Below, in pieces: positions 1 through 64,000 of a stretch of 64,000 bases of DNA. The notes below the pieces were generated by a model. The model had not been told where the DNA came from and did not search any database. It was given only the letters and a program-made list of their open reading frames with translations. The first letter of the stretch is position 1; every line of letters begins with the position of its first letter. The DNA lies in contig NZ_CP110848.1 of NCBI RefSeq assembly GCF_026240635.1, positions 870,501 through 934,500 on the forward strand, in the 5' to 3' direction. Both the position numbers and the translations under genes were made by a program. This stretch comes from Trichothermofontia sichuanensis B231 (GTDB taxonomy: Bacteria > Cyanobacteriota > Cyanobacteriia > B231).

Positions 1-28
1 TGACTATATTGATCAACGTTATATTGAT

Positions 29-140
29 GGTTCTTCTGGGATTTTGGGGTAAGCAGTATCAGCAGCTACAAATAAACGATCGCAAATGCTGAGTTTATGG
101 TGGGGGCGCGTAGCGCCCCCACCATAAACTCAGAAGAGCC
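29..140 (+). mobile_element. 112-bp MITE-like element, copy 1
   Basis: The element begins GGTTCTTCTG and ends CAGAAGAGCC, so the termini are inverted repeats (GGYTCTTCTG). It is flanked by the direct repeat atattgat at 21-28 and 141-148, an 8-bp target duplication. Inside lies a near-perfect hairpin at 90-132 with 20-nt arms (tgagtttatgg... / ...ccataaactca) and a 3-nt loop. No transposase is encoded, so it must be non-autonomous. The end sequence and 8-bp duplication resemble the ISL3 family, which is an inference. The host site is itself the second copy of a 15-bp tandem duplication. Confidence 0.9.
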
Positions 141-606
141 ATATTGATCAACGTTAAGACGTTCTTTCTCTCCAGGGTAGGTAGTGAAATAATCTTTTAG
201 GCTGTCCCCTTACGCTGTTGTCAACGTCGTCTGGGCTGTAGCGACCGTAGTTTCCGGAGACCTAGCCCCAGCCGCTATAGCCAGCGATTACCTAGCCCAC
301 TTTCTCGCTGCTTGAAGCGTATGCGTTTGCCCTAGTCCCCCTGTCCTTCGTGGCTGCGCCCGTCGCCCCTGCTTGCGATCGCTCGGTGTCACTGATATAG
401 AATGGGGAAAAGCCACCGGCGCCGCCAGTGTGCCGTCAGCGCCGTCAGATCAGTCACGATCAGAAAAGGCCAGAAAGATCAGAAAATAGTTATTATAGGC
501 GTTTAGCCCCAGTGTGCGGCGAGGATGCTCAGCACGCGGGGAACCCCAATTGCGCCGTTAGTGTCACAATGTCGTTAGTGTCAAAACAGGAGGAAGTGGT
601 CAACGA
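141..606. other. Upstream region of rpsU, no gene seen
   Basis: No convincing reading frame is present. The stretch carries short direct repeats: cgttagtgtca at 556 and again 17 bp later, and gatcagaaa-type repeats around 450-490. A strong Shine-Dalgarno sequence AGGAGG lies just before rpsU. The rpsU promoter should lie here, but I cannot place it with confidence. Confidence 0.5.
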
Positions 607-786
607 ATGACTCAAGTAGTTCTCGGTGAAAATGAAGGGATTGAGTCGGCATTACGTCGGTTTAAGCGCCAAGTTTCCAAAGCCGGGATTTTGGCGGATG
701 TCAAGTATCGCCGTCACTACGAAACCCCCCAAGAAAAGCGGAAGCGCAAAGCAGTTGCCGCCCGCCGCAAGCGTCGCTATCGTTAA
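607..786 (+). CDS. rpsU: 30S ribosomal protein bS21
   Basis: A 59-residue, strongly basic protein starting [20 protein letters not shown] and ending in the Arg/Lys-rich tail RRKRRYR, as expected for bS21, which binds the small subunit near the anti-Shine-Dalgarno region and assists initiation. The length fits the family (55-70 residues). The ATG at 607 is preceded by AGGAGGAAG at 588-596. It appears monocistronic: a hairpin with a T-rich tail follows at 902-936, before the next gene. The identification is based on the characteristic [19 protein letters not shown] segment and is secure. Confidence 0.95.
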
Positions 787-901
787 CGCCATTCTGGAGC
801 CGGTACGTGCTGGCGTTGCCCGCTGGCAGGAGCGTTGTGCTAACTGCGTATGATTGCTGAGTCTTTAGTCAGCAAGTAGCACTGGTGTCAAGGATTGAAT
901 A

Positions 902-936
902 GGACTTTGTCGAGTGGCAAAGTCCGTTTTGGTTTT
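902..936 (+). terminator. Rho-independent-like terminator downstream of rpsU
   Basis: GGACTTTG at 902-909 pairs with CAAAGTCC at 918-925 across an 8-nt loop, followed by GTTTTGGTTTT. It lies between rpsU and the GTPase gene and probably insulates them. Confidence 0.7.
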
Positions 937-950
937 AAGCAGTCCCCGTA

Positions 951-2417
951 ATGAGTGTAGAGCAAGAACTAGAGCAAACCATCCTCGATTTCACGGCGAT
1001 TCAGGCGAATCTCCACTATAAACATGCCCAGGATGCCTTGCGCGAGTTGCTGGTGCGGCTAGATCTCACTCCCCAGGAGCAAGCGGGACTGGAGCCGGAA
1101 ATTCGAGGACTGATCCAGATGCTAGATAAGCTGGAGCGATCGGTGATCCACATCGCGGCCTTTGGCATGGTGGGTCGGGGCAAGTCGTCCTTGCTAAATG
1201 CACTGGTGGGACGGGCGGTGTTTGCAACCGGGCCAACGCATGGGGTAACCCGATCAATCCAACGGGTGGATTGGCAAGTTGAACGGGAAAACTTGGCGGG
1301 CAGTCCCCGTGCGGATGAGGATGCTCCCGCAACGTCGCCATCAGCGCCTCCCACGATTGTGCGGGTAACGTTACCCGGGACGGGCAATGCCCAGATTCAA
1401 CTCATTGATACGCCTGGTATTGATGAAGTTGCGGGGGAACAACGGGAACAACTGGCCAAACGCTTAGCCCGACAGGCAGACTTGATCCTGTTTGTGATTA
1501 CGGGGGATATGACACGGGTCGAACACCAGGCGCTTTCGGAATTACGACAGGCGAGTAAACCGATTCTCCTGGTGTTTAACAAGGTAGATCAGTATCCGGA
1601 TACCGATCGCGATCTGATCTACGCCACGATTCGCGATCAACGGGTGCGGGAACTTCTCTCACCCGATGAAATTGTGATGGCGGCGGCAGCCCCCCTCGTG
1701 CCACAACTGGTCCAACGGGATGGCCAGACTCGGGTGCAATTGCAACCGGGTGCCCCCCAAGTAGAAGCCCTGAAGTTGAAAATTTTAGAAATTCTCGATC
1801 GTGAAGGCAAAGCCCTGATTGCCCTGAACACCATGCTCTATGCCGATGAGGTGAATGAGCAGGTCGTGCAACGTAAATTAGAAATTCGGGAGCAGGCGGC
1901 AAATCAGATTATCTGGAATGCGGTGATGATGAAGGCGCTGGCGATCGCCCTTAATCCGGTCACGGTCGTGGATATTTTCAGCGGGGCGATTATTGATGTT
2001 TCCATGATTTTGACCCTCTCGCGGTTGTATGGCATTGCCATGACCGAGGCCGGAGCCGTTAACCTGCTACAGAAAATTGCCCTGAGTATGGGTAGTATTG
2101 GCGCGAGTGAACTGTTGGCCAATTTAGGGCTGAGTGGGCTGAAGGGGGTGCTGGGGGCCTCTGCTCCGGTGACGGGGGGAGCTACGTTAGCGCCCTATGT
2201 ATCGGTGGCAGTGACGCAAGCAGGCGTGGCTGGCGTGTCGTCCTATGGCATTGGTCAGATTACCAAAACCTATTTAGCCCAAGGAGCGACGTGGGGGCCA
2301 GATGGCCCGAAGGCAGTGGTGAGTGAGATTTTGGCAGCGTTGGATGAGACCTCGATTTTGAGCCGGATTAAGGGGGAATTGCAGGCGCGGTTACAAGGGC
2401 GGGAGGTGGCCAAGTGA
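951..2417 (+). CDS. Era-like GTPase with hydrophobic DUF697-like C-terminus
   Basis: A 488-residue protein with an N-terminal helical segment (1-65) and then a TRAFAC-type GTPase domain: P-loop GMVGRGKSS at 72-80, DTPG at 153-156 and NKVD at 210-213. The region from about 315 to 440 is rich in Ala, Val, Ile and Gly, like the DUF697/YcjF membrane-associated module found behind such GTPases in cyanobacteria. It probably acts as a nucleotide-dependent switch at a membrane; the target is unknown. The stop overlaps the GTG start of the SRPBCC gene (GTGA), which implies translational coupling. Confidence 0.8.
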   Translation: MSVEQELEQTILDFTAIQANLHYKHAQDALRELLVRLDLTPQEQAGLEPEIRGLIQMLDKLERSVIHIAAFGMVGRGKSSLLNALVGRAVFATGPTHGVTRSIQRVDWQVERENLAGSPRADEDAPATSPSAPPTIVRVTLPGTGNAQIQLIDTPGIDEVAGEQREQLAKRLARQADLILFVITGDMTRVEHQALSELRQASKPILLVFNKVDQYPDTDRDLIYATIRDQRVRELLSPDEIVMAAAAPLVPQLVQRDGQTRVQLQPGAPQVEALKLKILEILDREGKALIALNTMLYADEVNEQVVQRKLEIREQAANQIIWNAVMMKALAIALNPVTVVDIFSGAIIDVSMILTLSRLYGIAMTEAGAVNLLQKIALSMGSIGASELLANLGLSGLKGVLGASAPVTGGATLAPYVSVAVTQAGVAGVSSYGIGQITKTYLAQGATWGPDGPKAVVSEILAALDETSILSRIKGELQARLQGREVAK

Positions 2418-2896
2418 TAACGGCTACGCCTCCCCACCCACCCCCCAACACGCCCCAAGTGTCTGAACAATCGATTTGGATTGATGCTGACATAGCCGCA
2501 GTCGAACGGTGTTTGACGGATCTGGATCTAATGCACCGCTGGTTGAATCCCTGGTTACGGTGTGAGCCAGTGGGGGTTTGGGGGACGGACTTAGGGTGTC
2601 AAAGCCGGTTTGTGATTCAGATTCCGCTTCTGAAGCCCACGTTATCTAATGTCGTGGTGGAGCGGCAACCGGGGTTAATTGTATGGGAATTTGAAGGCTT
2701 TTTTCGGGGGCGCGATCGCTGGGAGTGTCAACCGGTGGGGACGGGAACGCGGTTACTGAATCGGTTTGAATTCGTGATTCCCAATGCGATCGTGGCGTTG
2801 GGGTTTCATCTGTTTGCGAGTCGGCTCATGCGGCAGGATATGCAGGCCCAATTACAACGATTACGACAGGTGGCGGAGACGATCGGGCCTATCTAG
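2414..2896 (+). CDS. SRPBCC-superfamily protein
   Basis: A 160-residue single-domain protein. The segment SIWIDADIAAVERCLTDLDL followed by LNPWLRCEPVG and a WECQPVGTGTRLLNRFEF strand pair is typical of SRPBCC/polyketide-cyclase-like (START-type) hydrophobic-ligand-binding folds. The start is GTG at 2414, overlapping the stop of the upstream GTPase by 3 bp, so the two are likely translated together. Ligand and function are unknown. No signal peptide is seen. Confidence 0.7.
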   Translation: MITATPPHPPPNTPQVSEQSIWIDADIAAVERCLTDLDLMHRWLNPWLRCEPVGVWGTDLGCQSRFVIQIPLLKPTLSNVVVERQPGLIVWEFEGFFRGRDRWECQPVGTGTRLLNRFEFVIPNAIVALGFHLFASRLMRQDMQAQLQRLRQVAETIGPI

Positions 2897-2911
2897 CAGA
2901 TATCCTCTTAT

Positions 2912-3094
2912 TACAGCCTTTACCTTAATCCTAAAGTACAGGTTTACCTGGGTAGGCTGGGCGCAGTCTACAGGTGTGGCCCTCACCCTAAATCCCTCTC
3001 CCAGAGCGGGAGAGGGATTTAGGGTGAGGGGGCTGTTTCAGCCTCAATTGCAATGACTATAACTGTGTACTGAGTAAATTAGGTAAAGACTATA
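2912..3094. repeat. Nested GC-rich hairpin repeat (C outside, B inside)
   Basis: The left end TACAGCCTTTACCTTAAT and right end AAATTAGGTAAAGACTATA are inverted repeats. Inside lie a segment aggtttacctgggtaggctgg (also near 56660), a hairpin around 2993-3020 (ccctctcccagagcgggagaggg) and the terminus GCAATGACTATA at 3050-3061 of the TATAGTCA family. It looks like one repeat inserted in or fused with another. Confidence 0.7.
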
Positions 3095-3120
3095 ACTAGG
3101 TAATCAGCCTTTCTGCATCG

Positions 3121-3540
3121 CTAAACTCTCTGGCGCATCATCGCCAACTGTTCCAGGTGAGAGTGTTGTTCCTGGAGTTGGGCAGCCAGGGCACTACAGA
3201 CTAACTCACACATTTGGAAGACAAATGGATTGGCAATTTGATAATACACACAAACCCCCTCCTGACGCCGGGTAACCACCCCCGACTTGGCCAATAATTT
3301 CAAATGCTTAGAGACGTTAGCTTGACCCAACCCCGTCGCTTCAATAATTTCTGTCACATTCTTTGGCCCCGATCGCAGCGCACAGACAATTTGCAACCGA
3401 CTGGCCTCGGACAAAACCTTAAAAAACTCAGCAACCATACTGAGGGCAGCGGGCGAAAGCTGGGCAAAGCCACAATTACCCGCGTTTCCATCAAACGTCG
3501 ACAAGGGGGACACAGTCGAATCAGGCGTTTGCGCAGCCAT
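3121..3540 (-). CDS. ArsR/SmtB-family transcriptional regulator
   Basis: A 139-residue winged-helix repressor: FFKVLSEASRLQIVCALRSG (helix 1-2), then the recognition segment ATGLGQANVSKHLKLLAKSGVV and wing RRQEGVCVYYQIAN, typical of ArsR/SmtB. The classic ELCVCDL metal site is absent. Several cysteines occur instead, near residues 23, 53, 96 and the MCELVC motif near 112-116. The inducer could be a metal or a sulfur/redox species; this is inference. The gene stands alone, transcribed leftward from an AT-rich stretch around 3570-3600. Confidence 0.85.
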   Translation of the reverse strand: MAAQTPDSTVSPLSTFDGNAGNCGFAQLSPAALSMVAEFFKVLSEASRLQIVCALRSGPKNVTEIIEATGLGQANVSKHLKLLAKSGVVTRRQEGVCVYYQIANPFVFQMCELVCSALAAQLQEQHSHLEQLAMMRQRV

Positions 3541-3668
3541 AGCGTCAGGGGTGTGGGGTCTTCTGGTCTTCTTTACTTTACTATATTACCACACAGTAGT
3601 TTTATGAATTTGGGGTAGCCCCTCTGCCAGCATTTCCTGACTGGGTGGGGTTAGTGATCCCCAATCGT

Positions 3669-4184
3669 TCATCGTCGGCTTAACCGTCGGGATAACTGAA
3701 TTGGTAGGGCACGGTAGGGGGGAAATAGGTAGGACTCACCCGCTAACCAGAGTACCAAGGCGAGGTGACTCAGGCAGGTTAACCCAACCCACCCCACCGG
3801 GAACCATGCTCCAGGCGCATCGGGCAAGGGAGGGAATAGGTAGACAGCTAACCCGACAACGAGGGTGGGCAAGAGAACCAGGGCACTTCCGACGATCGCT
3901 AACGTTCTCGCTCGCGAGGGATCACCCGCATAGCTAGGCTGCCAACGCCTGCCATCCCAACGCCAACTCAACGCTTGGGCATGATCCGCCAAACGTAACA
4001 CCTGGGTTTGCAGGTCAGCCGTGAAAATATGACGACAGAAATTACAGCCAAAACTTTCCATGAGGGTCATGCCACTCAACTCGCCGTAGTAGCAGACAGG
4101 GCAACGGTAATGTCCCTCATAGGAGAGGCGGGGGAAAACGGAGGGTGTTGATTGTAGGTTCTGGTCAGAATGGCGGGTATCCAT
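3669..4184 (-). CDS. Zinc-ribbon membrane protein, unknown function
   Basis: A 171-residue protein. Near residues 26-55 it has a CPVC...CNFC arrangement (YRCPVCYYGE, then FGCNFCRHIF), a four-cysteine zinc ribbon. Two hydrophobic segments follow (TLAIVGSALVLLPTLVVGLAVYL and the region after GAWFPVGWVGLTC), so the C-terminal half is probably membrane-anchored. The ATG at 4184 was chosen because GAGG lies nine bases upstream; longer starts exist up to 4229. Function is not recognisable. Confidence 0.6.
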   Translation of the reverse strand: MDTRHSDQNLQSTPSVFPRLSYEGHYRCPVCYYGELSGMTLMESFGCNFCRHIFTADLQTQVLRLADHAQALSWRWDGRRWQPSYAGDPSRARTLAIVGSALVLLPTLVVGLAVYLFPPLPDAPGAWFPVGWVGLTCLSHLALVLWLAGESYLFPPYRALPIQLSRRLSRR

Positions 4185-4329
4185 GCCAGTCATCCTCAAC
4201 TCCGAATCGCGGCCATGCAGTAGACTCACTCTCCCCAGGCTATCTCCACCAGTTCCACCATTTTCAAGTATTCATCTTTTCGGTTAATCTTCTAGACTGC
4301 TCATCAAGTGCAGGTTTACATGACTAGGA

Positions 4330-4418
4330 TAGGGGATGAGGGCTGCCGGTCGGATCCAGATCCAAACCTTAACGGTATCAAACCTTAACGGTATACTGAG
4401 TAAATTAGGCAAAGGCTT
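4330..4418. repeat. Partial C-type repeat with internal 16-bp tandem duplication
   Basis: The sequence matches the right part of the C repeats at 13659 and 20657 (gatgagggctgccggtcggatc... tactgagtaaattaggcaaaggct). The unit caaaccttaacggtat is duplicated exactly in tandem at 4363-4378 and 4379-4394; the other copies have it once. Confidence 0.75.
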
Positions 4419-4540
4419 CAGTTGCCAAGTCATTCAAGGAATAACTGTTCCAATTTAATTCAATTTTATTTAGTTTTATTAATTACAGTTTAAGCCAAAG
4501 GAGCCCTGAAGCGCGAGGTTCAGGCTAGATTTCCCATGAG

Positions 4541-5278
4541 TTAGGCAAGGGATTTGGCTTCCTCGTTTGCTTGGGCATCGGCGGGTAATTCTAAACAATA
4601 GCCCGCGCCATAGACCGTTTTGATATAGCGGGGATGACGGGGATCGGGTTCCAGTTTGGTCCGCAGGTGGCGGATATGAACCCGAATCGTCTCAATATCA
4701 TCATCGGGATCATACCCCCAGACTTCCTTCAGGATTTCACTAGGAGCCACTGTTTGCCCATGCCGCTGGAGTAGGCAATGGAGAAGTTCAAATTCCAGAT
4801 GGGTCAGTTTGACCGTCTCCTCAAACCAGATTGCTTCAAAGCGCTCCGGGATCAGCGTCAAAGGACCGTAGCTGAGAATTTCGCTGTGCTTGGCGGCCTG
4901 AGGAAGACGATCAGTCCGACGCAACAAGGCCCGAATGCGGGCCAGCATTTCTTCCACTTCAAAGGGCTTAGTCAGATAGTCATCTGCCCCGGCATTAAAG
5001 CCCTCGACTTTATCCTGGGTTTGGTCTAGGGCCGTTAGCATTAGCACTGGAATATCAGCCGTACGCTCATCCCGACGCAAGCGTTGACAGACCGTTAATC
5101 CATCTACCTTGGGGAGCATCAAGTCCAACATAATCAGGTCGGGGAGCAATTGCACGGCTAAAGCCTGTCCCTTAATGCCATCATCAGCGCGACTGACGTC
5201 ATAGCCAGCCATTTCCAGGTTGACGGCTACCAGTTCTGAAATTGCAGGATCGTCATCAATGACGAGTATCCGGGTCAT
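4541..5278 (-). CDS. rpaA: OmpR-type response regulator RpaA
   Basis: A 245-residue two-domain regulator. The receiver has acidic residues IDDD near 7-10, phosphoacceptor Asp in [13 protein letters not shown] near residue 53 and Lys in LTKPFE near 103. A winged-helix DNA-binding domain follows ([23 protein letters not shown]..., [28 protein letters not shown]). Length and sequence match cyanobacterial RpaA, the output regulator of the Kai clock, phosphorylated by SasA and also linked to phycobilisome-photosystem energy transfer. The paralogue rpaB lies 54 kb away at 59.3 kb. The gene is monocistronic with a 387-bp upstream gap. Confidence 0.92.
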
Positions 5279-5665
5279 GCCAGTTCACTTACCTGTTGCT
5301 AGGGTTTACTTGCTCATTCAGAGTCTGAGATGGAAAACCGCAAAATAAACAGCCAATGGCAGGTTCCGCAGCCGGGTAATATCCCAAGGCCGTGGCTTCA
5401 AGAGGCAGAGGGCAAAGTCTTGGGCTGGCCCATGCAACCACCAGATGGCGGATCGCCGCAGCACCAAAGACCCATGATGCCTTGAGGGAGTGCTTTAAGT
5501 TTTATCACAAACCCTCAATAAAATCTATGCAAAGAGACTACAAACGTAACCTATATCGAGATTCTTTACGCTATATTACGGAGTATTACCGCTCCTCAAG
5601 GCTGCTATATCGTAAGGGGAGTAAGGATTGGCTAAAGCCTCTATACAGCAATAGTACTGTATCAA
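5279..5665. other. Upstream region of rpaA
   Basis: A 387-bp gap between rpaA and the hydrolase gene's 3' end. It is AT-rich from 5505 to 5690, consistent with promoter DNA for leftward rpaA transcription. A weak plus-strand reading frame here looks non-coding. I see no clear RpaB (HLR1) site or terminator. Confidence 0.4.
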
Positions 5666-6829
5666 TTAAAACAATTGAGCATTACACCATTCGAGGACCC
5701 GGTTCCAAGCCCACCAGGGATCCCGATCGCCGCTGGCGCGTTGGCTGGTGCGATTGCTCAGGTAGCCGACATGACCGCCATGCTTAGTGAGGCAGAGGTG
5801 AAGGGCCGGGTTGCGATCGCATACCGCTTGCAGGTCAGGCACGAGGGTGGGATCAAACAGGGGATCATCGGCGGCGTAGAGAATGAAGGTGGGTCGTTGC
5901 ACTTGGGGTAAGAAGGGGAGGGGCCTGCTGGCGGCGTAGTAGTCTTCAACGGTGGCAAACCCTAGGCGGGGGATGACCAGTTCGTGGTCAAAACCCCAAA
6001 TCGTTTGGGCACGGGCGATCGCGGCGGGGTCTAATGTGCCAGGATGGGCAGTGGCCAGGTCGGCGGCGAGGCGCTGGAGTGAGCGGGCGATTGCCTGCTC
6101 CAGGTAGCGGCCTAGGGGATGGTTCATCAGGTATTGCAGCGATCGTTGGGAATCCAGGCTGGGACAGACCACTGCTGCTCCCCCCAAATCTTGAGGGGAT
6201 AGCCCCAGGGAGCAACTAACAAGGTTGAGATCCTGGGCTGCCTTCACTCCCCACAGGGCCAACTGTCCCCCCAGAGAATAGCCCACAAACCAGAAAGGGG
6301 GCGGACATCCCAGGGCTTTGGCCCGGGCCGCGATCCGCACAAAGTCTTCGCCTTCATAGAGACCGTCGGCTGTCAGGGTGGGGGACAGCTGGGCGGTTTT
6401 GCCATGTGCCCGCCAATCGAACAGAACCACGGCCCACCCCTGGGCAAAGGCTTTACGCCCCAGAATGTGGAGATACCACTGATCCGCCAGGCTGCCGGTA
6501 ATACCGTAGGTGGCGACGATCGTGCCCTGGGGATGGGGGGGAATCGCCACTTGGCCAAAGATCGGTACAGCCTGCGCCCCGCGAAAATCGGCATCCTGGT
6601 AGGGTGGGGCTGGCTCGTGGACCTGGGTTTGCCAGTGACCCGCCTGCCAGAGGGCCGTGTAGAGGGTCATAACCAGACCGTGGCGGAGGGCCAGGGGAGG
6701 CTGGTAGCGATCGCGAAAGGCTAGGGCTAAGGCTTTGCCAGAGGTCAGGGCCGAGGCAGCGGGGGGGATAGCGGCTGAGGTGCTCGCCCGCGGGGCAGGA
6801 TCACTGGGTGGGGGGTTGGGGGGGATCAC
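5666..6829 (-). CDS. YheT/EMB8-like alpha/beta hydrolase
   Basis: A 387-residue alpha/beta hydrolase with a Pro/Ala-rich N-terminal 40 residues. The nucleophile elbow is GYSLGG (FWFVGYSLGGQLALWG), the acid is probably Asp in YAADDPLFDP, and the His lies in TKHGGHVGYL. The domain resembles the YheT/EMB8 group of esterase-like proteins, whose substrates are largely unknown. Its start overlaps the cupredoxin stop by 4 bp (ATGA), so the two form an operon with this gene second. Confidence 0.8.
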   Translation of the reverse strand: MIPPNPPPSDPAPRASTSAAIPPAASALTSGKALALAFRDRYQPPLALRHGLVMTLYTALWQAGHWQTQVHEPAPPYQDADFRGAQAVPIFGQVAIPPHPQGTIVATYGITGSLADQWYLHILGRKAFAQGWAVVLFDWRAHGKTAQLSPTLTADGLYEGEDFVRIAARAKALGCPPPFWFVGYSLGGQLALWGVKAAQDLNLVSCSLGLSPQDLGGAAVVCPSLDSQRSLQYLMNHPLGRYLEQAIARSLQRLAADLATAHPGTLDPAAIARAQTIWGFDHELVIPRLGFATVEDYYAASRPLPFLPQVQRPTFILYAADDPLFDPTLVPDLQAVCDRNPALHLCLTKHGGHVGYLSNRTSQRASGDRDPWWAWNRVLEWCNAQLF

Positions 6830-7311
6830 GAGGCGCTGACCGTCAGGGTACCAACCATCCCCGCTTCCGCGTGGCCGGGAATGGTGCAGCGCAGTGCATA
6901 GCGACCAAGTTTTTGGGGAATGAAGACCCAGTCTGCGGTTGCCCCTGGTTTCAGTTCTAGTTCATGAATGGCCCCTTTGATTTCGACTTTGCCTGCTTCT
7001 ATCTTTTGGCTCCAGATGGCGTCGGCGAAATCCTTGGCGGTGAAGTAGTGTTTTTGGGGGCTAGGGTTAGTCAGCACCAGCTTATAGCGTTTGCCGGCAG
7101 TGAATTCCAGGGTGTCGGGGAAAAATTTGAGGGCACCTGCTTCGTTGCCCAGGCTGACCTCAACGGTGATCGGCGGTTGAGCGATCGGGTTGTTGCTAGG
7201 AGCCGCGATCGCTGGCGATATCCCCAAGCCAATCCACCCCAACACTGCCCATAAAATCAGGCTGATCAATCGGTGTTGCCACCTTTGACAGAAGATTGCG
7301 GGCATTTGCAT
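6826..7311 (-). CDS. Secreted plastocyanin-like cupredoxin
   Basis: A 161-residue protein. A hydrophobic signal segment (LISLILWAVLGWIGLGIS) ends in AIAA, giving export to the periplasm or lumen. A single cupredoxin domain follows with candidate type-1 copper ligands: His in QKHYF, and Cys, His and Met in CTIPGHAEAGM. It probably carries electrons or binds copper; it is not the photosynthetic plastocyanin PetE. The ATG at 7311 is preferred because GAGGAAGG sits just upstream; a start at 7344 would lack a site. It is the first gene of an operon with the hydrolase at 5666-6829. Confidence 0.8.
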   Translation of the reverse strand: MQMPAIFCQRWQHRLISLILWAVLGWIGLGISPAIAAPSNNPIAQPPITVEVSLGNEAGALKFFPDTLEFTAGKRYKLVLTNPSPQKHYFTAKDFADAIWSQKIEAGKVEIKGAIHELELKPGATADWVFIPQKLGRYALRCTIPGHAEAGMVGTLTVSAS

Positions 7312-7938
7312 GGTTAAACCTTCCTCACGTTCACGATTGTGCATCTGGAAACAGTGCAGGCAGCTAACGCTAGACTGCTCCTCAAGCTTCTTTCAACGTT
7401 ACCGAAAAATGCGCCTAGATCGCCGTTTCTAGGACGGCTTGGCCTCTTGGCTATAGCCGTTCAGCGTCTCAATGGAGACGCTCTAACCGCTGGCTGCTGG
7501 CCTCGTCATCGTGGGAGCCACAACCAACCTCAGCGTTTTGCAGCCAGCGATTCCCGGCGATCGCCCTAGGTTAGCCATCGTAGCCTTTTTGATCGGTGTC
7601 GCCATTCTTGGTAAGGTTGTAACAGGATTCACGGTGTTTGACCAAGGCCTGGCGGTTATATTGACTGGCGATCGGGGTCAGGGTGATCCCCCGTGGGGAA
7701 GGAGGGCGAGTCTCTGCTAGGGTAGGAACAGCCAGTGGTACTCTTGCCAGGGTCATAGAAGCTGGAATTGCCGTCATGGTCATTCTCACAACGTTTTTGG
7801 CTCCTCCCTGTCTGCGTTGGGTGTTTAACACCTTGATCGCAGTCTCGGTTCAGGAGGTCTTGCCAGTTGGGGGATCGGCTCCAGGTTCCTAAGGTTCGAC
7901 TGATTACCACTCCGATTTTGATGTGAGGCGAGGCTGTT
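7312..7938. other. 627-bp gap between cupredoxin and amiC
   Basis: A hairpin AGCGTCTC-AATG-GAGACGCT lies at about 7466-7485. A weak 86-codon minus-strand frame (7571-7831) has no recognisable domain and I do not call it. Promoters for both divergent neighbours should lie here. Confidence 0.4.
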
Positions 7939-9378
7939 GTGAAACTTTATGGGTTGTTACCCAGTTTGTTGGGTACCCTGCCGTTGTTGTGCCCAGCAGT
8001 GCAGGCCGCCCAATTGCAATCCTGGCGGTTTGATCCGGGCCAAAACCGACTTGACTTTGCCACGGATACGGCAATTCAACCCCGTGCTCAGCTTTTAGCT
8101 AATCCCACGCGTCTTGTGATTGATTTGCCGGGGACAACCTTTAACCAACCCCTAACCCAACAGACCGTCGGGGGAGCGATTCAATCGGTGCGGGTGGGAC
8201 AATTGGATGCAGCGACAACCCGTATCGTGGTCGAAGTCACACCGGGCTACACCTTCGATAGCCGCTATCTGGCCATCCAGGGTCTGACGCCGAGCCAGTG
8301 GTTTGTGCAACTCCCCCCATTCCAAGCAGCAGAGCCAGGGTCCATTCCTACGTCTCCGTTGCCGGCAGCTTCCGTCCCCCCTTCAGCAGCGACGCCGCTG
8401 ATCAACGCGACACTTCCGTTGGCTACGATCCAATCAGTGGATCTCATTAACCAGGGAACCCAGTTACTGATTCAGGCTGATCGGCCCCTGCAGCAACAGG
8501 GCCAGTGGGATCGGCGGACAGGAACCTATGTTCTCCGACTCTCGCCAGCGCGTCTGCCCACCTCGCTACGCGGTCCTCAACTCAGTCAGGAGGGGCCGCT
8601 GGGGCGGCTGCGATTCCGTCAGGATGGCCCCGATACAGTCGTTGTCCTGGCACAGCCCAGGCCAGGGGTGCAAATCTTGGGGGTCAATCAACCCACTACC
8701 CAAACGATTGCCTTCCATTTGCAAGGGCCACCACCTGCTATCCGTTCGCGCAGTGTTCCTAGTGGGGGATCCTCGCTGCCTCCTCTACTTGGTTACCAGG
8801 GGGGAACAGTCACGACTCCCCAAGTGTTGCCCCAGGGGACACGGGTTGTAGTGATTGATCCTGGGCATGGGGGGCCTGATCCAGGGGCTGTTGGCCTTGG
8901 CAATTTGTACGAGAAAGACATCGTGTTACCGATCGCTCAGCAGGTAGCGGCGATTCTGGAACAAAACGGGGTGCGTACGATCCTCACCCGCAACGACGAT
9001 CGCGATCTCGATCTAGAGCCACGGGTGCAAATGGCTGAGCAGGCGAATGCGACCGTATTCGTCAGTATCCATGCCAATTCCCTGGGGCTGGATCGCCCTG
9101 ATATCAACGGCGTGGAAACCTATTATTTTGCAGCGGGTGAACAACTGGCTACCGCGATCCATGCCAGCATCGTCCAAGCCCTACCTGTTAACGATCGGGG
9201 GGTGCGACAGGCCCGTTTTTATGTCCTCCGGCGCACGTCGATGCCTTCCACTCTGATCGAAACCGGCTATGTTACTGGGCGAGAGGATGCCCCCCGGTTA
9301 GCGGATCCGGCCTACCGTAGCCAGATGGCCGCCGCGATCGCCCGTGGCATTCTCCAGTACCTACGGCAGGGGAGTTAA
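7939..9378 (+). CDS. amiC: N-acetylmuramoyl-L-alanine amidase with AMIN domain
   Basis: A 479-residue exported enzyme: signal peptide (LLPSLLGTLPLLCPAVQA), AMIN domain around 25-125 (LQSWRFDPGQNRLDF..., RLVIDLPGT), a Pro/Gln-rich linker, and a zinc-dependent Amidase_3 domain from about 305. Metal and catalytic residues are visible in VIDPGHGGPDPGA (His), NLYEKDIVL (Glu), FVSIHANS (His) and TLIETGY (Glu). It cleaves the amide between MurNAc and the stem peptide during septal peptidoglycan splitting and, in filamentous cyanobacteria, nanopore formation. GTG start at 7939. Another peptidoglycan enzyme, Slt, lies nearby at 11.2-13.5 kb. Confidence 0.9.
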   Translation: MKLYGLLPSLLGTLPLLCPAVQAAQLQSWRFDPGQNRLDFATDTAIQPRAQLLANPTRLVIDLPGTTFNQPLTQQTVGGAIQSVRVGQLDAATTRIVVEVTPGYTFDSRYLAIQGLTPSQWFVQLPPFQAAEPGSIPTSPLPAASVPPSAATPLINATLPLATIQSVDLINQGTQLLIQADRPLQQQGQWDRRTGTYVLRLSPARLPTSLRGPQLSQEGPLGRLRFRQDGPDTVVVLAQPRPGVQILGVNQPTTQTIAFHLQGPPPAIRSRSVPSGGSSLPPLLGYQGGTVTTPQVLPQGTRVVVIDPGHGGPDPGAVGLGNLYEKDIVLPIAQQVAAILEQNGVRTILTRNDDRDLDLEPRVQMAEQANATVFVSIHANSLGLDRPDINGVETYYFAAGEQLATAIHASIVQALPVNDRGVRQARFYVLRRTSMPSTLIETGYVTGREDAPRLADPAYRSQMAAAIARGILQYLRQGS

Positions 9379-9403
9379 AACTCCTGTCTTAACGGGTGTC
9401 CTA

Positions 9404-9510
9404 TATAGTCAATCCAAACAAGAACGATACAGTTTTTCACTCCCCTCTCCCGCTCTGGGAGAGGGGCTGGGGGTGAGGGTGCTGTTTCAGCCTAAATGAC
9501 AATGACTATA
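9404..9510. repeat. Full-length B repeat (TATAGTCA ends)
   Basis: A 107-bp element from TATAGTCAATCC to GACAATGACTATA; TATAGTCA/TGACTATA are terminal inverted repeats. The centre is a GC-rich hairpin (cccctctcccgctctgggagagggg). No coding capacity. Near-identical copies occur at 27565 and 36340. Its size, ends and lack of genes suggest a MITE-like element. Confidence 0.85.
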
Positions 9511-9598
9511 CTTTCTGACTCCGTTGCAACCAAGCCTATAGACAAGTTGCACTCCCCTCAAAACTGCATTCGTCAATGAAAACAAGGCTTTTGCTACC

Positions 9599-9679
9599 CT
9601 ATCGCTCCATTAAACCTCTCAGCGTCCGAAGATATTCAAGCCTCTCCTCTGCCTTGCTCTCGCGATACCTCAGCTCTTT
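9599..9679 (-). pseudogene. Possible gene remnant, 26 codons
   Basis: Read leftward, this open stretch gives KELRYRESKAEERLEYLRTL and ends RGLMER before a stop at 9599-9601. The charged, helical composition looks protein-coding, but a stop precedes it and no start is available, so it may be the last part of a lost gene. Family not recognised. Confidence 0.25.
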
Positions 9680-9782
9680 TTATTCGCGTGATTTTCATCT
9701 TCCTTAGGGCATAGAAGATGGCCCTGGCTCTCACGCCAAACTTTTGAGTGCGGGTCATGGCTCACCTCGAATGAGCGGCACT

Positions 9783-11057
9783 CTATAGCACCCCAAGCCT
9801 TCTTAGCGCATCTTCAGCTGCACGTCTTTCTGCTTCTTTTTTACTGCGATCTTCACCCCTGCCAAGCTCACGACCAGCCACAGAAACTATCGAGGTAAAT
9901 ACTGGAGCATTGTCTGTGCCACCAGTACGCTGGGTGTCATATTTAGGTAATTTATTATCGGGCTTAGCAGGATAATTTGGGCTGAGAACATATTGTTGAT
10001 AATTTGGACTCAGAACATATTCTTGTAATTGATTTTTCACATCTTTAGTCTGAGTACTTTGACGAGCAGTGTTCTCGGTGCTGGATATGGCATTACTCAC
10101 TGTTTCGAAAAACGGCTCAACCAGTTCACGCACTGCTTCGATTCCTGCATCTAAGTAATAAGCTCCGACAACTGCTTCAAAAGTATTACTCAGTAATGAT
10201 GATTTGGTACGTCCCCCACTAAGCTGCTCACCCCTGCCAAGTTGTATCCATTGGCCGAGTTGTAATTGTTCAGCGAATTGTGCGAGCCGAGCATTGTCAA
10301 CTAAGTTCTTACGGAGATTGGTCATTTCACCTTCCCGTAAGTCTGGATTCCTCTTATACAAGAAGTCAGCACTTAGGAATGTCAGTAAGGCATCTCCTAG
10401 AAATTCCAACTGTTCATTATCTTCCCCAGTATTGGGGTTTTCGTACTTGTAGGAGGTGTGGGTTAGGGCTTGCTTCAAAAGAGCTGCATTTCGGAATGGC
10501 AGACGTTCTAATAACTCTCTAAATTTTTCTCTGATGCAGGCTTCCTCAGCCGGAGAAACAGATGTGACTCTTATTTCCTGCCTTGGTTGCTCTTGTGCTA
10601 AAAGGCGAAGAATATCCTGTCGCTGTTTATCAACCTCATCAATTAGCTGTTGATCAACATCGACGACCTTCGATAGTGCTATGGACCTTAATAACCTCCA
10701 TATACTGTCTACTGACCGATAGGTATCATCCGTAGAAAAGTTAGCTTGGTGCGCCCAGTTGTTACGAACTTCCAGTAATTCGCTAATAAGTGCACGATCG
10801 GATTGACTGAGAGAATTCTTGAATATCTCCCATTCTCTAATTAGCGCTATTAACAATGCAGAAATATCTTCGAAAAGGATATCCTTACTTTTCTGTTTTT
10901 TCTGTTTCGCTTTGTGATGTTCTTTTAGGTGCGATAAAGCTTGTTTTTCCCAATTTTCTCCATAAATAGCTTTGAGCCGCTGTTCAACATAAGGATATAG
11001 AACCTTCCGCAGGGATTCCAGTGCTCTGCCAATCCTTTCTTGATTGCTAAATTCCAT
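9783..11057 (-). CDS. HEPN-RNase III-dsRBD fusion protein
   Basis: A 424-residue protein in three parts. Residues 1-130 match the Swt1-type HEPN domain (NQERIGRALESLRKVLYPYV; LISELLEVRNNWAHQ; FSTDDTYRSVDSI), with the RNase motif R-x4-H at R98/H103. Residues 172-325 are an RNase III domain: signature NEQLEFLGDALL with Glu218 and Asp222, then LSNTFEAVVGAYYLDAG, where Asn291 replaces the usual Asp but Glu294 is kept. Residues 338-422 are a dsRNA-binding domain ending GRGEDRSKKEAERRAAEDAL. Ordinary RNase III lacks the HEPN part. It may process or destroy structured RNA, perhaps in stress or defence (inference). The ATG at 11057 sits at the edge of a B repeat; a repeat-encoded extension of 33 residues (to 11156) is open in frame. 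Confidence 0.85.
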   Translation of the reverse strand: MEFSNQERIGRALESLRKVLYPYVEQRLKAIYGENWEKQALSHLKEHHKAKQKKQKSKDILFEDISALLIALIREWEIFKNSLSQSDRALISELLEVRNNWAHQANFSTDDTYRSVDSIWRLLRSIALSKVVDVDQQLIDEVDKQRQDILRLLAQEQPRQEIRVTSVSPAEEACIREKFRELLERLPFRNAALLKQALTHTSYKYENPNTGEDNEQLEFLGDALLTFLSADFLYKRNPDLREGEMTNLRKNLVDNARLAQFAEQLQLGQWIQLGRGEQLSGGRTKSSLLSNTFEAVVGAYYLDAGIEAVRELVEPFFETVSNAISSTENTARQSTQTKDVKNQLQEYVLSPNYQQYVLSPNYPAKPDNKLPKYDTQRTGGTDNAPVFTSIVSVAGRELGRGEDRSKKEAERRAAEDALRRLGVL

Positions 11058-11058
11058 A

Positions 11059-11140
11059 TATGGTCGATCCAAATAAGAGCGATACAGTTTCTCACTCCCC
11101 TCTCCCGCTCTGGGAGAGGGGCTGGGGGTGAGGGTGCTGC
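11059..11140. repeat. B repeat abutting the HEPN-RNase III start
   Basis: A TATGGTCGATCC end followed by the same hairpin body as the copy at 9404 (cactcccctctcccgctctg...). The right end, normally TTTCAGCC...TGACTATA, is missing after gggtgctg, so the copy is truncated. Its left end begins two bases upstream of the ATG at 11057. Confidence 0.8.
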
Positions 11141-11197
11141 GAGTTTTGTCACTCAATCAAATACAGTACCTCGATACTTGCCTACTTGCTGTATCAA

Positions 11198-13456
11198 CTA
11201 CTGACCCCGATCGAACCTCAGCGCTAACACCGCCTGTTGCGGCGACTTCTGGGCTAACTGTTGTGCAATCTGGGGATTATAGAGCCGTAGATAATTCCAA
11301 TAATTGCCAAACACTGACGTAACATAGCCCTGGGTTTCCGCATAGGGGATTTGCTCCACAAATGCATCCGGATCACGCAGACCAAAGCGGTCGAGCCAAC
11401 TGCCCACGGCCCCCGGCCCCGCGTTATAACTTGCCACCGCCAACAGCGAATGGTTGTCATACTCGCGATGGGTATAGTCCAGATACCACGTCCCTAGCTT
11501 GATATTGTCATCGGGATCTTGCAGCTTAAAGGCTGGCAACTGGATCTGTTGGGCAATCCAATCCGCCGTCTCTGGCATCACCTGCATCAACCCCAACGCC
11601 CCCGCCACCGATCGAATCCCCGGCATAAACCGCGACTCTTGCCGAATCAGCGCCGTCACCAACAACGGATTCAACTGTCGCTCCACTGACCAATTTTTAA
11701 TTGGCTCAGCAAATGGGAGGGGATAGAGTGCCTGCCAATAGGCTGCCGTGCGCTTAAGCCGTGTTACCTGCTCCTTCTCCGTCGCCTCCTGCCGATTCGT
11801 CAAACTCGACAGCATATAAATCCCATCCAGATGGTCGCCAATGCCCAACCGGATCAGGCCATCTGTATACTGCTCCGCCACACTCGGCTGTCGCGCTGTC
11901 CGGAACTCCACCTGCCACAGCGTCCACGTATCCCAATTTTGGCCCAGGGCAAACAACTCCCGCAGCGTTTCCGACCCCGCGAGCAACTCCGGACGCTCCA
12001 CCGGTTTCTGAATCTCCGGCATCAGCGATCGCACCGTGGTGAAATCTCCCACCGGCCAACCCAGCGCCGACGCCGCCCGCCAAGCATAATAGGAATCCGG
12101 ATGCTCTCGCAAAATATAATCAAACGCCGCCTGTGCCGCTTGGGGCTGTCCCAACTGAGTCGCCCACTTACTGATCCAGAAGGCCGCCTCCGGTGCCCGC
12201 TCACTCGTCGTATTGTTCACCGTAATCGGCTGTGCCCAGGTCCAAGCCTCCCGAATTTTGCCCGCCTTCGCCTTATTCCACGCCGTCTGCCAGCGCCATT
12301 CCGCCGTTGCATTGGCTTGGGGATACTTCTCCATCAGCATTTGCCGCACCTGGGTGGCCGATTGGTGACTGCCCAAAGCATCCAGGTGCTTCGCCTTGGC
12401 CAGCAAGGCATCTGGCGCTTGCTCCGGAAACTTGGCGATCGCCTGATCGAGATACGCGATCGCCGCCTGGGAATTGGGTGCCAAGGCTGCCAACCGCAAC
12501 AACGCCCGCCCCGCCTGGGGACTATTGGGAAACGTCTTCACCAGCTTTTCATAGCCCGCGATCGCCCCTGCCGTCCGTTCCCCTAGCTGCGCCCCCCGCG
12601 CCGCCCGCCAGAGATTTTCTGGAGTAGCCGTTGCCTTGGCATAGGCCGCCCCCGCACGACCATATAACTGATGCTCCCAATAGCCAAAACCCACTGTTTC
12701 CCAATCCGCTGGTTTTAATTGGCTACTGTGTTCCTTGACCAACTGATCCAGCATCGCCGTGTAATTGGGTAGGTACAACCCATGTTTGGCCACCAACAGC
12801 AACAAGGGCAGCGAGTTCGGTTCCGCCGCCAGCCGTTTTTGGGCAATCTCCACCGTGCGGGGATGGGCCGGGAATTGGGCGATCGCCTGATCCCAATACT
12901 GGGGTTGCTGCTTACCTAACTGGAATAATGCCTCTGCCGCCGTCGGATGATCGCCATAGCGCTCCAGGAGCGATTGCCACGCTGCTGTCGCCTCCCCCGT
13001 CAGCCCACTCACCTGATACGCCTGGGCCTGCTTGAGCGCCACATAGGGAGCTAACACCGGATAAGCCTGCTCCAATCCTTCCAGCCACGGCAACGCCGCC
13101 GTCCCCTGACGCTGGTCAATCAAATCACTGGCCAGGAGATACCGCGCCTGTTCCCGATCAGGGGACTGTTGTCCCTGGGCGATTTCCACAAGATAGGGAT
13201 ACCGTGCCTCCCGGCTCAGCAAAACCAACCGTGCTACCTGGGTCGTTTCTCCCCTAGTCGGTAAGGGGTTTAGGATAGACGATAACGGTTGCCCCCAGGG
13301 TACCCAGAACCTGTCATGATTAACACGAGAGGCCATCCCAATTAAAACGCCCCCTAGCACGAGGGCCATGCTCAACCCCGCCAGCCGGGGAAATGGCCAT
13401 TTTTTTAGTGATTTCGATCGCCGTAACATAGCGTCTTGCTCTCGTTGTAATCCCAT
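11198..13456 (-). CDS. slt: Slt70-like soluble lytic transglycosylase
   Basis: A 752-residue protein. An N-terminal membrane/signal segment (LAGLSMALVLGGVLIGMA near 26-43) is followed by some 480 residues of alpha-helical TPR-like repeats (many AAxAYxK/WQSLLERYG units), then a C-terminal SLT catalytic domain around 590-720. The catalytic Glu is in LIRQESRFMPG; the supporting motifs are GALGLMQVMPETA and VASYNAGPGAV. It cleaves glycan strands to 1,6-anhydro-MurNAc products in the periplasm. The architecture and length fit cyanobacterial Slt homologues. Alternative start Met at 13429; no clear Shine-Dalgarno decides. Confidence 0.9.
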   Translation of the reverse strand: MGLQREQDAMLRRSKSLKKWPFPRLAGLSMALVLGGVLIGMASRVNHDRFWVPWGQPLSSILNPLPTRGETTQVARLVLLSREARYPYLVEIAQGQQSPDREQARYLLASDLIDQRQGTAALPWLEGLEQAYPVLAPYVALKQAQAYQVSGLTGEATAAWQSLLERYGDHPTAAEALFQLGKQQPQYWDQAIAQFPAHPRTVEIAQKRLAAEPNSLPLLLLVAKHGLYLPNYTAMLDQLVKEHSSQLKPADWETVGFGYWEHQLYGRAGAAYAKATATPENLWRAARGAQLGERTAGAIAGYEKLVKTFPNSPQAGRALLRLAALAPNSQAAIAYLDQAIAKFPEQAPDALLAKAKHLDALGSHQSATQVRQMLMEKYPQANATAEWRWQTAWNKAKAGKIREAWTWAQPITVNNTTSERAPEAAFWISKWATQLGQPQAAQAAFDYILREHPDSYYAWRAASALGWPVGDFTTVRSLMPEIQKPVERPELLAGSETLRELFALGQNWDTWTLWQVEFRTARQPSVAEQYTDGLIRLGIGDHLDGIYMLSSLTNRQEATEKEQVTRLKRTAAYWQALYPLPFAEPIKNWSVERQLNPLLVTALIRQESRFMPGIRSVAGALGLMQVMPETADWIAQQIQLPAFKLQDPDDNIKLGTWYLDYTHREYDNHSLLAVASYNAGPGAVGSWLDRFGLRDPDAFVEQIPYAETQGYVTSVFGNYWNYLRLYNPQIAQQLAQKSPQQAVLALRFDRGQ

Positions 13457-13940
13457 ATCATGCCGCCGTCATCACCCTGGCACGCCCGAAGCAGATTGTT
13501 GCTACAGTTCTCCTACCCTAGCGCACTCCCGGCTGCGATCGTCACCAGCTTTCGACCTGCCCTATGTCCCTAGCGTCACCCTTCTAAAGACCTGTAGATG
13601 ATAACGATTCTGCGACCGGGTTGCCAGTCATCCTTCACCCACTGTCCCGGTTCCGAACTATAGTCATTGCAATTTAGGCCGAAACAGCCCCCTCACCCTA
13701 AGTCCCTCTCCCAGGGCGGCAGAGGGACCTAAAAATCTGGTTCCCCCTTTCCCAAACGGGGTGAAGGGGTGGGGAGATGAGGGCTACCGGTTCGGATCAA
13801 AATCCAAACCTTAACGGTGTACTGAGTCAATTCGGTAAAGGCTGTATCACCTGTAGGCGGGGTCAAACACCGTGCCGCTCAACAAACCATGCCACTGTGT
13901 TGGGCTGCGTAAACTTGAAACTAACCTACATCGTAACTGT
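13457..13940. other. 484-bp gap holding a C-type repeat
   Basis: Apart from the repeat at 13659-13846, the gap contains the divergent upstream region of slt and the 3' flank of the small protein gene at 13941. No additional gene is seen. Confidence 0.4.
13659..13846. repeat. C-type GC-rich intergenic repeat
   Basis: Left end TATAGTCATTGCAATTTAGG, right end TCGGTAAAGGCTGTA, about 188 bp. It contains two GC-rich hairpin regions (ccctctcccagggcggcagaggg; ccctttcccaaacggggtgaagggg). It shares its right half with copies at 4330 and 20657. Confidence 0.8.
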
Positions 13941-14159
13941 TTAGCTTAAGAGGGAAAGCTCATCAACTACGGCAATGCGCCCTCGTTGGAGTGCCCGCAA
14001 GAGACGATCGATACAACGGCGCTCCTCCTCACTGATGGATTCCTCGAGGATGGCTGCCATCAGGCCGTAGCGATCGGCGATCGTGAGCTTACCCGTACTG
14101 CTGACCTGGGCAAACAGTTCGGAAAGTGCAGAGGGCAGTAAGCGAACCGGCGGCGTCAT
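13941..14159 (-). CDS. Small conserved cyanobacterial protein
   Basis: A 72-residue protein (MTPPVRLLPSALSELFAQVS... ending ALQRGRIAVVDELSLLS). It contains DRYGLMAAILEESISEEERRC and an Arg/Leu-rich helix DRLLRALQRG. I believe similar small proteins are widespread in cyanobacteria, but no function is known to me. The ATG at 14159 is preferred over an upstream start at 14222; AGGAC lies about ten bases upstream. It is divergently transcribed from the histidine kinase at 14458. Confidence 0.6.
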   Translation of the reverse strand: MTPPVRLLPSALSELFAQVSSTGKLTIADRYGLMAAILEESISEEERRCIDRLLRALQRGRIAVVDELSLLS

Positions 14160-14457
14160 ACACACAAGTCCTGTACTGCTTTTAGTATGGGCCTGCTCTC
14201 CATCCCGGCGTGTGACAGTCACCCCAACCCCCTGTGATTCATGGGTGCTGTGATGGTGACCCTAGTCTGCACGTCCCAGTGAGACAAGTCCTGGAACTAT
14301 GTGCTTTCAATCACAGCGTTAGTTGCCATACCGCTATGGAGCCTTGTAATCCTGCATCAACGGTATAAGTAGGCTAGGGGTTGTTATCGTTGCAACTCGC
14401 TGGTTTTGCGAGTATCTGAGTGAAGGTTCGGAACTTTGGGAAAACTACAATGCAGGT

Positions 14458-15558
14458 ATGCCTAAAGTTAAACTCCGGGTTCGTTTATTTCTGTCGCACA
14501 TGGCGGTCATGGTTGTGGGCTTGAGCACCCTACTGATTATTGGCAAGCTATACACCCCTCAACTCTTTGTTTGGGAACTGGTCCGCCTCGAAGGCTTGGG
14601 ATTTAACCTCAGTTTGGTGCGGCCTCGGTTGGTAGAAGTATTTCAAGCCGCCTGGAGTCGTGGCGCTTTTTGGTCCATCATTGTGGGAGGGGGGACAGCG
14701 GGTCTCATGAGCTATCTTGCAGCCCGCTGGATTGGCAAGCCGCTGCAACAGATGGAGGAGATCACCTGCAAAGTTGCCAAGGGCGAACTGGCAGCGCGCG
14801 TTCCCTCTTACCCCATCCCAGAGCTGAATCGCCTGGCAGTCAGCTTTAACCGCATGGCCACTACCCTCGAAGGGGTAGAACAGCGGCGTCGGGATCTCGT
14901 CAGCGACCTGACCCACGAACTGCGGACACCGTTAACCATCCTGGAGGGGTATCTGGAGGGGTTAGCCGATGGCACGATCGCACCTAGTCCTGAAATCTAC
15001 TCCCGGCTAGCGCGGGAAACGACCCGTCTACGGCGACTCGTTAATGATCTGCAAGAACTCTCGAAAGCGGAAGCGGGCTATCTGCCGATTCACACTCAAC
15101 CCTTGGCCCTGCTACCGCTCCTGGAGACCGTGATTCACAAATTTGCCGACCAGATTCCCGATGGGGGGCCGAGCTTGCAACTAGAGTGTTTCCCGGACCT
15201 GCCCCTCGTCCTAGCCGATCCGGAACGGGTCGAGCAAATCCTGATCAATCTCCTGGGGAATGCCCTGCGCTACACCACTACGGGGACTATCACGGTCCGA
15301 GCCTGGGTAGAAATGAGTCCGAATCGCTTGGCCTGGATTGCTGTGACGGATACGGGGCAGGGCATTGCGGCTACAGACCTCCCCCACGTGTTTGAGCGCT
15401 TCTGGCGGGCCGATCGCTCTCGTAATCGCGACTCTGGGGGGACAGGGATTGGGTTAGCGATTTCTAAACGGTTAGTAGAACTCCAGGGAGGTACGATCGC
15501 CGTCGAAAGCGAACTGGGACGGGGCAGTACCTTTCGCTTTTCTTTACCCTTGGCCTAA
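14458..15558 (+). CDS. Membrane sensor histidine kinase (HAMP-HisKA-HATPase)
   Basis: A 366-residue class-I kinase. TM1 is near 12-30 ([20 protein letters not shown]), a short extracytoplasmic loop follows, TM2 is near 72-88 ([17 protein letters not shown]), then a HAMP domain ([22 protein letters not shown]). The phosphoacceptor His is in [11 protein letters not shown] near residue 155. The HATPase domain has N box ([11 protein letters not shown]), DTGQGIA and [11 protein letters not shown]. The fold and motifs are BaeS-like. No response regulator is adjacent, so the partner is unknown. It responds to an unidentified envelope signal. Confidence 0.85.
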
Positions 15559-15599
15559 CACTAGGCATGACCAAAACCTGTTGATGAACTGACCAAACT

Positions 15600-15725
15600 C
15601 GCACTGCCCTCACCCCAACCCCTCCCCTAGAGCGGGCGAGGTGCTCATCGAACCAGGGTTCTGGATTAATTAAAGTCCCTTTGCCCCTGGTGGGAGAAGG
15701 GATTGAGGGATGAGGGGGAAGAGAA
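15600..15725. repeat. GC-rich intergenic repeat (E-type)
   Basis: A pair of complementary pyrimidine/purine-rich tracts, ccctcaccccaacccctccc at the left and gagaagggattgagggatgag at the right, with a spacer resembling those at 35455 and 13690. No coding content. It may form a long imperfect hairpin downstream of the histidine kinase. Confidence 0.55.
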
Positions 15726-15827
15726 CCAATCAAAACCCGTTAGACTCAGAGATGTCTGATGTCTGATCCGACGCTTGTGGAAAGTATTATCGAAAGAGTT
15801 GCGTCGAAAGAGTTGCGGAGGTATTTC

Positions 15828-16382
15828 ATGCCAGCGGTATTAGACCGAGTTCCCGACGTTGTTTTCAAAACCCGTGTCCGAGACGAATCCGTTGAAGGTC
15901 CTAATCCCTTTCGGTGGCAGGACCGGACGACCCAGGAAATTTTCGGTGGCAAACGGGTTGTCCTGTTTGCCCTACCGGGGGCCTTTACCCCAACCTGTTC
16001 CTCCACCCATCTACCTGGTTACGACAAAAAGTATGCGGAGATCAAGGCCCTAGGGATTGATGAAGTCATTTGTTTGTCTGTGAATGATGCCTTTGTCATG
16101 TTTCAGTGGGCTAAAAATTTAGGGGTGGAGCATGTCTTCATGTTGCCCGATGGCAATGGGGAATTTACCCGGAAGATGGGGATGCTGGTTAATAAAGAAA
16201 ATCTCGGTTTTGGCTTTCGCTCCTGGCGGTATTCGATGGTTGTTAATGATGGCACCATTGAAAAGATCTTCATTGAACCAGGTTTCAGTGACAATTGCCC
16301 CGATGACCCCTTTGAGGTATCTGATGTAGATACCATGTTGACTTACCTCAAATCGACCGGTTCTTCTGGGATTTTAGGGTAA
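15828..16382 (+). CDS. PrxII/Prx5-type peroxiredoxin with MITE-derived C-terminus
   Basis: A 184-residue thiol peroxidase. The peroxidatic Cys57 is in [31 protein letters not shown] and [13 protein letters not shown] also match cyanobacterial PrxII, which reduces H2O2 and alkyl hydroperoxides with thioredoxin or glutathione/glutaredoxin. The ATG at 15828 has CGGAGG at 15816; the upstream extension contains a 14-bp tandem duplication and is probably untranslated. The last codons (GSSGILG-stop) come from the mobile element at 16359. Without the insertion the protein would end KSTQS-stop. The reaction chemistry should be unaffected. Confidence 0.92.
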
Positions 16383-16470
16383 GCAGTATCAGCAGCTACA
16401 AATAAACGATCGCAAATGCTGAGTTTATGGTGGGGGCGCGTAGCGCCCCCACCATAAACTCAGAAGAGCC
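16359..16470 (+). mobile_element. 112-bp MITE-like element, copy 2
   Basis: Nearly identical to copy 1, same orientation. Flanked by the perfect 8-bp duplication aatcgacc at 16351-16358 and 16471-16478. It landed six bases before the original stop of the peroxiredoxin gene and supplies a new stop (TAA at 16380). The internal hairpin may also act as a terminator (inference). Confidence 0.95.
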
Positions 16471-16668
16471 AATCGACCCAGTCCTAGCCTGCCTCGAGGA
16501 TGGGCGGGTTTATCGCGATGCTTGCTTACTGCCCAGATAGGGGTGCAACCCGCCCCTGCAATACAACCCGCCCCTGCAATAACGGTATCGGCGCTGTGTA
16601 AAATTAATCTTCATTGTTATGGATGCCACGATCGCTCATCGCTAACCGTCACCCCTGCTATTGTCCCC

Positions 16669-17316
16669 ATGCTCAGTTTCCAAGACTTTTTTGCGGCCTG
16701 CACTGGTACCTGGCACACTGAACGGATTTACCACTTTACCCAACAGGGGGAAAGTGAGCGATCCTATACCGAGTTTTGCGTGACGGCCTTGGACCTCGCA
16801 GCGAAACAGCAGATTTTGGCGGTTAACGACCCGATTCAATCCCGGTTGACGGTGGGTGTTGAACAGATTGACGCTGACTGTCCGGGGTTTGCGATCGCCT
16901 TTGACACGAAATCGGAAACCGGGGAAGAAGTCTCCATGCGCCTTCAGGCCCTGTTTATTCCTGCCACTTACGTCCACCCTCAAGCGTTGGAAACCACTCT
17001 GCCACCCTTACCTCTAGCTGCCCAAATGCCCTCGGCTGGGGGAGAGGAATGGTTACAAGGGTTTTATTTACGGGATGAGGGGTATTCTGAAACGGGGGCG
17101 ATTACCGGACGGTTTACGTACCAACCCACGCGCCAGACCCTGGAAATGACCACTTACTACCGGCGATCGGTGGCGGTGGATCAAATGCGCTTTATTGACG
17201 CAAACACTCGTCTGCGGACGATCGTCACCTATGAACGGCCTGACGAACTGCTGCAACCGCCAACGGTGATCAATTTGGTGGGCTTTGGCCTGGAAAACCG
17301 CCAGGTGAGTGCCTAA
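16669..17316 (+). CDS. CpcS/CpeS-family phycobiliprotein lyase-like protein
   Basis: A 215-residue protein. The N-terminal SFQDFFAACTGTWHTERIYHF and the late segment DQMRFIDANTRLRTIVTYERP match the CpcS/CpeS lipocalin-like family that attaches bilins to Cys84-type sites of phycobiliproteins. The S-E-R-S-Y-T-E-F strand near residue 26 is also expected. It could be CpcS, CpcU or a divergent member; bilin attachment is inferred. The ATG at 16669 aligns with the family start; an earlier start at 16522 would add low-complexity residues from an 18-bp tandem duplication at 16546-16581. Confidence 0.7.
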   Translation: MLSFQDFFAACTGTWHTERIYHFTQQGESERSYTEFCVTALDLAAKQQILAVNDPIQSRLTVGVEQIDADCPGFAIAFDTKSETGEEVSMRLQALFIPATYVHPQALETTLPPLPLAAQMPSAGGEEWLQGFYLRDEGYSETGAITGRFTYQPTRQTLEMTTYYRRSVAVDQMRFIDANTRLRTIVTYERPDELLQPPTVINLVGFGLENRQVSA

Positions 17317-17320
17317 GGCC

Positions 17321-18541
17321 ATGCGACGACGGGAGTTCCTCATCACGACCACTGGCTTACTGTTACAACAGGGACTCAGTGGTTGTCAGGCCAGCGTCAC
17401 GGCACCATTGACCGTTCAGGCGTTAAAAGGCTCGATCCCGCCTCAGTTACCCGATCGGTTTGTGCGCCATACGACCGAGTTGTTGAACCAACGTCTCCGC
17501 TTGCAGTTAACGGCGATTCCCCAATTAGACACCCTGTTTCGCCAACTGCAACAGTGGCAAGGGCAAGCCCAAAACCCCCAAGCTGAGCCGGAGCAACCGT
17601 CCTCCCCCGGTTTCGACTTTAGGATGCAGCGCCCTGACCCTAAACCGGCGGATCTCGTGACCCTGGGGGATTACTGGTTAGCCGCTGCGATCCGTCAGGG
17701 ATTGATTCAACCCCTTCAACCCCAATCCTGGTCCCACTGGGCACAAGTTCCCGAACAATGGCAAGCCCTGGTTCGCCGCGATCGCCAGGGAATGCTACGA
17801 GCCGACGGGGAAGTTTGGGCGGCCCCCTATCGCTGGGGTACCACGTTGATCGCCTACCGGGAGGATGCGTTTCGACGCTTAGGTTGGGAACCTACGGACT
17901 GGGAAGCGCTCTGGCGATCAGAACTTCGGCATCGCCTCTCGTTACCGGATCAACCCCGTGAGGTCATTGGCCTGACCCTCAAACATTTGGGACATTCGTA
18001 CAACACAGCCGATCTGGACACAATCTCTGACCTGCGATCGACGCTGCAAGCCCTCCACCAGCAGGTAAAATTCTACAGTTCCGATACCTATCTTCAACCC
18101 TTGTTGTTGGGAGATACCTGGTTAGCAGTGGGCTGGTCGAATGAGATTTTGCCACTGCTGGCCTACAACCGGGGAATTCGGGCGGTGATTCCCCGATCGG
18201 GAACCGCTCTTTGGAATGATGTCTGGGTGCGTCCGGCCTCAGCCCCAGCCCTGACCGACAATGCCACCCCCAATCAACTCTTAACTCTTACCGATGCCTG
18301 GATCGACTTCTGCTGGGACTCCGCTGTAGCCGCCCAACTATCGCTGATTACCCGTGCTGCGTCCCCGATAATCGCTACCCGCGATCGCGCCCAACTGCCT
18401 GAAAAGTTGCAACAGCGATCGCTCGAACTGCCCGAACCGGATTTACTCCAACGCTGCGAATTTCTCCAGCCCCTAGCCTCAGAAACCCTAACCCAATATC
18501 AGCAGTACTGGTTGGAGATGCGCCAGGGAACGGTGGGGTAG
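17321..18541 (+). CDS. Tat/lipobox solute-binding protein, PotD-like
   Basis: A 406-residue protein. The N-terminus MRRREFLITTTGLLLQQGLSGC combines a twin-arginine motif (RRREFL) with a lipobox ending LSGC, indicating a Tat-exported lipoprotein. The remainder resembles periplasmic binding proteins of the spermidine/putrescine (PotD) type: an LVTLGDYWLAAAIRQGLIQPL segment, WAAPYRWGTTLIAYRED, and later LLGDTWLAVGWSNE. The substrate is uncertain and no permease or ATPase is nearby. The ATG at 17321 is preferred; an in-frame GTG at 17309 overlaps the upstream gene. Confidence 0.75.
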   Translation: MRRREFLITTTGLLLQQGLSGCQASVTAPLTVQALKGSIPPQLPDRFVRHTTELLNQRLRLQLTAIPQLDTLFRQLQQWQGQAQNPQAEPEQPSSPGFDFRMQRPDPKPADLVTLGDYWLAAAIRQGLIQPLQPQSWSHWAQVPEQWQALVRRDRQGMLRADGEVWAAPYRWGTTLIAYREDAFRRLGWEPTDWEALWRSELRHRLSLPDQPREVIGLTLKHLGHSYNTADLDTISDLRSTLQALHQQVKFYSSDTYLQPLLLGDTWLAVGWSNEILPLLAYNRGIRAVIPRSGTALWNDVWVRPASAPALTDNATPNQLLTLTDAWIDFCWDSAVAAQLSLITRAASPIIATRDRAQLPEKLQQRSLELPEPDLLQRCEFLQPLASETLTQYQQYWLEMRQGTVG

Positions 18542-18653
18542 GTATATTGTCTAGTAGAAAGTGCCGGAGTCTGAGCGGCTACGCAATTCAGGCGTGGTCA
18601 GCGGCTACTGTAAATGCCGACCGGAAAAGGGCAACTGTGGCCTGGGGAGAGCA

Positions 18654-19922
18654 ATGGCTGCCAAAATCAACCCGTTACGCATCAATGCCAATCGGTTAGC
18701 CCGGTCAGTCGAACAACTGGCTGCGATCGGGCAGTTGCCTGGGGGTGGCGTGCGCCGGATTGCCTATACACCAGAAGATCTAGCCGCCCGTGCCCAGGTA
18801 CAAGCCAGGATGGCAGCGGCAGGGATGCAGGTACACGTGGATCCAGCGGGTAATTTGATCGGGATCTATGCCGGGACCTCCCCCGACTGGCCCCTCCTGA
18901 TGACCGGCTCACACCTGGATACGGTCCCCACCGGAGGCCGCTACGATGGAGCATTTGGTGTATTGGCGGCTCTGGAGGTGGTCCAGACCCTGGCAGAGCA
19001 GCAGTTGCGTTTGCGCCATTCCCTCGCTGTGGTTGTCTTCACCGATGAAGAGGGCAGCATGATCGGCAGTCAGGCGATCGCGGGTACCGTTGTCCCAGAC
19101 CCAGACTATTATCGGCGGCCCGATGGCGAAGAGATTTGCACCTGCCTCAAGCGCATTGGTGGGGATTGGGATGCGATTACCCAGGCTTACCTTTCCCCCA
19201 TTCGTGTAGCGGCTTCCCAGGCGAATCGCATTGCTGCGTTTGTGGAACTCCATGTGGAGCAGGGACCCGTCCTAGAAAGCCAGGGCAAACAGATTGGGAT
19301 TGTTGAAGGGATTGTTGGTCAGCGGCGCTATCAGGTAACGGTAACGGGGCGGGCAAACCACGCGGGAACGACCCCAATGGCTCTGCGGCAGGATGCTCTG
19401 GTGGCCGCAGCCCAAATTGTCCTAGCCGTCCAAGCGATCGGGAATTTGCCGGGGCAACAGGTGGCCACGGTGGGGAGGCTAACGGTATTCCCGAATGCCG
19501 CCAATGTAATTCCGGGACAGGTGGACCTGAGCGTGGATATGCGCGACTTGTCGAATATCCGTCTGGACGAGCTCGTCGCCCAGCTTACCCGGCAGTTAGA
19601 CGCGATCGCGGCCCAAACGCGCACCCAGATCACCCTTACCCCGTGTTTGCAGACCGATCCCGCTCCCGCTGATCCAGCTATTCAAGGCATCATTGCCCAA
19701 GCCTGCGAGTCTTTAGGGTTGAGTTACACCTTTTTACCCAGTCGCGCCAGCCATGATGCCCAGGAGATGGCCCGGATTGCGCCAATGGGGATGATTTTTG
19801 TACCTAGTGTGGCGGGCTTGAGCCATGCCGAGGCCGAATATACCACGCCCGAGCAGTGTACTGATGGCGCAAATGTGTTACTGCAAACGTTGTTGGCACT
19901 CGATGCAACCGGGGCAATCTGA
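18654..19922 (+). CDS. Zn-dependent hydantoinase/carbamoylase-family amidohydrolase
   Basis: A 422-residue M20-superfamily enzyme. Metal-site motifs GSHLDTVPTGGRYDG, FTDEEGSMIGS and FVELHVEQGPVLES are characteristic of N-carbamoyl-L-amino-acid hydrolase, beta-ureidopropionase and allantoate amidohydrolase. A dimerisation lid with GRANHAGTTPM follows, and the terminal histidine is in SRASHDAQEMA. It removes carbamoyl-type groups from ureido compounds; the exact substrate cannot be assigned. The ATG at 18654 has GGGGAGAG upstream; reading to 18561 would add an improbable segment. Confidence 0.85.
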   Translation: MAAKINPLRINANRLARSVEQLAAIGQLPGGGVRRIAYTPEDLAARAQVQARMAAAGMQVHVDPAGNLIGIYAGTSPDWPLLMTGSHLDTVPTGGRYDGAFGVLAALEVVQTLAEQQLRLRHSLAVVVFTDEEGSMIGSQAIAGTVVPDPDYYRRPDGEEICTCLKRIGGDWDAITQAYLSPIRVAASQANRIAAFVELHVEQGPVLESQGKQIGIVEGIVGQRRYQVTVTGRANHAGTTPMALRQDALVAAAQIVLAVQAIGNLPGQQVATVGRLTVFPNAANVIPGQVDLSVDMRDLSNIRLDELVAQLTRQLDAIAAQTRTQITLTPCLQTDPAPADPAIQGIIAQACESLGLSYTFLPSRASHDAQEMARIAPMGMIFVPSVAGLSHAEAEYTTPEQCTDGANVLLQTLLALDATGAI

Positions 19923-19991
19923 TTTATGAAACCCACTTAATCTTGTAAGCTACAGAGGCAAACTACTCAAAAGGTAACTGGATGGTCTCAG

Positions 19992-20588
19992 ATGGTCTCA
20001 AGAGTTAGGATGCGTCCCTACGGGTTCGTGTTGCTGGTACCTGCCCTCATGCTCCTGACCCCAACGATCGCCCGTGCCGATCGTCCGGTGGGCGGTAGCT
20101 GGCTCGATCGGGCTGAGAACTGGAACCGACCGGGTGCCTCGGTGCCCCCAGCGGGTGGCGGTAATTTGGCCAACTGCCCCAACAATCGGCGAGCAGCAGC
20201 CTTACCCGAAGATGCCTTAGTGACCACGGCGGGCTGGACGTTAACCGGGGCAGCCTACCTACACGGGCCAACGACTGTGGTTATGGGCATGGCCGATGTC
20301 GATGGGATGTGTCGCCTGCGCCAGTATCAGGTCTTCGTCTTCCACAAGGGCCAATTTGCCGGGACCCTATCGCCGCAGCCAATGGATGCCCGCACCGATG
20401 GCAGCTTGGTCAGCCATGACCTGTATCGCGATGATTACCTGGGTGCAACATTTGCTCGCTACACCCCCGCCGATGCCCTCTGTTGCCCATCGGCAGAAAG
20501 TTATCTGAGTTATGTCATTCAGATGCAGGCGGGTAAACCCTTGCTCGTCCCCCAGTTGCCCGCCAGTTGGGAGGCTACGGGCCAATAA
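19992..20588 (+). CDS. Secreted protein, LppP/LprE-like
   Basis: A 198-residue exported protein: signal peptide (FVLLVPALMLLTPTIARA) and a mature domain with TPADALCCPSAESYLSY near the C-terminus, a motif I associate with LppP/LprE-type envelope proteins. Function unknown. The start region is odd: ATGGTCTCAG is duplicated in tandem (19982 and 19992). The Shine-Dalgarno AAGG at 19971 is best spaced to the first, out-of-frame ATG, while in-frame starts are 19992 or 20010. Confidence 0.65.
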   Translation: MVSRVRMRPYGFVLLVPALMLLTPTIARADRPVGGSWLDRAENWNRPGASVPPAGGGNLANCPNNRRAAALPEDALVTTAGWTLTGAAYLHGPTTVVMGMADVDGMCRLRQYQVFVFHKGQFAGTLSPQPMDARTDGSLVSHDLYRDDYLGATFARYTPADALCCPSAESYLSYVIQMQAGKPLLVPQLPASWEATGQ

Positions 20589-20656
20589 TGGGGCCGGGGG
20601 CTGGTTGGGTCTCTTGACATGCTTACCCTTTTGAAGGAGCGCTGATTCTTAACAGT

Positions 20657-20802
20657 TATAGTCATTGCAATTTAGGCTGAAACAGCCCCTCACCCCCAAC
20701 CCCTTCTTCCCACTTGGGAGAAGGGGTTGGGGGATGAGGGCTGCTGATCGGATCGAGATCCAAACCTTAACGGTGTACTGAGTAAATTAGGTAAAGGCTG
20801 TA
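20657..20802. repeat. C-type GC-rich intergenic repeat
   Basis: Left end TATAGTCATTGCAATTTAGG, right end TTAGGTAAAGGCTGTA, 146 bp, with a strong hairpin (aaccccttcttcccacttgg / gagaaggggtt). It shares both ends with the copy at 13659 but is shorter. Confidence 0.8.
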
Positions 20803-20828
20803 TCACGCGCAATGGTGTTGAATCAAAG

Positions 20829-20845
20829 CCGTCCTAGCAGGACGG
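20829..20845. repeat. Palindrome CCGTCCTAGCAGGACGG
   Basis: A perfect 7-bp stem (CCGTCCT/AGGACGG) with a GC-rich loop. Similar hairpins occur at the ends of IS200/IS605-type elements in cyanobacteria, so this may be a relic, but no transposase is present here. Confidence 0.35.
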
Positions 20846-20862
20846 GGCTTGTATCCCACGCT

Positions 20863-21423
20863 TTAACCGCCTTTCCTGGCATGGGCCAGCGCTAATTGCT
20901 GGTAGTGGTGGGCGTGTTCAATCAGTGCGGCGGCTTCCGCCTCGCTCACCGATCGCACGGGTTTAGCGGGCATTCCCACAACCAAGGTGCGGGGAGGGAC
21001 ATCCTTCGTCACCACAGCCCCCGCACCTACAATGCTCCCGGTACCAATCCGTACCCCATTGAGGACGATCGCGCCCATACCAATCAGGCATCCTTCCTCA
21101 AGCTGGGCACTGTGAATAATCGCCCGATGCCCCACGGTCACATGGTCGCCCAGGATTGTCGGTTGGCCCGGATCACCATGTAAAACCGCCCCATCCTGGA
21201 TATTGGTATTGGCCCCAATTTCAATCCGTTCCACATCGCCACGGACCACAGCCCCATACCAAATGCTGGCCCCCCGCCCCAGAGTCACCTGACCCACAAC
21301 CGTCGCCGTGGCTGCCACAAAGGCGGCGAGGGAACAGTCCGGGGTATCTAAACAAACAGACCAGCCAGAAGCGGATGGCAGATCCCGAGCGGGGAGAGGG
21401 GAGGGGTGGGCATTGGCAGTCAC
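20863..21423 (-). CDS. Gamma-carbonic-anhydrase-like hexapeptide protein
   Basis: A 186-residue left-handed beta-helix protein. Hexapeptide turns run from [20 protein letters not shown] to [14 protein letters not shown]-type repeats. Candidate zinc ligands are the His in VLHGDPG and the two in [12 protein letters not shown], matching the YrdA/PaaY/gamma-CA family. It may be a carbonic anhydrase-like or acyl-transferase-like protein; it lacks the SSU repeats of CcmM. Activity is not proven. The N-terminal 20 residues are proline-rich and possibly not translated. Confidence 0.8.
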
Positions 21424-21526
21424 AGAGAAATCCTTCCTCCTGAACGTTTAGAGCTAGGGTTCCCTAGTTATAATAGGGCTGGCACTGATCGAGTGGAAGT
21501 CGGTGACGCATTACGCCTGCCAACCC

Positions 21527-22036
21527 ATGAACCTAGCCCTGCAGCAATACCCAATTTTTGGCCCAGACATTCAGTGTCCCCATTGCCGTCAAACGATTCC
21601 GGCCCTAACCCTGACGGATACCTACCTATGCCCACGACACGGGGCTTTTGAGGTTAACCCGGATACGGAGGAATTGGTGCATCTTCAGTCGGGACGGCAG
21701 TGGCGGCGTTGGAACGGGGAATGGTATCGCCAGCACACCCACCCAGACGGCATTCGTTTTGAAATTCACGAAGCCCTCGATCGCCTCTATACCCAGGGTT
21801 ACAAGGCCACTCGTGTCATCATTGCCCAGCGCTACCGGGATTTGATCAGCACGTACCTCGATCGCAGTACGTCCTGGCGGGGGCAGGGGGATGTGGTAAA
21901 ACCCCGGTTATACGGCTTGCCGGTGGATTTTAGTCCCGATCCGTCAGAGGAACCCTGCTGGAACGTGATCAATTTTGACCTAGAGAAGGAACCGGGTGCC
22001 CCTACTCGCTACCCCTACTTCCGGCTGTTTGAGTAA
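21527..22036 (+). CDS. Conserved cyanobacterial protein (TIGR02652-like)
   Basis: A 169-residue cytosolic protein starting MNLALQQYPIFGPDIQCPHC. Cysteine pairs (CPHC and CPRHG) suggest a small zinc-binding site near the N-terminus. Later segments LYTQGYKATRVIIAQRYRDL and NVINFDLEKEPG match a family I recall as TIGR02652, restricted to cyanobacteria and without assigned function. The ATG at 21527 fits the family; an in-frame GTG exists at 21503. Confidence 0.65.
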   Translation: MNLALQQYPIFGPDIQCPHCRQTIPALTLTDTYLCPRHGAFEVNPDTEELVHLQSGRQWRRWNGEWYRQHTHPDGIRFEIHEALDRLYTQGYKATRVIIAQRYRDLISTYLDRSTSWRGQGDVVKPRLYGLPVDFSPDPSEEPCWNVINFDLEKEPGAPTRYPYFRLFE

Positions 22037-22077
22037 GGGTGGGTATTCCGTATTCGTTGATCCGGTAGTCTTGACCC

Positions 22078-22524
22078 ATGCACCACGCTGCCATTCGGAC
22101 GGCTAATATCCACCGAGCGATCGCCTTTTATGAGCAATTAGGATTTACCGTCCAGGAGCGTTTCACGACGGGCTATACCCTAGCCTGCTGGCTGGAGGGA
22201 CTGGGGGGCCGCATTGAACTCATCCAGATTCCCCAACCACGACCGGCTGCCGATGCCTTTAGTGACGAACACTACACCGGCTATTACCACCTCTCCTTTG
22301 ATCTGACGGATGATCTGACCGAACGCGCGATCGATCTGCCCACGTGGTTGGCAGCCCTGCGAACCCAATTTGAACAGGCGGCAGCGCGTCAGCCCGATCA
22401 ACTGGCTCCCCTGACGGTACTCCTGGAACCCCAACAGCAAATGATTGGCGATCGTGTCTATGAGGTGCTGTTCCTGGCCGACGCGGATGGTCTGCCGTTA
22501 GAATTTATCCGGCGTTTGACTTGA
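22078..22524 (+). CDS. VOC-fold (glyoxalase/dioxygenase-like) protein
   Basis: A 148-residue VOC-superfamily protein. It starts MHHAAIRTANIHRAIAFYEQ and continues LGFTVQERF, with candidate metal ligands His3, Glu in GRIELIQ, His in YYHLSFD and Glu in LEFIRRL, the classic four positions of glyoxalase-I-like enzymes. Substrate unknown. It is followed closely by an alpha/beta hydrolase gene whose longest possible start overlaps by 4 bp, so the two may be co-transcribed. Confidence 0.75.
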   Translation: MHHAAIRTANIHRAIAFYEQLGFTVQERFTTGYTLACWLEGLGGRIELIQIPQPRPAADAFSDEHYTGYYHLSFDLTDDLTERAIDLPTWLAALRTQFEQAAARQPDQLAPLTVLLEPQQQMIGDRVYEVLFLADADGLPLEFIRRLT

Positions 22525-22562
22525 GTGACCCCGTTCCCTTAGCGCCTGCCTGGATCCTTCTC

Positions 22563-23570
22563 ATGTTTCAACCTCTTGGCTTTCAGCAAACCTCGATCGT
22601 GACTTCCCTGGGACGTATCGTTTACGATACCGCCGACCCCAAGTCCTGGCTGGAGAATTTGGCTCCCCCGCGTGAGCCTGAGCCAGAAGCCGACCCACTT
22701 ACCGCATCTGCCCGACCCACTCCTGAACCAGACACCTCAACGCCTTGGCCCACCTTGGTCTTTCTGCACGGTTTTGGGGGCGGCTCCTCGGCCTATGAGT
22801 GGTCCAAAGTTTACCCGGCCTTTGTCACCGACTGTCGCATCCTCGCACCTGATCTGTTGGGGTGGGGGCGCTCCGAACATCCGGCCCGTGACTACCGAAT
22901 TGACGATTACCTGACGACGATTGCTGAATTTCTAGAGCAAACCTGTAGCGGGCCAGTGACCGTCATTGCTTCCTCGCTCACAGCGGCCTTCTGCATTCGT
23001 CTGGCGATCGCCCGTCCAGAATTATTTCAAGCTCTGATTCTTACCACCCCGGCTGGACTTTCGGATTTTGGGGAAGACTACCGGCGCAATTTCTTTGCCC
23101 AGTTAGTCGGTACACCGGTGCTTGATCGTCTGCTCTATAGTTTTGCCATTGCCACCGAGGGCGGTATCCGCAGCTTCCTGGAAACGCGCCAATTTGCCAA
23201 CCCCGATCGCGTCTATCCGGAACTGGTGGCGGCCTATTTAGCGTCGGCCAGTCAACCCAATGCGGAATACAGTGCCCTGGCGTTTGTGCGGGGGGATCTG
23301 TGCTTTGATTTATCGTTGACGATCGCTGACCTAACCACGCCGACGGCCATCCTGTGGGGGGAAGAATCCCAGTTTACGGGTCCCGATCTGGGGCAACGGC
23401 TGGCGGCGCTGAATCCCAAGGCCATTAAACTGTTTCAACGCCTGCCGGGTATCGGCCTCACCCCCCAACTCGAAGCCCCGGAACTGACGATCGCCCTGAT
23501 CCGCCATTGTCTGACGCTGTTACAGGGGGCTACTGATGCGCCTGAGGGTTCCACACCTGAGGGTTCTTGA
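22563..23570 (+). CDS. Alpha/beta hydrolase
   Basis: A 335-residue hydrolase of the prolyl-aminopeptidase/lipase-like type. The oxyanion region is FLHGFGGGSSAYEW, the nucleophile elbow VIASSLTAAFCIRL has Ser in an S-S-L context instead of the usual G-x-S-x-G, and the acid may lie in LWGEESQF. A C-terminal catalytic His is not evident, because the last residues were extended by a 15-bp imperfect tandem duplication (cctgagggttc twice). The enzyme may be divergent or non-catalytic. The ATG at 22563 is preferred over TTG at 22521. Confidence 0.65.
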   Translation: MFQPLGFQQTSIVTSLGRIVYDTADPKSWLENLAPPREPEPEADPLTASARPTPEPDTSTPWPTLVFLHGFGGGSSAYEWSKVYPAFVTDCRILAPDLLGWGRSEHPARDYRIDDYLTTIAEFLEQTCSGPVTVIASSLTAAFCIRLAIARPELFQALILTTPAGLSDFGEDYRRNFFAQLVGTPVLDRLLYSFAIATEGGIRSFLETRQFANPDRVYPELVAAYLASASQPNAEYSALAFVRGDLCFDLSLTIADLTTPTAILWGEESQFTGPDLGQRLAALNPKAIKLFQRLPGIGLTPQLEAPELTIALIRHCLTLLQGATDAPEGSTPEGS

Positions 23571-23628
23571 TTCTGCGGCACAATGGAACCTGAATGCCGA
23601 CTACTGATAGACGCACACTGCAAACGCA

Positions 23629-25017
23629 ATGAAAACGCCGATCGAGCCAACCGTGCCGCTGCCCACGCTCAAACCCGCCCGCCTATCCCCCCTAGCCGGG
23701 ACATCCTTCCCCCAAGACGGGGTGCCCTTTGATGCCCAGCATCCGCCTGACCCGCAGTTAATCGATACCTGTGTCCATTGTGGGTTTTGTCTGGCAACCT
23801 GTCCCAGCTATCGCGTGATCGGCAAGGAGACGGATTCGCCACGGGGGCGGATCTACCTGATGGATGCGATTAATGAAGGGCAAGCCAGTCTAACGCCAGC
23901 GACAGTGGGCCATTTTGATAGTTGCCTGGGGTGTTTAGCCTGCGTCAGTACGTGTCCGTCGGGGGTGCAGTACGACCAGTTGATTGCGGCAACCCGGCCC
24001 CAGATAGAGCGGAATTACGATCGCCCCCTAGCCGATCGCTGGCTCCGCCATTTAATTTTTCAACTGTTTCCCTATCCTGAGCGCCTGCGTTGGTTCTTAC
24101 CCTTTTTCCAAATCTATCAGCGATCGGGTCTGCAAAATTGGGTCCAAAAAAGCCGACTCCTCAACCGGGTGTCTCCCCAATTGGCGGCGATGGACTCACT
24201 CTTACCCCAGTTAACTGGGCCAGTGCCGGTGCCGCCTACGGGGGTGATTCCTGCCCAGGGCAAACGGCGGTATCGGGTGGGGATGATTTTGGGTTGTGTG
24301 CAGCGGTTGTTTTTTGACTCAGTGAATGCGGCGACGGTGCGGGTGTTGACGGCTAATGGCTGTGAGGTCGTGATTCCAGCGGGGCAGGGATGTTGTGCCG
24401 CGCTGCCCTATCACCAGGGAGCGGCGGCCCAAGCCCAAGCGCTCGCCCGTCAGATGATTGATTGTTTCGCCGATACCGATTTGGATGCGGTGATTATCAA
24501 TGCGGCGGGCTGTGGGCATACCTTGAAAGAGTATGGGCATTTGTTGCAGGATGATCCGGTCTATCGCGATCGAGCCATCGCGTTTGCGCAACAGGTGCGG
24601 GATGTTCAGGAATTTTTGGCTGAAGTGGGCTTAACTGTGCCCCTCCAGCCGCTTCGGGAACAGCCCTTAACGGTGGTATATCAGGATGCCTGTCATCTAC
24701 TTCACGGGCAGCGGATTAGCGTGCAGCCCCGCCAATTATTGCGTCAGATCCCGAACTTGGTGCTACGGGAACCGGTAGATGCCGCCCTGTGCTGTGGCAG
24801 TGCGGGGGTTTATAACCTGTTGCAACCGGAAGTGGCGGCGACCTTGGGGCAAGAAAAGGTCAAGAATTTGTTGGCCACCCAACCGGATCTCATTGCCTCG
24901 GCGAATCCAGGCTGTGCGCTCCAGCTGCAGAAGCACTTGCGGGAACAGGGGCAAACGATACCGGTTTGGCATCCGATCGCGTTGCTCGATCGGGCGACCC
25001 GAGGCGAGTCTTTGTAG
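23629..25017 (+). CDS. glcF: Glycolate oxidase iron-sulfur subunit GlcF
   Basis: A 462-residue protein. Two [4Fe-4S] motifs appear early, CVHCGFCLATCPS near 48-60 and CLGCLACVSTCPS near 105-117. Two CCG (heterodisulfide-reductase-like) domains follow, with GCCAALPYHQG and the late CCGSAGVYNLL. This is the electron-transfer subunit of glycolate dehydrogenase, which oxidises photorespiratory glycolate to glyoxylate at the membrane. GlcD and GlcE are not in the window. Length agrees with the family. Confidence 0.88.
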   Translation: MKTPIEPTVPLPTLKPARLSPLAGTSFPQDGVPFDAQHPPDPQLIDTCVHCGFCLATCPSYRVIGKETDSPRGRIYLMDAINEGQASLTPATVGHFDSCLGCLACVSTCPSGVQYDQLIAATRPQIERNYDRPLADRWLRHLIFQLFPYPERLRWFLPFFQIYQRSGLQNWVQKSRLLNRVSPQLAAMDSLLPQLTGPVPVPPTGVIPAQGKRRYRVGMILGCVQRLFFDSVNAATVRVLTANGCEVVIPAGQGCCAALPYHQGAAAQAQALARQMIDCFADTDLDAVIINAAGCGHTLKEYGHLLQDDPVYRDRAIAFAQQVRDVQEFLAEVGLTVPLQPLREQPLTVVYQDACHLLHGQRISVQPRQLLRQIPNLVLREPVDAALCCGSAGVYNLLQPEVAATLGQEKVKNLLATQPDLIASANPGCALQLQKHLREQGQTIPVWHPIALLDRATRGESL

Positions 25018-25117
25018 TCTTTGTAATGTCAGGCGCAATGCTGATGACAAGCCGCACTCTGCCGCGCTAGGGGTATCCCAGTGCTAGGGTAGAAAAGGTG
25101 TTGAAGCGATCAAAGTT

Positions 25118-25789
25118 GTGCGCATCAAAATTTGTGGAATTACCCAACCGGCTCAGGGGCTTGCCATTGCCCATCTGGGAGCGACGGCTTTGGGGTTTAT
25201 CTGTGTGCCCCGTTCCCCCCGCTACGTTTCGCCAGACCAATTACGGGCGATCGCGGCAGCTCTGCTGGCTGATCCAGTCGCCCGCCACGTGGATCGGATT
25301 GGGGTTTTTGCAGATGCGCCACTGGCCGTCATTCGGGAGAGGGTTGCGATCGGGCAGTTAACGGCGATCCAACTCCACGGCCACGAAGATCCTGACTTTT
25401 GCCAACAGGTACGAGACCACTTTCCCCAACAGGAGGTGATCAAGGCGTGCCGCATTGCTGGCCCGCTTGGGCTGATCACACCCCAGATCACACCCTTTCT
25501 AAGCGCGATCGACACTTTACTCTTAGACGCTTACCATCCTCAGAAGTTGGGCGGAACGGGTCAAGCCCTGGATTGGCAATGCCTCCAAACTTTCCGTCCC
25601 CCCTGTCCCTGGTTCCTGGCGGGGGGCCTGACTCCGGCCAATGTCCGGGCAGCTCTCCAGTGGGTTCAGCCCCAAGGGATTGATCTTTCTAGTGGGGTAG
25701 AGGTAGCACCAGGGGTTAAGGATCTGGCCAAGGTCAAGCAATTATTCCAGGAATTAGCGATCGTCAAATACGCTGGGTGCAATTCCTGA
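25118..25789 (+). CDS. trpF: Phosphoribosylanthranilate isomerase
   Basis: A 223-residue TIM barrel. It begins VRIKICGITQ, with the catalytic Cys in KICGIT, and has the general acid Asp in RIGVFADAPL and the phosphate-binding LAGGLTPANV and GIDLSSGVE motifs. TrpF carries out the Amadori rearrangement of PRA to CdRP in tryptophan biosynthesis. GTG start at 25118. The gene stands alone, as is common in cyanobacteria where trp genes are scattered. Confidence 0.93.
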   Translation: MRIKICGITQPAQGLAIAHLGATALGFICVPRSPRYVSPDQLRAIAAALLADPVARHVDRIGVFADAPLAVIRERVAIGQLTAIQLHGHEDPDFCQQVRDHFPQQEVIKACRIAGPLGLITPQITPFLSAIDTLLLDAYHPQKLGGTGQALDWQCLQTFRPPCPWFLAGGLTPANVRAALQWVQPQGIDLSSGVEVAPGVKDLAKVKQLFQELAIVKYAGCNS

Positions 25790-25910
25790 TTAGGGACAGG
25801 CCAACTGTCCTTTGCCTAAATCATGCGGGACTTGATACCAGCCACCAGCACTAAGGGCTTCGGTCTTCTGACTACTGGGTTTAACGTTAGCCTAACGTGG
25901 ACTGTTTTTG

Positions 25911-26022
25911 GGTTCTTCTGGGATTTTGGGGTAAGCAGTATCAGCAGCTACAAATAAACGATCGCAAATGCTGAGTTTATGGTGGGGGCGCGTAGCGCCC
26001 CCACCATAAACTCAGAAGAGCC
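25911..26022 (-). mobile_element. 112-bp MITE-like element, copy 3
   Basis: Same sequence as copy 1, flanked by the perfect 8-bp duplication tgtttttg at 25903-25910 and 26023-26030. Relative to the methyltransferase gene it is inserted at the extreme 3' end in the opposite orientation to copy 2, and provides the last codons and stop. Confidence 0.95.
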
Positions 26023-26738
26023 TGTTTTTGAAAGATTGTCAATAGCACTGGGCCAATCAAGGAGTGATGGCCAATACAAGTTAAATGTGCTTGCTGTCCC
26101 AAGGCTTCCCGTGCCGATCGCGAATAGAACCGCAAGCCCCCTGGGGAAACGGCGATTGCCTGCCGACAGCCCGTCAGAAACGTGGTGGTGTAGTCCACCA
26201 GATAAAATCGTCCTCCCGGTTGCAGCACTCGATACACTTCACCCATCACCGCTTGGGGATCGGGATAATGCAGGAAACTAATTGTGCTGAAAGCAGCATT
26301 GAAGAAATTATCTCCAAAGGGAATTGCGTCACTGCGGCCCTGCTTGAAGATCAGGCGGGGATGGTGCTGATTACTCCGGCGGGCCTGTTGCAGCATCACA
26401 GGCGCAAGGTCAAGCCCATACCCCCGTAAATCAGGATAGCGGGCCGCGAGGCGATTCAGTAACCGTCCCGTTCCACAGCCAATATCCAGGACAATGGCTG
26501 CTTCTGGGAGTTGCACGTATTCCAGTAGCCGTTGGTGAACGGCCTGATAGAACACCGATGGCAAGAGCCAATCATAGGTCAAAGCCCAGCGATCGAAAAA
26601 ACGGGCCTTACGATCGAACACCGTTTCGGGGTCATAGGGGGCACGGCACCCCGACGCAAAGGGTTGGCAGACAGTCATTGATAACCGGTTTATAGCTGAG
26701 GAGAGGCAGTTGGCGAATGAGGACTGCCGGTTGTCCAA
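25977..26738 (-). CDS. SAM-dependent methyltransferase, MITE-extended C-terminus
   Basis: A 253-residue class-I methyltransferase. SAM-binding motif I is VLDIGCGTGRLLNRLA near 87-102, motif II-like YGLDLAPVMLQQAR follows, and the post-motif GRFYLVDYTTTFL is like that of UbiE-type enzymes. The substrate is unknown. The final residues ALLSLWWGRYAPPP and the stop at 25977 are encoded by the mobile element; removing the insertion restores an end at QKQSTLG-stop. The N-terminal 30 residues are uncertain. Confidence 0.8.
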   Translation of the reverse strand: MDNRQSSFANCLSSAINRLSMTVCQPFASGCRAPYDPETVFDRKARFFDRWALTYDWLLPSVFYQAVHQRLLEYVQLPEAAIVLDIGCGTGRLLNRLAARYPDLRGYGLDLAPVMLQQARRSNQHHPRLIFKQGRSDAIPFGDNFFNAAFSTISFLHYPDPQAVMGEVYRVLQPGGRFYLVDYTTTFLTGCRQAIAVSPGGLRFYSRSAREALGQQAHLTCIGHHSLIGPVLLTIFQKQALLSLWWGRYAPPP

Positions 26739-26855
26739 CGGGTATGTTTCCCATTGTAACGCTTCCCGATTCTCCTGCGGAGACGCTACGCGAACGGGGC
26801 TAGCAGGCGGGGGGAGTGTGATAGGTTTGAGATCAGTTTTGAATTTTGAGTTTTG

Positions 26856-27539
26856 ATGCGTTGTGAATTGTCCCCGGTTCTCCTGACCCTACTGCAATTG
26901 GCCAGCCCTGCGTTGCCCGTGGGGGCGTTTAGCTATTCCGAGGGGTTAGAGGCCCTAGTCAGCCGGGGGGTCATCACGGATGAGAACACCCTGGCACACT
27001 GGCTAACCCAGGAGTTGCAGTATGGGGCCATTCGGGTAGATGGGGCAGTGTTGCTCCGAAGTTACCAGGCGTTCTGTGAACAGGATCAAGCTCAACTCGT
27101 GCGTTGGAACCAATGGCTGTCGGCAACGCGGGACTGTGAAGAACTCCGACAACAAAACTGGCAAATGGGCTGGGCGTTGGCACGGTTATTACCGGAACTA
27201 TACCCATCCCTCGCACCCTGGTTAGCAGCCTGTCAGCCCAACTGTAACTTTGCGGTGGCCTTTGGGTTGGCAGCAGCCCAAGCGCAAATTCCGTCAGAAA
27301 TGGCGATCGCAGCCTATTTGCATAGTTGGAGTACGAATTTAATCAATGCGGGCATTAAGCTGATCCCATTGGGACAAACGATCGGGCAAGTATTGTTACT
27401 ACGTCTGCAAACCTCAATTCTAGAAGCGACAACAACCATTCTGACCCTGCAGGAGGAGGATCTCGATAGTTGTAACTGGGGTCTGTCCCTAGCCAGTATG
27501 CAACACCAAAACCAATATAGCCGCCTCTTTCGTAGTTGA
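26856..27539 (+). CDS. ureF: Urease accessory protein UreF
   Basis: A 227-residue all-helical protein with the UreF signature [21 protein letters not shown] near the N-terminus and the conserved [18 protein letters not shown]-terminus. UreF works with UreD/UreH and UreG to load Ni and CO2 into the urease active site. No other ure genes are in the window, although a separate ureF locus is not rare in cyanobacteria. The ATG at 26856 directly follows an alternative TTG. Confidence 0.92.
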
Positions 27540-27564
27540 GAGAACAGAGAACAAAGAACAGAGG

Positions 27565-27671
27565 TATGGTCAATTCAAATAAGAACGATACAAATTTTTA
27601 CGCCTCTCTCCCGCTCTGGGAGAGAGGCTGGGGGTGAGGGCGCTGTTTCAGTCTAAATTGCAATGACTATA
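27565..27671. repeat. Full-length B repeat
   Basis: TATGGTCAATTC to GCAATGACTATA, 107 bp, same hairpin body as 9404. It lies between ureF and the convergent DUF2854 gene. Confidence 0.85.
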
Positions 27672-27761
27672 TCACTCAGTTGCCCTCACTTCTCACTTCT
27701 CTATCCTCACTCCTAAATGTCTTCTCCCACCAAAAGCGAGGTGAAGGGAGTTCGAGCTTTG

Positions 27762-28325
27762 TCAGTCAGTCAGGGTTTCTGGGGTTGCAATGAGACTGAG
27801 TTCAATGCGATCGCTGGCCAGTTGGCTCACTGCCACCCGCACTCCTGCCCCGAAAAAACTGTCCATCTTCTCCTGCTTCTGTTGCCAGGTGGCCAGAGGA
27901 ATGGCCGGTGAGTCAAACTCCAGGATCAGGGCATAGGCATGATCGATCGCCGCTTCCCGCATCCCCGTCACCACAGGCCGTACCTCATCCGAGGGACTGA
28001 GGCCAAGATAGGCTAAGGCTTGCTCAAAATGGGCCTTTTGACCATAGCGATAGCGATCAAGATCTGCGCGCACCTGCTGTTGGATCGCCGTTGCCTGTTG
28101 CTGCCGCAAAGCCAACACCTCCGGTGAAGTGGGTTGCGTAAACGGAACTGGCTTGAGTTCTGAGGACTTCAGGGCCAGCCCCCCCAGCAAGAGCGGAAAC
28201 CCATAGAAAAACCCTACTAAGTTCAGTGTGGCATTATCTAGCACAAAGTAGGCAATAAATCCGATGAGGGTTAGCGTTCCACCTACCCAGAGGCCCAGGC
28301 TACCGAGAGAAATTTTGCGAAACAT
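27762..28325 (-). CDS. DUF2854 membrane protein
   Basis: A 187-residue protein with two N-terminal transmembrane helices (LGLWVGGTLTLIGFIAYFVL; LNLVGFFYGFPLLLGGLAL) and a soluble domain rich in Gln and Arg, ending in a beta-rich region. This matches the DUF2854 family of cyanobacterial and plastid thylakoid proteins, of unknown function. It is the third gene of a minus-strand run rsfS-ycf36-DUF2854. Confidence 0.75.
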   Translation of the reverse strand: MFRKISLGSLGLWVGGTLTLIGFIAYFVLDNATLNLVGFFYGFPLLLGGLALKSSELKPVPFTQPTSPEVLALRQQQATAIQQQVRADLDRYRYGQKAHFEQALAYLGLSPSDEVRPVVTGMREAAIDHAYALILEFDSPAIPLATWQQKQEKMDSFFGAGVRVAVSQLASDRIELSLIATPETLTD

Positions 28326-28360
28326 TAGGAAACAGGATATTCGAGAATAAATCGTTGTAC

Positions 28361-28879
28361 TCAGTCTAAGCTAGCCCCGAGCCACCAAAGACCCACCCCG
28401 ATCGCCCACAGCCCCCCCAAACCGACAAAAGTCCATTGCAATCGCCCCAGGAGCGGATCAATCTGGTAGGTTACCACCAGGCGATCGCGATCGCGCATGG
28501 CGGTTGGCTTGGGCCAGAGTTGGCCATCGTACCAGCCCGACTCCTCATAGGAAATCTGCTCACTGGCAAGGCGATCGCGCACATATTTCCACCCTAGGTA
28601 GAGATGGGTCAACGCCAGCACCAGGGGAACACTGGCCCCGCCCGCCCCACTCAGGCAAAACTGCAACGGATATTTAGCGATCGGAAAACTCGCCGCTGCC
28701 ACCGGGCCGGCAATCAGCCAACTTAGCCCCCACAGGCAGATGGCAATCCCCAAGTAATGGGGCCAAGGCCGGGTCGCCCAGCGGAAAAACCAGGATTCCC
28801 GCAGGTGCTCATATTCGTTCAGGGGCTGTTGCTCAACCGGAACCGGGCAGGCTGATGAGAGGGGGGATGGCCTATCCAT
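28361..28879 (-). CDS. Ycf36/CGLD27-family protein (DUF1230)
   Basis: A 172-residue membrane protein. The conserved N-terminal segment CPVPVEQQPLNEYEHLRESW identifies the Ycf36/CGLD27 family present in cyanobacteria and chloroplasts. Two or three transmembrane helices follow (LGIAICLWGLSWLIAGPVAA; C-terminal GLGGLWAIGVGLWWLGA). Function is not firmly known; the algal homologue has been implicated in iron-limited photosynthesis. The ATG at 28879 is chosen; an in-frame TTG at 28909 nearly touches the rsfS stop. Probable operon with rsfS. Confidence 0.8.
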   Translation of the reverse strand: MDRPSPLSSACPVPVEQQPLNEYEHLRESWFFRWATRPWPHYLGIAICLWGLSWLIAGPVAAASFPIAKYPLQFCLSGAGGASVPLVLALTHLYLGWKYVRDRLASEQISYEESGWYDGQLWPKPTAMRDRDRLVVTYQIDPLLGRLQWTFVGLGGLWAIGVGLWWLGASLD

Positions 28880-28911
28880 GCGCTCAGCAAACACTCTGGA
28901 GACAATCAACC

Positions 28912-29367
28912 CTAGGATAACGAGGCGGGCTGGGGGCTGGCTAGGTCAACGTTGGGCAACGGTACCCGTTTGGCATGGCCCCAGAACGATTCAATGTCAT
29001 AAAACGCCCGCTGCTGGGGTAGGAATAAGTGGGTGACCACATCGCCGTAGTCTTGTAGAATCCACCCCCCCTCGGCCTGCCCCTCCACATTGCGCGGCAA
29101 CCGCTGCCAGGTCGCTTCTACCCGTTCCGTAATTGAGCGCGCGATCGCCCGCAGTTGCGCACTGGAAAACCCGGTAACAATCACAAAATAATCCGCTAAA
29201 TAGGACACCTCGACCACATCAAGTACCACGATATCCGCCCCCTTGCGTTCATCGGCTGCCGCTACGATCGTCAACACTAGAGAGAAACTGTCTACCGGCT
29301 CAGGGGCATTGACTAGGCCCGCGGGTGGGCGCGATGTCGTCAGGATGGGGTTGGTGTCATCTAGCAT
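28912..29367 (-). CDS. rsfS: Ribosomal silencing factor RsfS
   Basis: A 151-residue protein with the RsfS (Iojap) core: KGADIVVLDVVEVSYLADYFVIVTG, SSAQLRAIARSI and EGWILQDYGDVVTHLF-type segments. It binds uL14 and blocks 50S-30S joining under starvation. The ATG at 29367 has GAGGAAG eight bases upstream. It is the first gene of a likely rsfS-ycf36-DUF2854 operon. Confidence 0.92.
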   Translation of the reverse strand: MLDDTNPILTTSRPPAGLVNAPEPVDSFSLVLTIVAAADERKGADIVVLDVVEVSYLADYFVIVTGFSSAQLRAIARSITERVEATWQRLPRNVEGQAEGGWILQDYGDVVTHLFLPQQRAFYDIESFWGHAKRVPLPNVDLASPQPASLS

Positions 29368-29838
29368 CAAGTTAATCTTCCTCGCTGGCAGCTATAAGCA
29401 ACTATCTATAATTAATTTAAGTTTAGATATCAAATTAGGTTCCAAACAATTCTCAACCTGCTGCAAGCGGCTGTTGGAACCATGATAGATCATCTCCGTG
29501 GCAGATTCCTGGAAGACCTGGGGCTGGCGCAGAAGCCCCTGGCGGAAGGGATACAAAACTTCAGCATTTGGGGGATAGGGAATCAGTAAAATCTCGGAAA
29601 TTCCCAAAAATCTCCCAGCATTCGCCTAAAAATCTTGTAGATCTAGAAGGAGACGCCCCCGATCGTAACGGGTCTCCGTTGCTTCTGTGACTGCGGAGGC
29701 ATGATGGTACCCATGACGGGATAAAAGGTTCCTGCCTCAAGCCTTCCCGATTATCGTCTGACCTGCTCACCAGGTGATGGTATTCTCCCGGTCTTGCCCC
29801 CGTTCACTCCGGTCAGTTTGACGTTTCCGCCTTTTCCC
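29368..29838. other. 471-bp intergenic region
   Basis: Divergent promoters for rsfS and the photoreceptor kinase are expected here. A 71-codon minus-strand frame at 29392-29607 contains the phrase ATEMIYHGSNSRLQQVE and may be a small or relic gene, but I cannot support it. No repeat of the B or C type is present. Confidence 0.35.
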
Positions 29839-32610
29839 ATGACTTTGGACTCACCATCGCCGCTCCTTCCCCTCCCCGCGCAAACTGGGACCGCGCAAGA
29901 TTGGACCAGTTGGCTCGATCGGTCCCCTCCCCAGGCCCCCCCCGACCTACCCCTGAGTGCTGCCATTGCCCAGTTACAAGCGATTCAGGACAGTCAACGC
30001 CAGGGCAATCATTGGCAAGTGGAAGATCCCTGTCTGCTGGCTAACTCCCCGTTACCACCGGTGAGCCATTGCCTCTTGGTACTCGATCAAACCCGCTTAG
30101 TGGGGGTGTTTCGCGAGCGCGATGTCGTGCGCTGGGTCGCCAGTGGCCAACCCCTGACCGATCTGACCCTAGCTGACGTGATTGAGCAGCCCCCCCAGGT
30201 GTATGTTCACGCCCATCCGACTCAACCCTTAGATGCCTTGAGCCTTTTCGCCCGGATGCAATGCTATCGGTTGTCGGAACTACCTGTCGTGACCCCCACG
30301 GGTGAGGTGCTGGGCGTTGCCACGGCTCAGCACCTGTGTACCCTGCTAGCCCAACCCCATATTCCTGAATTGTGCCAGATCCATCAGCAGGAGTTGGAAA
30401 AGGTCCTATGGCGCTATCGGCAGGCAGTCGATTGTTCCAGCGACGCGATCGTCATTACCGACCCGCAGGGAACGCATCTCTACCAAAATCTGGCCTTTTC
30501 CCAGTTGTATGAATGTCAGACACCGACGGAGTTTAATGCACGGGGGGGAATTTGGGCGGTGTTCAAAGATCCGGAGGTCGCCACGGAGATTTTCCAGACC
30601 TTGCGCAATGGGAACTGCTGGGTCGGCGAACTGGAACAGCAAACCCATACGGGGCGTACTCTCCACGTGTTACTGCGGGCTGACACTATCCATGACCCCA
30701 GTGGCCGCATCATTGGCCTGTTGGGCATTGTCACCGATATTAGCGATCGCCGCAGTGGTCTGGCCATGCAGGAAGCAAACCAGGCCCTCGAACTGACCCT
30801 GCGACAACAAACCCAGGAACTGCAACGCCTCAATAAACGCCTGCAAAAGGAAATCCAGGAGCGCCGCCATACGGAGGAAGTCTTGCGGGCCAGTTGGCGT
30901 AAACATCGCACCGTCATTGACAGCCTCAAAACCGTCGTGTTCCAACGGGATTTAGAGGGGCGTTGGACCTTCCTCAATCCGGCTTGGACAACCATCATGG
31001 GGTACTCGGTGGCCGAGACCTTGGGAACGTGCTTCCTCGACTATCTAGATCCAGCGGCACGGGAGGAAAAGTGGTCCCAATTTCAGGCCGTTCTCCAGGG
31101 CAAAGCGGTGCTTTCGCGGGTTCCCGTCCGCTATCGCAACAAGCAGGGGCAGTTGCGCTGGTTGGAGGTGTCTGCCAGTGCCATGCGAGGACCACAGGGG
31201 CGCATTATTGGGGTTTCCGGCACCCTGGATGACATTACCGAGCAGCGGCAAGCTGAACTGGATCTTGTCCAACAGGTGGAGCGGGGGCAGCTCTTAGCGA
31301 CGATCGCCCAGCGGATTCGGCAATCGCTACGGCTAGAGGAAACCCTCACAACTGCCGTAACCGAAGTCCAACATTTTCTCAAGACCGATCGCGTTGTCAT
31401 CTATCGCTTCCATCCGGATTGGAGTGGGGCGGTGATCGTCGAGTCGGCAGAACCGGGTTGGCAACCCCTCCTGGGCAGGTTCATGCAAGATAACTGTTTT
31501 AAGACCGATTACGTCCAGCAATATCAACAGGGGCGCATCCGGACGATCGACGATATCTACGCTAGTGACCTTCAGCCCTGCCACATCGAAATGCTGGCCA
31601 GTCTGCAGGTGCGGGCTAACCTGGTGGTGCCGTTGCTCTTGGGGGAGGAACTCTGGGGACTATTGATTGCTCAACATTGTTCGGCCCCGCGCCAGTGGCA
31701 ACCCTGGGAAATTGATATCCTAGAAAAACTCGCCGTTCAGATCGGCATTGCCATTCAACAGGCTGATCTGTATGCCAAGCTGGAGGTGGAACTGGTGGAG
31801 CGCAAGCAGGCGGAGGCAGAAGTGCTCCGGGCGCTGGCGAAGGAGAAGGAACTGAGTGAGCTAAAATCGCGGTTCATTTGCACGGCTTCCCATGAATTTC
31901 GCACACCATTGGCGACGATTTTTGCCTGTAGTGATTTACTCAAGCGGTTTGGTCACAGGTTAACTGAGGAGAAAAAAATTGAGCGATTGGATAAAATTCA
32001 ACGGGAGGTAAAACATCTAACCAACTTAATTGAAGACATTCTGCTGTTGGGTAAAGTGGAGGCCGGTCGAGTCGAGTTTAAACCGGCCCCGCTAGAACTG
32101 ATCCAATTTTGTCAGTCCTTATTTGAAGAATTGACTCTGGTTACCGAAAACCATCAGCTTGTGTTTGTTTATCCAGAAGGATTGGTACAACGGCCATCAG
32201 CTATTTCCCCTACCCCTAGCTCGGATGCTCCCCCTGCCGATCGTCCTGAGTTTTGGGTTGAAATGGACGAAAAACTTCTGCGGCAAATGCTGACCAACCT
32301 GCTCACCAACGCGGTAAAATATTCCCCCGATGGTGGAACGGTGACGTTGTCGCTTACCTGGGATAACGATCAGGTTACGTTTCAGGTCCAGGATGAGGGA
32401 ATTGGGATTTCGCCGGAAGATCAGGCCCATCTGTTTGCGGAGTTCTACCGCGCCAGTAATGTTAGTAATCTCCCTGGAACCGGGCTGGGGTTAGTGATCG
32501 TGAAAAGTGCCGTTGATCTCCATCAAGGAACGATTCAGGTTGCCAGTCAGGTAGGAGTCGGGACTACATTTACGATTCAGTTACCCATTCGTCCTAAAAA
32601 TTCGCAATAG
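29839..32610 (+). CDS. CBS-PAS-PAS-cyanobacteriochrome (DXCF) histidine kinase
   Basis: A 923-residue cytosolic kinase. A CBS pair lies at about 70-170 (LLVLDQTRLVGVFRERDVV; ELPVVTPTGEVLGVATA), PAS/PAC 1 at about 190-305, a coiled coil near 315-350, PAS/PAC 2 at about 355-470 and GAF at about 490-645. A HisKA domain (His685 in TASHEFRTPL) and HATPase (N box near 820, DEGIGIS, GTGLGLVIVK) complete it. The GAF has DNCF with Cys553 and PCHIEML with Cys581, 28 residues apart, the spacing of DXCF cyanobacteriochromes; these bind phycoviolobilin or PCB through two thioethers and sense blue/green light. The next gene is a REC-GGDEF-EAL regulator, the likely partner. The ATG at 29839 is preferred over TTG at 29794. 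Confidence 0.85.
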   Translation: MTLDSPSPLLPLPAQTGTAQDWTSWLDRSPPQAPPDLPLSAAIAQLQAIQDSQRQGNHWQVEDPCLLANSPLPPVSHCLLVLDQTRLVGVFRERDVVRWVASGQPLTDLTLADVIEQPPQVYVHAHPTQPLDALSLFARMQCYRLSELPVVTPTGEVLGVATAQHLCTLLAQPHIPELCQIHQQELEKVLWRYRQAVDCSSDAIVITDPQGTHLYQNLAFSQLYECQTPTEFNARGGIWAVFKDPEVATEIFQTLRNGNCWVGELEQQTHTGRTLHVLLRADTIHDPSGRIIGLLGIVTDISDRRSGLAMQEANQALELTLRQQTQELQRLNKRLQKEIQERRHTEEVLRASWRKHRTVIDSLKTVVFQRDLEGRWTFLNPAWTTIMGYSVAETLGTCFLDYLDPAAREEKWSQFQAVLQGKAVLSRVPVRYRNKQGQLRWLEVSASAMRGPQGRIIGVSGTLDDITEQRQAELDLVQQVERGQLLATIAQRIRQSLRLEETLTTAVTEVQHFLKTDRVVIYRFHPDWSGAVIVESAEPGWQPLLGRFMQDNCFKTDYVQQYQQGRIRTIDDIYASDLQPCHIEMLASLQVRANLVVPLLLGEELWGLLIAQHCSAPRQWQPWEIDILEKLAVQIGIAIQQADLYAKLEVELVERKQAEAEVLRALAKEKELSELKSRFICTASHEFRTPLATIFACSDLLKRFGHRLTEEKKIERLDKIQREVKHLTNLIEDILLLGKVEAGRVEFKPAPLELIQFCQSLFEELTLVTENHQLVFVYPEGLVQRPSAISPTPSSDAPPADRPEFWVEMDEKLLRQMLTNLLTNAVKYSPDGGTVTLSLTWDNDQVTFQVQDEGIGISPEDQAHLFAEFYRASNVSNLPGTGLGLVIVKSAVDLHQGTIQVASQVGVGTTFTIQLPIRPKNSQ

Positions 32611-32702
32611 CTCGCTCTGAGGTTATCTATGTCTATTTGCTATGGTTATTGCTTGTCATTACTGATTGGCTATGTATCGTCTCTAGGTATCTGGAATTGA
32701 GT

Positions 32703-34439
32703 ATGAAAACGATTTTGGTTATTGAAGATGTGCGATCGCTGCGAGAGGAAATTGTGACTATCCTTGAGTGTTTGGAGTATAAACCGATCGCAGCGGCAGA
32801 TGGAAAGCAGGGCATTGAACTGGCGCGACTGCATTTACCTGATCTGATCCTTTGTGACATCATGATGCCGGAGATGGACGGCTATGAAGTCTTCCAGGTG
32901 TTGAGCCAGGATCCAGAAACGGCTCACATTCCCTTTATTTTCCTGAGTGCTAAGGCGGATAAATCGGATGTCCGTCGGGGGATGAATCTGGGGGCTGATG
33001 ATTATTTAACTAAACCCTTTACCAGTGAAGAATTGGGAGAGGCGATCGCGGCCCGGTTGGCGAAACAGGAAGCCATTACCCAACCCTACATTGACGAAAT
33101 GAAACGGGCAACCTATAGTCTGCAACAATTAGCTTTTCGGGACCCGTTAACGAATCTGCCTAACCGTATTCTGCTTCGGCACGAACTGCACGAAAGCCTC
33201 CAGCAAGCCCGTCAACGTCAGACCCTACTGGCCGTGGTCTGCCTCCACGTTAATTATTTCAATGTGATTAACACTAATTTGGGCTATGTAGCGGGGGATC
33301 AGATCTTGCAATTGATCGCCCAGCGCTTGCAGGATTGCTTAGGTCCCAACGATAGGGTGGCGCGGCTGAGTGGTGTGGAATTCTGCCTGTTATTGACGGG
33401 GCGATCGCACCGGGAAGAAGTGGAGCAATGGATACACACCCTGCTGGAAATTCTGGCGGAAGCGTACACGGTTGCCGATCAAACGGTCCGGATGCAGTTT
33501 AGTATTGGCATTGCCCTCTATCCCCAGGATGGTCAGGGAGGGGATGTATTGCTCAGTCATGCAGATCTGGCCATGCGATCAGCCAAAAAGCGAGGCCAAA
33601 CCCACTATCAGTTTTACAACCCAGAACAAGACGCCGGAAATACCGAACGCCAGCGATTGATCATGGACCTGGATACAGCCTGCGATCGCGGTCAATTTCA
33701 ACTGTATTACCAGCCCTTGGTCAACCTGATTACCCGCCGCATTATCGGGGCAGAGGCTCTGCTGCGCTGGCACCATCCAGAGCTGGGTCTGATTTCACCC
33801 GATGTTTTTATCCCCCTTGCTGAGGAAACGGGCGCGATCGTCAAAATTGGCCAGTGGGTTTTGGAAACCGCTTGCCTTCAGGTACAAGCTTGGCAATCGA
33901 CCAGTCTGCTGCCGCTGCGGGTTTCGGTGAACCTGTCGGCCCGACAACTGCAACAAGCGGATTTAGTAACGACAATTATGCAGGTGTTAACCGCCACTAA
34001 CACGACTCCAGAACTCCTAACCCTGGAAGTGACTGAAACGGGGATTATTGATAACTTGGAGGCCAGCATTGAAACTTTATCAACCTTGCGTTCAAAAGGC
34101 ATTCAAATTGCCTTGGACGACTTTGGTACCGGCTATTCTTCCTTGAACTATCTGAGCCGTTTACCCCTAGATGCAGTTAAGATCGATCGCACCTTTGTTG
34201 GGCGCATTCAGGAAGGGTCACGGGATGCCACGATCGTCACCAGTATTATTGCCATTTCCCAAACCCTCAAGCTAAAAGTGATTGCCGAGGGGGTCGAGAC
34301 TGATGATCAGGTGCAATTCCTCCAGAAATATGGCTGCAATGCCATCCAGGGCTATTGGTACAGTCGGCCCCTGCCACCACCCGAGTTTGAGCGATTTTTG
34401 CAAAAATCCGTACAACAAGCTGACCTGAAGTTTTCCTAA
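32703..34439 (+). CDS. Response regulator with degenerate GGDEF and intact EAL domain
   Basis: A 578-residue protein. Receiver domain 1-120 with Asp52 in LILCDIMMPEMDG and Lys in LTKPF. The GGDEF-like domain, about 140-310, carries SGVEF in place of GGDEF, so diguanylate cyclase activity is unlikely. The EAL domain from about 325 has EALLRW (Glu351), NLSARQL, DDFGTGYSSL, KIDRTFV and AEGVET, the residues for Mg-dependent c-di-GMP hydrolysis. The probable output is light-controlled c-di-GMP breakdown, driven by the kinase 92 bp upstream. The ATG at 32703 begins the receiver precisely. The 3' end overlaps the convergent aroE stop. Confidence 0.88.
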   Translation: MKTILVIEDVRSLREEIVTILECLEYKPIAAADGKQGIELARLHLPDLILCDIMMPEMDGYEVFQVLSQDPETAHIPFIFLSAKADKSDVRRGMNLGADDYLTKPFTSEELGEAIAARLAKQEAITQPYIDEMKRATYSLQQLAFRDPLTNLPNRILLRHELHESLQQARQRQTLLAVVCLHVNYFNVINTNLGYVAGDQILQLIAQRLQDCLGPNDRVARLSGVEFCLLLTGRSHREEVEQWIHTLLEILAEAYTVADQTVRMQFSIGIALYPQDGQGGDVLLSHADLAMRSAKKRGQTHYQFYNPEQDAGNTERQRLIMDLDTACDRGQFQLYYQPLVNLITRRIIGAEALLRWHHPELGLISPDVFIPLAEETGAIVKIGQWVLETACLQVQAWQSTSLLPLRVSVNLSARQLQQADLVTTIMQVLTATNTTPELLTLEVTETGIIDNLEASIETLSTLRSKGIQIALDDFGTGYSSLNYLSRLPLDAVKIDRTFVGRIQEGSRDATIVTSIIAISQTLKLKVIAEGVETDDQVQFLQKYGCNAIQGYWYSRPLPPPEFERFLQKSVQQADLKFS

Positions 34440-35326
34440 GTTGCCAGTGCTTCCAGGAGGGCTTGACGCATGGTAGCTACTGGCACTGGGCCGTTTAACC
34501 ACTGTGCCAGAGCAACAGCCCCCTGCTGGACGAGCATTTCCAAACCCCCGATCGCGGTAGCCCCTTGCTGCTGGGCCTGTTGGAGAAATTGGGTTTGTTG
34601 GGGCGTATAAATCAGGTCGTAGACAATGGCAGTGGGTTGAATCCGAGCCGCGATCGCGGCGGTGAGGGGAGACTGATCCGGATGGGGCGTCATGCCGATC
34701 GGGGTCGTATTCACCAACAAATCCGCTTGCGCCACCAAATCGGGGAGTTCTTCCCAAAGATGCACCGTTAGGGGCAAGGACCAGGGGACTGCCTGCCAAC
34801 TTTGCTGAAACTGGGCGAGTTTTTCCGGATGCCGTCCTACCACTTGAATCGCCGCCACCCCCAACTGATAACAACCCGCCACAACTGCCCGTGCTGCGCC
34901 GCCATTGCCCAGGATGACCGCTCTGGTAGACGACCAATCCTGGGCATCGCGCTGCCAACCCTGGGGAGCGGAACCGTTGAGGGGAGCCAGAAACCCGGCC
35001 ACATCGGTATTCGTGCCACTCCAACCCGAACCATTCCACCAAACGGTATTCACAGCCCCCACGGCCTGTGCCAATTCCGTTACTTCCGACAGCAACGGCA
35101 CGATCGCCTGCTTATGGGGAATCGTGACACTAAACCCTTGCATCCCGATCGCCGCCAGTCCTCGTAGGGCCGTTTCCAGGTCCGCTGCCTTGACAGGCAG
35201 GGGAATGTAAACGTAATCCACCCCCAATTCGGCGATCGCGCGATTATGCATGACTGGCGAAAGCGAATGGCCAATGGGATCACCCATCACGCCCAGCAGT
35301 TTTGTGGTTCCCTTAATCAATAGCAT
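34436..35326 (-). CDS. aroE: Shikimate dehydrogenase
   Basis: A 296-residue enzyme. The substrate loop GDPIGHSLSPVMHNRAI, catalytic Lys in VTIPHKQAI, NTDVAGF and the glycine-rich NADP motif ILGNGGAARAVVAG are diagnostic. It reduces 3-dehydroshikimate to shikimate with NADPH in the aromatic amino-acid pathway. The ATG at 35326 fits the family start; the frame is open to 35440 but the added residues are not conserved. The stop overlaps that of the convergent EAL gene by 4 bp. Confidence 0.93.
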   Translation of the reverse strand: MLLIKGTTKLLGVMGDPIGHSLSPVMHNRAIAELGVDYVYIPLPVKAADLETALRGLAAIGMQGFSVTIPHKQAIVPLLSEVTELAQAVGAVNTVWWNGSGWSGTNTDVAGFLAPLNGSAPQGWQRDAQDWSSTRAVILGNGGAARAVVAGCYQLGVAAIQVVGRHPEKLAQFQQSWQAVPWSLPLTVHLWEELPDLVAQADLLVNTTPIGMTPHPDQSPLTAAIAARIQPTAIVYDLIYTPQQTQFLQQAQQQGATAIGGLEMLVQQGAVALAQWLNGPVPVATMRQALLEALAT

Positions 35327-35644
35327 CGGCCCCTCACCAATCAACACCCGACCAAACTGCTGTTTAATATACTTTGTGGTGATGGGGCATAGGGCGATCG
35401 GGTTGCCTCCCATTGCTACCCCGACACTGCTAGGACGCATCTCACTTGTGCGACCCTCACCCTAAATCCCTCTCCTGTTCTGGGAGAGGAACTTGCCAAT
35501 CTGGCTCCCCTTCGCCCTTTTGGAGAGAAGGGGTTGGGGGATGAGGGCTACCTGTTGCCCAACTGAGATGCTCCCCACTGCTACTCCTATTGACCTTTCA
35601 CAGTTTACTTTTCACGTTTCACTTTTTACTTTTTACTTTTCAAC
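35327..35644. other. 318-bp gap holding an E-type repeat
   Basis: A GC-rich imperfect inverted repeat at about 35452-35553 (ccctcaccctaaatccctct ... gagaaggggttgggggatga) occupies most of the gap. Next to deoC lies a run of tttac/ttttc units (35598-35640). Confidence 0.5.
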
Positions 35645-36325
35645 ATGAACATTCCCGCCGACCTCGATCTTGCTCCCCTGATCGACCATGCTGTGCTACA
35701 CCCGACGGCCACGGCGGAGGATATTCGTCAAGGGTGTGAGATAGTCGATCGCTACCACTTTGCCACAATCTGTGTTGCGCCTTGCCATGTCCGCCTTGCT
35801 GCTGAACAGTTATATGGCAAACGGCCCCAAGTATGTGCTGTGATTGGGTTTCCCACAGGGGCGACGACGGCAGCAGTGAAGCTCTATGAGGCCCAGGAAG
35901 CTGTTGAAAATGGGGCAACCGAATTAGATGTGGTAATTAACCTGGGCTGGCTCAAGGCAGGACAAACCGATGATCTCCATCGAGAAATTGCGGCGATCGT
36001 TGAAGAAACGGGTAAACCGGTGAAGGCGATTCTGGAGATGAGCTTATTGACCCCAAATGAAAAGGAATTAGCTGTGGCTGCTTGTCTGGACGCCGGGGTA
36101 GCGTTTCTTAAGACCAGTACAGGTTGGCAGGGCGGCGCGACGGTAGCAGATGTGGCCCTGTTGCAGCAGATCAGCCGAGGACGAGTGGGTATTAAGGCAG
36201 CGGGAGGCATTCGGACCCTGGAGCAGGCGATCGCGCTGGTCACCGCTGGTGCCACCCGTCTGGGTACCTCCCGTGGACCTGCCTTGTTACGCCAACAGGC
36301 GGAAATGAACCAAGGCAACCATTAA
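35645..36325 (+). CDS. deoC: Deoxyribose-phosphate aldolase
   Basis: A 226-residue TIM barrel of class-I aldolase type. The Schiff-base Lys is in AFLKTSTGW, the proton-relay Lys in [11 protein letters not shown], with Asp in [12 protein letters not shown]. It converts deoxyribose-5-phosphate to acetaldehyde and glyceraldehyde-3-phosphate. The C-terminal residues ATRLGTSRG are conserved. Start ATG at 35645. Confidence 0.93.
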
Positions 36326-36339
36326 GGCCAGGGAAACCT

Positions 36340-36455
36340 TATAGTCATTGCAATTTAGACTGAAATAGCCCCCTCACCCCTAGCCCCTCTCCCAGAGCGG
36401 AAGAGAAGAGTGAAAAACGGTACCGTTCTTATTTGGATTGTTTGGATTGACCATA
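36340..36455. repeat. B repeat with internal 9-bp duplication
   Basis: TATAGTCATTGC to TTGACCATA, 116 bp. The extra 9 bp compared with the 107-bp copies come from an exact tandem duplication of tttggattg at 36432-36440 and 36441-36449. Confidence 0.85.
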
Positions 36456-36677
36456 AGTTAGAAGGGGGATTCAGGCAACCACAGCCCTTTTCCCACTCCC
36501 CTTGAGCGTGGGAAGCCGGAGGTCACGAGGAACTGGGGCTGAGGACAATTGGCAAGGCTGCCGGTGCATGAGCGCCGTCGAGTGGACCGATCCTATAGGG
36601 GCAAGACTGGCCGAGGGGTGCTATGGTTTTCAACAGCCATTTGCTAACCTCATCTGCTGTATTGCCGAGCCGCTGCC
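36456..36677. other. Upstream region of hpsJ-like gene
   Basis: No gene or clear motif seen; GC-rich with short inverted repeats. Confidence 0.3.
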
Positions 36678-37451
36678 ATGAACGAGTTTTCTTATAAATC
36701 CACGACCATTGCCACGATTCTGCGGGTGATTGGCATCGCGTTTGTGCTCATCCCGATCGTTAACTGTTTAGTCCTCGCGATCCCCTACGACTGGGGGAGT
36801 CGCTCATGGCAGTTGAACCTCATTCCCCAACTGGTTGATCAGGGACCCATTCCCCTGTTGGGGATTGCCCTTTTCTTGAGCGGTAGTTGGATGGCGCGGG
36901 TGAATGCCAGTGCGCTGCTCGAGCGACGGCTGATCTTCGATCTGCGGTTCTGGTTGTTGGTCTTGGCAGCAATCCTAGGGGTCTTTTTTCTGGTGCTGGT
37001 GCCGCTCCATCTCAGTAATGTCCAGTACGAGCGATCGGAGGCCCTGCAACAAATTCAAACAGAAATGCAGCAGGCCCAAGCCCAACTGGATGCCCAACTA
37101 CAAATGCAGCTACAGCAACAACGGGGCCGCATCACCACCCTTTTGGAAAATCCAGCGCAGGTCGAAGCGGCCATTGCCCAGGGGCAAATGGACCCTGAAA
37201 ATGCGGCCCTGCTAGAGCAGTTTAAGCAGGACCCTAAAAAAATCGATGAGTTTCTGAAGCAGGAAGCCGAACGGGTCCGCAATCAGGCCCAGCAGGAGAT
37301 TGAAAAACGCCGTGGCGAGGCGGAGTCCCGGGCCAAGATTCGCGTTTCACAAGCTTCCCTCCGCACGAGCGTGAATGGCATTGTCCTTGCACTGACCTAC
37401 GCAATCGTGGGGGCCTGGGGGCTGCGTGCCCTGATCAACCACCAGATATAG
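36678..37451 (+). CDS. HpsJ-like membrane protein
   Basis: A 257-residue protein. Three hydrophobic helices lie in the first 115 residues (VIGIAFVLIPIVNCLVLAI; PLLGIALFLSGSWM; FWLLVLAAILGVFFLVLVPL). A long Gln/Glu-rich coiled coil spans 120-230 and a last helix follows (GIVLALTYAIVGAWGLRALI). The arrangement fits the HpsJ-like family linked to hormogonium polysaccharide secretion. The assignment is by architecture and the start RVIGIAFVLIPIVN; I am moderately confident. Confidence 0.6.
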   Translation: MNEFSYKSTTIATILRVIGIAFVLIPIVNCLVLAIPYDWGSRSWQLNLIPQLVDQGPIPLLGIALFLSGSWMARVNASALLERRLIFDLRFWLLVLAAILGVFFLVLVPLHLSNVQYERSEALQQIQTEMQQAQAQLDAQLQMQLQQQRGRITTLLENPAQVEAAIAQGQMDPENAALLEQFKQDPKKIDEFLKQEAERVRNQAQQEIEKRRGEAESRAKIRVSQASLRTSVNGIVLALTYAIVGAWGLRALINHQI

Positions 37452-37975
37452 AACGCTACCCTGGCGAGGACGCGGTCAGGGACTGGCCTGCGGGACACGC
37501 AATGCTTGGAGGGTGCGGACCGAGTAGATCATCTTGGCATGACTGCTGTGAGCCGAGGGGTACCCGGCAAGTCGGGGAGGGTGATAGACAACCCGCTAGC
37601 GAGACCCCAACCGCTTAGGAATAGGAATAGGCTGAACGCAGGGTGTCGTCAAACTGAGTAGGATCTCGACTACGATGGGTGATTAAGGCTTGATCCCCGT
37701 CCGCTCCTCCAGATCAGCCTTCTGATAAATGTTATATGCAATACTTATTCTTATTCAATGGAATCGTTCCCTGGTTTTACCGCTGGTGGCCAGCGGGCGA
37801 TCGCCTAAGCCATACTGCAAAAAACTTGAAACAATTCTTTACAAGTCTTACAACTAAGGGAGAGCAGCGAGCCGGGTACTAGGTCCTGTGGTCCCTGGGT
37901 TCCTGCTGCCAGCGCCAGGCTGGTGAGACTGCTGCTACTCGGTTTGCCTGTCCGTCAGAGGAGAATCGGCCTACT
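37452..37975. other. 524-bp gap, no gene seen
   Basis: No convincing ORF, tRNA or repeat. An AT-rich stretch at 37800-37850 includes ttacaagtcttacaa, a direct pair of TTACA that resembles but does not meet the HLR1 (RpaB) consensus spacing. It is probably promoter DNA for the DUF502-nusB operon. Confidence 0.35.
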
Positions 37976-38776
37976 GTGTTCAAACATCTGAAGCAAGATC
38001 TTAAAAACGACCTCATTGCGGGCTTGTTGGTGGTGATCCCCCTAGCCACGACGATTTGGCTGACCTTCACGATCTCCACGTGGGTGGTGGGATTTCTCAC
38101 CCGTGTCCCCAAGCAACTGAACCCGATCAATGATCTCGATCCCCTGTTGATTAATCTGATTAACCTGGCCCTGGGGCTAGCTGTGCCCCTCCTCAGTATC
38201 CTGCTGATTGGCTTAATGGCGCGGAATATTGTCGGGCGCTGGCTCCTGGATGTGGGAGAGCGGGTGCTGCAAGCAATCCCGTTTGCAGGGTCAGTGTATA
38301 AAACTCTTAAGCAATTATTGGAGACCCTCCTCAAGGATTCGAGTAGCAAATTCCGGCGGGTGGTGTTAGTGGAGTATCCCCGGCGGGGTTTGTGGGCGAT
38401 CGCCTTTGTCACGGGGAATGTGAGTAGTGAAATCGAGCCACATTTTCCGGGCCGGATGCTTAGTGTTTTTATTCCGACAACGCCCAACCCGACGACGGGC
38501 TGGTATGCGATCGTGCCGGAGGCGGAGGTCATCACGGTTTCGATGTCGATCGAAGATGCCTTTAAGGTGCTTATTTCGGGTGGGATTGTGAATCCCAGTG
38601 CGGTGAACCAAAATGGGATGAGTTTACTGGACCCGCGGCGGTTGGAGGAACGGCGCAGTGAGGAGGTACGTTCAGAAACGCTAAGATCGGAGGTGTTGAG
38701 ATCGGAGCGATCGGACAGCCAGCGTTCCCGGAGTATGGCTGCCAGTGAGTCTATGTTGCCGGTTGAAGAAGTGTAA
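37976..38776 (+). CDS. DUF502 membrane protein
   Basis: A 266-residue protein. TM helices near 14-35 (IAGLLVVIPLATTIWLTF) and 58-80 (LALGLAVPLLSILLIGL), then the conserved DUF502 core GSVYKTLKQLLETLL, FRRVVLVEYPRRG and FIPTTPNPTTGWYAIVP. Homologues in bacteria and plants (LIKE COV) are membrane proteins of unknown biochemical role. The tail is unusual: RSE-type repeats (RSEEVRSETLRSEVLRSERS). GTG start. It ends 3 bp before nusB, so the two are probably co-transcribed. Confidence 0.85.
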   Translation: MFKHLKQDLKNDLIAGLLVVIPLATTIWLTFTISTWVVGFLTRVPKQLNPINDLDPLLINLINLALGLAVPLLSILLIGLMARNIVGRWLLDVGERVLQAIPFAGSVYKTLKQLLETLLKDSSSKFRRVVLVEYPRRGLWAIAFVTGNVSSEIEPHFPGRMLSVFIPTTPNPTTGWYAIVPEAEVITVSMSIEDAFKVLISGGIVNPSAVNQNGMSLLDPRRLEERRSEEVRSETLRSEVLRSERSDSQRSRSMAASESMLPVEEV

Positions 38777-38779
38777 TCC

Positions 38780-39436
38780 ATGAGAGCACGCCAAATTTCC
38801 CGTGAGTTGGCCCTTTTGGCCCTCAGTCAACTACCCTCTAGTCCGGAGCGACTGGCGAAGCAAGAGCTATATAATTTGGTCCTGGCAGCGGTGCGAACCC
38901 TGACGACGGAGGCCCATGAAGCCTTGGAAACGGCAGCAATGGAACTCGATCGTGGCTATCAACAGTTGCTCAAAAGTGAAACCCAGGCTGCCCATGTTGA
39001 AAGTGCCCAAGTCATGGTCCGGGCGGCGATCGAGCAGGTCCAGGTTGCCCTTAACCGCTTAGGAGCCGCGATCGACTTTCCAGAACGGATTCAATTGGCG
39101 AATCAAACCAATGTGCGAGCCTATGCCCTGGAGATTTTGGAATGTCTTAATGCCCATCGGGCGGAGATTGATCAACTTTTAGAGGCCTCGCTGGTGGATT
39201 GGCAGATACAGCGACTCGTGCGCGTTGATCGCGATCTTCTTCGGATTGCGACGACTGAGATGCTCTACTTAGGGACGCCGGAACGAGTTGCCATCAATGA
39301 AGCGGTGGAACTGGCGAAGCTCTATGGCGATGAGGAAGGGCATCGCTTTATCAATGGGGTGTTACGGCGGGTGGTTGATCAACTCCAAAGTCGGCCCCCT
39401 GTTGGTGGGGTGCCAACGGTCACGGGTGACACGTAA
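38780..39436 (+). CDS. nusB: Transcription antitermination factor NusB
   Basis: A 218-residue protein, long for NusB because of a cyanobacterial helical insertion (about 40-110). The core starts RQISRELALLALSQL and ends with LLRIATTEMLYLGTPERVAI and LAKLYGDEEGHRFINGVL, which are diagnostic. It joins NusE (S10) at boxA to support rRNA antitermination. It lies 3 bp after the DUF502 gene. Confidence 0.92.
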   Translation: MRARQISRELALLALSQLPSSPERLAKQELYNLVLAAVRTLTTEAHEALETAAMELDRGYQQLLKSETQAAHVESAQVMVRAAIEQVQVALNRLGAAIDFPERIQLANQTNVRAYALEILECLNAHRAEIDQLLEASLVDWQIQRLVRVDRDLLRIATTEMLYLGTPERVAINEAVELAKLYGDEEGHRFINGVLRRVVDQLQSRPPVGGVPTVTGDT

Positions 39437-39475
39437 AGGGTTGTTTTTTGGGAAAGTCGTGCCTTGGAAAACACA

Positions 39476-40066
39476 ATGCAGCCAGATTCCCTAGCCCCTG
39501 TCGTCGGCGTGCAGCTTGATCGCTATCAAGCTAGTGACTATACCCCTGGTGCCCCCCTGTGGCAACAACTGGCCTGGTATTTTATCGGTACAGCCTTAGT
39601 AGAAAGCAGGCTGATCCCATTTTCCGGATTTAAAGTATGGGTGCTGCGCCGTTTTGGTGCGAGGATTGGCCACCATGTCCGGATTAAACCGGGTGTACGG
39701 ATTAAGTTCCCCTGGCGGCTGCTAGTTGGCAATCATGTCTGGATTGGTGAAAACGCCTGGTTAGATAACTTAGCGCCGATTACACTGGCGGATCAGGTTT
39801 GTTTGTCCCAAGGGGTTTACCTCTGTACAGGCAATCATGACTGGTCCGACCCCACGTTTGCGCTAAAAACTGGCCCCATTCATGTTGAAACGGGGGCCTG
39901 GATTGCCGCTAAAGCGATCGTTGGGCCGGGGGTAACGATCGGTGCGGGCGCAGTGTTGACAATGGGTAGTGTCACCGGGCGATCACTAGCCCCCATGATG
40001 ATTTATGCCGGTAATCCTGCCCAACCAATTAAAACGCGATCGATCGAGCCTACGCCTTTGACCTAA
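39476..40066 (+). CDS. WcaF-like hexapeptide O-acetyltransferase
   Basis: A 196-residue acetyltransferase. The left-handed beta-helix is visible from FGARIGHHVRIKPGVRIKFP to AIVGPGVTIGAGAVLTMGS; the catalytic His is in CTGNHDWSDP. The sequence is WcaF-like, acetylating sugars in exopolysaccharide synthesis with acetyl-CoA. It sits next to the glycan cluster (40.7-53.1 kb) but on the other strand, so functional linkage is only plausible. ATG at 39476; TTG at 39464 also possible. Confidence 0.78.
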   Translation: MQPDSLAPVVGVQLDRYQASDYTPGAPLWQQLAWYFIGTALVESRLIPFSGFKVWVLRRFGARIGHHVRIKPGVRIKFPWRLLVGNHVWIGENAWLDNLAPITLADQVCLSQGVYLCTGNHDWSDPTFALKTGPIHVETGAWIAAKAIVGPGVTIGAGAVLTMGSVTGRSLAPMMIYAGNPAQPIKTRSIEPTPLT

Positions 40067-40148
40067 CTTCAAGTTAACGTGAGTTCGACGGGCTGGAAAA
40101 AGGTCAAAGAAAAGCTGAGACTCAGTTTGAAGCATTAGAGACGCAGCT

Positions 40149-40566
40149 ATGGACATGATTGTCTCGCACCTCGAACTGACTCAGATCTTCTGCGAAGTCG
40201 ATGACTTCTGCGAACAATTTGAGCGCTACTGGCAAGGATAACCCCAACTGCCCTCGATGCCGGGTGAGCGCCGCCGTCGCTCCCGCTTGCGCTTAAGCGA
40301 AGTCATGACCATCGTCATCGCCTTTCATGGCTCCGGTTATCGGACGTTTAAGGACTTTTACACCCGCTGTGTGCTCCCGCACGGACGCAGTGCCTTCGCG
40401 AACCTCGTCAGTTACACCCGCTTTGTTGAGTTAATGCCCTGGTGCTTGATGCTGTGCGGCTTCCGCCACACCCGCAAGGGGGAAGTCACTGGCATTGCCT
40501 TGATTGACTCAACCCCGCTAGCCGTTTGCCTACCGGCCCGGGCCCCTGCGCATCGGGTCTTTGCCG
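40149..40566 (+). pseudogene. IS982-family transposase, truncated
   Basis: The frame MDMIVSHLELTQIFCEVDDF, then LSEVMTIVIAFHGSGYRTFK and VSYTRFVELMP... TGIALIDSTPLAVC, matches the N-terminal half of IS982-type transposases. A TAA at 40239 interrupts the frame after WQG, and the gene stops being recognisable after HRVF near 40560. The catalytic DDE domain is therefore incomplete and the element is dead. Confidence 0.8.
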
Positions 40567-40569
40567 GGT

Positions 40570-40628
40570 TGGTAAATTCCGCCTCTGTAATCAGCCGCCT
40601 TGTCTCTTCACTAATACGCCAAATGCTC
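40570..40628 (-). pseudogene. IS630-family transposase fragment
   Basis: Read leftward the segment gives ISEETRRLITEAEF, corresponding to FSKEIRRLITEAS of the IS630-like fragment at 45.1 kb (about 85 percent identical DNA over 32 bp). It is fused directly to the broken IS982 gene. Confidence 0.6.
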
Positions 40629-40679
40629 AAAATGACCTGAGCAAAATGATTAGGTTCAGGCAGGGTTGCCCCCAGATAT

Positions 40680-41855
40680 CTATTTAAGGGATGTATAAAT
40701 GTCCTCTACTTTTTTGGCTAGCTGAACCCAAGTGTACTGTTTTTGAACTTTTTCATACCCAGCAAGCCCCATGTTAGTGCTGTGGGTAGAATGGTTGAGG
40801 AGATAGAGAATAGCTTCTGCAATCTCTTGGGAGTTTTGATTGACAAGCAAACCATCTATAGTATCAGTAATGACATCAGCGATCGCAGGGATACGACCTC
40901 CGATAACAGGTTTCTTAAAACTCCACGCTTCCACATATACTCCACCAAAGCTCTCTTGAGTGGAGGGGACACAAAGTAGATCGCAAGCAGCTAGGGCGTT
41001 GGTTTTATCTTGGACGGAAACGGTGCCTAGGCGATGGATTCGTGGATCGGCAAATTCGGTAAAGATAGCTTCCGAGGCTTTGACGGGGGGGCCAATAAAG
41101 ACGAACTGGGTATCAGGATGTTGTTGCCAGACTATTTTGCTAGCTTCCAAGACTTGGCGATAGCCTTTATAAGCGTAGTGCTGACCAAGAAAGAGAACTA
41201 TGGGGCCGGTGATGCCGTAGGTGTGGCGAAAGTGCTCTGGATCAGCTTGGGGGGCGAGAACGGGGCCAATACCGGTAATGTGGATGCGATCGGGATTGAC
41301 CCCAAGGGTGATTAGGGTTTGTTTTTCAGTTGGGGTTAGGGCAATAGCAGCGTCGGCCTGTTGATAGAGCTTGATATACTCACGATAGCGCCAGCCAACC
41401 CAGCGTGGATGATGCAGGGGAGTGAAGACAAAGGGAATATTTCTCTGGCGGGCCAGATAGTAGGAGGCCCAGCTAAGTCCTTCGCGGCCAATACGAACGT
41501 TATGGATTAGATCGGCGGTGGGAGCTAGATTTTTTAGTTGCTGGTGAATAGTGTGGGCAATCAGGGGAATAGCTATCGGCATTAGGGGGTAGTAAAGCAG
41601 AACCCAGGGAGCGAGGAAAAGTTTTTGTGGGATAGTAAATCCTAGCTGACGGACGGGGATATTATCTATCTGATAGTTCAAAGGAATGGGATGATTTAAG
41701 GTTGTTCCGAGTAACCAATCAGTGCGATTCTCTTTCCAATGACTAGTGACGGTAATGGTATGTTGTTGTGCAAGTTGTTGCACAAGTAGGTGAGTATGAA
41801 TTTGGGCACCCCCAATGGCGGGAGGATAGCTGGTAAGGGTATAAAGTATGTTCAT
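40680..41855 (-). CDS. GT4-family glycosyltransferase
   Basis: A 391-residue GT-B enzyme. It begins NILYTLTSYPPAIGGAQIHTH (GG donor/acceptor loop). The C-terminal Rossmann domain has IVLFLGQHYAYKGYRQVLEA and the E-x7-E type motif CVPSTQESFGGVYVEAWS, typical of GT4 retaining transferases using nucleotide sugars. It probably adds a sugar to a lipid-linked or surface glycan. It is the last gene of the minus-strand glycan cluster, 12 bp after its neighbour, and less AT-rich than the cluster's centre. Confidence 0.85.
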   Translation of the reverse strand: MNILYTLTSYPPAIGGAQIHTHLLVQQLAQQHTITVTSHWKENRTDWLLGTTLNHPIPLNYQIDNIPVRQLGFTIPQKLFLAPWVLLYYPLMPIAIPLIAHTIHQQLKNLAPTADLIHNVRIGREGLSWASYYLARQRNIPFVFTPLHHPRWVGWRYREYIKLYQQADAAIALTPTEKQTLITLGVNPDRIHITGIGPVLAPQADPEHFRHTYGITGPIVLFLGQHYAYKGYRQVLEASKIVWQQHPDTQFVFIGPPVKASEAIFTEFADPRIHRLGTVSVQDKTNALAACDLLCVPSTQESFGGVYVEAWSFKKPVIGGRIPAIADVITDTIDGLLVNQNSQEIAEAILYLLNHSTHSTNMGLAGYEKVQKQYTWVQLAKKVEDIYTSLK

Positions 41856-41867
41856 AACAGATCAGGA

Positions 41868-42725
41868 TTATCGTTCATACTTAATAGTTTCTAAAAATCC
41901 TATTATCCCCTGCCAACGGCCAAGTGAATTTTGGGAATCAATGAGCAGCAGGATCACTAGTTTGATTAAGATATAGGTTATGTAAATTAGCAAACCTACG
42001 AGGGTAGCGTGTTGTTTTAGGAAGTAAAGACGACTGAAAGTATAGTGTTGGTACATAAACGCGCGATCGCGACCAATAATTGCGGAGGCGTTGTGGGTTA
42101 CTAATACTTGATTAGTAACTGCGATTTTATAACCTTGTTTAGCATAGCGTACACACAAATCAGCATCTTCTGAATATAGAAAGTAGTGAGGATCAAAAGT
42201 AGGGTAATGTTGAAATTGTTTTAAGTTGATAATCAGACTACATCCTGTAACCCACTGACAACAAGTTATTTTTCCATCGAGTTGAGAATTCTTAGTGATA
42301 GAAGTGTGTTTGAGAAAGCCAGTCCATCGATTAAACCCACCTGCAGAAAACCATAAATCACCATTAGGTAATCGGATTTGTGTCCCCAGAATAGCAATAT
42401 CAGGATTTTCTTCAAAACACTTATAAATATAACTATCTGCTTCGGGATCAAGAAGAGCATCGGGATTTATTAACCAAATGAGAGAGTTCTTGTCATGACG
42501 CCAAATGTACTCGATTCCTAGATTACAAGCTCGACCAAAGCCAAGGTTATCTCCAGATTCAATGACCGTCACGCGATCGTTTTGAAGATCATGGATAGCA
42601 CTCTCTTGAGGTGAATTGTTGACAATTAAGATTGAGTAGGGGCTATTCGTAGTTCTAGTGATTGAAGTAATTAGGTTTTGAATCAGTGCCTTAGAAAAAT
42701 AGTTTACTGTCAAAAAATAAATCAT
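41868..42725 (-). CDS. GT2-family glycosyltransferase (rhamnosyltransferase-like)
   Basis: A 285-residue GT-A enzyme: opening FLTVNYFSKALIQNLITSI, the metal-binding DXD-like INPDALL motif within LIWLINPDALLDPEADS, and the ED acceptor motif YFLYSEDADLCVR. A C-terminal hydrophobic helix (LVGLLIYITYILIKLVILLL) points to membrane association. The NPD/ED arrangement is common in rhamnosyltransferases. The start overlaps the upstream gene's stop by 4 bp. Confidence 0.83.
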   Translation of the reverse strand: MIYFLTVNYFSKALIQNLITSITRTTNSPYSILIVNNSPQESAIHDLQNDRVTVIESGDNLGFGRACNLGIEYIWRHDKNSLIWLINPDALLDPEADSYIYKCFEENPDIAILGTQIRLPNGDLWFSAGGFNRWTGFLKHTSITKNSQLDGKITCCQWVTGCSLIINLKQFQHYPTFDPHYFLYSEDADLCVRYAKQGYKIAVTNQVLVTHNASAIIGRDRAFMYQHYTFSRLYFLKQHATLVGLLIYITYILIKLVILLLIDSQNSLGRWQGIIGFLETIKYER

Positions 42726-43675
42726 CTATTTTTATTTCTAAAAATATTTAGTTTCGATAAAATTTTTATCAAGATATAGTTTAATCTTGGCAGTTGATAT
42801 CGTAAAAATATCTTTAAAGATGGAAATTTATAAAATATAAATTTTCTTGTTTCTAAAGAAAACCAACCAGATGAATAATTTGGCCATAAACTCTTTTTAA
42901 GGCGTTCAATTCTCCATAAAGCATAGTTCCAATCTCTGATCTTGTCTTTATTAGGAATACCAAGTTTTTCATTCATAATTATATTTGAATTACTTAAATT
43001 TTCAAAAATTCTATATTCACTGACAACACAATCAACATAATATGGTTTGTATTTAATAGCTAACTTTAGAAGAAATGCATAATCTTCACCGACAGTAAAC
43101 TCTTCATCAAACCATAGAAGACTTTCATCAATACGTTGCCTATCCAGCAAATAAGAATTAATTGTAATAAAATTTTCTTTAAATAATTGTTCTAATGAGA
43201 AATACGGTTGCTTAAAGGGAAAAGAAATATCCTTTTTTATGATTTTCCCATATTCTGTTAAATCACACGAGGCTAGAGCAACATCGCCATAAGACCAAGC
43301 ATAACTTTCTAAGGTTTGCAAAGGAATTAAGAGTGATGAAATATAATTATCATAATAAATATCATCATCATCAAGAAAGCAAATATATCTACCAGTTGCC
43401 TTTTGAATTCCCAAATTTATATTTCTAGATCTTTCATCTTTAATGGCAGGATTAGTAATTAGTTGAATTAGCTGTAAATCATTACTGTATTTTGCAATAA
43501 TATCATTGATTTTTGAAATAAAATTATTATTACTACTTTGCGCAACAATTATGATTTCTATTGGTCTATATAAATTGCCTAAAATACTGATTATCGCTTC
43601 TTCTAATAGACAAATCTTAGATGAATCATGCGTTCTAATAATAATAGAAACTAGATCTTGTTTTAATATCTTCAT
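42722..43675 (-). CDS. GT2-family glycosyltransferase
   Basis: A 317-residue, AT-rich gene. GT-A fold with LVSIIIRTHDSSKICLLEEA, the nucleotide-sugar site RYICFLDDDDIYYDNY (DDDD as DXD) and the acceptor motif EEFTVGEDYAFLL. Base composition is markedly lower in GC than flanking housekeeping genes, a sign of recent acquisition. The 4-bp overlap with the downstream gene indicates translational coupling. Confidence 0.83.
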   Translation of the reverse strand: MKILKQDLVSIIIRTHDSSKICLLEEAIISILGNLYRPIEIIIVAQSSNNNFISKINDIIAKYSNDLQLIQLITNPAIKDERSRNINLGIQKATGRYICFLDDDDIYYDNYISSLLIPLQTLESYAWSYGDVALASCDLTEYGKIIKKDISFPFKQPYFSLEQLFKENFITINSYLLDRQRIDESLLWFDEEFTVGEDYAFLLKLAIKYKPYYVDCVVSEYRIFENLSNSNIIMNEKLGIPNKDKIRDWNYALWRIERLKKSLWPNYSSGWFSLETRKFIFYKFPSLKIFLRYQLPRLNYILIKILSKLNIFRNKNR

Positions 43676-43706
43676 AAGTTAAAACCTATAAGAATCTAAG
43701 AGTACA

Positions 43707-44603
43707 CTACTTTCTTACCATGAACTTGCGACGAGACTCAACTGGTAACAGTCGTAAACCTGTAATCAGAAGTATTTTCGGAAATAAATACATATACTTT
43801 CTGATAAAAATGAGTACTCCCCAAAATCCATGATCTTCAATTAATAAGATCCACCAAACCCGCCAACTTAAAATTGATTCAGTCTGAAAAATTAATTTAA
43901 TGACTGCCCAAGGTTTACCTTCTTGAAGTACCCAGGAATTAGGATTTAATTTTGATGTTCCCGGTATATCAACTAGCGAGGTACGAGCATCAACAAAGAG
44001 ATTAAAGCCAGCCTTACGAGCATGAATTAAATAGAGCGTATCTCCTCCATAATGAGGTAATTTCGTTTTTGGAAAGCCGATGCGATCGACAACAGATCTA
44101 GGTATGCAAACTAGATTACCACTCAGCATTTTACATGGTAATATTTGTCCACTAGGACATTCAAATAGCTCATAATAGCCATTTTTTAGGAATTTACCAC
44201 CAAAGGCTAAATGAGTATGAGCATGATCGCTATAGCCCTGAGCACCAATAATAGCATGAGGGTGAGTTTCTAGAAAACTGATCAGATTTTGGAGTATTCC
44301 TTTTGGAATAATACAATCATCGTTAAGCCAAATTAAATATTCCGATCCCTGACTATAGGCATATTCCATACCTTTCTTAATTGCACCGGTCCACCATAAT
44401 TGTCCATTTCCTTGAAGGATTGTAACAGACGGATAGATAGATCGAATAGCATCAGCAGTACCATCCGTGGAGCCATCATCCACAACCACAACCTGGAATT
44501 GCTCTAGTATGCCCTGACTTTCTAGATGATGCAAACATGTCAGTGTAGTAGCTTTGCGGTTATGTACTGGAATGATGATATAGACATTTTTGTAACCGGC
44601 CAT
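43707..44603 (-). CDS. GT2-family glycosyltransferase
   Basis: A 298-residue enzyme. The start MAGYKNVYIIIPVHNRKATT at 44603 fits the fold; longer starts reach 44705 but add a leader with no homology. Motifs: VVVVDDGSTDGTAD, YLIWLNDDCIIPKG (DDC as DXD) and a late hydrophobic segment (WWILLIEDHGFWGVLIF). It resembles GT2 transferases of the WcaA/rhamnan type. It is the first gene downstream of the IS4/IS630 debris that interrupts the cluster. Confidence 0.8.
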   Translation of the reverse strand: MAGYKNVYIIIPVHNRKATTLTCLHHLESQGILEQFQVVVVDDGSTDGTADAIRSIYPSVTILQGNGQLWWTGAIKKGMEYAYSQGSEYLIWLNDDCIIPKGILQNLISFLETHPHAIIGAQGYSDHAHTHLAFGGKFLKNGYYELFECPSGQILPCKMLSGNLVCIPRSVVDRIGFPKTKLPHYGGDTLYLIHARKAGFNLFVDARTSLVDIPGTSKLNPNSWVLQEGKPWAVIKLIFQTESILSWRVWWILLIEDHGFWGVLIFIRKYMYLFPKILLITGLRLLPVESRRKFMVRK

Positions 44604-44718
44604 AGCAGATATCTGGGAGGGGAACAAAGGAGGTTGCAAGCAAGATGTAGCAAGGGATACAGGCGGTAAGATAAAAAAAGATAGGTTAGGAATAGTCAAT
44701 ACCATCTATCTCAGAAAA

Positions 44719-45386
44719 ATGATAGCAGCAATCTACCGCGAATGGCTTAAACCGGTGTTGGGGCGGCAGGCCTATTTGTTGTTAACCTTAATCGTGGCTA
44801 GCTTGCAACTGTTCAAGCAAGTCAAGCTAGAAACGCTGGTCGAGAACCTACCCTTACCCATTTTATCTGAGAGCCGTCGCAAGCTGTGCCGTCGTTTGCA
44901 TCTTGAAATACGTGCCCGCACACCCAAAGGTAAACGAGCGCTGGGTAAGCGTCCCCAGAAACGGGGCAAGAATGTTTCGGTTATTGGTGCGATTGGTCTC
45001 CAGGGAGTGCTCGCGCATATGGCCGTGATGGGGAGTGTGGATAAACTCACATTTGAAGCGTTCATTGCCTGTAAATTAGTGCCAAAACTATGGGCGGGTG
45101 CTGATGTAATTATGGACAATGCCGCGATTTCATTTTAGTAAAGAGATAAGGCGGCTGATTACAGAAGCAAGTGCACAATTAATTTATTTGTCGCCCTACT
45201 CACCTGATTTTTCGCCGATTGAGAATTTTTGCTCAAAGGTGAAATCCATTTTGCGAGCGTTACAAGCCCGGTTGTATCTAGTATCTAAATATAGCGACAG
45301 CGCTTGCAACAGCTTTTAAGCAAGTTTCTCAGAAGGATATTGAGCATTGGTATACTCATTACTGTTACTGTACCTCAATAGACTAG
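44719..45386 (+). pseudogene. Chimeric IS4/IS630 transposase remnant
   Basis: The first 55 codons (IYREWLKPVLGRQAYLLLTL ... LPILSESRRK) resemble an IS4-family transposase N-terminus. From about 44900 the frame becomes an IS630-family transposase (TPKGKRALGKRPQKRGKNVS; IGAIGLQGVLAHMAVMG; VIMDNAAI). A one-base insertion near 45128 shifts the frame before FSKEIRRLITEASAQ and LSPYSPDFSPIE; another shift near 45285 precedes FKQVSQKDIEHWYTHY. None of it is functional. It divides the glycan cluster into two blocks. Confidence 0.8.
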
Positions 45387-45400
45387 GAAATCCTATACTT

Positions 45401-46636
45401 TTACAGACTATTTAATTTGTGGATAAATATCTGTAGATTCTTAGAAACATCAAATTCACATTGATAACAATAAAGCGCTCGTTTTGAATAATTATCATAA
45501 TCAGCAAGGATAGTTGCAATAGCAGTTTCAAATTCTACTTCACTTGAAGGATCCTTAACAATTTGACCAATACCATATTGGCATACAATTTTCGAGAGAG
45601 AGGGAATATCGTTAACAATAACTGGTTTGCCGTACTTCAAATACTCAGCTAACTTTCCAGATGCCTTCACAATTTGGGAGTAATTTTCATTAATGTCATT
45701 TCGATAGAAGGCCAAACCAATATGCGCAGATGAATAAATCATATAAAGCTCAGATAAATCAACTGGATTGAGAGATAAAAACATATTTTTGGAATTAAGC
45801 TTCTTAATATTTAAAATTTGACTTTCTTTGTGACTACGTTGCTTACGTTCATGAAATATTAATGCATAAGGCTGATCGAGCTTTGAAAAAGCATAGGCAA
45901 TTTCATAAGAGAAAAATTCTTGAGCGATAGCACCTGCGTGTAATATTAAATAAGGCCAATCTTCTTCTGATAAGTTAAAAATATTTCTGAAATAATTTTG
46001 ATGATCTAAAGTACAATTATTGTTTTTATCGTTAATTAATAAGGAGTTAGGCAAGTAAATGACTTGTTTATTGCTGATATTGTGATAGCTAGAAAGTACT
46101 TGGAAGCGATCTTGATCTTGAATCAAGATAAGCTCTGATAATTTTAATGCCTCATTTTCAAATCTATATAAAAAATTGGCAATGTTTTTATATTTTGATG
46201 GTTCATTTAATTCTAAAGATAGATAAATCATTTTTTGTTTAAAAATACGACTTTTTATTAATGCAGCTATGCTACCATTCGTATCAATTCCTATATTAAT
46301 GGAATCACTTTTTTGATTTTGAATGATAAATTTAAAGAGACATTGAAAAAAATACAAATAGAAATCAAGTACTAATGCAAGTGATTCAAAACCAAGTTTG
46401 CGAATCACTTTAAAGAAAAATGAAATGATCGGAAAATTAAAGCCACTAATTAAATACAATATTCTAACTCTATGAGAGAGTATTTTAACACAAGGATAAG
46501 AATTTTGTGTTGCAAACACTATTACTCTATATCCTGAATTTTCCAGTGTTCTAATTAAAGTAACTACCGTCGGAGCAACTCCTAGATAACCTTCATAGAA
46601 AAAGATTGAACATGTGCGTTCCTGAATTTCATCCAT
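45401..46636 (-). CDS. GT4-like glycosyltransferase
   Basis: A 411-residue protein in very AT-rich DNA. GT-B-like layout: an N-terminal SIFFYEGYLGVAPTVVTLIR, a middle hydrophobic region, and a C-terminal domain with LILHAGAIAQEFFSYEIAYA, then GLAFYRNDIN and KLAEYLKYGKPVIVND, the usual donor-site region of GT4. The substrate is unknown. The ATG at 46636 lies 8 bp inside the upstream methyltransferase gene, consistent with coupling. It ends shortly after the IS remnant. Confidence 0.75.
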   Translation of the reverse strand: MDEIQERTCSIFFYEGYLGVAPTVVTLIRTLENSGYRVIVFATQNSYPCVKILSHRVRILYLISGFNFPIISFFFKVIRKLGFESLALVLDFYLYFFQCLFKFIIQNQKSDSINIGIDTNGSIAALIKSRIFKQKMIYLSLELNEPSKYKNIANFLYRFENEALKLSELILIQDQDRFQVLSSYHNISNKQVIYLPNSLLINDKNNNCTLDHQNYFRNIFNLSEEDWPYLILHAGAIAQEFFSYEIAYAFSKLDQPYALIFHERKQRSHKESQILNIKKLNSKNMFLSLNPVDLSELYMIYSSAHIGLAFYRNDINENYSQIVKASGKLAEYLKYGKPVIVNDIPSLSKIVCQYGIGQIVKDPSSEVEFETAIATILADYDNYSKRALYCYQCEFDVSKNLQIFIHKLNSL

Positions 46637-47399
46637 TTTGGACAACCCAATATGCATTCCAAGTATCAAATCCTAGTTCTCGACGTGACATCCATTCTCT
46701 GGAATCTAGCAAGATTAGTCCGTATCTCTTAAGAATTAAATCTATTTCTGGTCTAAAAAAATAGCGCATTCGATGAACTTCTTCAATGCTTTTACAGGCT
46801 TGAGTAGTTTTATCTTGAACGTATAACTGATAATAGATATCTACATAATTAGTATTTGGATATAGTTTGGGATCAGCAAAACGAGTAAGACTCAAATTAT
46901 TAGATAGTATCTGTTTAATTCGAGGAACTGGTCGCTCGCTTAAGACGGCTGGACCGTACCAAACGTCAAAGATAAAAATACCGCCAGGCTCTAGATGCTC
47001 ATGAACAGTAGTGAAAGCAGCAAGGAGATCATCATTTGTACTTTGATAACTAATAACATGAAATAAAGCTAAAACAGCATCAAATTTTTTACCTATACGG
47101 ATAGTACGTAAATCACCTTCTGTAATCTCTAGTAAGGATTTAAGGTCAGGTGAAAGTCGTTGCTGGCGTTGTTGGCATATTTTCAACATATCAGCACTTT
47201 TCTCTACACCAGTTATTTGGTAGCCTGCTTTTAGTAAGTACTCAGCATGACGACCTGTTCCACAGCCTAATTCTAGTAAATTTTTAGCATGAGGGGCATA
47301 TTCTTTAAGAAGTTCTATAATAAAGTCAGACTCTTTCTGATAATCCTTATCTTGATAAAGTAAATCGTAATATCTTGCATATTGACCAAACACAGTCAT
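46629..47399 (-). CDS. SAM methyltransferase, TylM1/DesVI-like
   Basis: A 256-residue methyltransferase. It starts FGQYARYYDLLYQDKDYQKE, then SAM motif NLLELGCGTGRHAEYLLKAG and FDAVLALFHVISYQ, much like sugar N,N-dimethyltransferases (TylM1, DesVI). Sitting directly after a DegT aminotransferase gene (4-bp overlap), it probably methylates the amino sugar made by that enzyme, either on the nucleotide sugar or on the growing glycan. This pathway role is inferred. Confidence 0.78.
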   Translation of the reverse strand: MTVFGQYARYYDLLYQDKDYQKESDFIIELLKEYAPHAKNLLELGCGTGRHAEYLLKAGYQITGVEKSADMLKICQQRQQRLSPDLKSLLEITEGDLRTIRIGKKFDAVLALFHVISYQSTNDDLLAAFTTVHEHLEPGGIFIFDVWYGPAVLSERPVPRIKQILSNNLSLTRFADPKLYPNTNYVDIYYQLYVQDKTTQACKSIEEVHRMRYFFRPEIDLILKRYGLILLDSREWMSRRELGFDTWNAYWVVQNG

Positions 47400-48511
47400 G
47401 ATAACACCTCACATACAGCAGTAATAACCTGATCAATGGCTGATTCTGTTAAACCTAAACCACTGGGGAGATAAAAGCCGCGTCGTGCTAAGCGTTCAGC
47501 AACAGGGCAACTTACATCTGTTAATAAACCCAATTTATGCATCACAGGTTGTTCATGTAGGCACCAAAAAAATGGACGAGTGCCAATTCCCTTTTCTCTA
47601 AGTTTCTGCATAGCTACCTGTGCATCAAACGTATAACGATCGCCTAACACAAGCCCATAAACCCAATAAATATTCTCAGCATAATCAGTATAAGCTACAG
47701 GTAGTTGCACATCAACTAAGCTGGAAAATCCTTCAGTGTAGCGTTGCCCCATCCGCCGCTTACGCCGTACAAAGTCATCTAGTTGTTCTAGTTGCGCAAC
47801 GCCAACCGCAGCCTGGAGATTACTCATCCGGAAGTTCCAGCCTAGTTCTTCATGGATAAAACGCCGTTCTGGCTGGAAACAAAGATTTCTAAGTAAGCGA
47901 CACCGTTCAGCTAAGCTCGGATCATCTGTAAGGATCATACCGCCTTCGCCAGTCGTGATATGTTTATTAGCATAAAAGCTTAAGGTACTAATTATGCCAA
48001 AACTGCCACAGGGCTTACCTCGATAGTTCTGGCCATGCATTTCAGCAGCGTCTTCAATAATAGCAATACTATGACGATCGGCAATTGCCTGAATTTTATC
48101 CATCTCAACAGGCAAGCCATAGGTATGGACAACCATGATTGCGCGGGTACGAGGAGTAATTTTGGCTTCAACGCTATCTACCGCCATATTCCAGGTATAG
48201 GGATCAGCGTCAACCACAACAGGAGTTGCCCCTGCCCTTATGATTGCAGCAGCACACGAGATAATTGTGAAAGTTGGTAGGATAATTTCATCACCAGGTC
48301 CGATACCTAATGCAGCAACTGCAACTTCAAGAGCTGCAGAACCATTAGAGACAGCAATGCCATATTGACGACCTACTCTAGCAGCTAGATCAATTTCTAA
48401 TCGCCGAACAAAAGGACCCTCTGAGGAAATCCAACCTGTTTCAATACATTCAATTAGATAGGATTTCTCATTGCCAGTTAGTAGCGGCTCATTGACAGGA
48501 ATAAATGCCAT
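47396..48511 (-). CDS. DegT/DnrJ/EryC1 sugar aminotransferase
   Basis: A 371-residue PLP enzyme: substrate phosphate-binding SNGSAALEVAVAALGIGPGDEI, IIEDAAEMHG (Asp for the pyridine N) and PLP Lys183 in SFYANKHITTGEGG. This motif set fits GDP-perosamine synthase-like and dTDP-sugar aminotransferases, which convert 4-keto-6-deoxy sugars to amino sugars. The likely product is an aminodeoxy sugar for the cluster's glycan, perhaps then N-methylated by the next gene. No dehydratase gene is visible in the window. Confidence 0.85.
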   Translation of the reverse strand: MAFIPVNEPLLTGNEKSYLIECIETGWISSEGPFVRRLEIDLAARVGRQYGIAVSNGSAALEVAVAALGIGPGDEIILPTFTIISCAAAIIRAGATPVVVDADPYTWNMAVDSVEAKITPRTRAIMVVHTYGLPVEMDKIQAIADRHSIAIIEDAAEMHGQNYRGKPCGSFGIISTLSFYANKHITTGEGGMILTDDPSLAERCRLLRNLCFQPERRFIHEELGWNFRMSNLQAAVGVAQLEQLDDFVRRKRRMGQRYTEGFSSLVDVQLPVAYTDYAENIYWVYGLVLGDRYTFDAQVAMQKLREKGIGTRPFFWCLHEQPVMHKLGLLTDVSCPVAERLARRGFYLPSGLGLTESAIDQVITAVCEVLS

Positions 48512-48528
48512 ATCAACTGTTATTTTTG

Positions 48529-48996
48529 TTATTTTACAAATTTTACTTGTGTTACATCAATACCCTCGAAACGAGTTTTATCTTGCTCACCCATATAGGG
48601 ACCTTGTTTAACTTCAATCATTTCAATATCTTCTAATACTTCAAAGCCATGTCCACCAGTAATTAATAAGATTACATCACCTGCTTGTAATATACGACTT
48701 TGCAAATAAAAACGATTACTATTATAAAAATCAACTCTTAATTTTCCTTTTTTAATAATTAAGACCTCCTGCGTAAATAAAACATCTCGATGTACTGGAT
48801 TATGAACATGAGCTGGGATTACTTTCCCAGCACTATAATTCATATAAGCTAGTTGTTGGGATAGCTCATCAGGTGTGAAGAAATGGATACCAGGTTTTGA
48901 GAATTGGGCTGGAATCAAAATAGCTAATAATTCATTACCGTCAGTAATATGTTGGATAGGTGGTGTGTGATCATCTGAAGGGCTAGGCATCATCAT
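48529..48996 (-). CDS. Cupin-like protein
   Basis: A 155-residue single cupin. IPAHVHNPVHRDVLFTQEVL provides His/Glu ligands of cupin motif 1, and ITGGHGFEVLEDIEMIEVKQ provides motif 2. WbuC-like proteins with similar layout are common in O-antigen clusters. Function unknown; perhaps a sugar isomerase-like role. The precise start among the three initial Met codons is uncertain. Confidence 0.65.
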   Translation of the reverse strand: MMMPSPSDDHTPPIQHITDGNELLAILIPAQFSKPGIHFFTPDELSQQLAYMNYSAGKVIPAHVHNPVHRDVLFTQEVLIIKKGKLRVDFYNSNRFYLQSRILQAGDVILLITGGHGFEVLEDIEMIEVKQGPYMGEQDKTRFEGIDVTQVKFVK

Positions 48997-49018
48997 ATTG
49001 ATAAGTTTGTACGATCGA

Positions 49019-49973
49019 TTAAGCTTTAATCATTTCGACACAAGCCACTGCTCGCGCTGCTGCTGCATGATCAGGTTCAAGTTGTTGGGGTTGTTGATCT
49101 AATTTGGGATTGCGATTAGCCCAGCCTACCCAATCAACGTAACGACATGATTGACATTCATTCTCAGTAGCAATTTTCCAACCTTCTCCAGTATATCAAT
49201 AAAAGATTACAGATAGCGAGGCAGCAGGTTCAAAAGCTGCAATCGCCTGCTTAAGACATGTACTATCAAATTGTTGAAAGCTGCCAAAATGCTGATAGAC
49301 ACCAAAGGGGACACTGAAAAATAGATGTCCTCCTGGTTTAAGGACCCGATGTAGTTCTGCGATCGCATCTGCGAAGGCATCAGGCTGATCTTCTCGGCTT
49401 GCCTGACTTTGAGTGTAAGCACTATTGTCACAACCGACATGTTCAAGAGTTGAAATACAAATGACTACATCGTAATGATTAGATCTTAAGGGAATGTGGC
49501 GTAAGTCCGAAAAGATGTAGGAAATTCCTCGATCCCAAAAGCAGACAGAGATCCCAAAAGCAGACAGATTCAGGAGCCAAAGTAAGAATATGTAAGTTTT
49601 TATTAGTAAAAATTTTCTCATTTAATAAGAATTCGTGATTTAGAACTGAGCCTGCATCCAGAAGATCGGTAGCATCAACTGGTAGATGGGAGAACAGCCA
49701 CGGATATTCAACACAGCGTTCATCAATACCTATCCCATAATTAGTTGGCAATTCTTCTTCTTTCTGAAACCGGATCATAAGCTCCGGATTATGTAATGTT
49801 TTTTGGATGAACTGCCGTTTGTAGATGCCATATCCTTTTGACCAAGGAATGCGACCATGTTTTAAGTAGTGCTGATAAAGTTGATATTCACTACGACCAA
49901 CCATCCACTTTGCTAGTGGAAGGAGTATAGGAGGTAATAGCTTAGGAAGTAGAGTTTTAAATTTAAATTCCAT
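49019..49973 (-). pseudogene. Broken methyltransferase gene
   Basis: N-terminal frame 49479-49973 (MEFKFKTLLPKLLPPILLPL ... LNHEFLLNEKIFTNKNLHI), then a frameshift and the SAM-methyltransferase core (IPLRSNHYDVVICISTLEHV; AELHRVLKPGGHLFFSVPF). The shift is caused by an exact 19-bp tandem duplication (gatcccaaaagcagacaga at 49531 and 49550). A TGA near 49193 then interrupts the frame before YTGEGWKIATENECQSCRYV and the end VACVEMIKA. With one repeat unit removed and the TGA read as sense, a single ORF of about 310 codons is restored. It is therefore a recent pseudogene. Confidence 0.85.
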
Positions 49974-49975
49974 AA

Positions 49976-51010
49976 TTAGCAGATTAAGCCAGAAAATTCT
50001 TCAGGAATCACTTGTTTAGGCCAATAATCAGGTTTGGCAATCCAGTACCGAATGTTAGGATCAACAATTGCGCGTAGGATATATAATGCTGAGATGGCAT
50101 AATAAATTGTATCCAATTCTTGAGGTAGACGTTTCTCAACAGACTGTAAGCTCTTAAATAGTTGCTTAACACTGCTTAGAGACATTTTTAAGATGTATTT
50201 TACTGCTTGCAAGCAGAGGCGAGAACGAGATAGTTGTACCTGCCGACAGTAAAAATAAGCATTACTCACAGCTCCTTTAATAGTGCGCCGGTAGGCAAAT
50301 TCATGGGTTTGGCGTTGAGCAGGAATGCGATGATAAAGCCAAGCTCGAGCAGAATAAACGATACGATACCCTTCGTTATAAACCTTGTAAGCAAAGCCTG
50401 TTTCGCCGTCGCCTCGCTGCCATTCAATCCAGGTACCACCTATGCCATCTGGGTTGAAACCACCTAGGCTTAAGATTAACTCACGACGGTAGGCCATATT
50501 ACAACCGTAGGGAGTTTCAGGAAAAGTCATATCACGATCGCTGTCTCCTAAATCCAAGAGGCTAAAGTAGGACGGGTCTAGTACTTTTAGCCAGTCAGGA
50601 GGCACTGCTTCCCATTTTGGTAGGATTTTGCCACCTACTCCCCCCACTTTAGGATTATTAAAAGGTTGACAGAGAGACTCTAACCATTCCGAGGGAACAA
50701 TAACGTCATCATCAATATAAACTACAATTTCCCCTTTTGCCACAATTGCTCCCAGATTTCGCCCATTATGTAATCCTAATTCTTTGACCGGAATGTAGCG
50801 AATAGGGACAGAGGTAGTTTGGGCAATATCCTCAACAGACTTCTGAAGATTGAGATCGCAGCCGTTATCTAGAATTATCACCTCAAATTTAAAGGGAAAA
50901 TTGTTACCTATCACACTCTGCAATGCATCTAGCAGATATTGTGATCTTTGATAGGTTGGTATTGCGACAGTTACAGCAATAGGTTGAGTTTTGTCATGTA
51001 AGTACATCAT
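49976..51010 (-). CDS. GT2-family glycosyltransferase
   Basis: A 344-residue GT-A enzyme. It has VTVAIPTYQRSQYLLDALQS, VIILDNGCD, VVYIDDDVIVPSEW (DDD metal site), and a glycan acceptor region GGFNPDGIGGTWIEWQRGDG. Membrane association is possible through the C-terminal helices. The start (two consecutive ATGs) lies within a 20-bp tandem duplication (51000-51039) that separates it from the upstream methyltransferase stop. It was probably an overlapping junction before. Confidence 0.83.
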   Translation of the reverse strand: MMYLHDKTQPIAVTVAIPTYQRSQYLLDALQSVIGNNFPFKFEVIILDNGCDLNLQKSVEDIAQTTSVPIRYIPVKELGLHNGRNLGAIVAKGEIVVYIDDDVIVPSEWLESLCQPFNNPKVGGVGGKILPKWEAVPPDWLKVLDPSYFSLLDLGDSDRDMTFPETPYGCNMAYRRELILSLGGFNPDGIGGTWIEWQRGDGETGFAYKVYNEGYRIVYSARAWLYHRIPAQRQTHEFAYRRTIKGAVSNAYFYCRQVQLSRSRLCLQAVKYILKMSLSSVKQLFKSLQSVEKRLPQELDTIYYAISALYILRAIVDPNIRYWIAKPDYWPKQVIPEEFSGLIC

Positions 51011-51763
51011 TTATCGGTTAAGTACATCATTTATCGGTTTTTCACAACTAAAAAATGTCAACATAGCTAATGAAGGAAATAATTGACTCATTGGTTCGAG
51101 AAGATCATGAAGCCAACGAAACTTCTTTGTTTGGCGACAGATAATCCTTCGATAAATGACTGGAACTGTAAATGTTACTCCTGTATAACTCAAAATTTTA
51201 AATCCAGCTTTTTGAATCAGATCTTTATTTTCCCAAATAGGTCGTTCACCAATATGATCTAGCTCATTATCTGTTCTGTCCAATTTTCCAAACAAAAAGA
51301 ACTTAAAGCGAGAGTTAAGATGTGCTAAATTAGGAACGGCCAGTAAAAGCTTTCCTTGTGGTTTGAGGACACGAAATATTTCACCTAACGCAATTGGCTG
51401 ATCAGCAAAAGATAAATGTTCTAACGCATCCAAGAATAAAACTACATCAAATGAGTTGTTCTCGTATGGTAGGTTACGAACATCACCCATTTCAACAAAA
51501 AGGCTGCTGTAGTTTAAGTCTATTCCTCGTATATCCCACCCTTGAGTACGAAGTTCTTCTACAAAAACACCTTCTCCACAGGCAGCATCGAGGATCTTAA
51601 CATCTTTATTGGCCAAAGATAGGAAGAAAGACGAAACAATCTTCTTTTTTCTCAAGTATGTTGGTGCATATGACCAGTTTAGATCTAAATTGCGGTGATA
51701 GTCACCATAATTAGAATAATGCCAGTTTCTAAAATTATTCTCATTATTTTGAGAGTTTAACAT
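51011..51763 (-). CDS. SAM-dependent methyltransferase
   Basis: A 250-residue class-I methyltransferase: DVKILDAACGEGVFVEELRT, GIDLNYS, NSFDVVLFLDALEHL and FRVLKPQGKLLLAVPNLAHL. It is likely to modify a sugar or lipid carrier of the glycan. Its last two codons and stop (...NDVLNR-stop) come from the 20-bp tandem duplication at 51000-51039; without it the ORF would end two bases into the next start (NDVLT-stop). The C-terminus is therefore slightly altered. Confidence 0.8.
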   Translation of the reverse strand: MLNSQNNENNFRNWHYSNYGDYHRNLDLNWSYAPTYLRKKKIVSSFFLSLANKDVKILDAACGEGVFVEELRTQGWDIRGIDLNYSSLFVEMGDVRNLPYENNSFDVVLFLDALEHLSFADQPIALGEIFRVLKPQGKLLLAVPNLAHLNSRFKFFLFGKLDRTDNELDHIGERPIWENKDLIQKAGFKILSYTGVTFTVPVIYRRIICRQTKKFRWLHDLLEPMSQLFPSLAMLTFFSCEKPINDVLNR

Positions 51764-51829
51764 TTCTTTGTTTCCTTAAACTTATGTTTCCTTAAACTTA
51801 AATACTTTAAACTTAAATACTTTTACGTT
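51764..51829. repeat. Back-to-back short tandem duplications
   Basis: tgtttccttaaactta is repeated exactly at 51769-51784 and 51785-51800, and aaacttaaatacttt at 51794-51808 and 51809-51823. The two duplications overlap, giving nested tandem repeats between the methyltransferase and wzt genes. Confidence 0.9.
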
Positions 51830-53134
51830 TTACGTCATTGCTTGAACTGAGAGATCTCCAGCTAAAAAAATGCACCCATGTGATGATTCTGGGATCTTAC
51901 CAGAACCAAACACGTCAGCGGGATAAACTTCAAATTCTAGACAGTTTTCTACAAAATCTACCCATTCCACTTGATTTTCAACAACCGAAACACTTACTAG
52001 ATAAATTCCTGGCATCAGAGGAATAGAAGGAATTAAAAGTGATGCAATACCCTTCTTTAAATTTTTGAATGAATTTTTCTCAGAGGGAATCATATAGTTA
52101 TTCAACGAAAATATCCTCCTCCCTGTATAGTCAGAAACTCCAAAGCCAAAGCCGGGATTATTGATTGCTTGACTACAGCAAAACTCAAAAAAAAACGTTA
52201 CTGATTCACCCATCATAACCATTTTAGTTTGATGCCCATATTGGTCAATTAACCATGTCCGTCTTAGAGCAGGTTCTCTTGAATAGAAAGATCGACCAGG
52301 ATGTTCCAGCAAACAAACTTCTCCTTGGCTTCCTGAGGTTTGATTAGCTTTAGCAAGGTAATTAGCAATTACCTCACCAGGATTACCCTCCATTTTTACG
52401 CATCCAGTTTCAATGAGGTAAGCTTTTTGACATAGCGACTCAATAGCTGGCATGTCATGACTAACGAAGAGAATAGTACGACCTTCTACCTTTGCAACAC
52501 TTCCCATTTTACCTAAGCATTTTTTCTGAAAGGCTGCATCTCCTACTGCCAATACTTCATCCACAACTAAAATCTCTGGTTCTAAGTGAGCGGCAACAGC
52601 AAATGCTAGCCGAACGTACATCCCAGATGAGTAGTGCTTGACTGGAGTATCAAGAAACTTTTCGATCTCTGCAAAATCAACAATTTCATCGAATTTACGA
52701 CGAATTTCGGCTTTGCTCATGCCCAAAATTGCGCCGTTTAAATAGATATTTTCGCGTCCCGTTAGTTCAGGATGAAAGCCTGTACCAACTTCCAATAAAC
52801 TGCCCACTCGTCCTTTGATTGAAATACGGCCTGTGGTGGGTTCGGTGATTCGGCTTAGAAGTTTTAGTAGCGTCGACTTTCCGGCTCCATTACGGCCAAT
52901 AATGCCAACAACTTCACCCTGTTTAACTTCAAATGAAACATCTTTAAGTGCCCAAAACTCCTCGCGGGTTTGGGATGGCTGGTGCTGGTTGGGATGTAAA
53001 ATTCGCTGTCCCATTGACTTTACCCCATCGGCAATGACATCCCGCAGCGCTACATAGCGCGATCGCCCTTGCTGCTGGTGTTTGAGCAAGTACCGCTTAC
53101 CCAGATTTTCTACGCGGATGACCGTATCGGACAT
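51830..53134 (-). CDS. wzt: Wzt-type polysaccharide ABC exporter ATPase
   Basis: A 434-residue ABC ATPase. Walker A GIIGRNGAGKSTLLK, signature HYSSGMYVRLAF, Walker B EILVVDEVLAVGD. From about 260 a C-terminal Wzt-like beta-sandwich carbohydrate-binding domain follows. It powers export of an undecaprenyl-linked O-antigen or similar glycan. The cognate permease (Wzm) usually precedes it, but here the gene upstream is def and no permease is found in the window. It is the first gene of the minus-strand cluster. Confidence 0.87.
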   Translation of the reverse strand: MSDTVIRVENLGKRYLLKHQQQGRSRYVALRDVIADGVKSMGQRILHPNQHQPSQTREEFWALKDVSFEVKQGEVVGIIGRNGAGKSTLLKLLSRITEPTTGRISIKGRVGSLLEVGTGFHPELTGRENIYLNGAILGMSKAEIRRKFDEIVDFAEIEKFLDTPVKHYSSGMYVRLAFAVAAHLEPEILVVDEVLAVGDAAFQKKCLGKMGSVAKVEGRTILFVSHDMPAIESLCQKAYLIETGCVKMEGNPGEVIANYLAKANQTSGSQGEVCLLEHPGRSFYSREPALRRTWLIDQYGHQTKMVMMGESVTFFFEFCCSQAINNPGFGFGVSDYTGRRIFSLNNYMIPSEKNSFKNLKKGIASLLIPSIPLMPGIYLVSVSVVENQVEWVDFVENCLEFEVYPADVFGSGKIPESSHGCIFLAGDLSVQAMT

Positions 53135-53218
53135 GGGATTCAGCAGCCAGAACCAGCCAGTTAATTAGAATCTAGTGTGCCCCAAAATGTCTCGGATCTG
53201 TCAACTCAAGATTACAAA

Positions 53219-53794
53219 TTATGTTGATCGCGGATCGACGGGGCGGACATCGTGGACTGAAAAGCCATGCTTGGTCAGTTCCTGGTTGAGTTGTAGCGGA
53301 TTTTCCACGCGATCGACAAACAGGACCCCATGTAGGTGATCCATCTCATGTTGGATCACACGGGCTAACAGGCCATCCGTTGGCAGCGTGTGGGGCCGAC
53401 CATACTCATCCTTATAGGAGACCACGATCGCCGCCGGTCGCGTCACATTCAAATAGACATCCGGAATGCTCAGACAACCCTCCTCAAACACCGACAGTTG
53501 CTTTCCATACTGCTTAATCGTCGGATTAATCAACACCACCGGCTGATTTGCCGCATTTTCCGGGTCCGTATCGATCACAATAATTTGCTTCTGCACCGCC
53601 ACCTGAGGAGCCGCCAGGCCAATGCCGTTAGCGCTATACATCGTTTGCAGCATTTCCCGCACCAACCGGCGAACCTCATCATCCACCTTCGTCACCCGCT
53701 TCGCGCTCTGGCGTAACACACGATCGCCCAAGGTATGGATATCGAGGGGGGGCTTCGCTAACTTCTTTTTCTCAACCGCAACTTCAACAGGCAT
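53219..53794 (-). CDS. def: Peptide deformylase
   Basis: A 191-residue metalloenzyme. Motif 1 GIGLAAPQV, motif 2 EEGCLSIPDV (Cys ligand) and motif 3 VIQHEMDHLHG (two His ligands, catalytic Glu) are all intact. It removes formyl groups from nascent peptides. The ATG at 53794 (MPVEVAVEKKK) is preferred; the frame is open to 53851. It forms the edge of the ordinary chromosome after the glycan cluster. Confidence 0.93.
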   Translation of the reverse strand: MPVEVAVEKKKLAKPPLDIHTLGDRVLRQSAKRVTKVDDEVRRLVREMLQTMYSANGIGLAAPQVAVQKQIIVIDTDPENAANQPVVLINPTIKQYGKQLSVFEEGCLSIPDVYLNVTRPAAIVVSYKDEYGRPHTLPTDGLLARVIQHEMDHLHGVLFVDRVENPLQLNQELTKHGFSVHDVRPVDPRST

Positions 53795-53979
53795 GGGTAA
53801 CTCGGTAACAGCAAAACTAAGGGAATCAAAACACAGCCGTCCGGCCCACACACCCGCATGAACCCCGGCCTTGACATAACTTCATCTTTATCTTAGCCAA
53901 TCTCCCCGTCCAAATCCCAACCCGCCCGCGATTTTTCCATGAATCTGACGCCCGCCCCCTCGTCTTAATGGGCGAGGGC

Positions 53980-54050
53980 AAGCCAGAGAACAATTGGAGT
54001 TTCAAGCCCCTCTTCCAGAGAGAGAGGGGTGGCGGTGAGGGCCAGCGCAA
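53980..54050. repeat. GC-rich hairpin repeat fragment
   Basis: aagcccctcttccagagaga / gaggggtggcggtgagggcc resembles the core of the B/E-type repeats. Ends are not preserved. Confidence 0.4.
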
Positions 54051-54061
54051 TCATGGCTTGA

Positions 54062-54808
54062 CTAGCGCCGACAGTAAGCATTGATCTGGTCTAGAATTGC
54101 CTGAGTTTCCGGGTCAGGCCCGTCATGCCCTGCCGCCGGAGTGGAGGTGCGTATCTCCCATTGGCCCTGGCTCGGATCAAGCTGGCGGGTCATCTCCTGG
54201 CGCATCTGCGGCGACACCTCGGCCCCAAAACTCCGGGCCATGCCATCGACCATCTCCACCATCGCACTGCCAAAACTGGCCACCAGTTGCATCATCAGTT
54301 GTTCCAGCCCCCCCTCACCCCAAAACGCCTGGAGCATCTGACTGCCCTGCTGATATTGCTGGACCAGCCGCGATCGCCACTGTTGTAAATTCCTGTCCTG
54401 CAACGGGAGCGCCTGCAACTCCTGGCTGGACGTTTGAATCAACGAAAGCAGGCCACTGAGGCCCAGGCCATCTGCCCCCGGTTGGGGTTGGAAATTCCGC
54501 AACGCTCTAAATTGCCGATCGATCGTCCCCTGTAACTGTTGACATTGGTTAGCCAGCGTGGCGGGGGCCGTTCCCCTTGGGGTTGGACTCCCGGTCGGTG
54601 ATGCCCCAGGAGAAACGCTGCGCGATCGCGGGACCCCAGCCGGAGCCGTCCCTGACCCACAGAGACTTCCCAGCGAAATCGTATTGCCCTGGGCGTCTAC
54701 CATAAAGCAATCCGCCTCCTCCTGCCCAATCGCCTTAGGCAAGGTTCCCCCAATCCCCAGGCTTAGGCCGATCAAGATCGCGAGTAGTCCCTTCTGGTAG
54801 TTCAGCAT
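54062..54808 (-). CDS. Secreted protein, unknown
   Basis: A 248-residue exported protein. A signal peptide (LLAILIGLSLGIGGTLPKAIG) precedes a short segment EEADCFMVDAQGNTISLGSLCG, found in other cyanobacterial secreted proteins, then a Pro/Ser-rich linker and a helical Gln-rich C-terminal domain (about 85-245). No catalytic motif is apparent. Function unknown. Confidence 0.6.
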   Translation of the reverse strand: MLNYQKGLLAILIGLSLGIGGTLPKAIGQEEADCFMVDAQGNTISLGSLCGSGTAPAGVPRSRSVSPGASPTGSPTPRGTAPATLANQCQQLQGTIDRQFRALRNFQPQPGADGLGLSGLLSLIQTSSQELQALPLQDRNLQQWRSRLVQQYQQGSQMLQAFWGEGGLEQLMMQLVASFGSAMVEMVDGMARSFGAEVSPQMRQEMTRQLDPSQGQWEIRTSTPAAGHDGPDPETQAILDQINAYCRR

Positions 54809-54974
54809 CGTGTCCTCCCTGGTGTGTGTCGCCCTTTATGCCCTTATCCCTACCAATATCTTGAGGGTACCCAGGTGCCAGCGGAATTTATCCGTTAAGC
54901 TGGATCTGATTGCTCCCGTTGTGGGCGATCGCCTAACCATTGCATTTGAATGACCTATCAGGAGTGACAGCGGC

Positions 54975-55355
54975 ATGCCTATCCCGTGCCACATTATCGT
55001 TGAAGGCAATCCTGCAATTATCTATGCCTGTCGCAATGGGGAACCCGATCGTATCCTCCCCATTTTGCAGCCCTTCGTTGAGCAATTTACCCAAGAGCGA
55101 GCAACCCTCGGCGAATACCTCTATACTCCCGAATGTTTACTTGCTCAAATTACCGTCCGCTTTGGATTTGAATTTTGCGAAGACGACTTCTCTAACCTGC
55201 GGATTAGTATTAACTACGATCCCACAGTGGAATATCTTTACTACATCGATGCGCAACAAAGCATTAGTGTGTGGGTGCCAGAAGCGGCCTATCGCACCAA
55301 TCCCCAACTGGGGCTTCAGGGGTGCCGTCGCCTAGAGACCAGTCTCGTGTCCTGA
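54975..55355 (+). CDS. Small conserved protein, unknown
   Basis: A 126-residue protein starting MPIPCHIIVEGNPAIIYACR; it ends in a strand-rich region (SISVWVPEAAYR). No family recognised beyond cyanobacterial hypotheticals. Its last 92 bp overlap, on the opposite strand, the 3' end of the U32 peptidase gene, so the two frames share coding DNA. The start ATG is preceded by GGAGTGAC. Confidence 0.6.
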   Translation: MPIPCHIIVEGNPAIIYACRNGEPDRILPILQPFVEQFTQERATLGEYLYTPECLLAQITVRFGFEFCEDDFSNLRISINYDPTVEYLYYIDAQQSISVWVPEAAYRTNPQLGLQGCRRLETSLVS

Positions 55356-56589
55356 ACCGGACGATCATATAACGGGCAATCGTAGCCACGGGACCCGGAC
55401 AATCGACCTTGGGCAGGCACACAACCCCATCCTGCCGCATTTCCGAGCGCGGTTCCCCTTGCACCGATAACAACCGCGTCACTCGCCAGGGAATTGGAGG
55501 ACCTTGGAAGGGGATAATCTCAATCTCGTCACCGAGGTGTAAAGGTTCAGCTAACCGGAGGACAATCCAATCGGGGGTGGTGTCGATCACAATGCCAACA
55601 TAGGTCGCTTCCCCCGTATTAATCCCCCCCAATTGCCCAAATATCGAGTCAGGACCGGCGGGTGTCGCCAGGGAACCAGTGAAATACTCCCGATGCGGGA
55701 TCGATCGCAGATCGGCAGCCAACTGCGCCTGGAGCGCTGGCGTCCACTGACCCGTCGCATAGGCATCAAGCGCCTGTCGATAGGCTTTGACGGTCATCGC
55801 CACATAAAATGCCGACTTCATCCGTCCCTCGATCTTCAGGGAGGCAATGCGGTGCTCAAAAAAGTGGCCAATTAACCCGATGCCCCAGAGGTCTTTAGAA
55901 GACATAAACGTCGCCAGGGTGGGCGCAGGTTGTGTCTCTGAAGTCACGGCGTCTGGGGTGACAAAATAGGGCACCCGACAGGATTGGATACAGCCCCCCC
56001 GGTTCGAGTCGCGCCCTGCGGTGAAGTTGGAAATCGTACAGTGACCGGAATAGGCCATACACATCGCCCCGTGGACAAATAGCTCCACGTCGATCGCGGC
56101 CTGTTGCTGGAGGGTTCCCGCCGCCGCAATGCTCAACTCCCGTCCGGCAATAATGCGTTGCACTCCCGCCTGCTGCCACACCCTCGCTGCCGATACGTTT
56201 AAACACGACGCCTGGGTAGACAGGTGAATATCGAGATCGGGACAAGCCCGCTGCAGCATCCGGATCACCCCCAGATCCGAGACGATCGCCGCCTTCACCC
56301 CGATCGCTGCCAGAAAGCGACCGTAATCCGCCAAGCCCACCAGATCCTCATCGTGGAGAAACGCATTCAAAGTCACATAAACCTGAGCACCGTGTTCACG
56401 GGCAAAAGCAACCCCCGCCATGAGATCGCGATCGTTGAAATTATCCGCCCGCGCCCGTAGGCCGTAGCGAGGCCCCCCGACATAGACCGCATCTGCCCCA
56501 TAGGCGATCGCCACCTGGAGACGTTCAAGATTTTTGGCCGGGGCCAGCAGTTCAGGCCGCCAAAGGGAGGATGACGATAATGAAACCAC
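55264..56589 (-). CDS. U32-family peptidase/RlhA-like protein
   Basis: A 441-residue protein from GTG at 56589. Its start is uncertain: the frame stays open to 56652 through a B repeat that would add 21 residues (MVNPNKNDTVFHSPPSLWES). The core has PELLAPAKNLERLQVAIAYG, ADAVYVGG, DLDIHLSTQAS and FVHGAMCMAYSGHC with SNRGGCIQSCR, the family's cysteine cluster. U32 members include RlhA and TrhP, which hydroxylate RNA bases, and former collagenase-type proteins. The role here could be tRNA/rRNA modification. Confidence 0.82.
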   Translation of the reverse strand: MVSLSSSSLWRPELLAPAKNLERLQVAIAYGADAVYVGGPRYGLRARADNFNDRDLMAGVAFAREHGAQVYVTLNAFLHDEDLVGLADYGRFLAAIGVKAAIVSDLGVIRMLQRACPDLDIHLSTQASCLNVSAARVWQQAGVQRIIAGRELSIAAAGTLQQQAAIDVELFVHGAMCMAYSGHCTISNFTAGRDSNRGGCIQSCRVPYFVTPDAVTSETQPAPTLATFMSSKDLWGIGLIGHFFEHRIASLKIEGRMKSAFYVAMTVKAYRQALDAYATGQWTPALQAQLAADLRSIPHREYFTGSLATPAGPDSIFGQLGGINTGEATYVGIVIDTTPDWIVLRLAEPLHLGDEIEIIPFQGPPIPWRVTRLLSVQGEPRSEMRQDGVVCLPKVDCPGPVATIARYMIVRFRTRDWSLGDGTPEAPVGDWCDRPLLAPTH

Positions 56590-56760
56590 CCTGCTCTCCC
56601 AGAGCGAGGGAGGGGAGTGAAAAACTGTATCGTTTTTATTGGGATTGACCATAAAGTGCAGTTTTACCTGGGTAGGCTGGCGGTAGCCTACGGGTGAGGG
56701 TTGCCTTTGTCCCTTTTGGAAGAAGGGGTTGGGAGATGAGGGTTACCAGATTGCCAGCAT
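56590..56760. repeat. B repeat joined to a D/E-type repeat
   Basis: The B terminus GGAGTGAAAAACTGTATCG ... TTGACCATA ends at 56652, followed by aagtgcagttttacctgggtaggctgg (also at 2934) and a gaagaaggggttgggagatg tract. The B part overlaps the possible N-terminal extension of the U32 gene. Confidence 0.65.
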
Positions 56761-56794
56761 AACGAGCTTTTGAGGCTACCTTAGCCTTCCAAGG

Positions 56795-57202
56795 TTAACG
56801 TCCTAGGCCGTTCTCTTCGACCCACTGCACGACCTCTGCTTCCGAGTCCGTGTAGAGGACTTTGCCGGTTTGCGGATCATGGGCCTGCCACCATACCTCA
56901 CCCGCATCCGTCACCTGGCGATCAACGGAAAGCTGAGTACTCTGAACGATCGCGGCTTTGAGATCGGACCATAGCCGCTGACAGAGGGCTAGCAGCGACG
57001 GGCGATCCGCGCGCACGCGGTTCAGTAGCCGATATTGACGTTGAAGTTGCTGCCGTTCTCGCTCCAGTTGGGCCACCAGACCCAAATCGTGATTAGCATG
57101 GGCCACTGCCAACCGATGGGCCAAGGATGTCGCAATATTATTCAGGTGTTTTTGAGTAATCTCGATATTAGACGTGGTTGTGATGTAAAAAGCGTGAGCC
57201 AT
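56795..57202 (-). CDS. Conserved cyanobacterial protein, unknown
   Basis: A 135-residue protein, MAHAFYITTTSNIEITQKHL..., helical in the middle (LERERQQLQRQYRLLNRVRA), with WWQAHDPQTGKVLYTDSEAE near the C-terminus, a segment reminiscent of small cyanobacterial proteins next to DNA-metabolism genes. No domain named. It precedes radA in the same direction with a 186-bp gap. Confidence 0.55.
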   Translation of the reverse strand: MAHAFYITTTSNIEITQKHLNNIATSLAHRLAVAHANHDLGLVAQLERERQQLQRQYRLLNRVRADRPSLLALCQRLWSDLKAAIVQSTQLSVDRQVTDAGEVWWQAHDPQTGKVLYTDSEAEVVQWVEENGLGR

Positions 57203-57388
57203 AAGACAAAATACTTATTTTATTTAAGTAGGCTATGAAATCACAGCACTGAACACCCTAATTCTATCATTAGAATTGTATTGCTTGTTACAAAAGTTAT
57301 TAATCTCTCCTGCCAAAAAAATCTAGAGGGATGCTAGGAGCAAGGCAGTGATTTCAGGGATATGGAAAGGAGATGAAGTGGACGATCC

Positions 57389-58957
57389 TCAGGTGGAGGA
57401 GGTGGGAGATGGAATCAAGGCGGTGGCGATCGCGTCCAAGACCCGACTGACGGGAATAATTTCCATCGCTAGCCCGGTGGGGACTTGGCCTTTGGGAACA
57501 ATGGCCCGTTTGAAGCCCAATTTTGCCGCTTCTTTCAAACGCATTTCTAACTGGGAAACGGGGCGTACTTGACCGCCTAAGCCAACTTCGCCAATGATGA
57601 CGGTATTGGGGTCAACCATGCGATCGCGGAAACTGGCGGCCACGGCGATCGCGACGCCCAGATCGGCGGCGGGTTCAGCCACGTTCAGGCCACCGGATGA
57701 GGCCACGTAAGCATCTAGTTTGGACAGGGGAATGCCCACCCGTTTTTCCAGCACCGCCAGGATTTGCAGCAGGCGATTAAATTCAATGCCAGTGGTCGAT
57801 CGCCGGGGGGAACTGTAGCTGGTGGGGCTGACAAGGGCCTGGAGTTCAACAACCAGGGGCCGGGTGCCTTCACAGGCGACGATCGTTGCGGTACCGGAAG
57901 TTAATTCTTCCCGATTACCGAGGAATAATTCTGAGGGATTGGCCACTTCAGTGAGGCCGCGATCGACCATTTCAAACACCCCCAATTCCTGGGTGGCCCC
58001 AAACCGATTTTTCACCGATCGCAGCAGTCGATGACTGGCAAAGCGATCGCCCTCAAAATACAGCACCGTATCGACTAGATGTTCTAGTACCTTCGGACCC
58101 GCGATCGCACCCTCTTTAGTTACATGGCCCACGATAAACAGGGCAATATGATCCCGCTTAGCCAATTGCATCAGCGCAGAAGTACATTCTCGTACTTGGG
58201 CCACAGAACCGGGGGCAGAATTGAGGGCTGGGAAGTAAAGGGCTTGGATGCTGTCGATAATGGCCACCTTGGGCTGGAGGGATTCCAGTTCCACCAGAAT
58301 GGTATCCAGATTGACTTCCGGGAGGATATACAGTTGGGCCGGAAGATGGGTGCTGGTGTGCGGATGTTTAGGGCCGTGGTGAGGTTGGGCGATCGCGGGA
58401 GGGGCTGAGGGCGGGTTCAGGGAGACTTGGGCTGGGCCATCCGGCTCTGGCGGCAACCCGCCCCTACCAATCGTGGGATTGGGGGGGGTATTCAGGTTTG
58501 GATTACCAATGGCCAGACGTTGCCAGCGCAGCTTGACCTGTTGGCCCGATTCTTCGGCGCACACGTAGAGGACGGGAAATTGTTGGGCAAGGGTACCTGC
58601 AACCTGTAATAACAGGGTGGATTTGCCGATGCCGGGATCACCGCCGAGCAGGATGAGGGAGCCGGGGACAATGCCACCCCCTAGGACCCGATCGAGTTCG
58701 GCGTAACCAGTGGACAGACGGCTCTGGGGATAGCCACGGATTTGCTCCAAAGGCACAGCGGCAATCGCCTGGGCCGTAGCGGCGCGGCCCTTGGGTTGAG
58801 TGCGGATGCGATCGCGGGCTGAGGCTCCGGGCGGGGCACTGTCGATGATCTGCTCCTGAAGAGACCCCCATGCCTTACAATCCGGACAGCGGCCAAAGTA
58901 TTGTAGGGATTCGGCCCCACATTCAATGCAAACGTACTGGGTCCGAGATTTTGGCAT
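57389..58957 (-). CDS. radA: DNA repair protein RadA/Sms, with in-frame insertion
   Basis: A 522-residue ATPase. A C4 zinc ribbon (CIECGAESLQYFGRCPDC), Walker A GGDPGIGKST at about 105-114, KNRFGATQELGVFEM (the RadA KNRFG motif), and a Lon-like C-terminal domain (SSGGLNVAEPAADLGVAIA). It aids RecA-dependent recombination as a branch-migration helicase. An odd feature is a Pro/Asn-rich segment at about 151-207 (NPTIGRGGLPPEPDGPAQVS...) inside the ATPase domain, not expected in RadA; its DNA contains aacccgcccct, a phrase common in dispersed cyanobacterial repeats. Confidence 0.9.
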   Translation of the reverse strand: MPKSRTQYVCIECGAESLQYFGRCPDCKAWGSLQEQIIDSAPPGASARDRIRTQPKGRAATAQAIAAVPLEQIRGYPQSRLSTGYAELDRVLGGGIVPGSLILLGGDPGIGKSTLLLQVAGTLAQQFPVLYVCAEESGQQVKLRWQRLAIGNPNLNTPPNPTIGRGGLPPEPDGPAQVSLNPPSAPPAIAQPHHGPKHPHTSTHLPAQLYILPEVNLDTILVELESLQPKVAIIDSIQALYFPALNSAPGSVAQVRECTSALMQLAKRDHIALFIVGHVTKEGAIAGPKVLEHLVDTVLYFEGDRFASHRLLRSVKNRFGATQELGVFEMVDRGLTEVANPSELFLGNREELTSGTATIVACEGTRPLVVELQALVSPTSYSSPRRSTTGIEFNRLLQILAVLEKRVGIPLSKLDAYVASSGGLNVAEPAADLGVAIAVAASFRDRMVDPNTVIIGEVGLGGQVRPVSQLEMRLKEAAKLGFKRAIVPKGQVPTGLAMEIIPVSRVLDAIATALIPSPTSST

Positions 58958-59298
58958 AACTCCAAGCCGGATTAACTCAGGTGGTTTCTACTGATACTTG
59001 GCCAACAGCAATAAATCTTTAGAAAAGCTTGAAATGTCCAAATAATGGGATTTGCAGCCATAATCTACCTTTAGAATAGGATACTGGGTTTAGTCCAAAC
59101 TGGTTAAGTAGAGACGATCCTAATGGGGATCAGCGTCAACTGCGAGGGGGAAGACCAGTAGCCATCCAGTGATAACCCTGGAAAGCAGCCTTCCGGTGAT
59201 GCGGCAAAATTGCTGGCCGATCGCGTCTAGAATCAAACCTATCTGGAATCCCAACCAATCTGGACGATTTTGCGTAGGAAGAAAGGAGTGTAGAGAAA
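58958..59298. other. Divergent radA/rpaB promoter region
   Basis: 341 bp with no gene. AT-rich around 59000-59100. The rpaB start (TTG 59299) is preceded by AAAGGAG. I do not see a good HLR1-type site. Confidence 0.45.
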
Positions 59299-60030
59299 TT
59301 GGAAAGCCATAAGGAGAAAATTCTCGTTGTTGATGATGAGGCTAGCATTCGCCGCATCTTGGAAACTCGCCTCTCCATGATTGGCTACGATGTGATTACC
59401 GCTGCCGATGGTGAAGAGGCCCTGGAGACCTTTCGCAACGCGGGTCCGGATCTGGTCGTGCTGGATGTGATGATGCCAAAGCTGGATGGCTATGGGGTTT
59501 GTCAAGAGCTTCGCAAGGAGTCGGATGTGCCGATCATTATGCTGACGGCGCTAGGAGATGTGGCCGATCGCATTACGGGTTTGGAATTGGGGGCGGATGA
59601 CTATGTGGTCAAGCCCTTTTCGCCGAAGGAGCTAGAGGCGCGGATTCGCTCGGTGTTGCGGCGGGTGGAAAAAACCGGTACGTCGGGGATTCCCAGTTCC
59701 GGGGTGATCCATGTGGGCAATTTGCGCATCGATACCAACAAGCGACAGGTTTACAAGGGCGATGAGCGCATTCGGCTGACGGGAATGGAGTTCAGCTTGC
59801 TGGAGTTGCTGGTGAGTCGATCGGGGGAAGCCTTTTCGCGATCGGAGATTCTCCAGGAGGTATGGGGCTATACGCCAGAGCGTCATGTGGATACCCGGGT
59901 GGTGGATGTCCACATTTCCCGGCTGCGGGCAAAGTTAGAGGAAGATCCCAGCAACCCGGAATTGATCCTGACGGCCCGGGGAACGGGTTACCTGTTCCAG
60001 CGCATTGTTGAACCGGGAGAAAATGTCTGA
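59299..60030 (+). CDS. rpaB: OmpR-type response regulator RpaB
   Basis: A 243-residue regulator. Receiver with DDEAS, Asp in LVVLDVMMPKLDGYG near residue 56 and Lys in VVKPFSPKE. Effector domain with THRE-free winged helix (LRIDTNKRQVYKGDERIRLT; VVDVHISRLRAKLEEDPSNP; ILTARGTGYLFQ). It matches the essential cyanobacterial RpaB (Ycf27), which senses high light through NblS and binds HLR1 sites at photosystem and hli promoters. TTG start with an AAGGAG site. The stop overlaps by 8 bp the start of a tyrosine recombinase gene. Confidence 0.93.
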   Translation: MESHKEKILVVDDEASIRRILETRLSMIGYDVITAADGEEALETFRNAGPDLVVLDVMMPKLDGYGVCQELRKESDVPIIMLTALGDVADRITGLELGADDYVVKPFSPKELEARIRSVLRRVEKTGTSGIPSSGVIHVGNLRIDTNKRQVYKGDERIRLTGMEFSLLELLVSRSGEAFSRSEILQEVWGYTPERHVDTRVVDVHISRLRAKLEEDPSNPELILTARGTGYLFQRIVEPGENV

Positions 60031-61201
60031 CACACCACCGCTGGATGCCCATCCCCTGGACGAGCGCATAGCCCAAGTCAACCAGCGTCTGAAGGCAGCC
60101 TGCCTGGGGGTTCAGATCGAGCGTCGGGGTCAAAAGCTAAATCTGCGGGGGACACTGCCCCCCCGTCCTGGTAGTTCGCGCCAACGTCCGCATCAACAAC
60201 GCCTGAGCTTGGGGCTACCCGCCACAGCCAGTGGCCTCAAGCAGATTGAACAAACGGCAAAGGTGGTGGCGGCGCAGTTAATCCAGAAGACGTTTGATTG
60301 GCGTCAATATCCGATGAACGGCGAGTCCTGTCTCTTGCAGGCAACCTTGCCGGAACAGGTGGATGCGTTTGAAGTGGCCTTTCGGCGGCAGCGGGATAGT
60401 CACCCGGCAGCGGCCAAAACGACGTGGGAGGCAGCCTATGCGCCCTATTTGCGCCAGTTAACTGCGATCGCTGCCAGTAAGCCAAATTTGACTTTGCCGG
60501 AGTGGATCCATCTAACCGTAATGTCTACCCGTGCCCATTCCCGCAGTCGTCAGATGTGTTGTACGGCAATGGCGGCCTTTGCCAATTTTTTACAGGTAGA
60601 ATTACCGTTTGACCTAAAAGATTTTTGGGGCAATTATGGTCCGCAAAAAGCTCAATTTCGCGATCTACCGACAGATGAGCAAATTGTGGCGACGTTTGCC
60701 CAGATCCCTAACCCAGCTTGGCGGTTTGTCTATGGCCTCATGGCGACCTATGGTTTGCGTAACCATGAGGTTTTTTTCTGTGATTACACTGCCCTCACCC
60801 AAGGGGATGCGTCGGGGGTCATTCAAGTTTTGGCGACGACGAAGACGGGATATCATGAAGTTTGGCCTTTTTATCCGGAATGGGTCGAGCAGTTTCAGTT
60901 ACGTGAGGGACAATTACCGGCTATTAATACTGACTTAAATCACACGACGCTGCGCCGGATTGGCCAGCGGGTGAGCGCCCAATTTCGTCGCTATGGGATT
61001 CCGTTTTCCCCCTACAGTCTGCGTCATGCCTGGGCGATTCGCACAATCCATTTTGGCATCCCGGATACGGTTGCAGCACGGATGATGGGTCACTCGGTTC
61101 GTATTCACACCCAAACCTACCACCGCTGGATTACCCGTCGCGATCAGCAACGAGCCGTTGAATCGGCATTGAAGGGCGATCGGCCTGTAGCCCCTTCGTG
61201 A
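60023..61201 (+). CDS. Tyrosine recombinase/integrase-like protein
   Basis: A 392-residue protein. C-terminal tyrosine-recombinase motifs: box I Arg in ATYGLRNHEVF, Arg-His in SPYSLRHAWAIRT, the later His in RMMGHSV, and the catalytic Tyr in TQTYHRW. The N-terminal domain (about 1-180) is divergent and could be a core-binding fold. The ATG at 60023 overlaps the rpaB stop by 8 bp, so it is probably translated with it. It may be a domesticated host recombinase, since no prophage genes or att repeats are nearby. Confidence 0.8.
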   Translation: MSDTPPLDAHPLDERIAQVNQRLKAACLGVQIERRGQKLNLRGTLPPRPGSSRQRPHQQRLSLGLPATASGLKQIEQTAKVVAAQLIQKTFDWRQYPMNGESCLLQATLPEQVDAFEVAFRRQRDSHPAAAKTTWEAAYAPYLRQLTAIAASKPNLTLPEWIHLTVMSTRAHSRSRQMCCTAMAAFANFLQVELPFDLKDFWGNYGPQKAQFRDLPTDEQIVATFAQIPNPAWRFVYGLMATYGLRNHEVFFCDYTALTQGDASGVIQVLATTKTGYHEVWPFYPEWVEQFQLREGQLPAINTDLNHTTLRRIGQRVSAQFRRYGIPFSPYSLRHAWAIRTIHFGIPDTVAARMMGHSVRIHTQTYHRWITRRDQQRAVESALKGDRPVAPS

Positions 61202-61509
61202 GGAGAAAGGCGAGAGAAAAAAGAGAACGGAGATAGTCGCTCCGTTTCCCTCACTGCTCACTGCTCTATCCTCACTCCTATCTCCCACAAGGGGCGAAAG
61301 GACTTGAACCGCAAAACTTGGCTTAAAAGCCTCTCTCCCGCTGTGGGAGAGGGATTTAGGGTGAGGGCCGCCCCAGCCTCTGCTCCCCAACGGGGTGAGG
61401 GTCGCCGCGGGGAGATGTTGCCATCTTAACTAACGTAAAACTGTACTTTATGATTGAGGGAGGTATGATTGAGGGAGGGGCTGTACCACCAAACTCCTGC
61501 TGCTAACTC
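61202..61509. other. 308-bp gap with repeat debris
   Basis: An E-type hairpin (ctctctcccgctgtgggaga near 61325), a segment similar to 27681-27727 (cactgctcactgctctatcctcactcc), and the exact 15-bp tandem duplication tatgattgagggagg at 61449 and 61464 just before moaD. Confidence 0.6.
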
Positions 61510-61770
61510 ATGTCTGAATCTTCCCTGAGCATTACGGTTAAGCTGTTCGCCGCCTATCAGGAAGCCTATGGAGTGCCGGAATTGTCCCTCACTTTTCCCG
61601 CAGGAACGCCCGTCGTAGCCGTGCGCGATCGCTTGCTTGCTGAACATCCGGAACTCGAACAATGGCGGGAGGTTACCCGTTTTGGCATTAATTTGGAATT
61701 TGTTGAGCCAGAGACACTCCTACAACCGGGTGATGAAGTTGTCCTGATCCCGCCGGTGAGTGGGGGCTAA
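61510..61770 (+). CDS. moaD: Molybdopterin synthase small subunit MoaD-like
   Basis: An 86-residue ubiquitin-fold protein: SITVKLFAAYQEAYG, a hydrophobic core, and the obligatory C-terminal Gly-Gly in IPPVSGG, which becomes a thiocarboxylate donor in molybdopterin synthesis. MoaD and ThiS share the fold; the VKLFAAYQEAYG start favours MoaD. No moaE is adjacent. It lies just upstream of the decayed adenine deaminase gene. Confidence 0.85.
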   Translation: MSESSLSITVKLFAAYQEAYGVPELSLTFPAGTPVVAVRDRLLAEHPELEQWREVTRFGINLEFVEPETLLQPGDEVVLIPPVSGG

Positions 61771-61787
61771 ATAACGGGAGATTCATC

Positions 61788-62802
61788 ATGCGGTTTCAAC
61801 TGTCCGGCAATATTGTTGACGTCGTGGCCCGGACGATTCGAGCCGGGACCGTTGCGGTCGACGCGGGGCAAATTCGGGCCATTGATTATCACCCTGGGGT
61901 TAGTTACGATTGCTATCTGTTACCCGGCTTCATCGACGCCCATATTCATTCCGGTACAGCACTATGGCTTGCCCGTGGGCTTACTCCAGGTGGGTGATCC
62001 AGCCGATTTGATTGTGGTGACCGATTTGGAGGACTTCGCCGTCCAGCAGACCTATTGCCGGGGCCAACTCGTTGCGGAACAAGGGCGTTCTTGTCTGCCG
62101 TTTATTCCCGCAACGCCGATTAATCACTTTGCCGCCCAGCCGATTACCCTAGACGCCCTACGGATTCCTGCCCGTGGCCCGATTGTACGGGTAGGCTCTC
62201 CTGAGTTTATGGTGGGGGCGCTACGCGCCCCCACCATAAACTCAACGTTTGCGATCGTTTATTTGTAGTTCCTGATACTGTTTACCCCAAAATCCTAGAA
62301 GAGCCTACGGGTAATTGAAGTCGTTGATGGTTAACTGGTCACCCACGCCCGTGAACAGACAGCCCTGATCCAGGGAGATGAAGTCGTGGCTGATCGCGAC
62401 CGGGATATTCTCAAACTGACGGTGGTGAACCGTTATCAGGCAGCCCCGCCCGCGATCGCCCTGATCCACGGCTTCGGCCTACAACGGGGCGCGATCGCCG
62501 CCAGTATTGCCCACGATTCCCACAATATCGTGGCGGTAGGGACTAATGATGCTGACCTGTGTGCCGCCGTTAATGTGGTCATTCAGTGTCAGGGGGGGAT
62601 GGCCGTTGTCGCGGGCGATCTGGATGCCCAAGCCAAACAATTGGGGCCGCCTTTGGACGCACCTTTTATGACCCTTTCTTTTATGGCTTTATTAGTGATT
62701 CCGGAACTGAAACTGAGCGATCGGGGTCTTTTTAATAGTCAGGATTTCGAGTTTGTGTCTCTCTTTGTATCGGACTTCCCGGAGAAAAGCGGCGAAATTT
62801 GA
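61788..62802 (+). pseudogene. ade: Decayed adenine deaminase gene
   Basis: Parts of an Ade-type amidohydrolase remain: ARTIRAGTVAVDAG and LLPGFIDAHIHS, then a break and VQHYGLPVGLLQVGDPADLI, followed by VVADRDRDILKLTVVNRY, GFGLQRGAIAASIAHDSHNI and DAPFMTLSFMALLVIPELKL. A large central deletion after HIHS removes the active-site half and shifts the frame. The mobile element at 62194-62305 interrupts the gene in frame, and a TAA lies at 62332. A shorter deletion near 62620 loses the LPIAGLM region. The gene is dead. Confidence 0.85.
62194..62305 (-). mobile_element. 112-bp MITE-like element, copy 4
   Basis: Inverted relative to copy 1 and several substitutions diverged (for example ggctctcctg). 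Flanked by the perfect 8-bp duplication tacgggta at 62186-62193 and 62306-62313. Removing element plus one duplication restores the reading frame across the site (IVRV-IEVVDG). Confidence 0.92.
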
Positions 62803-62913
62803 AGGTTTTTTGAGTTTAGTGCCAACCTAGACACGATCGCGTATGCTGAAGCCTTAGTCTAGGGCATCCTAGGAATAGAAACGCACAATTACCCGTACCC
62901 ATGAGCGACTCCC

Positions 62914-63711
62914 ATGAACCTCAGCTTCTACGACAGCCTGCAACAGTTTGCTGTCAGCCAAACCCACCTCCCCCTCAACCGCCGTGAGACGCGAGTACGC
63001 CTGAAGTTGCATCAGGTGATCTGTGCCCTCAGCGGCCAAGACGCCTTGGCGAATTTACAAGCGCTGGGCGAGCAACCCGATGAGCAAGCCTTCTGGCAAA
63101 CCTGGACAGCCGCCTTTGACGATCGCTTCCTGGATGCCAACGGCTGTCCCAAAGCCGATATTTCTGAAATGCTGGAAGCCGCGATCGCCCTCTGGGAATT
63201 TCTGCCCACCGATCCCGATGCAGCCCTGGCCGAACTGCTCCGGTATCAACCGATGGGCTATGCTGCTGGCCCCACCAACCTGGAAGACTTGGACGAGGAT
63301 TTCGATAGCGAGGACGATGAACCTACCCCCGGCCTACTGGTCTTTGATCAGACCGTGTTAACTAATGCCTTAGCGGAAGCAGCCCTGAGTGAATCTACCC
63401 AACAAGCCATTATCCGGATGCTCTACATTGCCAGTGAGGAAGCGCCGGGTGATGAAGAACCGATCTTTATCATCCACTATGAACTTTTGTGGTGCATCTT
63501 AAGTGGCGTGCTGAGCGATCCCAACCTTGCTCCCCAGTGTTTCCAGGTGTTTATTGACCACATTTCGCCTGATGGTCACCTCAAGGCCCAAATTGAGGCC
63601 ACCTGTACCCTACCGCAACTGTGTCAGGCCGTGACCAGCCCAACCCTAACCGAACGGGATGCCTCGGTGATCGATCGCCTGGAAACTCTCCTCCGCTATA
63701 CCCGCACCTGA
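62914..63711 (+). CDS. Conserved protein, unknown
   Basis: A 265-residue soluble protein, helical and acidic, with a strongly acidic patch LEDLDEDFDSEDDEP near 125-140. No domain is recognised. The next gene, starting at 63892, is nifX-like, so a nitrogen-fixation link is conceivable, but nothing in the sequence proves it. The 180-bp gap between them contains a 16-bp tandem duplication (63726-63757). Confidence 0.55.
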   Translation: MNLSFYDSLQQFAVSQTHLPLNRRETRVRLKLHQVICALSGQDALANLQALGEQPDEQAFWQTWTAAFDDRFLDANGCPKADISEMLEAAIALWEFLPTDPDAALAELLRYQPMGYAAGPTNLEDLDEDFDSEDDEPTPGLLVFDQTVLTNALAEAALSESTQQAIIRMLYIASEEAPGDEEPIFIIHYELLWCILSGVLSDPNLAPQCFQVFIDHISPDGHLKAQIEATCTLPQLCQAVTSPTLTERDASVIDRLETLLRYTRT

Positions 63712-63891
63712 AGCCAACCGCCCCCCACATCCCAGCTTGATCACATCCCAGCTTGATCAGAAGTGTACGTTTCGATGCAGTCTTAACCAGCGATCGTCAG
63801 CTATAAGGTTAGCTATCTACCCGCAGCGGGACGATTTGTCTGTGTCTTCGTCTGGCGATCGTCTATCCTAGCCGAGTGAAGGGGTTAAGCG

Positions 63892-64000
63892 GTGAAAGTT
63901 GCCTTTGCCACGCAAGATCTGGTGCATATCAATGCCCACTTTGGTTGGGCCAGTCGGCTTGTCATCTATGAGGTATCGGCACGGGGCTATCGCTGGTTAG
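63892..64000 (+). CDS. NifX/NifB-C-like dinitrogenase cofactor-binding protein, partial
   Basis: The first 36 residues, MKVAFATQDLVHINAHFGWA and then SRLVIYEVSARGYRW, match the N-terminus of the NifX/NafY-type fold (FeMo-cofactor-binding). The gene runs off the window. GTG start with AAGGGG upstream. If confirmed as nifX it marks a nitrogen-fixation cluster to the right; related proteins outside nif clusters also exist. Confidence 0.6.
   Translation, partial: MKVAFATQDLVHINAHFGWASRLVIYEVSARGYRWL

What the first reader, a model, noticed from the sequence alone, without database searches (positions are those of the whole stretch)
9783..11057. HEPN domain fused to RNase III and a dsRNA-binding domain
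The N-terminal 130 residues match the Swt1-type HEPN fold with the R-x4-H RNase motif intact (RNNWAH). HEPN RNases are typical of toxins and defence systems, while RNase III cuts dsRNA. Combining two RNases of different chemistry in one chain suggests dsRNA recognition coupled to general RNA cleavage, possibly an abortive or stress response. Its RNase III has Asn in place of the second catalytic Asp position.
Basis: partly seen in the sequence, partly recalled or inferred. Interest (0 to 1): 0.75.

Follow-up and report, generated by a model that had tools for sequence, protein, structure and literature searches.

The report
HEPN-headed RNase III of cyanobacteria
This cyanobacterial gene really does join two different RNA-cutting enzymes in one protein, but that combination was already described in 2013; what is added here is that the HEPN piece has been put onto RNase III genes at least twice, in two genomes at the spot where relatives keep their ordinary single-headed RNase III.

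Summary
The minus-strand gene at 11057..9783 encodes 424 aa: a Swt1-like HEPN domain (residues 11-126, PF18731, 107.7 bits), an RNase III domain (191-314) and a dsRNA-binding domain (341-421). R98 and H103 of the R-x4-H motif are invariant in 20 of 20 fusion HEPN domains. The modelled HEPN fold best matches yeast Swt1.

The architecture is not new: Anantharaman et al. 2013 (PMC3710099) describe cyanobacterial HEPN-RNase III-dsRBD "two-headed RNases". The Asn at the second Asp position is ordinary; non-fused cyanobacterial relatives mostly have Ser there.

What I add: all fusions found are cyanobacterial. One origin for all fusion RNase III domains is rejected (AU p = 0.00025). In one genome the join lies exactly at codon 2 of the native RNase III; in another a whole fusion sits at that same native locus. 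In 6 of 15 surveyed fusion genomes, this one included, the fusion is the only RNase III of its clade. No defence neighbours and no plasmid or phage copies were found.

Most likely it is a working dsRNA-cutting RNase III carrying a probably active HEPN RNase. An abortive-defence role is possible but not favoured.

The parts
9783..11057 (-). HEPN_Swt1-RNase III-dsRBD protein, 424 aa
10680..11027 (-). Swt1-like HEPN domain, residues 11-126
   Evidence: PF18731 107.7 bits; fold match to yeast Swt1 4pqz
10749..10766 (-). R-x4-H motif RNNWAH, residues R98-H103
   Evidence: R and H invariant in 20/20 fusion HEPN domains
10116..10487 (-). RNase III nuclease domain, residues 191-314 (E215, E218, D222, E242, N291, E294)
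   Evidence: PF14622 118.9 bits, TIGR02191 198.8 bits; catalytic columns
9795..10037 (-). dsRNA-binding domain, residues 341-421
   Evidence: PF00035 49.5 bits
9971..10030 (-). 27-bp tandem duplication (YVLSPNYQQ repeated) at the start of the dsRBD, seen only in this copy

Best explanation
It is a cyanobacterial clade-A RNase III with a Swt1-like HEPN RNase added at its N-terminus. Shown by sequence: three intact domains, conserved motifs, repeated assembly, and takeover of the native RNase III slot in some genomes. Inferred: it works as a homodimer through RNase III; the dsRBD and RNase III bind and cut double-stranded RNA (antisense pairs, structured precursors, foreign dsRNA); dimerisation brings two HEPN heads together into the composite HEPN site, which makes additional cuts in the bound or neighbouring single-stranded RNA. 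The protein thus keeps the ordinary RNase III duty, at least where no other clade-A enzyme exists, and adds a second cutting mode. Whether the HEPN head is always on or triggered by dsRNA is unknown.
For: Domains, motifs and fold. HEPN R and H invariant although the fusions share only about 36-64% identity with the window protein overall. RNase III catalytic acids other than the D114 position invariant. The fusion is the only clade-A RNase III in G000, G555, G387, G374, G326 and G262; such absence is commoner than in hand-counted non-fusion genomes of the class (6/15 against 10/104, Fisher p 0.006, not corrected for kinship). In G326 the DNA matches a relative's solo RNase III (90.7%) from codon 2 and through the downstream genes, with HEPN plus linker in front; in G374 a whole fusion lies at that same locus. 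All-fusion monophyly rejected, p 0.00025.
Against: No activity is shown for either head. In nine fusion genomes a solo clade-A enzyme coexists, so there the fusion need not be housekeeping. One copy (G129) lost the RNase III core but kept HEPN and dsRBD, and one (G514) is a pseudogene, so the gene is dispensable somewhere.
Confidence: 0.55

Rival explanations
1. A defence or stress effector: binding of viral or aberrant dsRNA by RNase III/dsRBD switches on the HEPN head, which degrades cellular RNA and stops growth.
For: Closest HEPN relatives sit on HmaC/DUF499 ATPases of an R-M-like defence system, where a suicide role is proposed (PMC12839542); patchy distribution with decayed copies.
Against: No defence genes beside it in the neighbours examined; no fusion on plasmids, phages or viral contigs; sits at the native RNase III locus or is the only clade-A enzyme in several genomes.
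Confidence: 0.25
2. The HEPN head is a non-cutting RNA-binding or dimer-stabilising part that only adjusts which RNAs RNase III processes.
For: HEPN domains without activity exist (eukaryotic Swt1, PMC3710099).
Against: R98 and H103 invariant in 20/20 fusions, together with W101, D64, E93, R114, D117 and R121; the eukaryotic Swt1 HEPN that is judged inactive has lost the motif.
Confidence: 0.15
3. The join is an annotation or assembly artefact, or a decaying chance fusion.
For: One pseudogene and one internally deleted copy.
Against: About 18 unbroken copies in several families, in finished and draft genomes alike, with both active-site motifs kept.
Confidence: 0.02

Closest known systems
HEPN-RNase III-dsRBD 'two-headed RNases' of Cyanobacteria (Anantharaman et al. 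2013, PMC3710099; e.g. gi:119489560, Lyngbya)
   Same: Same domains in the same order, same phylum, Swt1 HEPN family, HEPN listed as active; same proposal of dsRNA targets cut by both domains.
   Different: The 2013 text gives one example and no survey. Added here: two or more joinings, native-locus takeover, RNase III inventory, Asn/Ser at the D114 position. I could not align with their example itself.
Clade-A solo cyanobacterial RNase III (non-fused relatives of about 226-300 aa)
   Same: About 41-54% identical over RNase III and dsRBD; same catalytic residues; same locus in G326 and G374.
   Different: No HEPN head.
HEPN-DUF499 ATPase (HmaC of Hma; Type-1 BR system, PMC12839542)
   Same: HEPN with following linker about 37-51% identical to residues 1-173.
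   Different: HEPN joined to an AAA+ ATPase in an R-M-like defence system; no RNase III.
Yeast Swt1 C-terminal domain (4pqz)
   Same: Best fold match of the HEPN domain, Z 8.9.
   Different: 15% identity; eukaryotic Swt1 HEPN is judged inactive and is fused to PIN.

Membership tests
HEPN superfamily, Swt1-like family (PF18731) | Profile match above curated cut-off | tested here: met
   107.7 against 27.5 bits
HEPN superfamily, Swt1-like family (PF18731) | R-x4-H motif conserved at a helix end | tested here: met
   R98/H103 at the end of helix 85-103; invariant in 20/20 fusions
HEPN superfamily, Swt1-like family (PF18731) | Helical-bundle fold like solved HEPN/Swt1 | tested here: met
   4pqz Z 8.9, 2hsb Z 7.3 are the two best rows; caution: helical bundles reach such Z by chance, and Foldseek alone found nothing
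HEPN superfamily, Swt1-like family (PF18731) | RNase activity from a HEPN dimer | not testable with these tools
   needs protein
Bacterial RNase III (TIGR02191) | Equivalog profile above cut-off | tested here: met
   198.8 against 166.25 bits; Foldseek hits to RNase III structures
Bacterial RNase III (TIGR02191) | Metal-binding acids E41, D45, D114, E117 (E. coli numbering) | tested here: inconclusive
   three of four present; D114 is N291, but Ser or Asn is usual in related enzymes and D114A keeps weak activity
Two-headed HEPN-RNase III (Anantharaman 2013) | HEPN (Swt1 family) + RNase III + dsRBD in a cyanobacterium, HEPN motif intact | tested here: met
Hma / Type-1 BR defence system | DUF499 ATPase with methylase and helicase neighbours | tested here: not met
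   no DUF499 in the chain; neighbours scanned are a lytic transglycosylase, an amidase and a response regulator
Toxin-antitoxin system | Conserved adjacent antitoxin gene | tested here: not met
   no shared neighbour across the fusion loci of the window's clade

The most novel reading that the evidence does not exclude
Cyanobacteria repeatedly convert their ordinary RNase III into a dsRNA-triggered suicide or surveillance RNase by adding a HEPN head shared with a defence ATPase, so that a housekeeping enzyme doubles as an innate dsRNA sensor.
Probability: 0.12. Interest if true: 0.75.

Novelty: new member of a known kind. Interest (0 to 1): 0.4.

Why it matters
As far as I know, bacteria have no general dsRNA alarm like the animal RNase L pathway, in which dsRNA sensing leads to RNA cutting by a HEPN-family (KEN) domain. 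A protein that couples dsRNA binding and a HEPN RNase in one chain, joined more than once and replacing the normal RNase III in some cyanobacteria, is a simple place to test for one. If the HEPN head only assists RNA processing, it is still a case of a defence-type RNase recruited to ordinary RNA metabolism.

Tried and rejected
Asn as a sign of a dead or odd RNase III: rejected, Ser/Asn are usual in relatives. Phage, plasmid or viral carriage: only stand-alone RNase III or HEPN proteins without RNase III found. Defence-library match of the protein itself: only PDC-M34B at E 0.029. Conserved partner gene: none in the window's clade; Nostocaceae-type copies sit by a glutaredoxin-like gene and a Mur ligase, family f9 copies between RlmN-like and Uma2 genes. 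Solved relative by sequence for HEPN: none. Foldseek with HEPN alone: no significant hit. Single origin of all fusions: rejected; single origin without G326b: not rejected, p 0.16. De novo HEPN capture from HmaC for G326b: less likely than recombination with an existing fusion, because the AEEARIKEKL stretch before the junction is fusion-type.

Full report
What is there. The minus-strand ORF 11057..9783 encodes 424 aa. Pfam finds Swt1-like HEPN (residues 11-126, 107.7 bits), RNase III (191-314, 118.9 bits) and dsRBD (341-421, 49.5 bits), all above their cut-offs; NCBIfam calls the C-terminal part RNase III, 198.8 against 166.25 bits. The window lies in a 4.44-Mb single-contig genome that is the only member of its order in the genome collection; its relatives are Cyanobacteria.

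HEPN check. R98-x4-H103 is intact. Across 20 fusion HEPN domains R98, W101 and H103 never vary, and neither do D64, E93, R114, D117 and R121. The HEPN model (pLDDT 91) places the motif at the end of helix 85-103 and aligns best with the yeast Swt1 C-terminal domain (4pqz, Z 8.9, 129 residues), then with a HEPN protein (2hsb, Z 7.3). Helical bundles can reach such Z by chance and Foldseek alone found nothing, so the Pfam score carries the claim and the fold agrees with it.

RNase III check. Residues equivalent to E. coli E38, E41, D45, E65 and E117 are present (E215, E218, D222, E242, E294); D114 is N291. In the relatives compared, most solo cyanobacterial enzymes have Ser there, some Asp, and several acidobacterial ones Asn; E. 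coli D114A retains weak activity in excess Mg (PMC8708148). I therefore expect an active RNase III, perhaps with an altered metal requirement (inference).

It is known. Anantharaman et al. 2013 list RNase III plus dsRBD fusions in Cyanobacteria within the Swt1-like HEPN family, 'active', and call them two-headed RNases likely to cut dsRNA with both domains (PMC3710099). I found no experimental follow-up in the open-access library.

Distribution. A survey of 390 cyanobacterial-class genomes gave 16 with strong matches; with a phylum survey and a GTDB contig scan there are about 20 distinct fusions, all cyanobacterial. About 18 are unbroken; G129 has an in-frame loss of the RNase III core and G514 is a pseudogene; G387 is split by a contig break; G512 keeps only a truncated RNase III. 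Of 15 surveyed genomes with an unbroken fusion, taken from the class and phylum surveys together, six (G000 = this genome, G555, G387, G374, G326, G262) have no solo clade-A RNase III; all have a separate clade-B RNase III (my assignment to clades by match pattern, tree). Among about 104 hand-counted non-fusion class genomes, after setting aside families that lack clade A, ten lack it; Fisher p 0.006, kinship not corrected. The clade-B copy of G568 is partial, and several of these are draft genomes.

Origins. In the RNase III tree the second fusion of G326 (L081) nests with well-supported branches inside the solo enzymes of its own family, next to G074. Forcing all fusions into one clade is rejected (AU p 0.00025); leaving that one out, a single clade is not rejected (p 0.16). 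DNA comparison shows L081 matching the solo locus of G074 at 90.7% from exactly codon 2 of the native RNase III, followed by the same transporter genes; the preceding 160 codons are HEPN plus linker. A whole fusion in G374 occupies the same locus. The linker before the L081 junction resembles other fusions rather than HmaC, so recombination between an existing fusion and the native gene is the likelier route (inference). 'At least twice' therefore means at least two joinings of a HEPN head to distinct RNase III sequences, not necessarily two captures from HmaC.

Where the HEPN comes from. The same HEPN with its linker (residues 1-173) is about 40-51% identical to the N-terminus of 1030-1180-aa DUF499 ATPases (37-49% over the HEPN), which PADLOC names HmaC (1098.5 bits) and a 2026 survey calls Type-1 BR, proposing a suicide role for the HEPN (PMC12839542). 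The HEPN tree does not resolve which is ancestral.

Context. The window copy lies between a lytic transglycosylase gene and an amidase gene; no neighbour is shared across its closest relatives. Neighbours scanned elsewhere are housekeeping or generic. No plasmid, phage or viral-contig copy was found.

Reading. I favour an RNase III that keeps its dsRNA-cutting duty and has a probably active HEPN RNase added; because both RNase III and HEPN RNases work as dimers (general knowledge), one homodimer could hold two RNase III sites and one HEPN site. A dsRNA-triggered abortive effector is not excluded. Neither activity has been measured.

Noticed in passing
L070:7246-10632 (-) (own genome G000:C1 about 2477245-2480631): HmaC-like HEPN-DUF499 ATPase whose HEPN motif reads RNDWAR (His lost), with Uma2-like and other genes around it and no obvious methylase or helicase: an orphan with a probably dead HEPN.
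   Followed up: partly
L072:7240-7713 (+); L188:855-2087 (-); L189:639-1640 (-): RNase III-like proteins in cyanobacteria that lack most catalytic acids; the own-genome one (157 aa) lies just after an S-adenosylmethionine-synthetase-like gene.
   Followed up: partly
window 2994-3016, 9443-9465, 11098-11120, 13704-13726, 27604-27626, 61331-61353 and others: Palindromic repeat CCCTCTCCC-N5-GGGAGAGGG, 10 copies in the window with up to 3 mismatches (expected 0.06), one on each side of the fusion gene.
   Followed up: partly
window 9971-10030: 27-bp tandem duplication in frame at the start of the dsRBD, not seen in relatives.
   Followed up: no
L047:1165-2163 (-) (G129): Fusion with an in-frame loss of about 76 residues of the RNase III core (including the E117 equivalent) but HEPN motif and dsRBD kept.
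   Followed up: partly
L081, L161, L176, L178-L180: Conserved locus in one cyanobacterial family: RNase III followed by a nitrate/bicarbonate-type ABC transporter set and, in most, a CitMHS transporter.
   Followed up: partly
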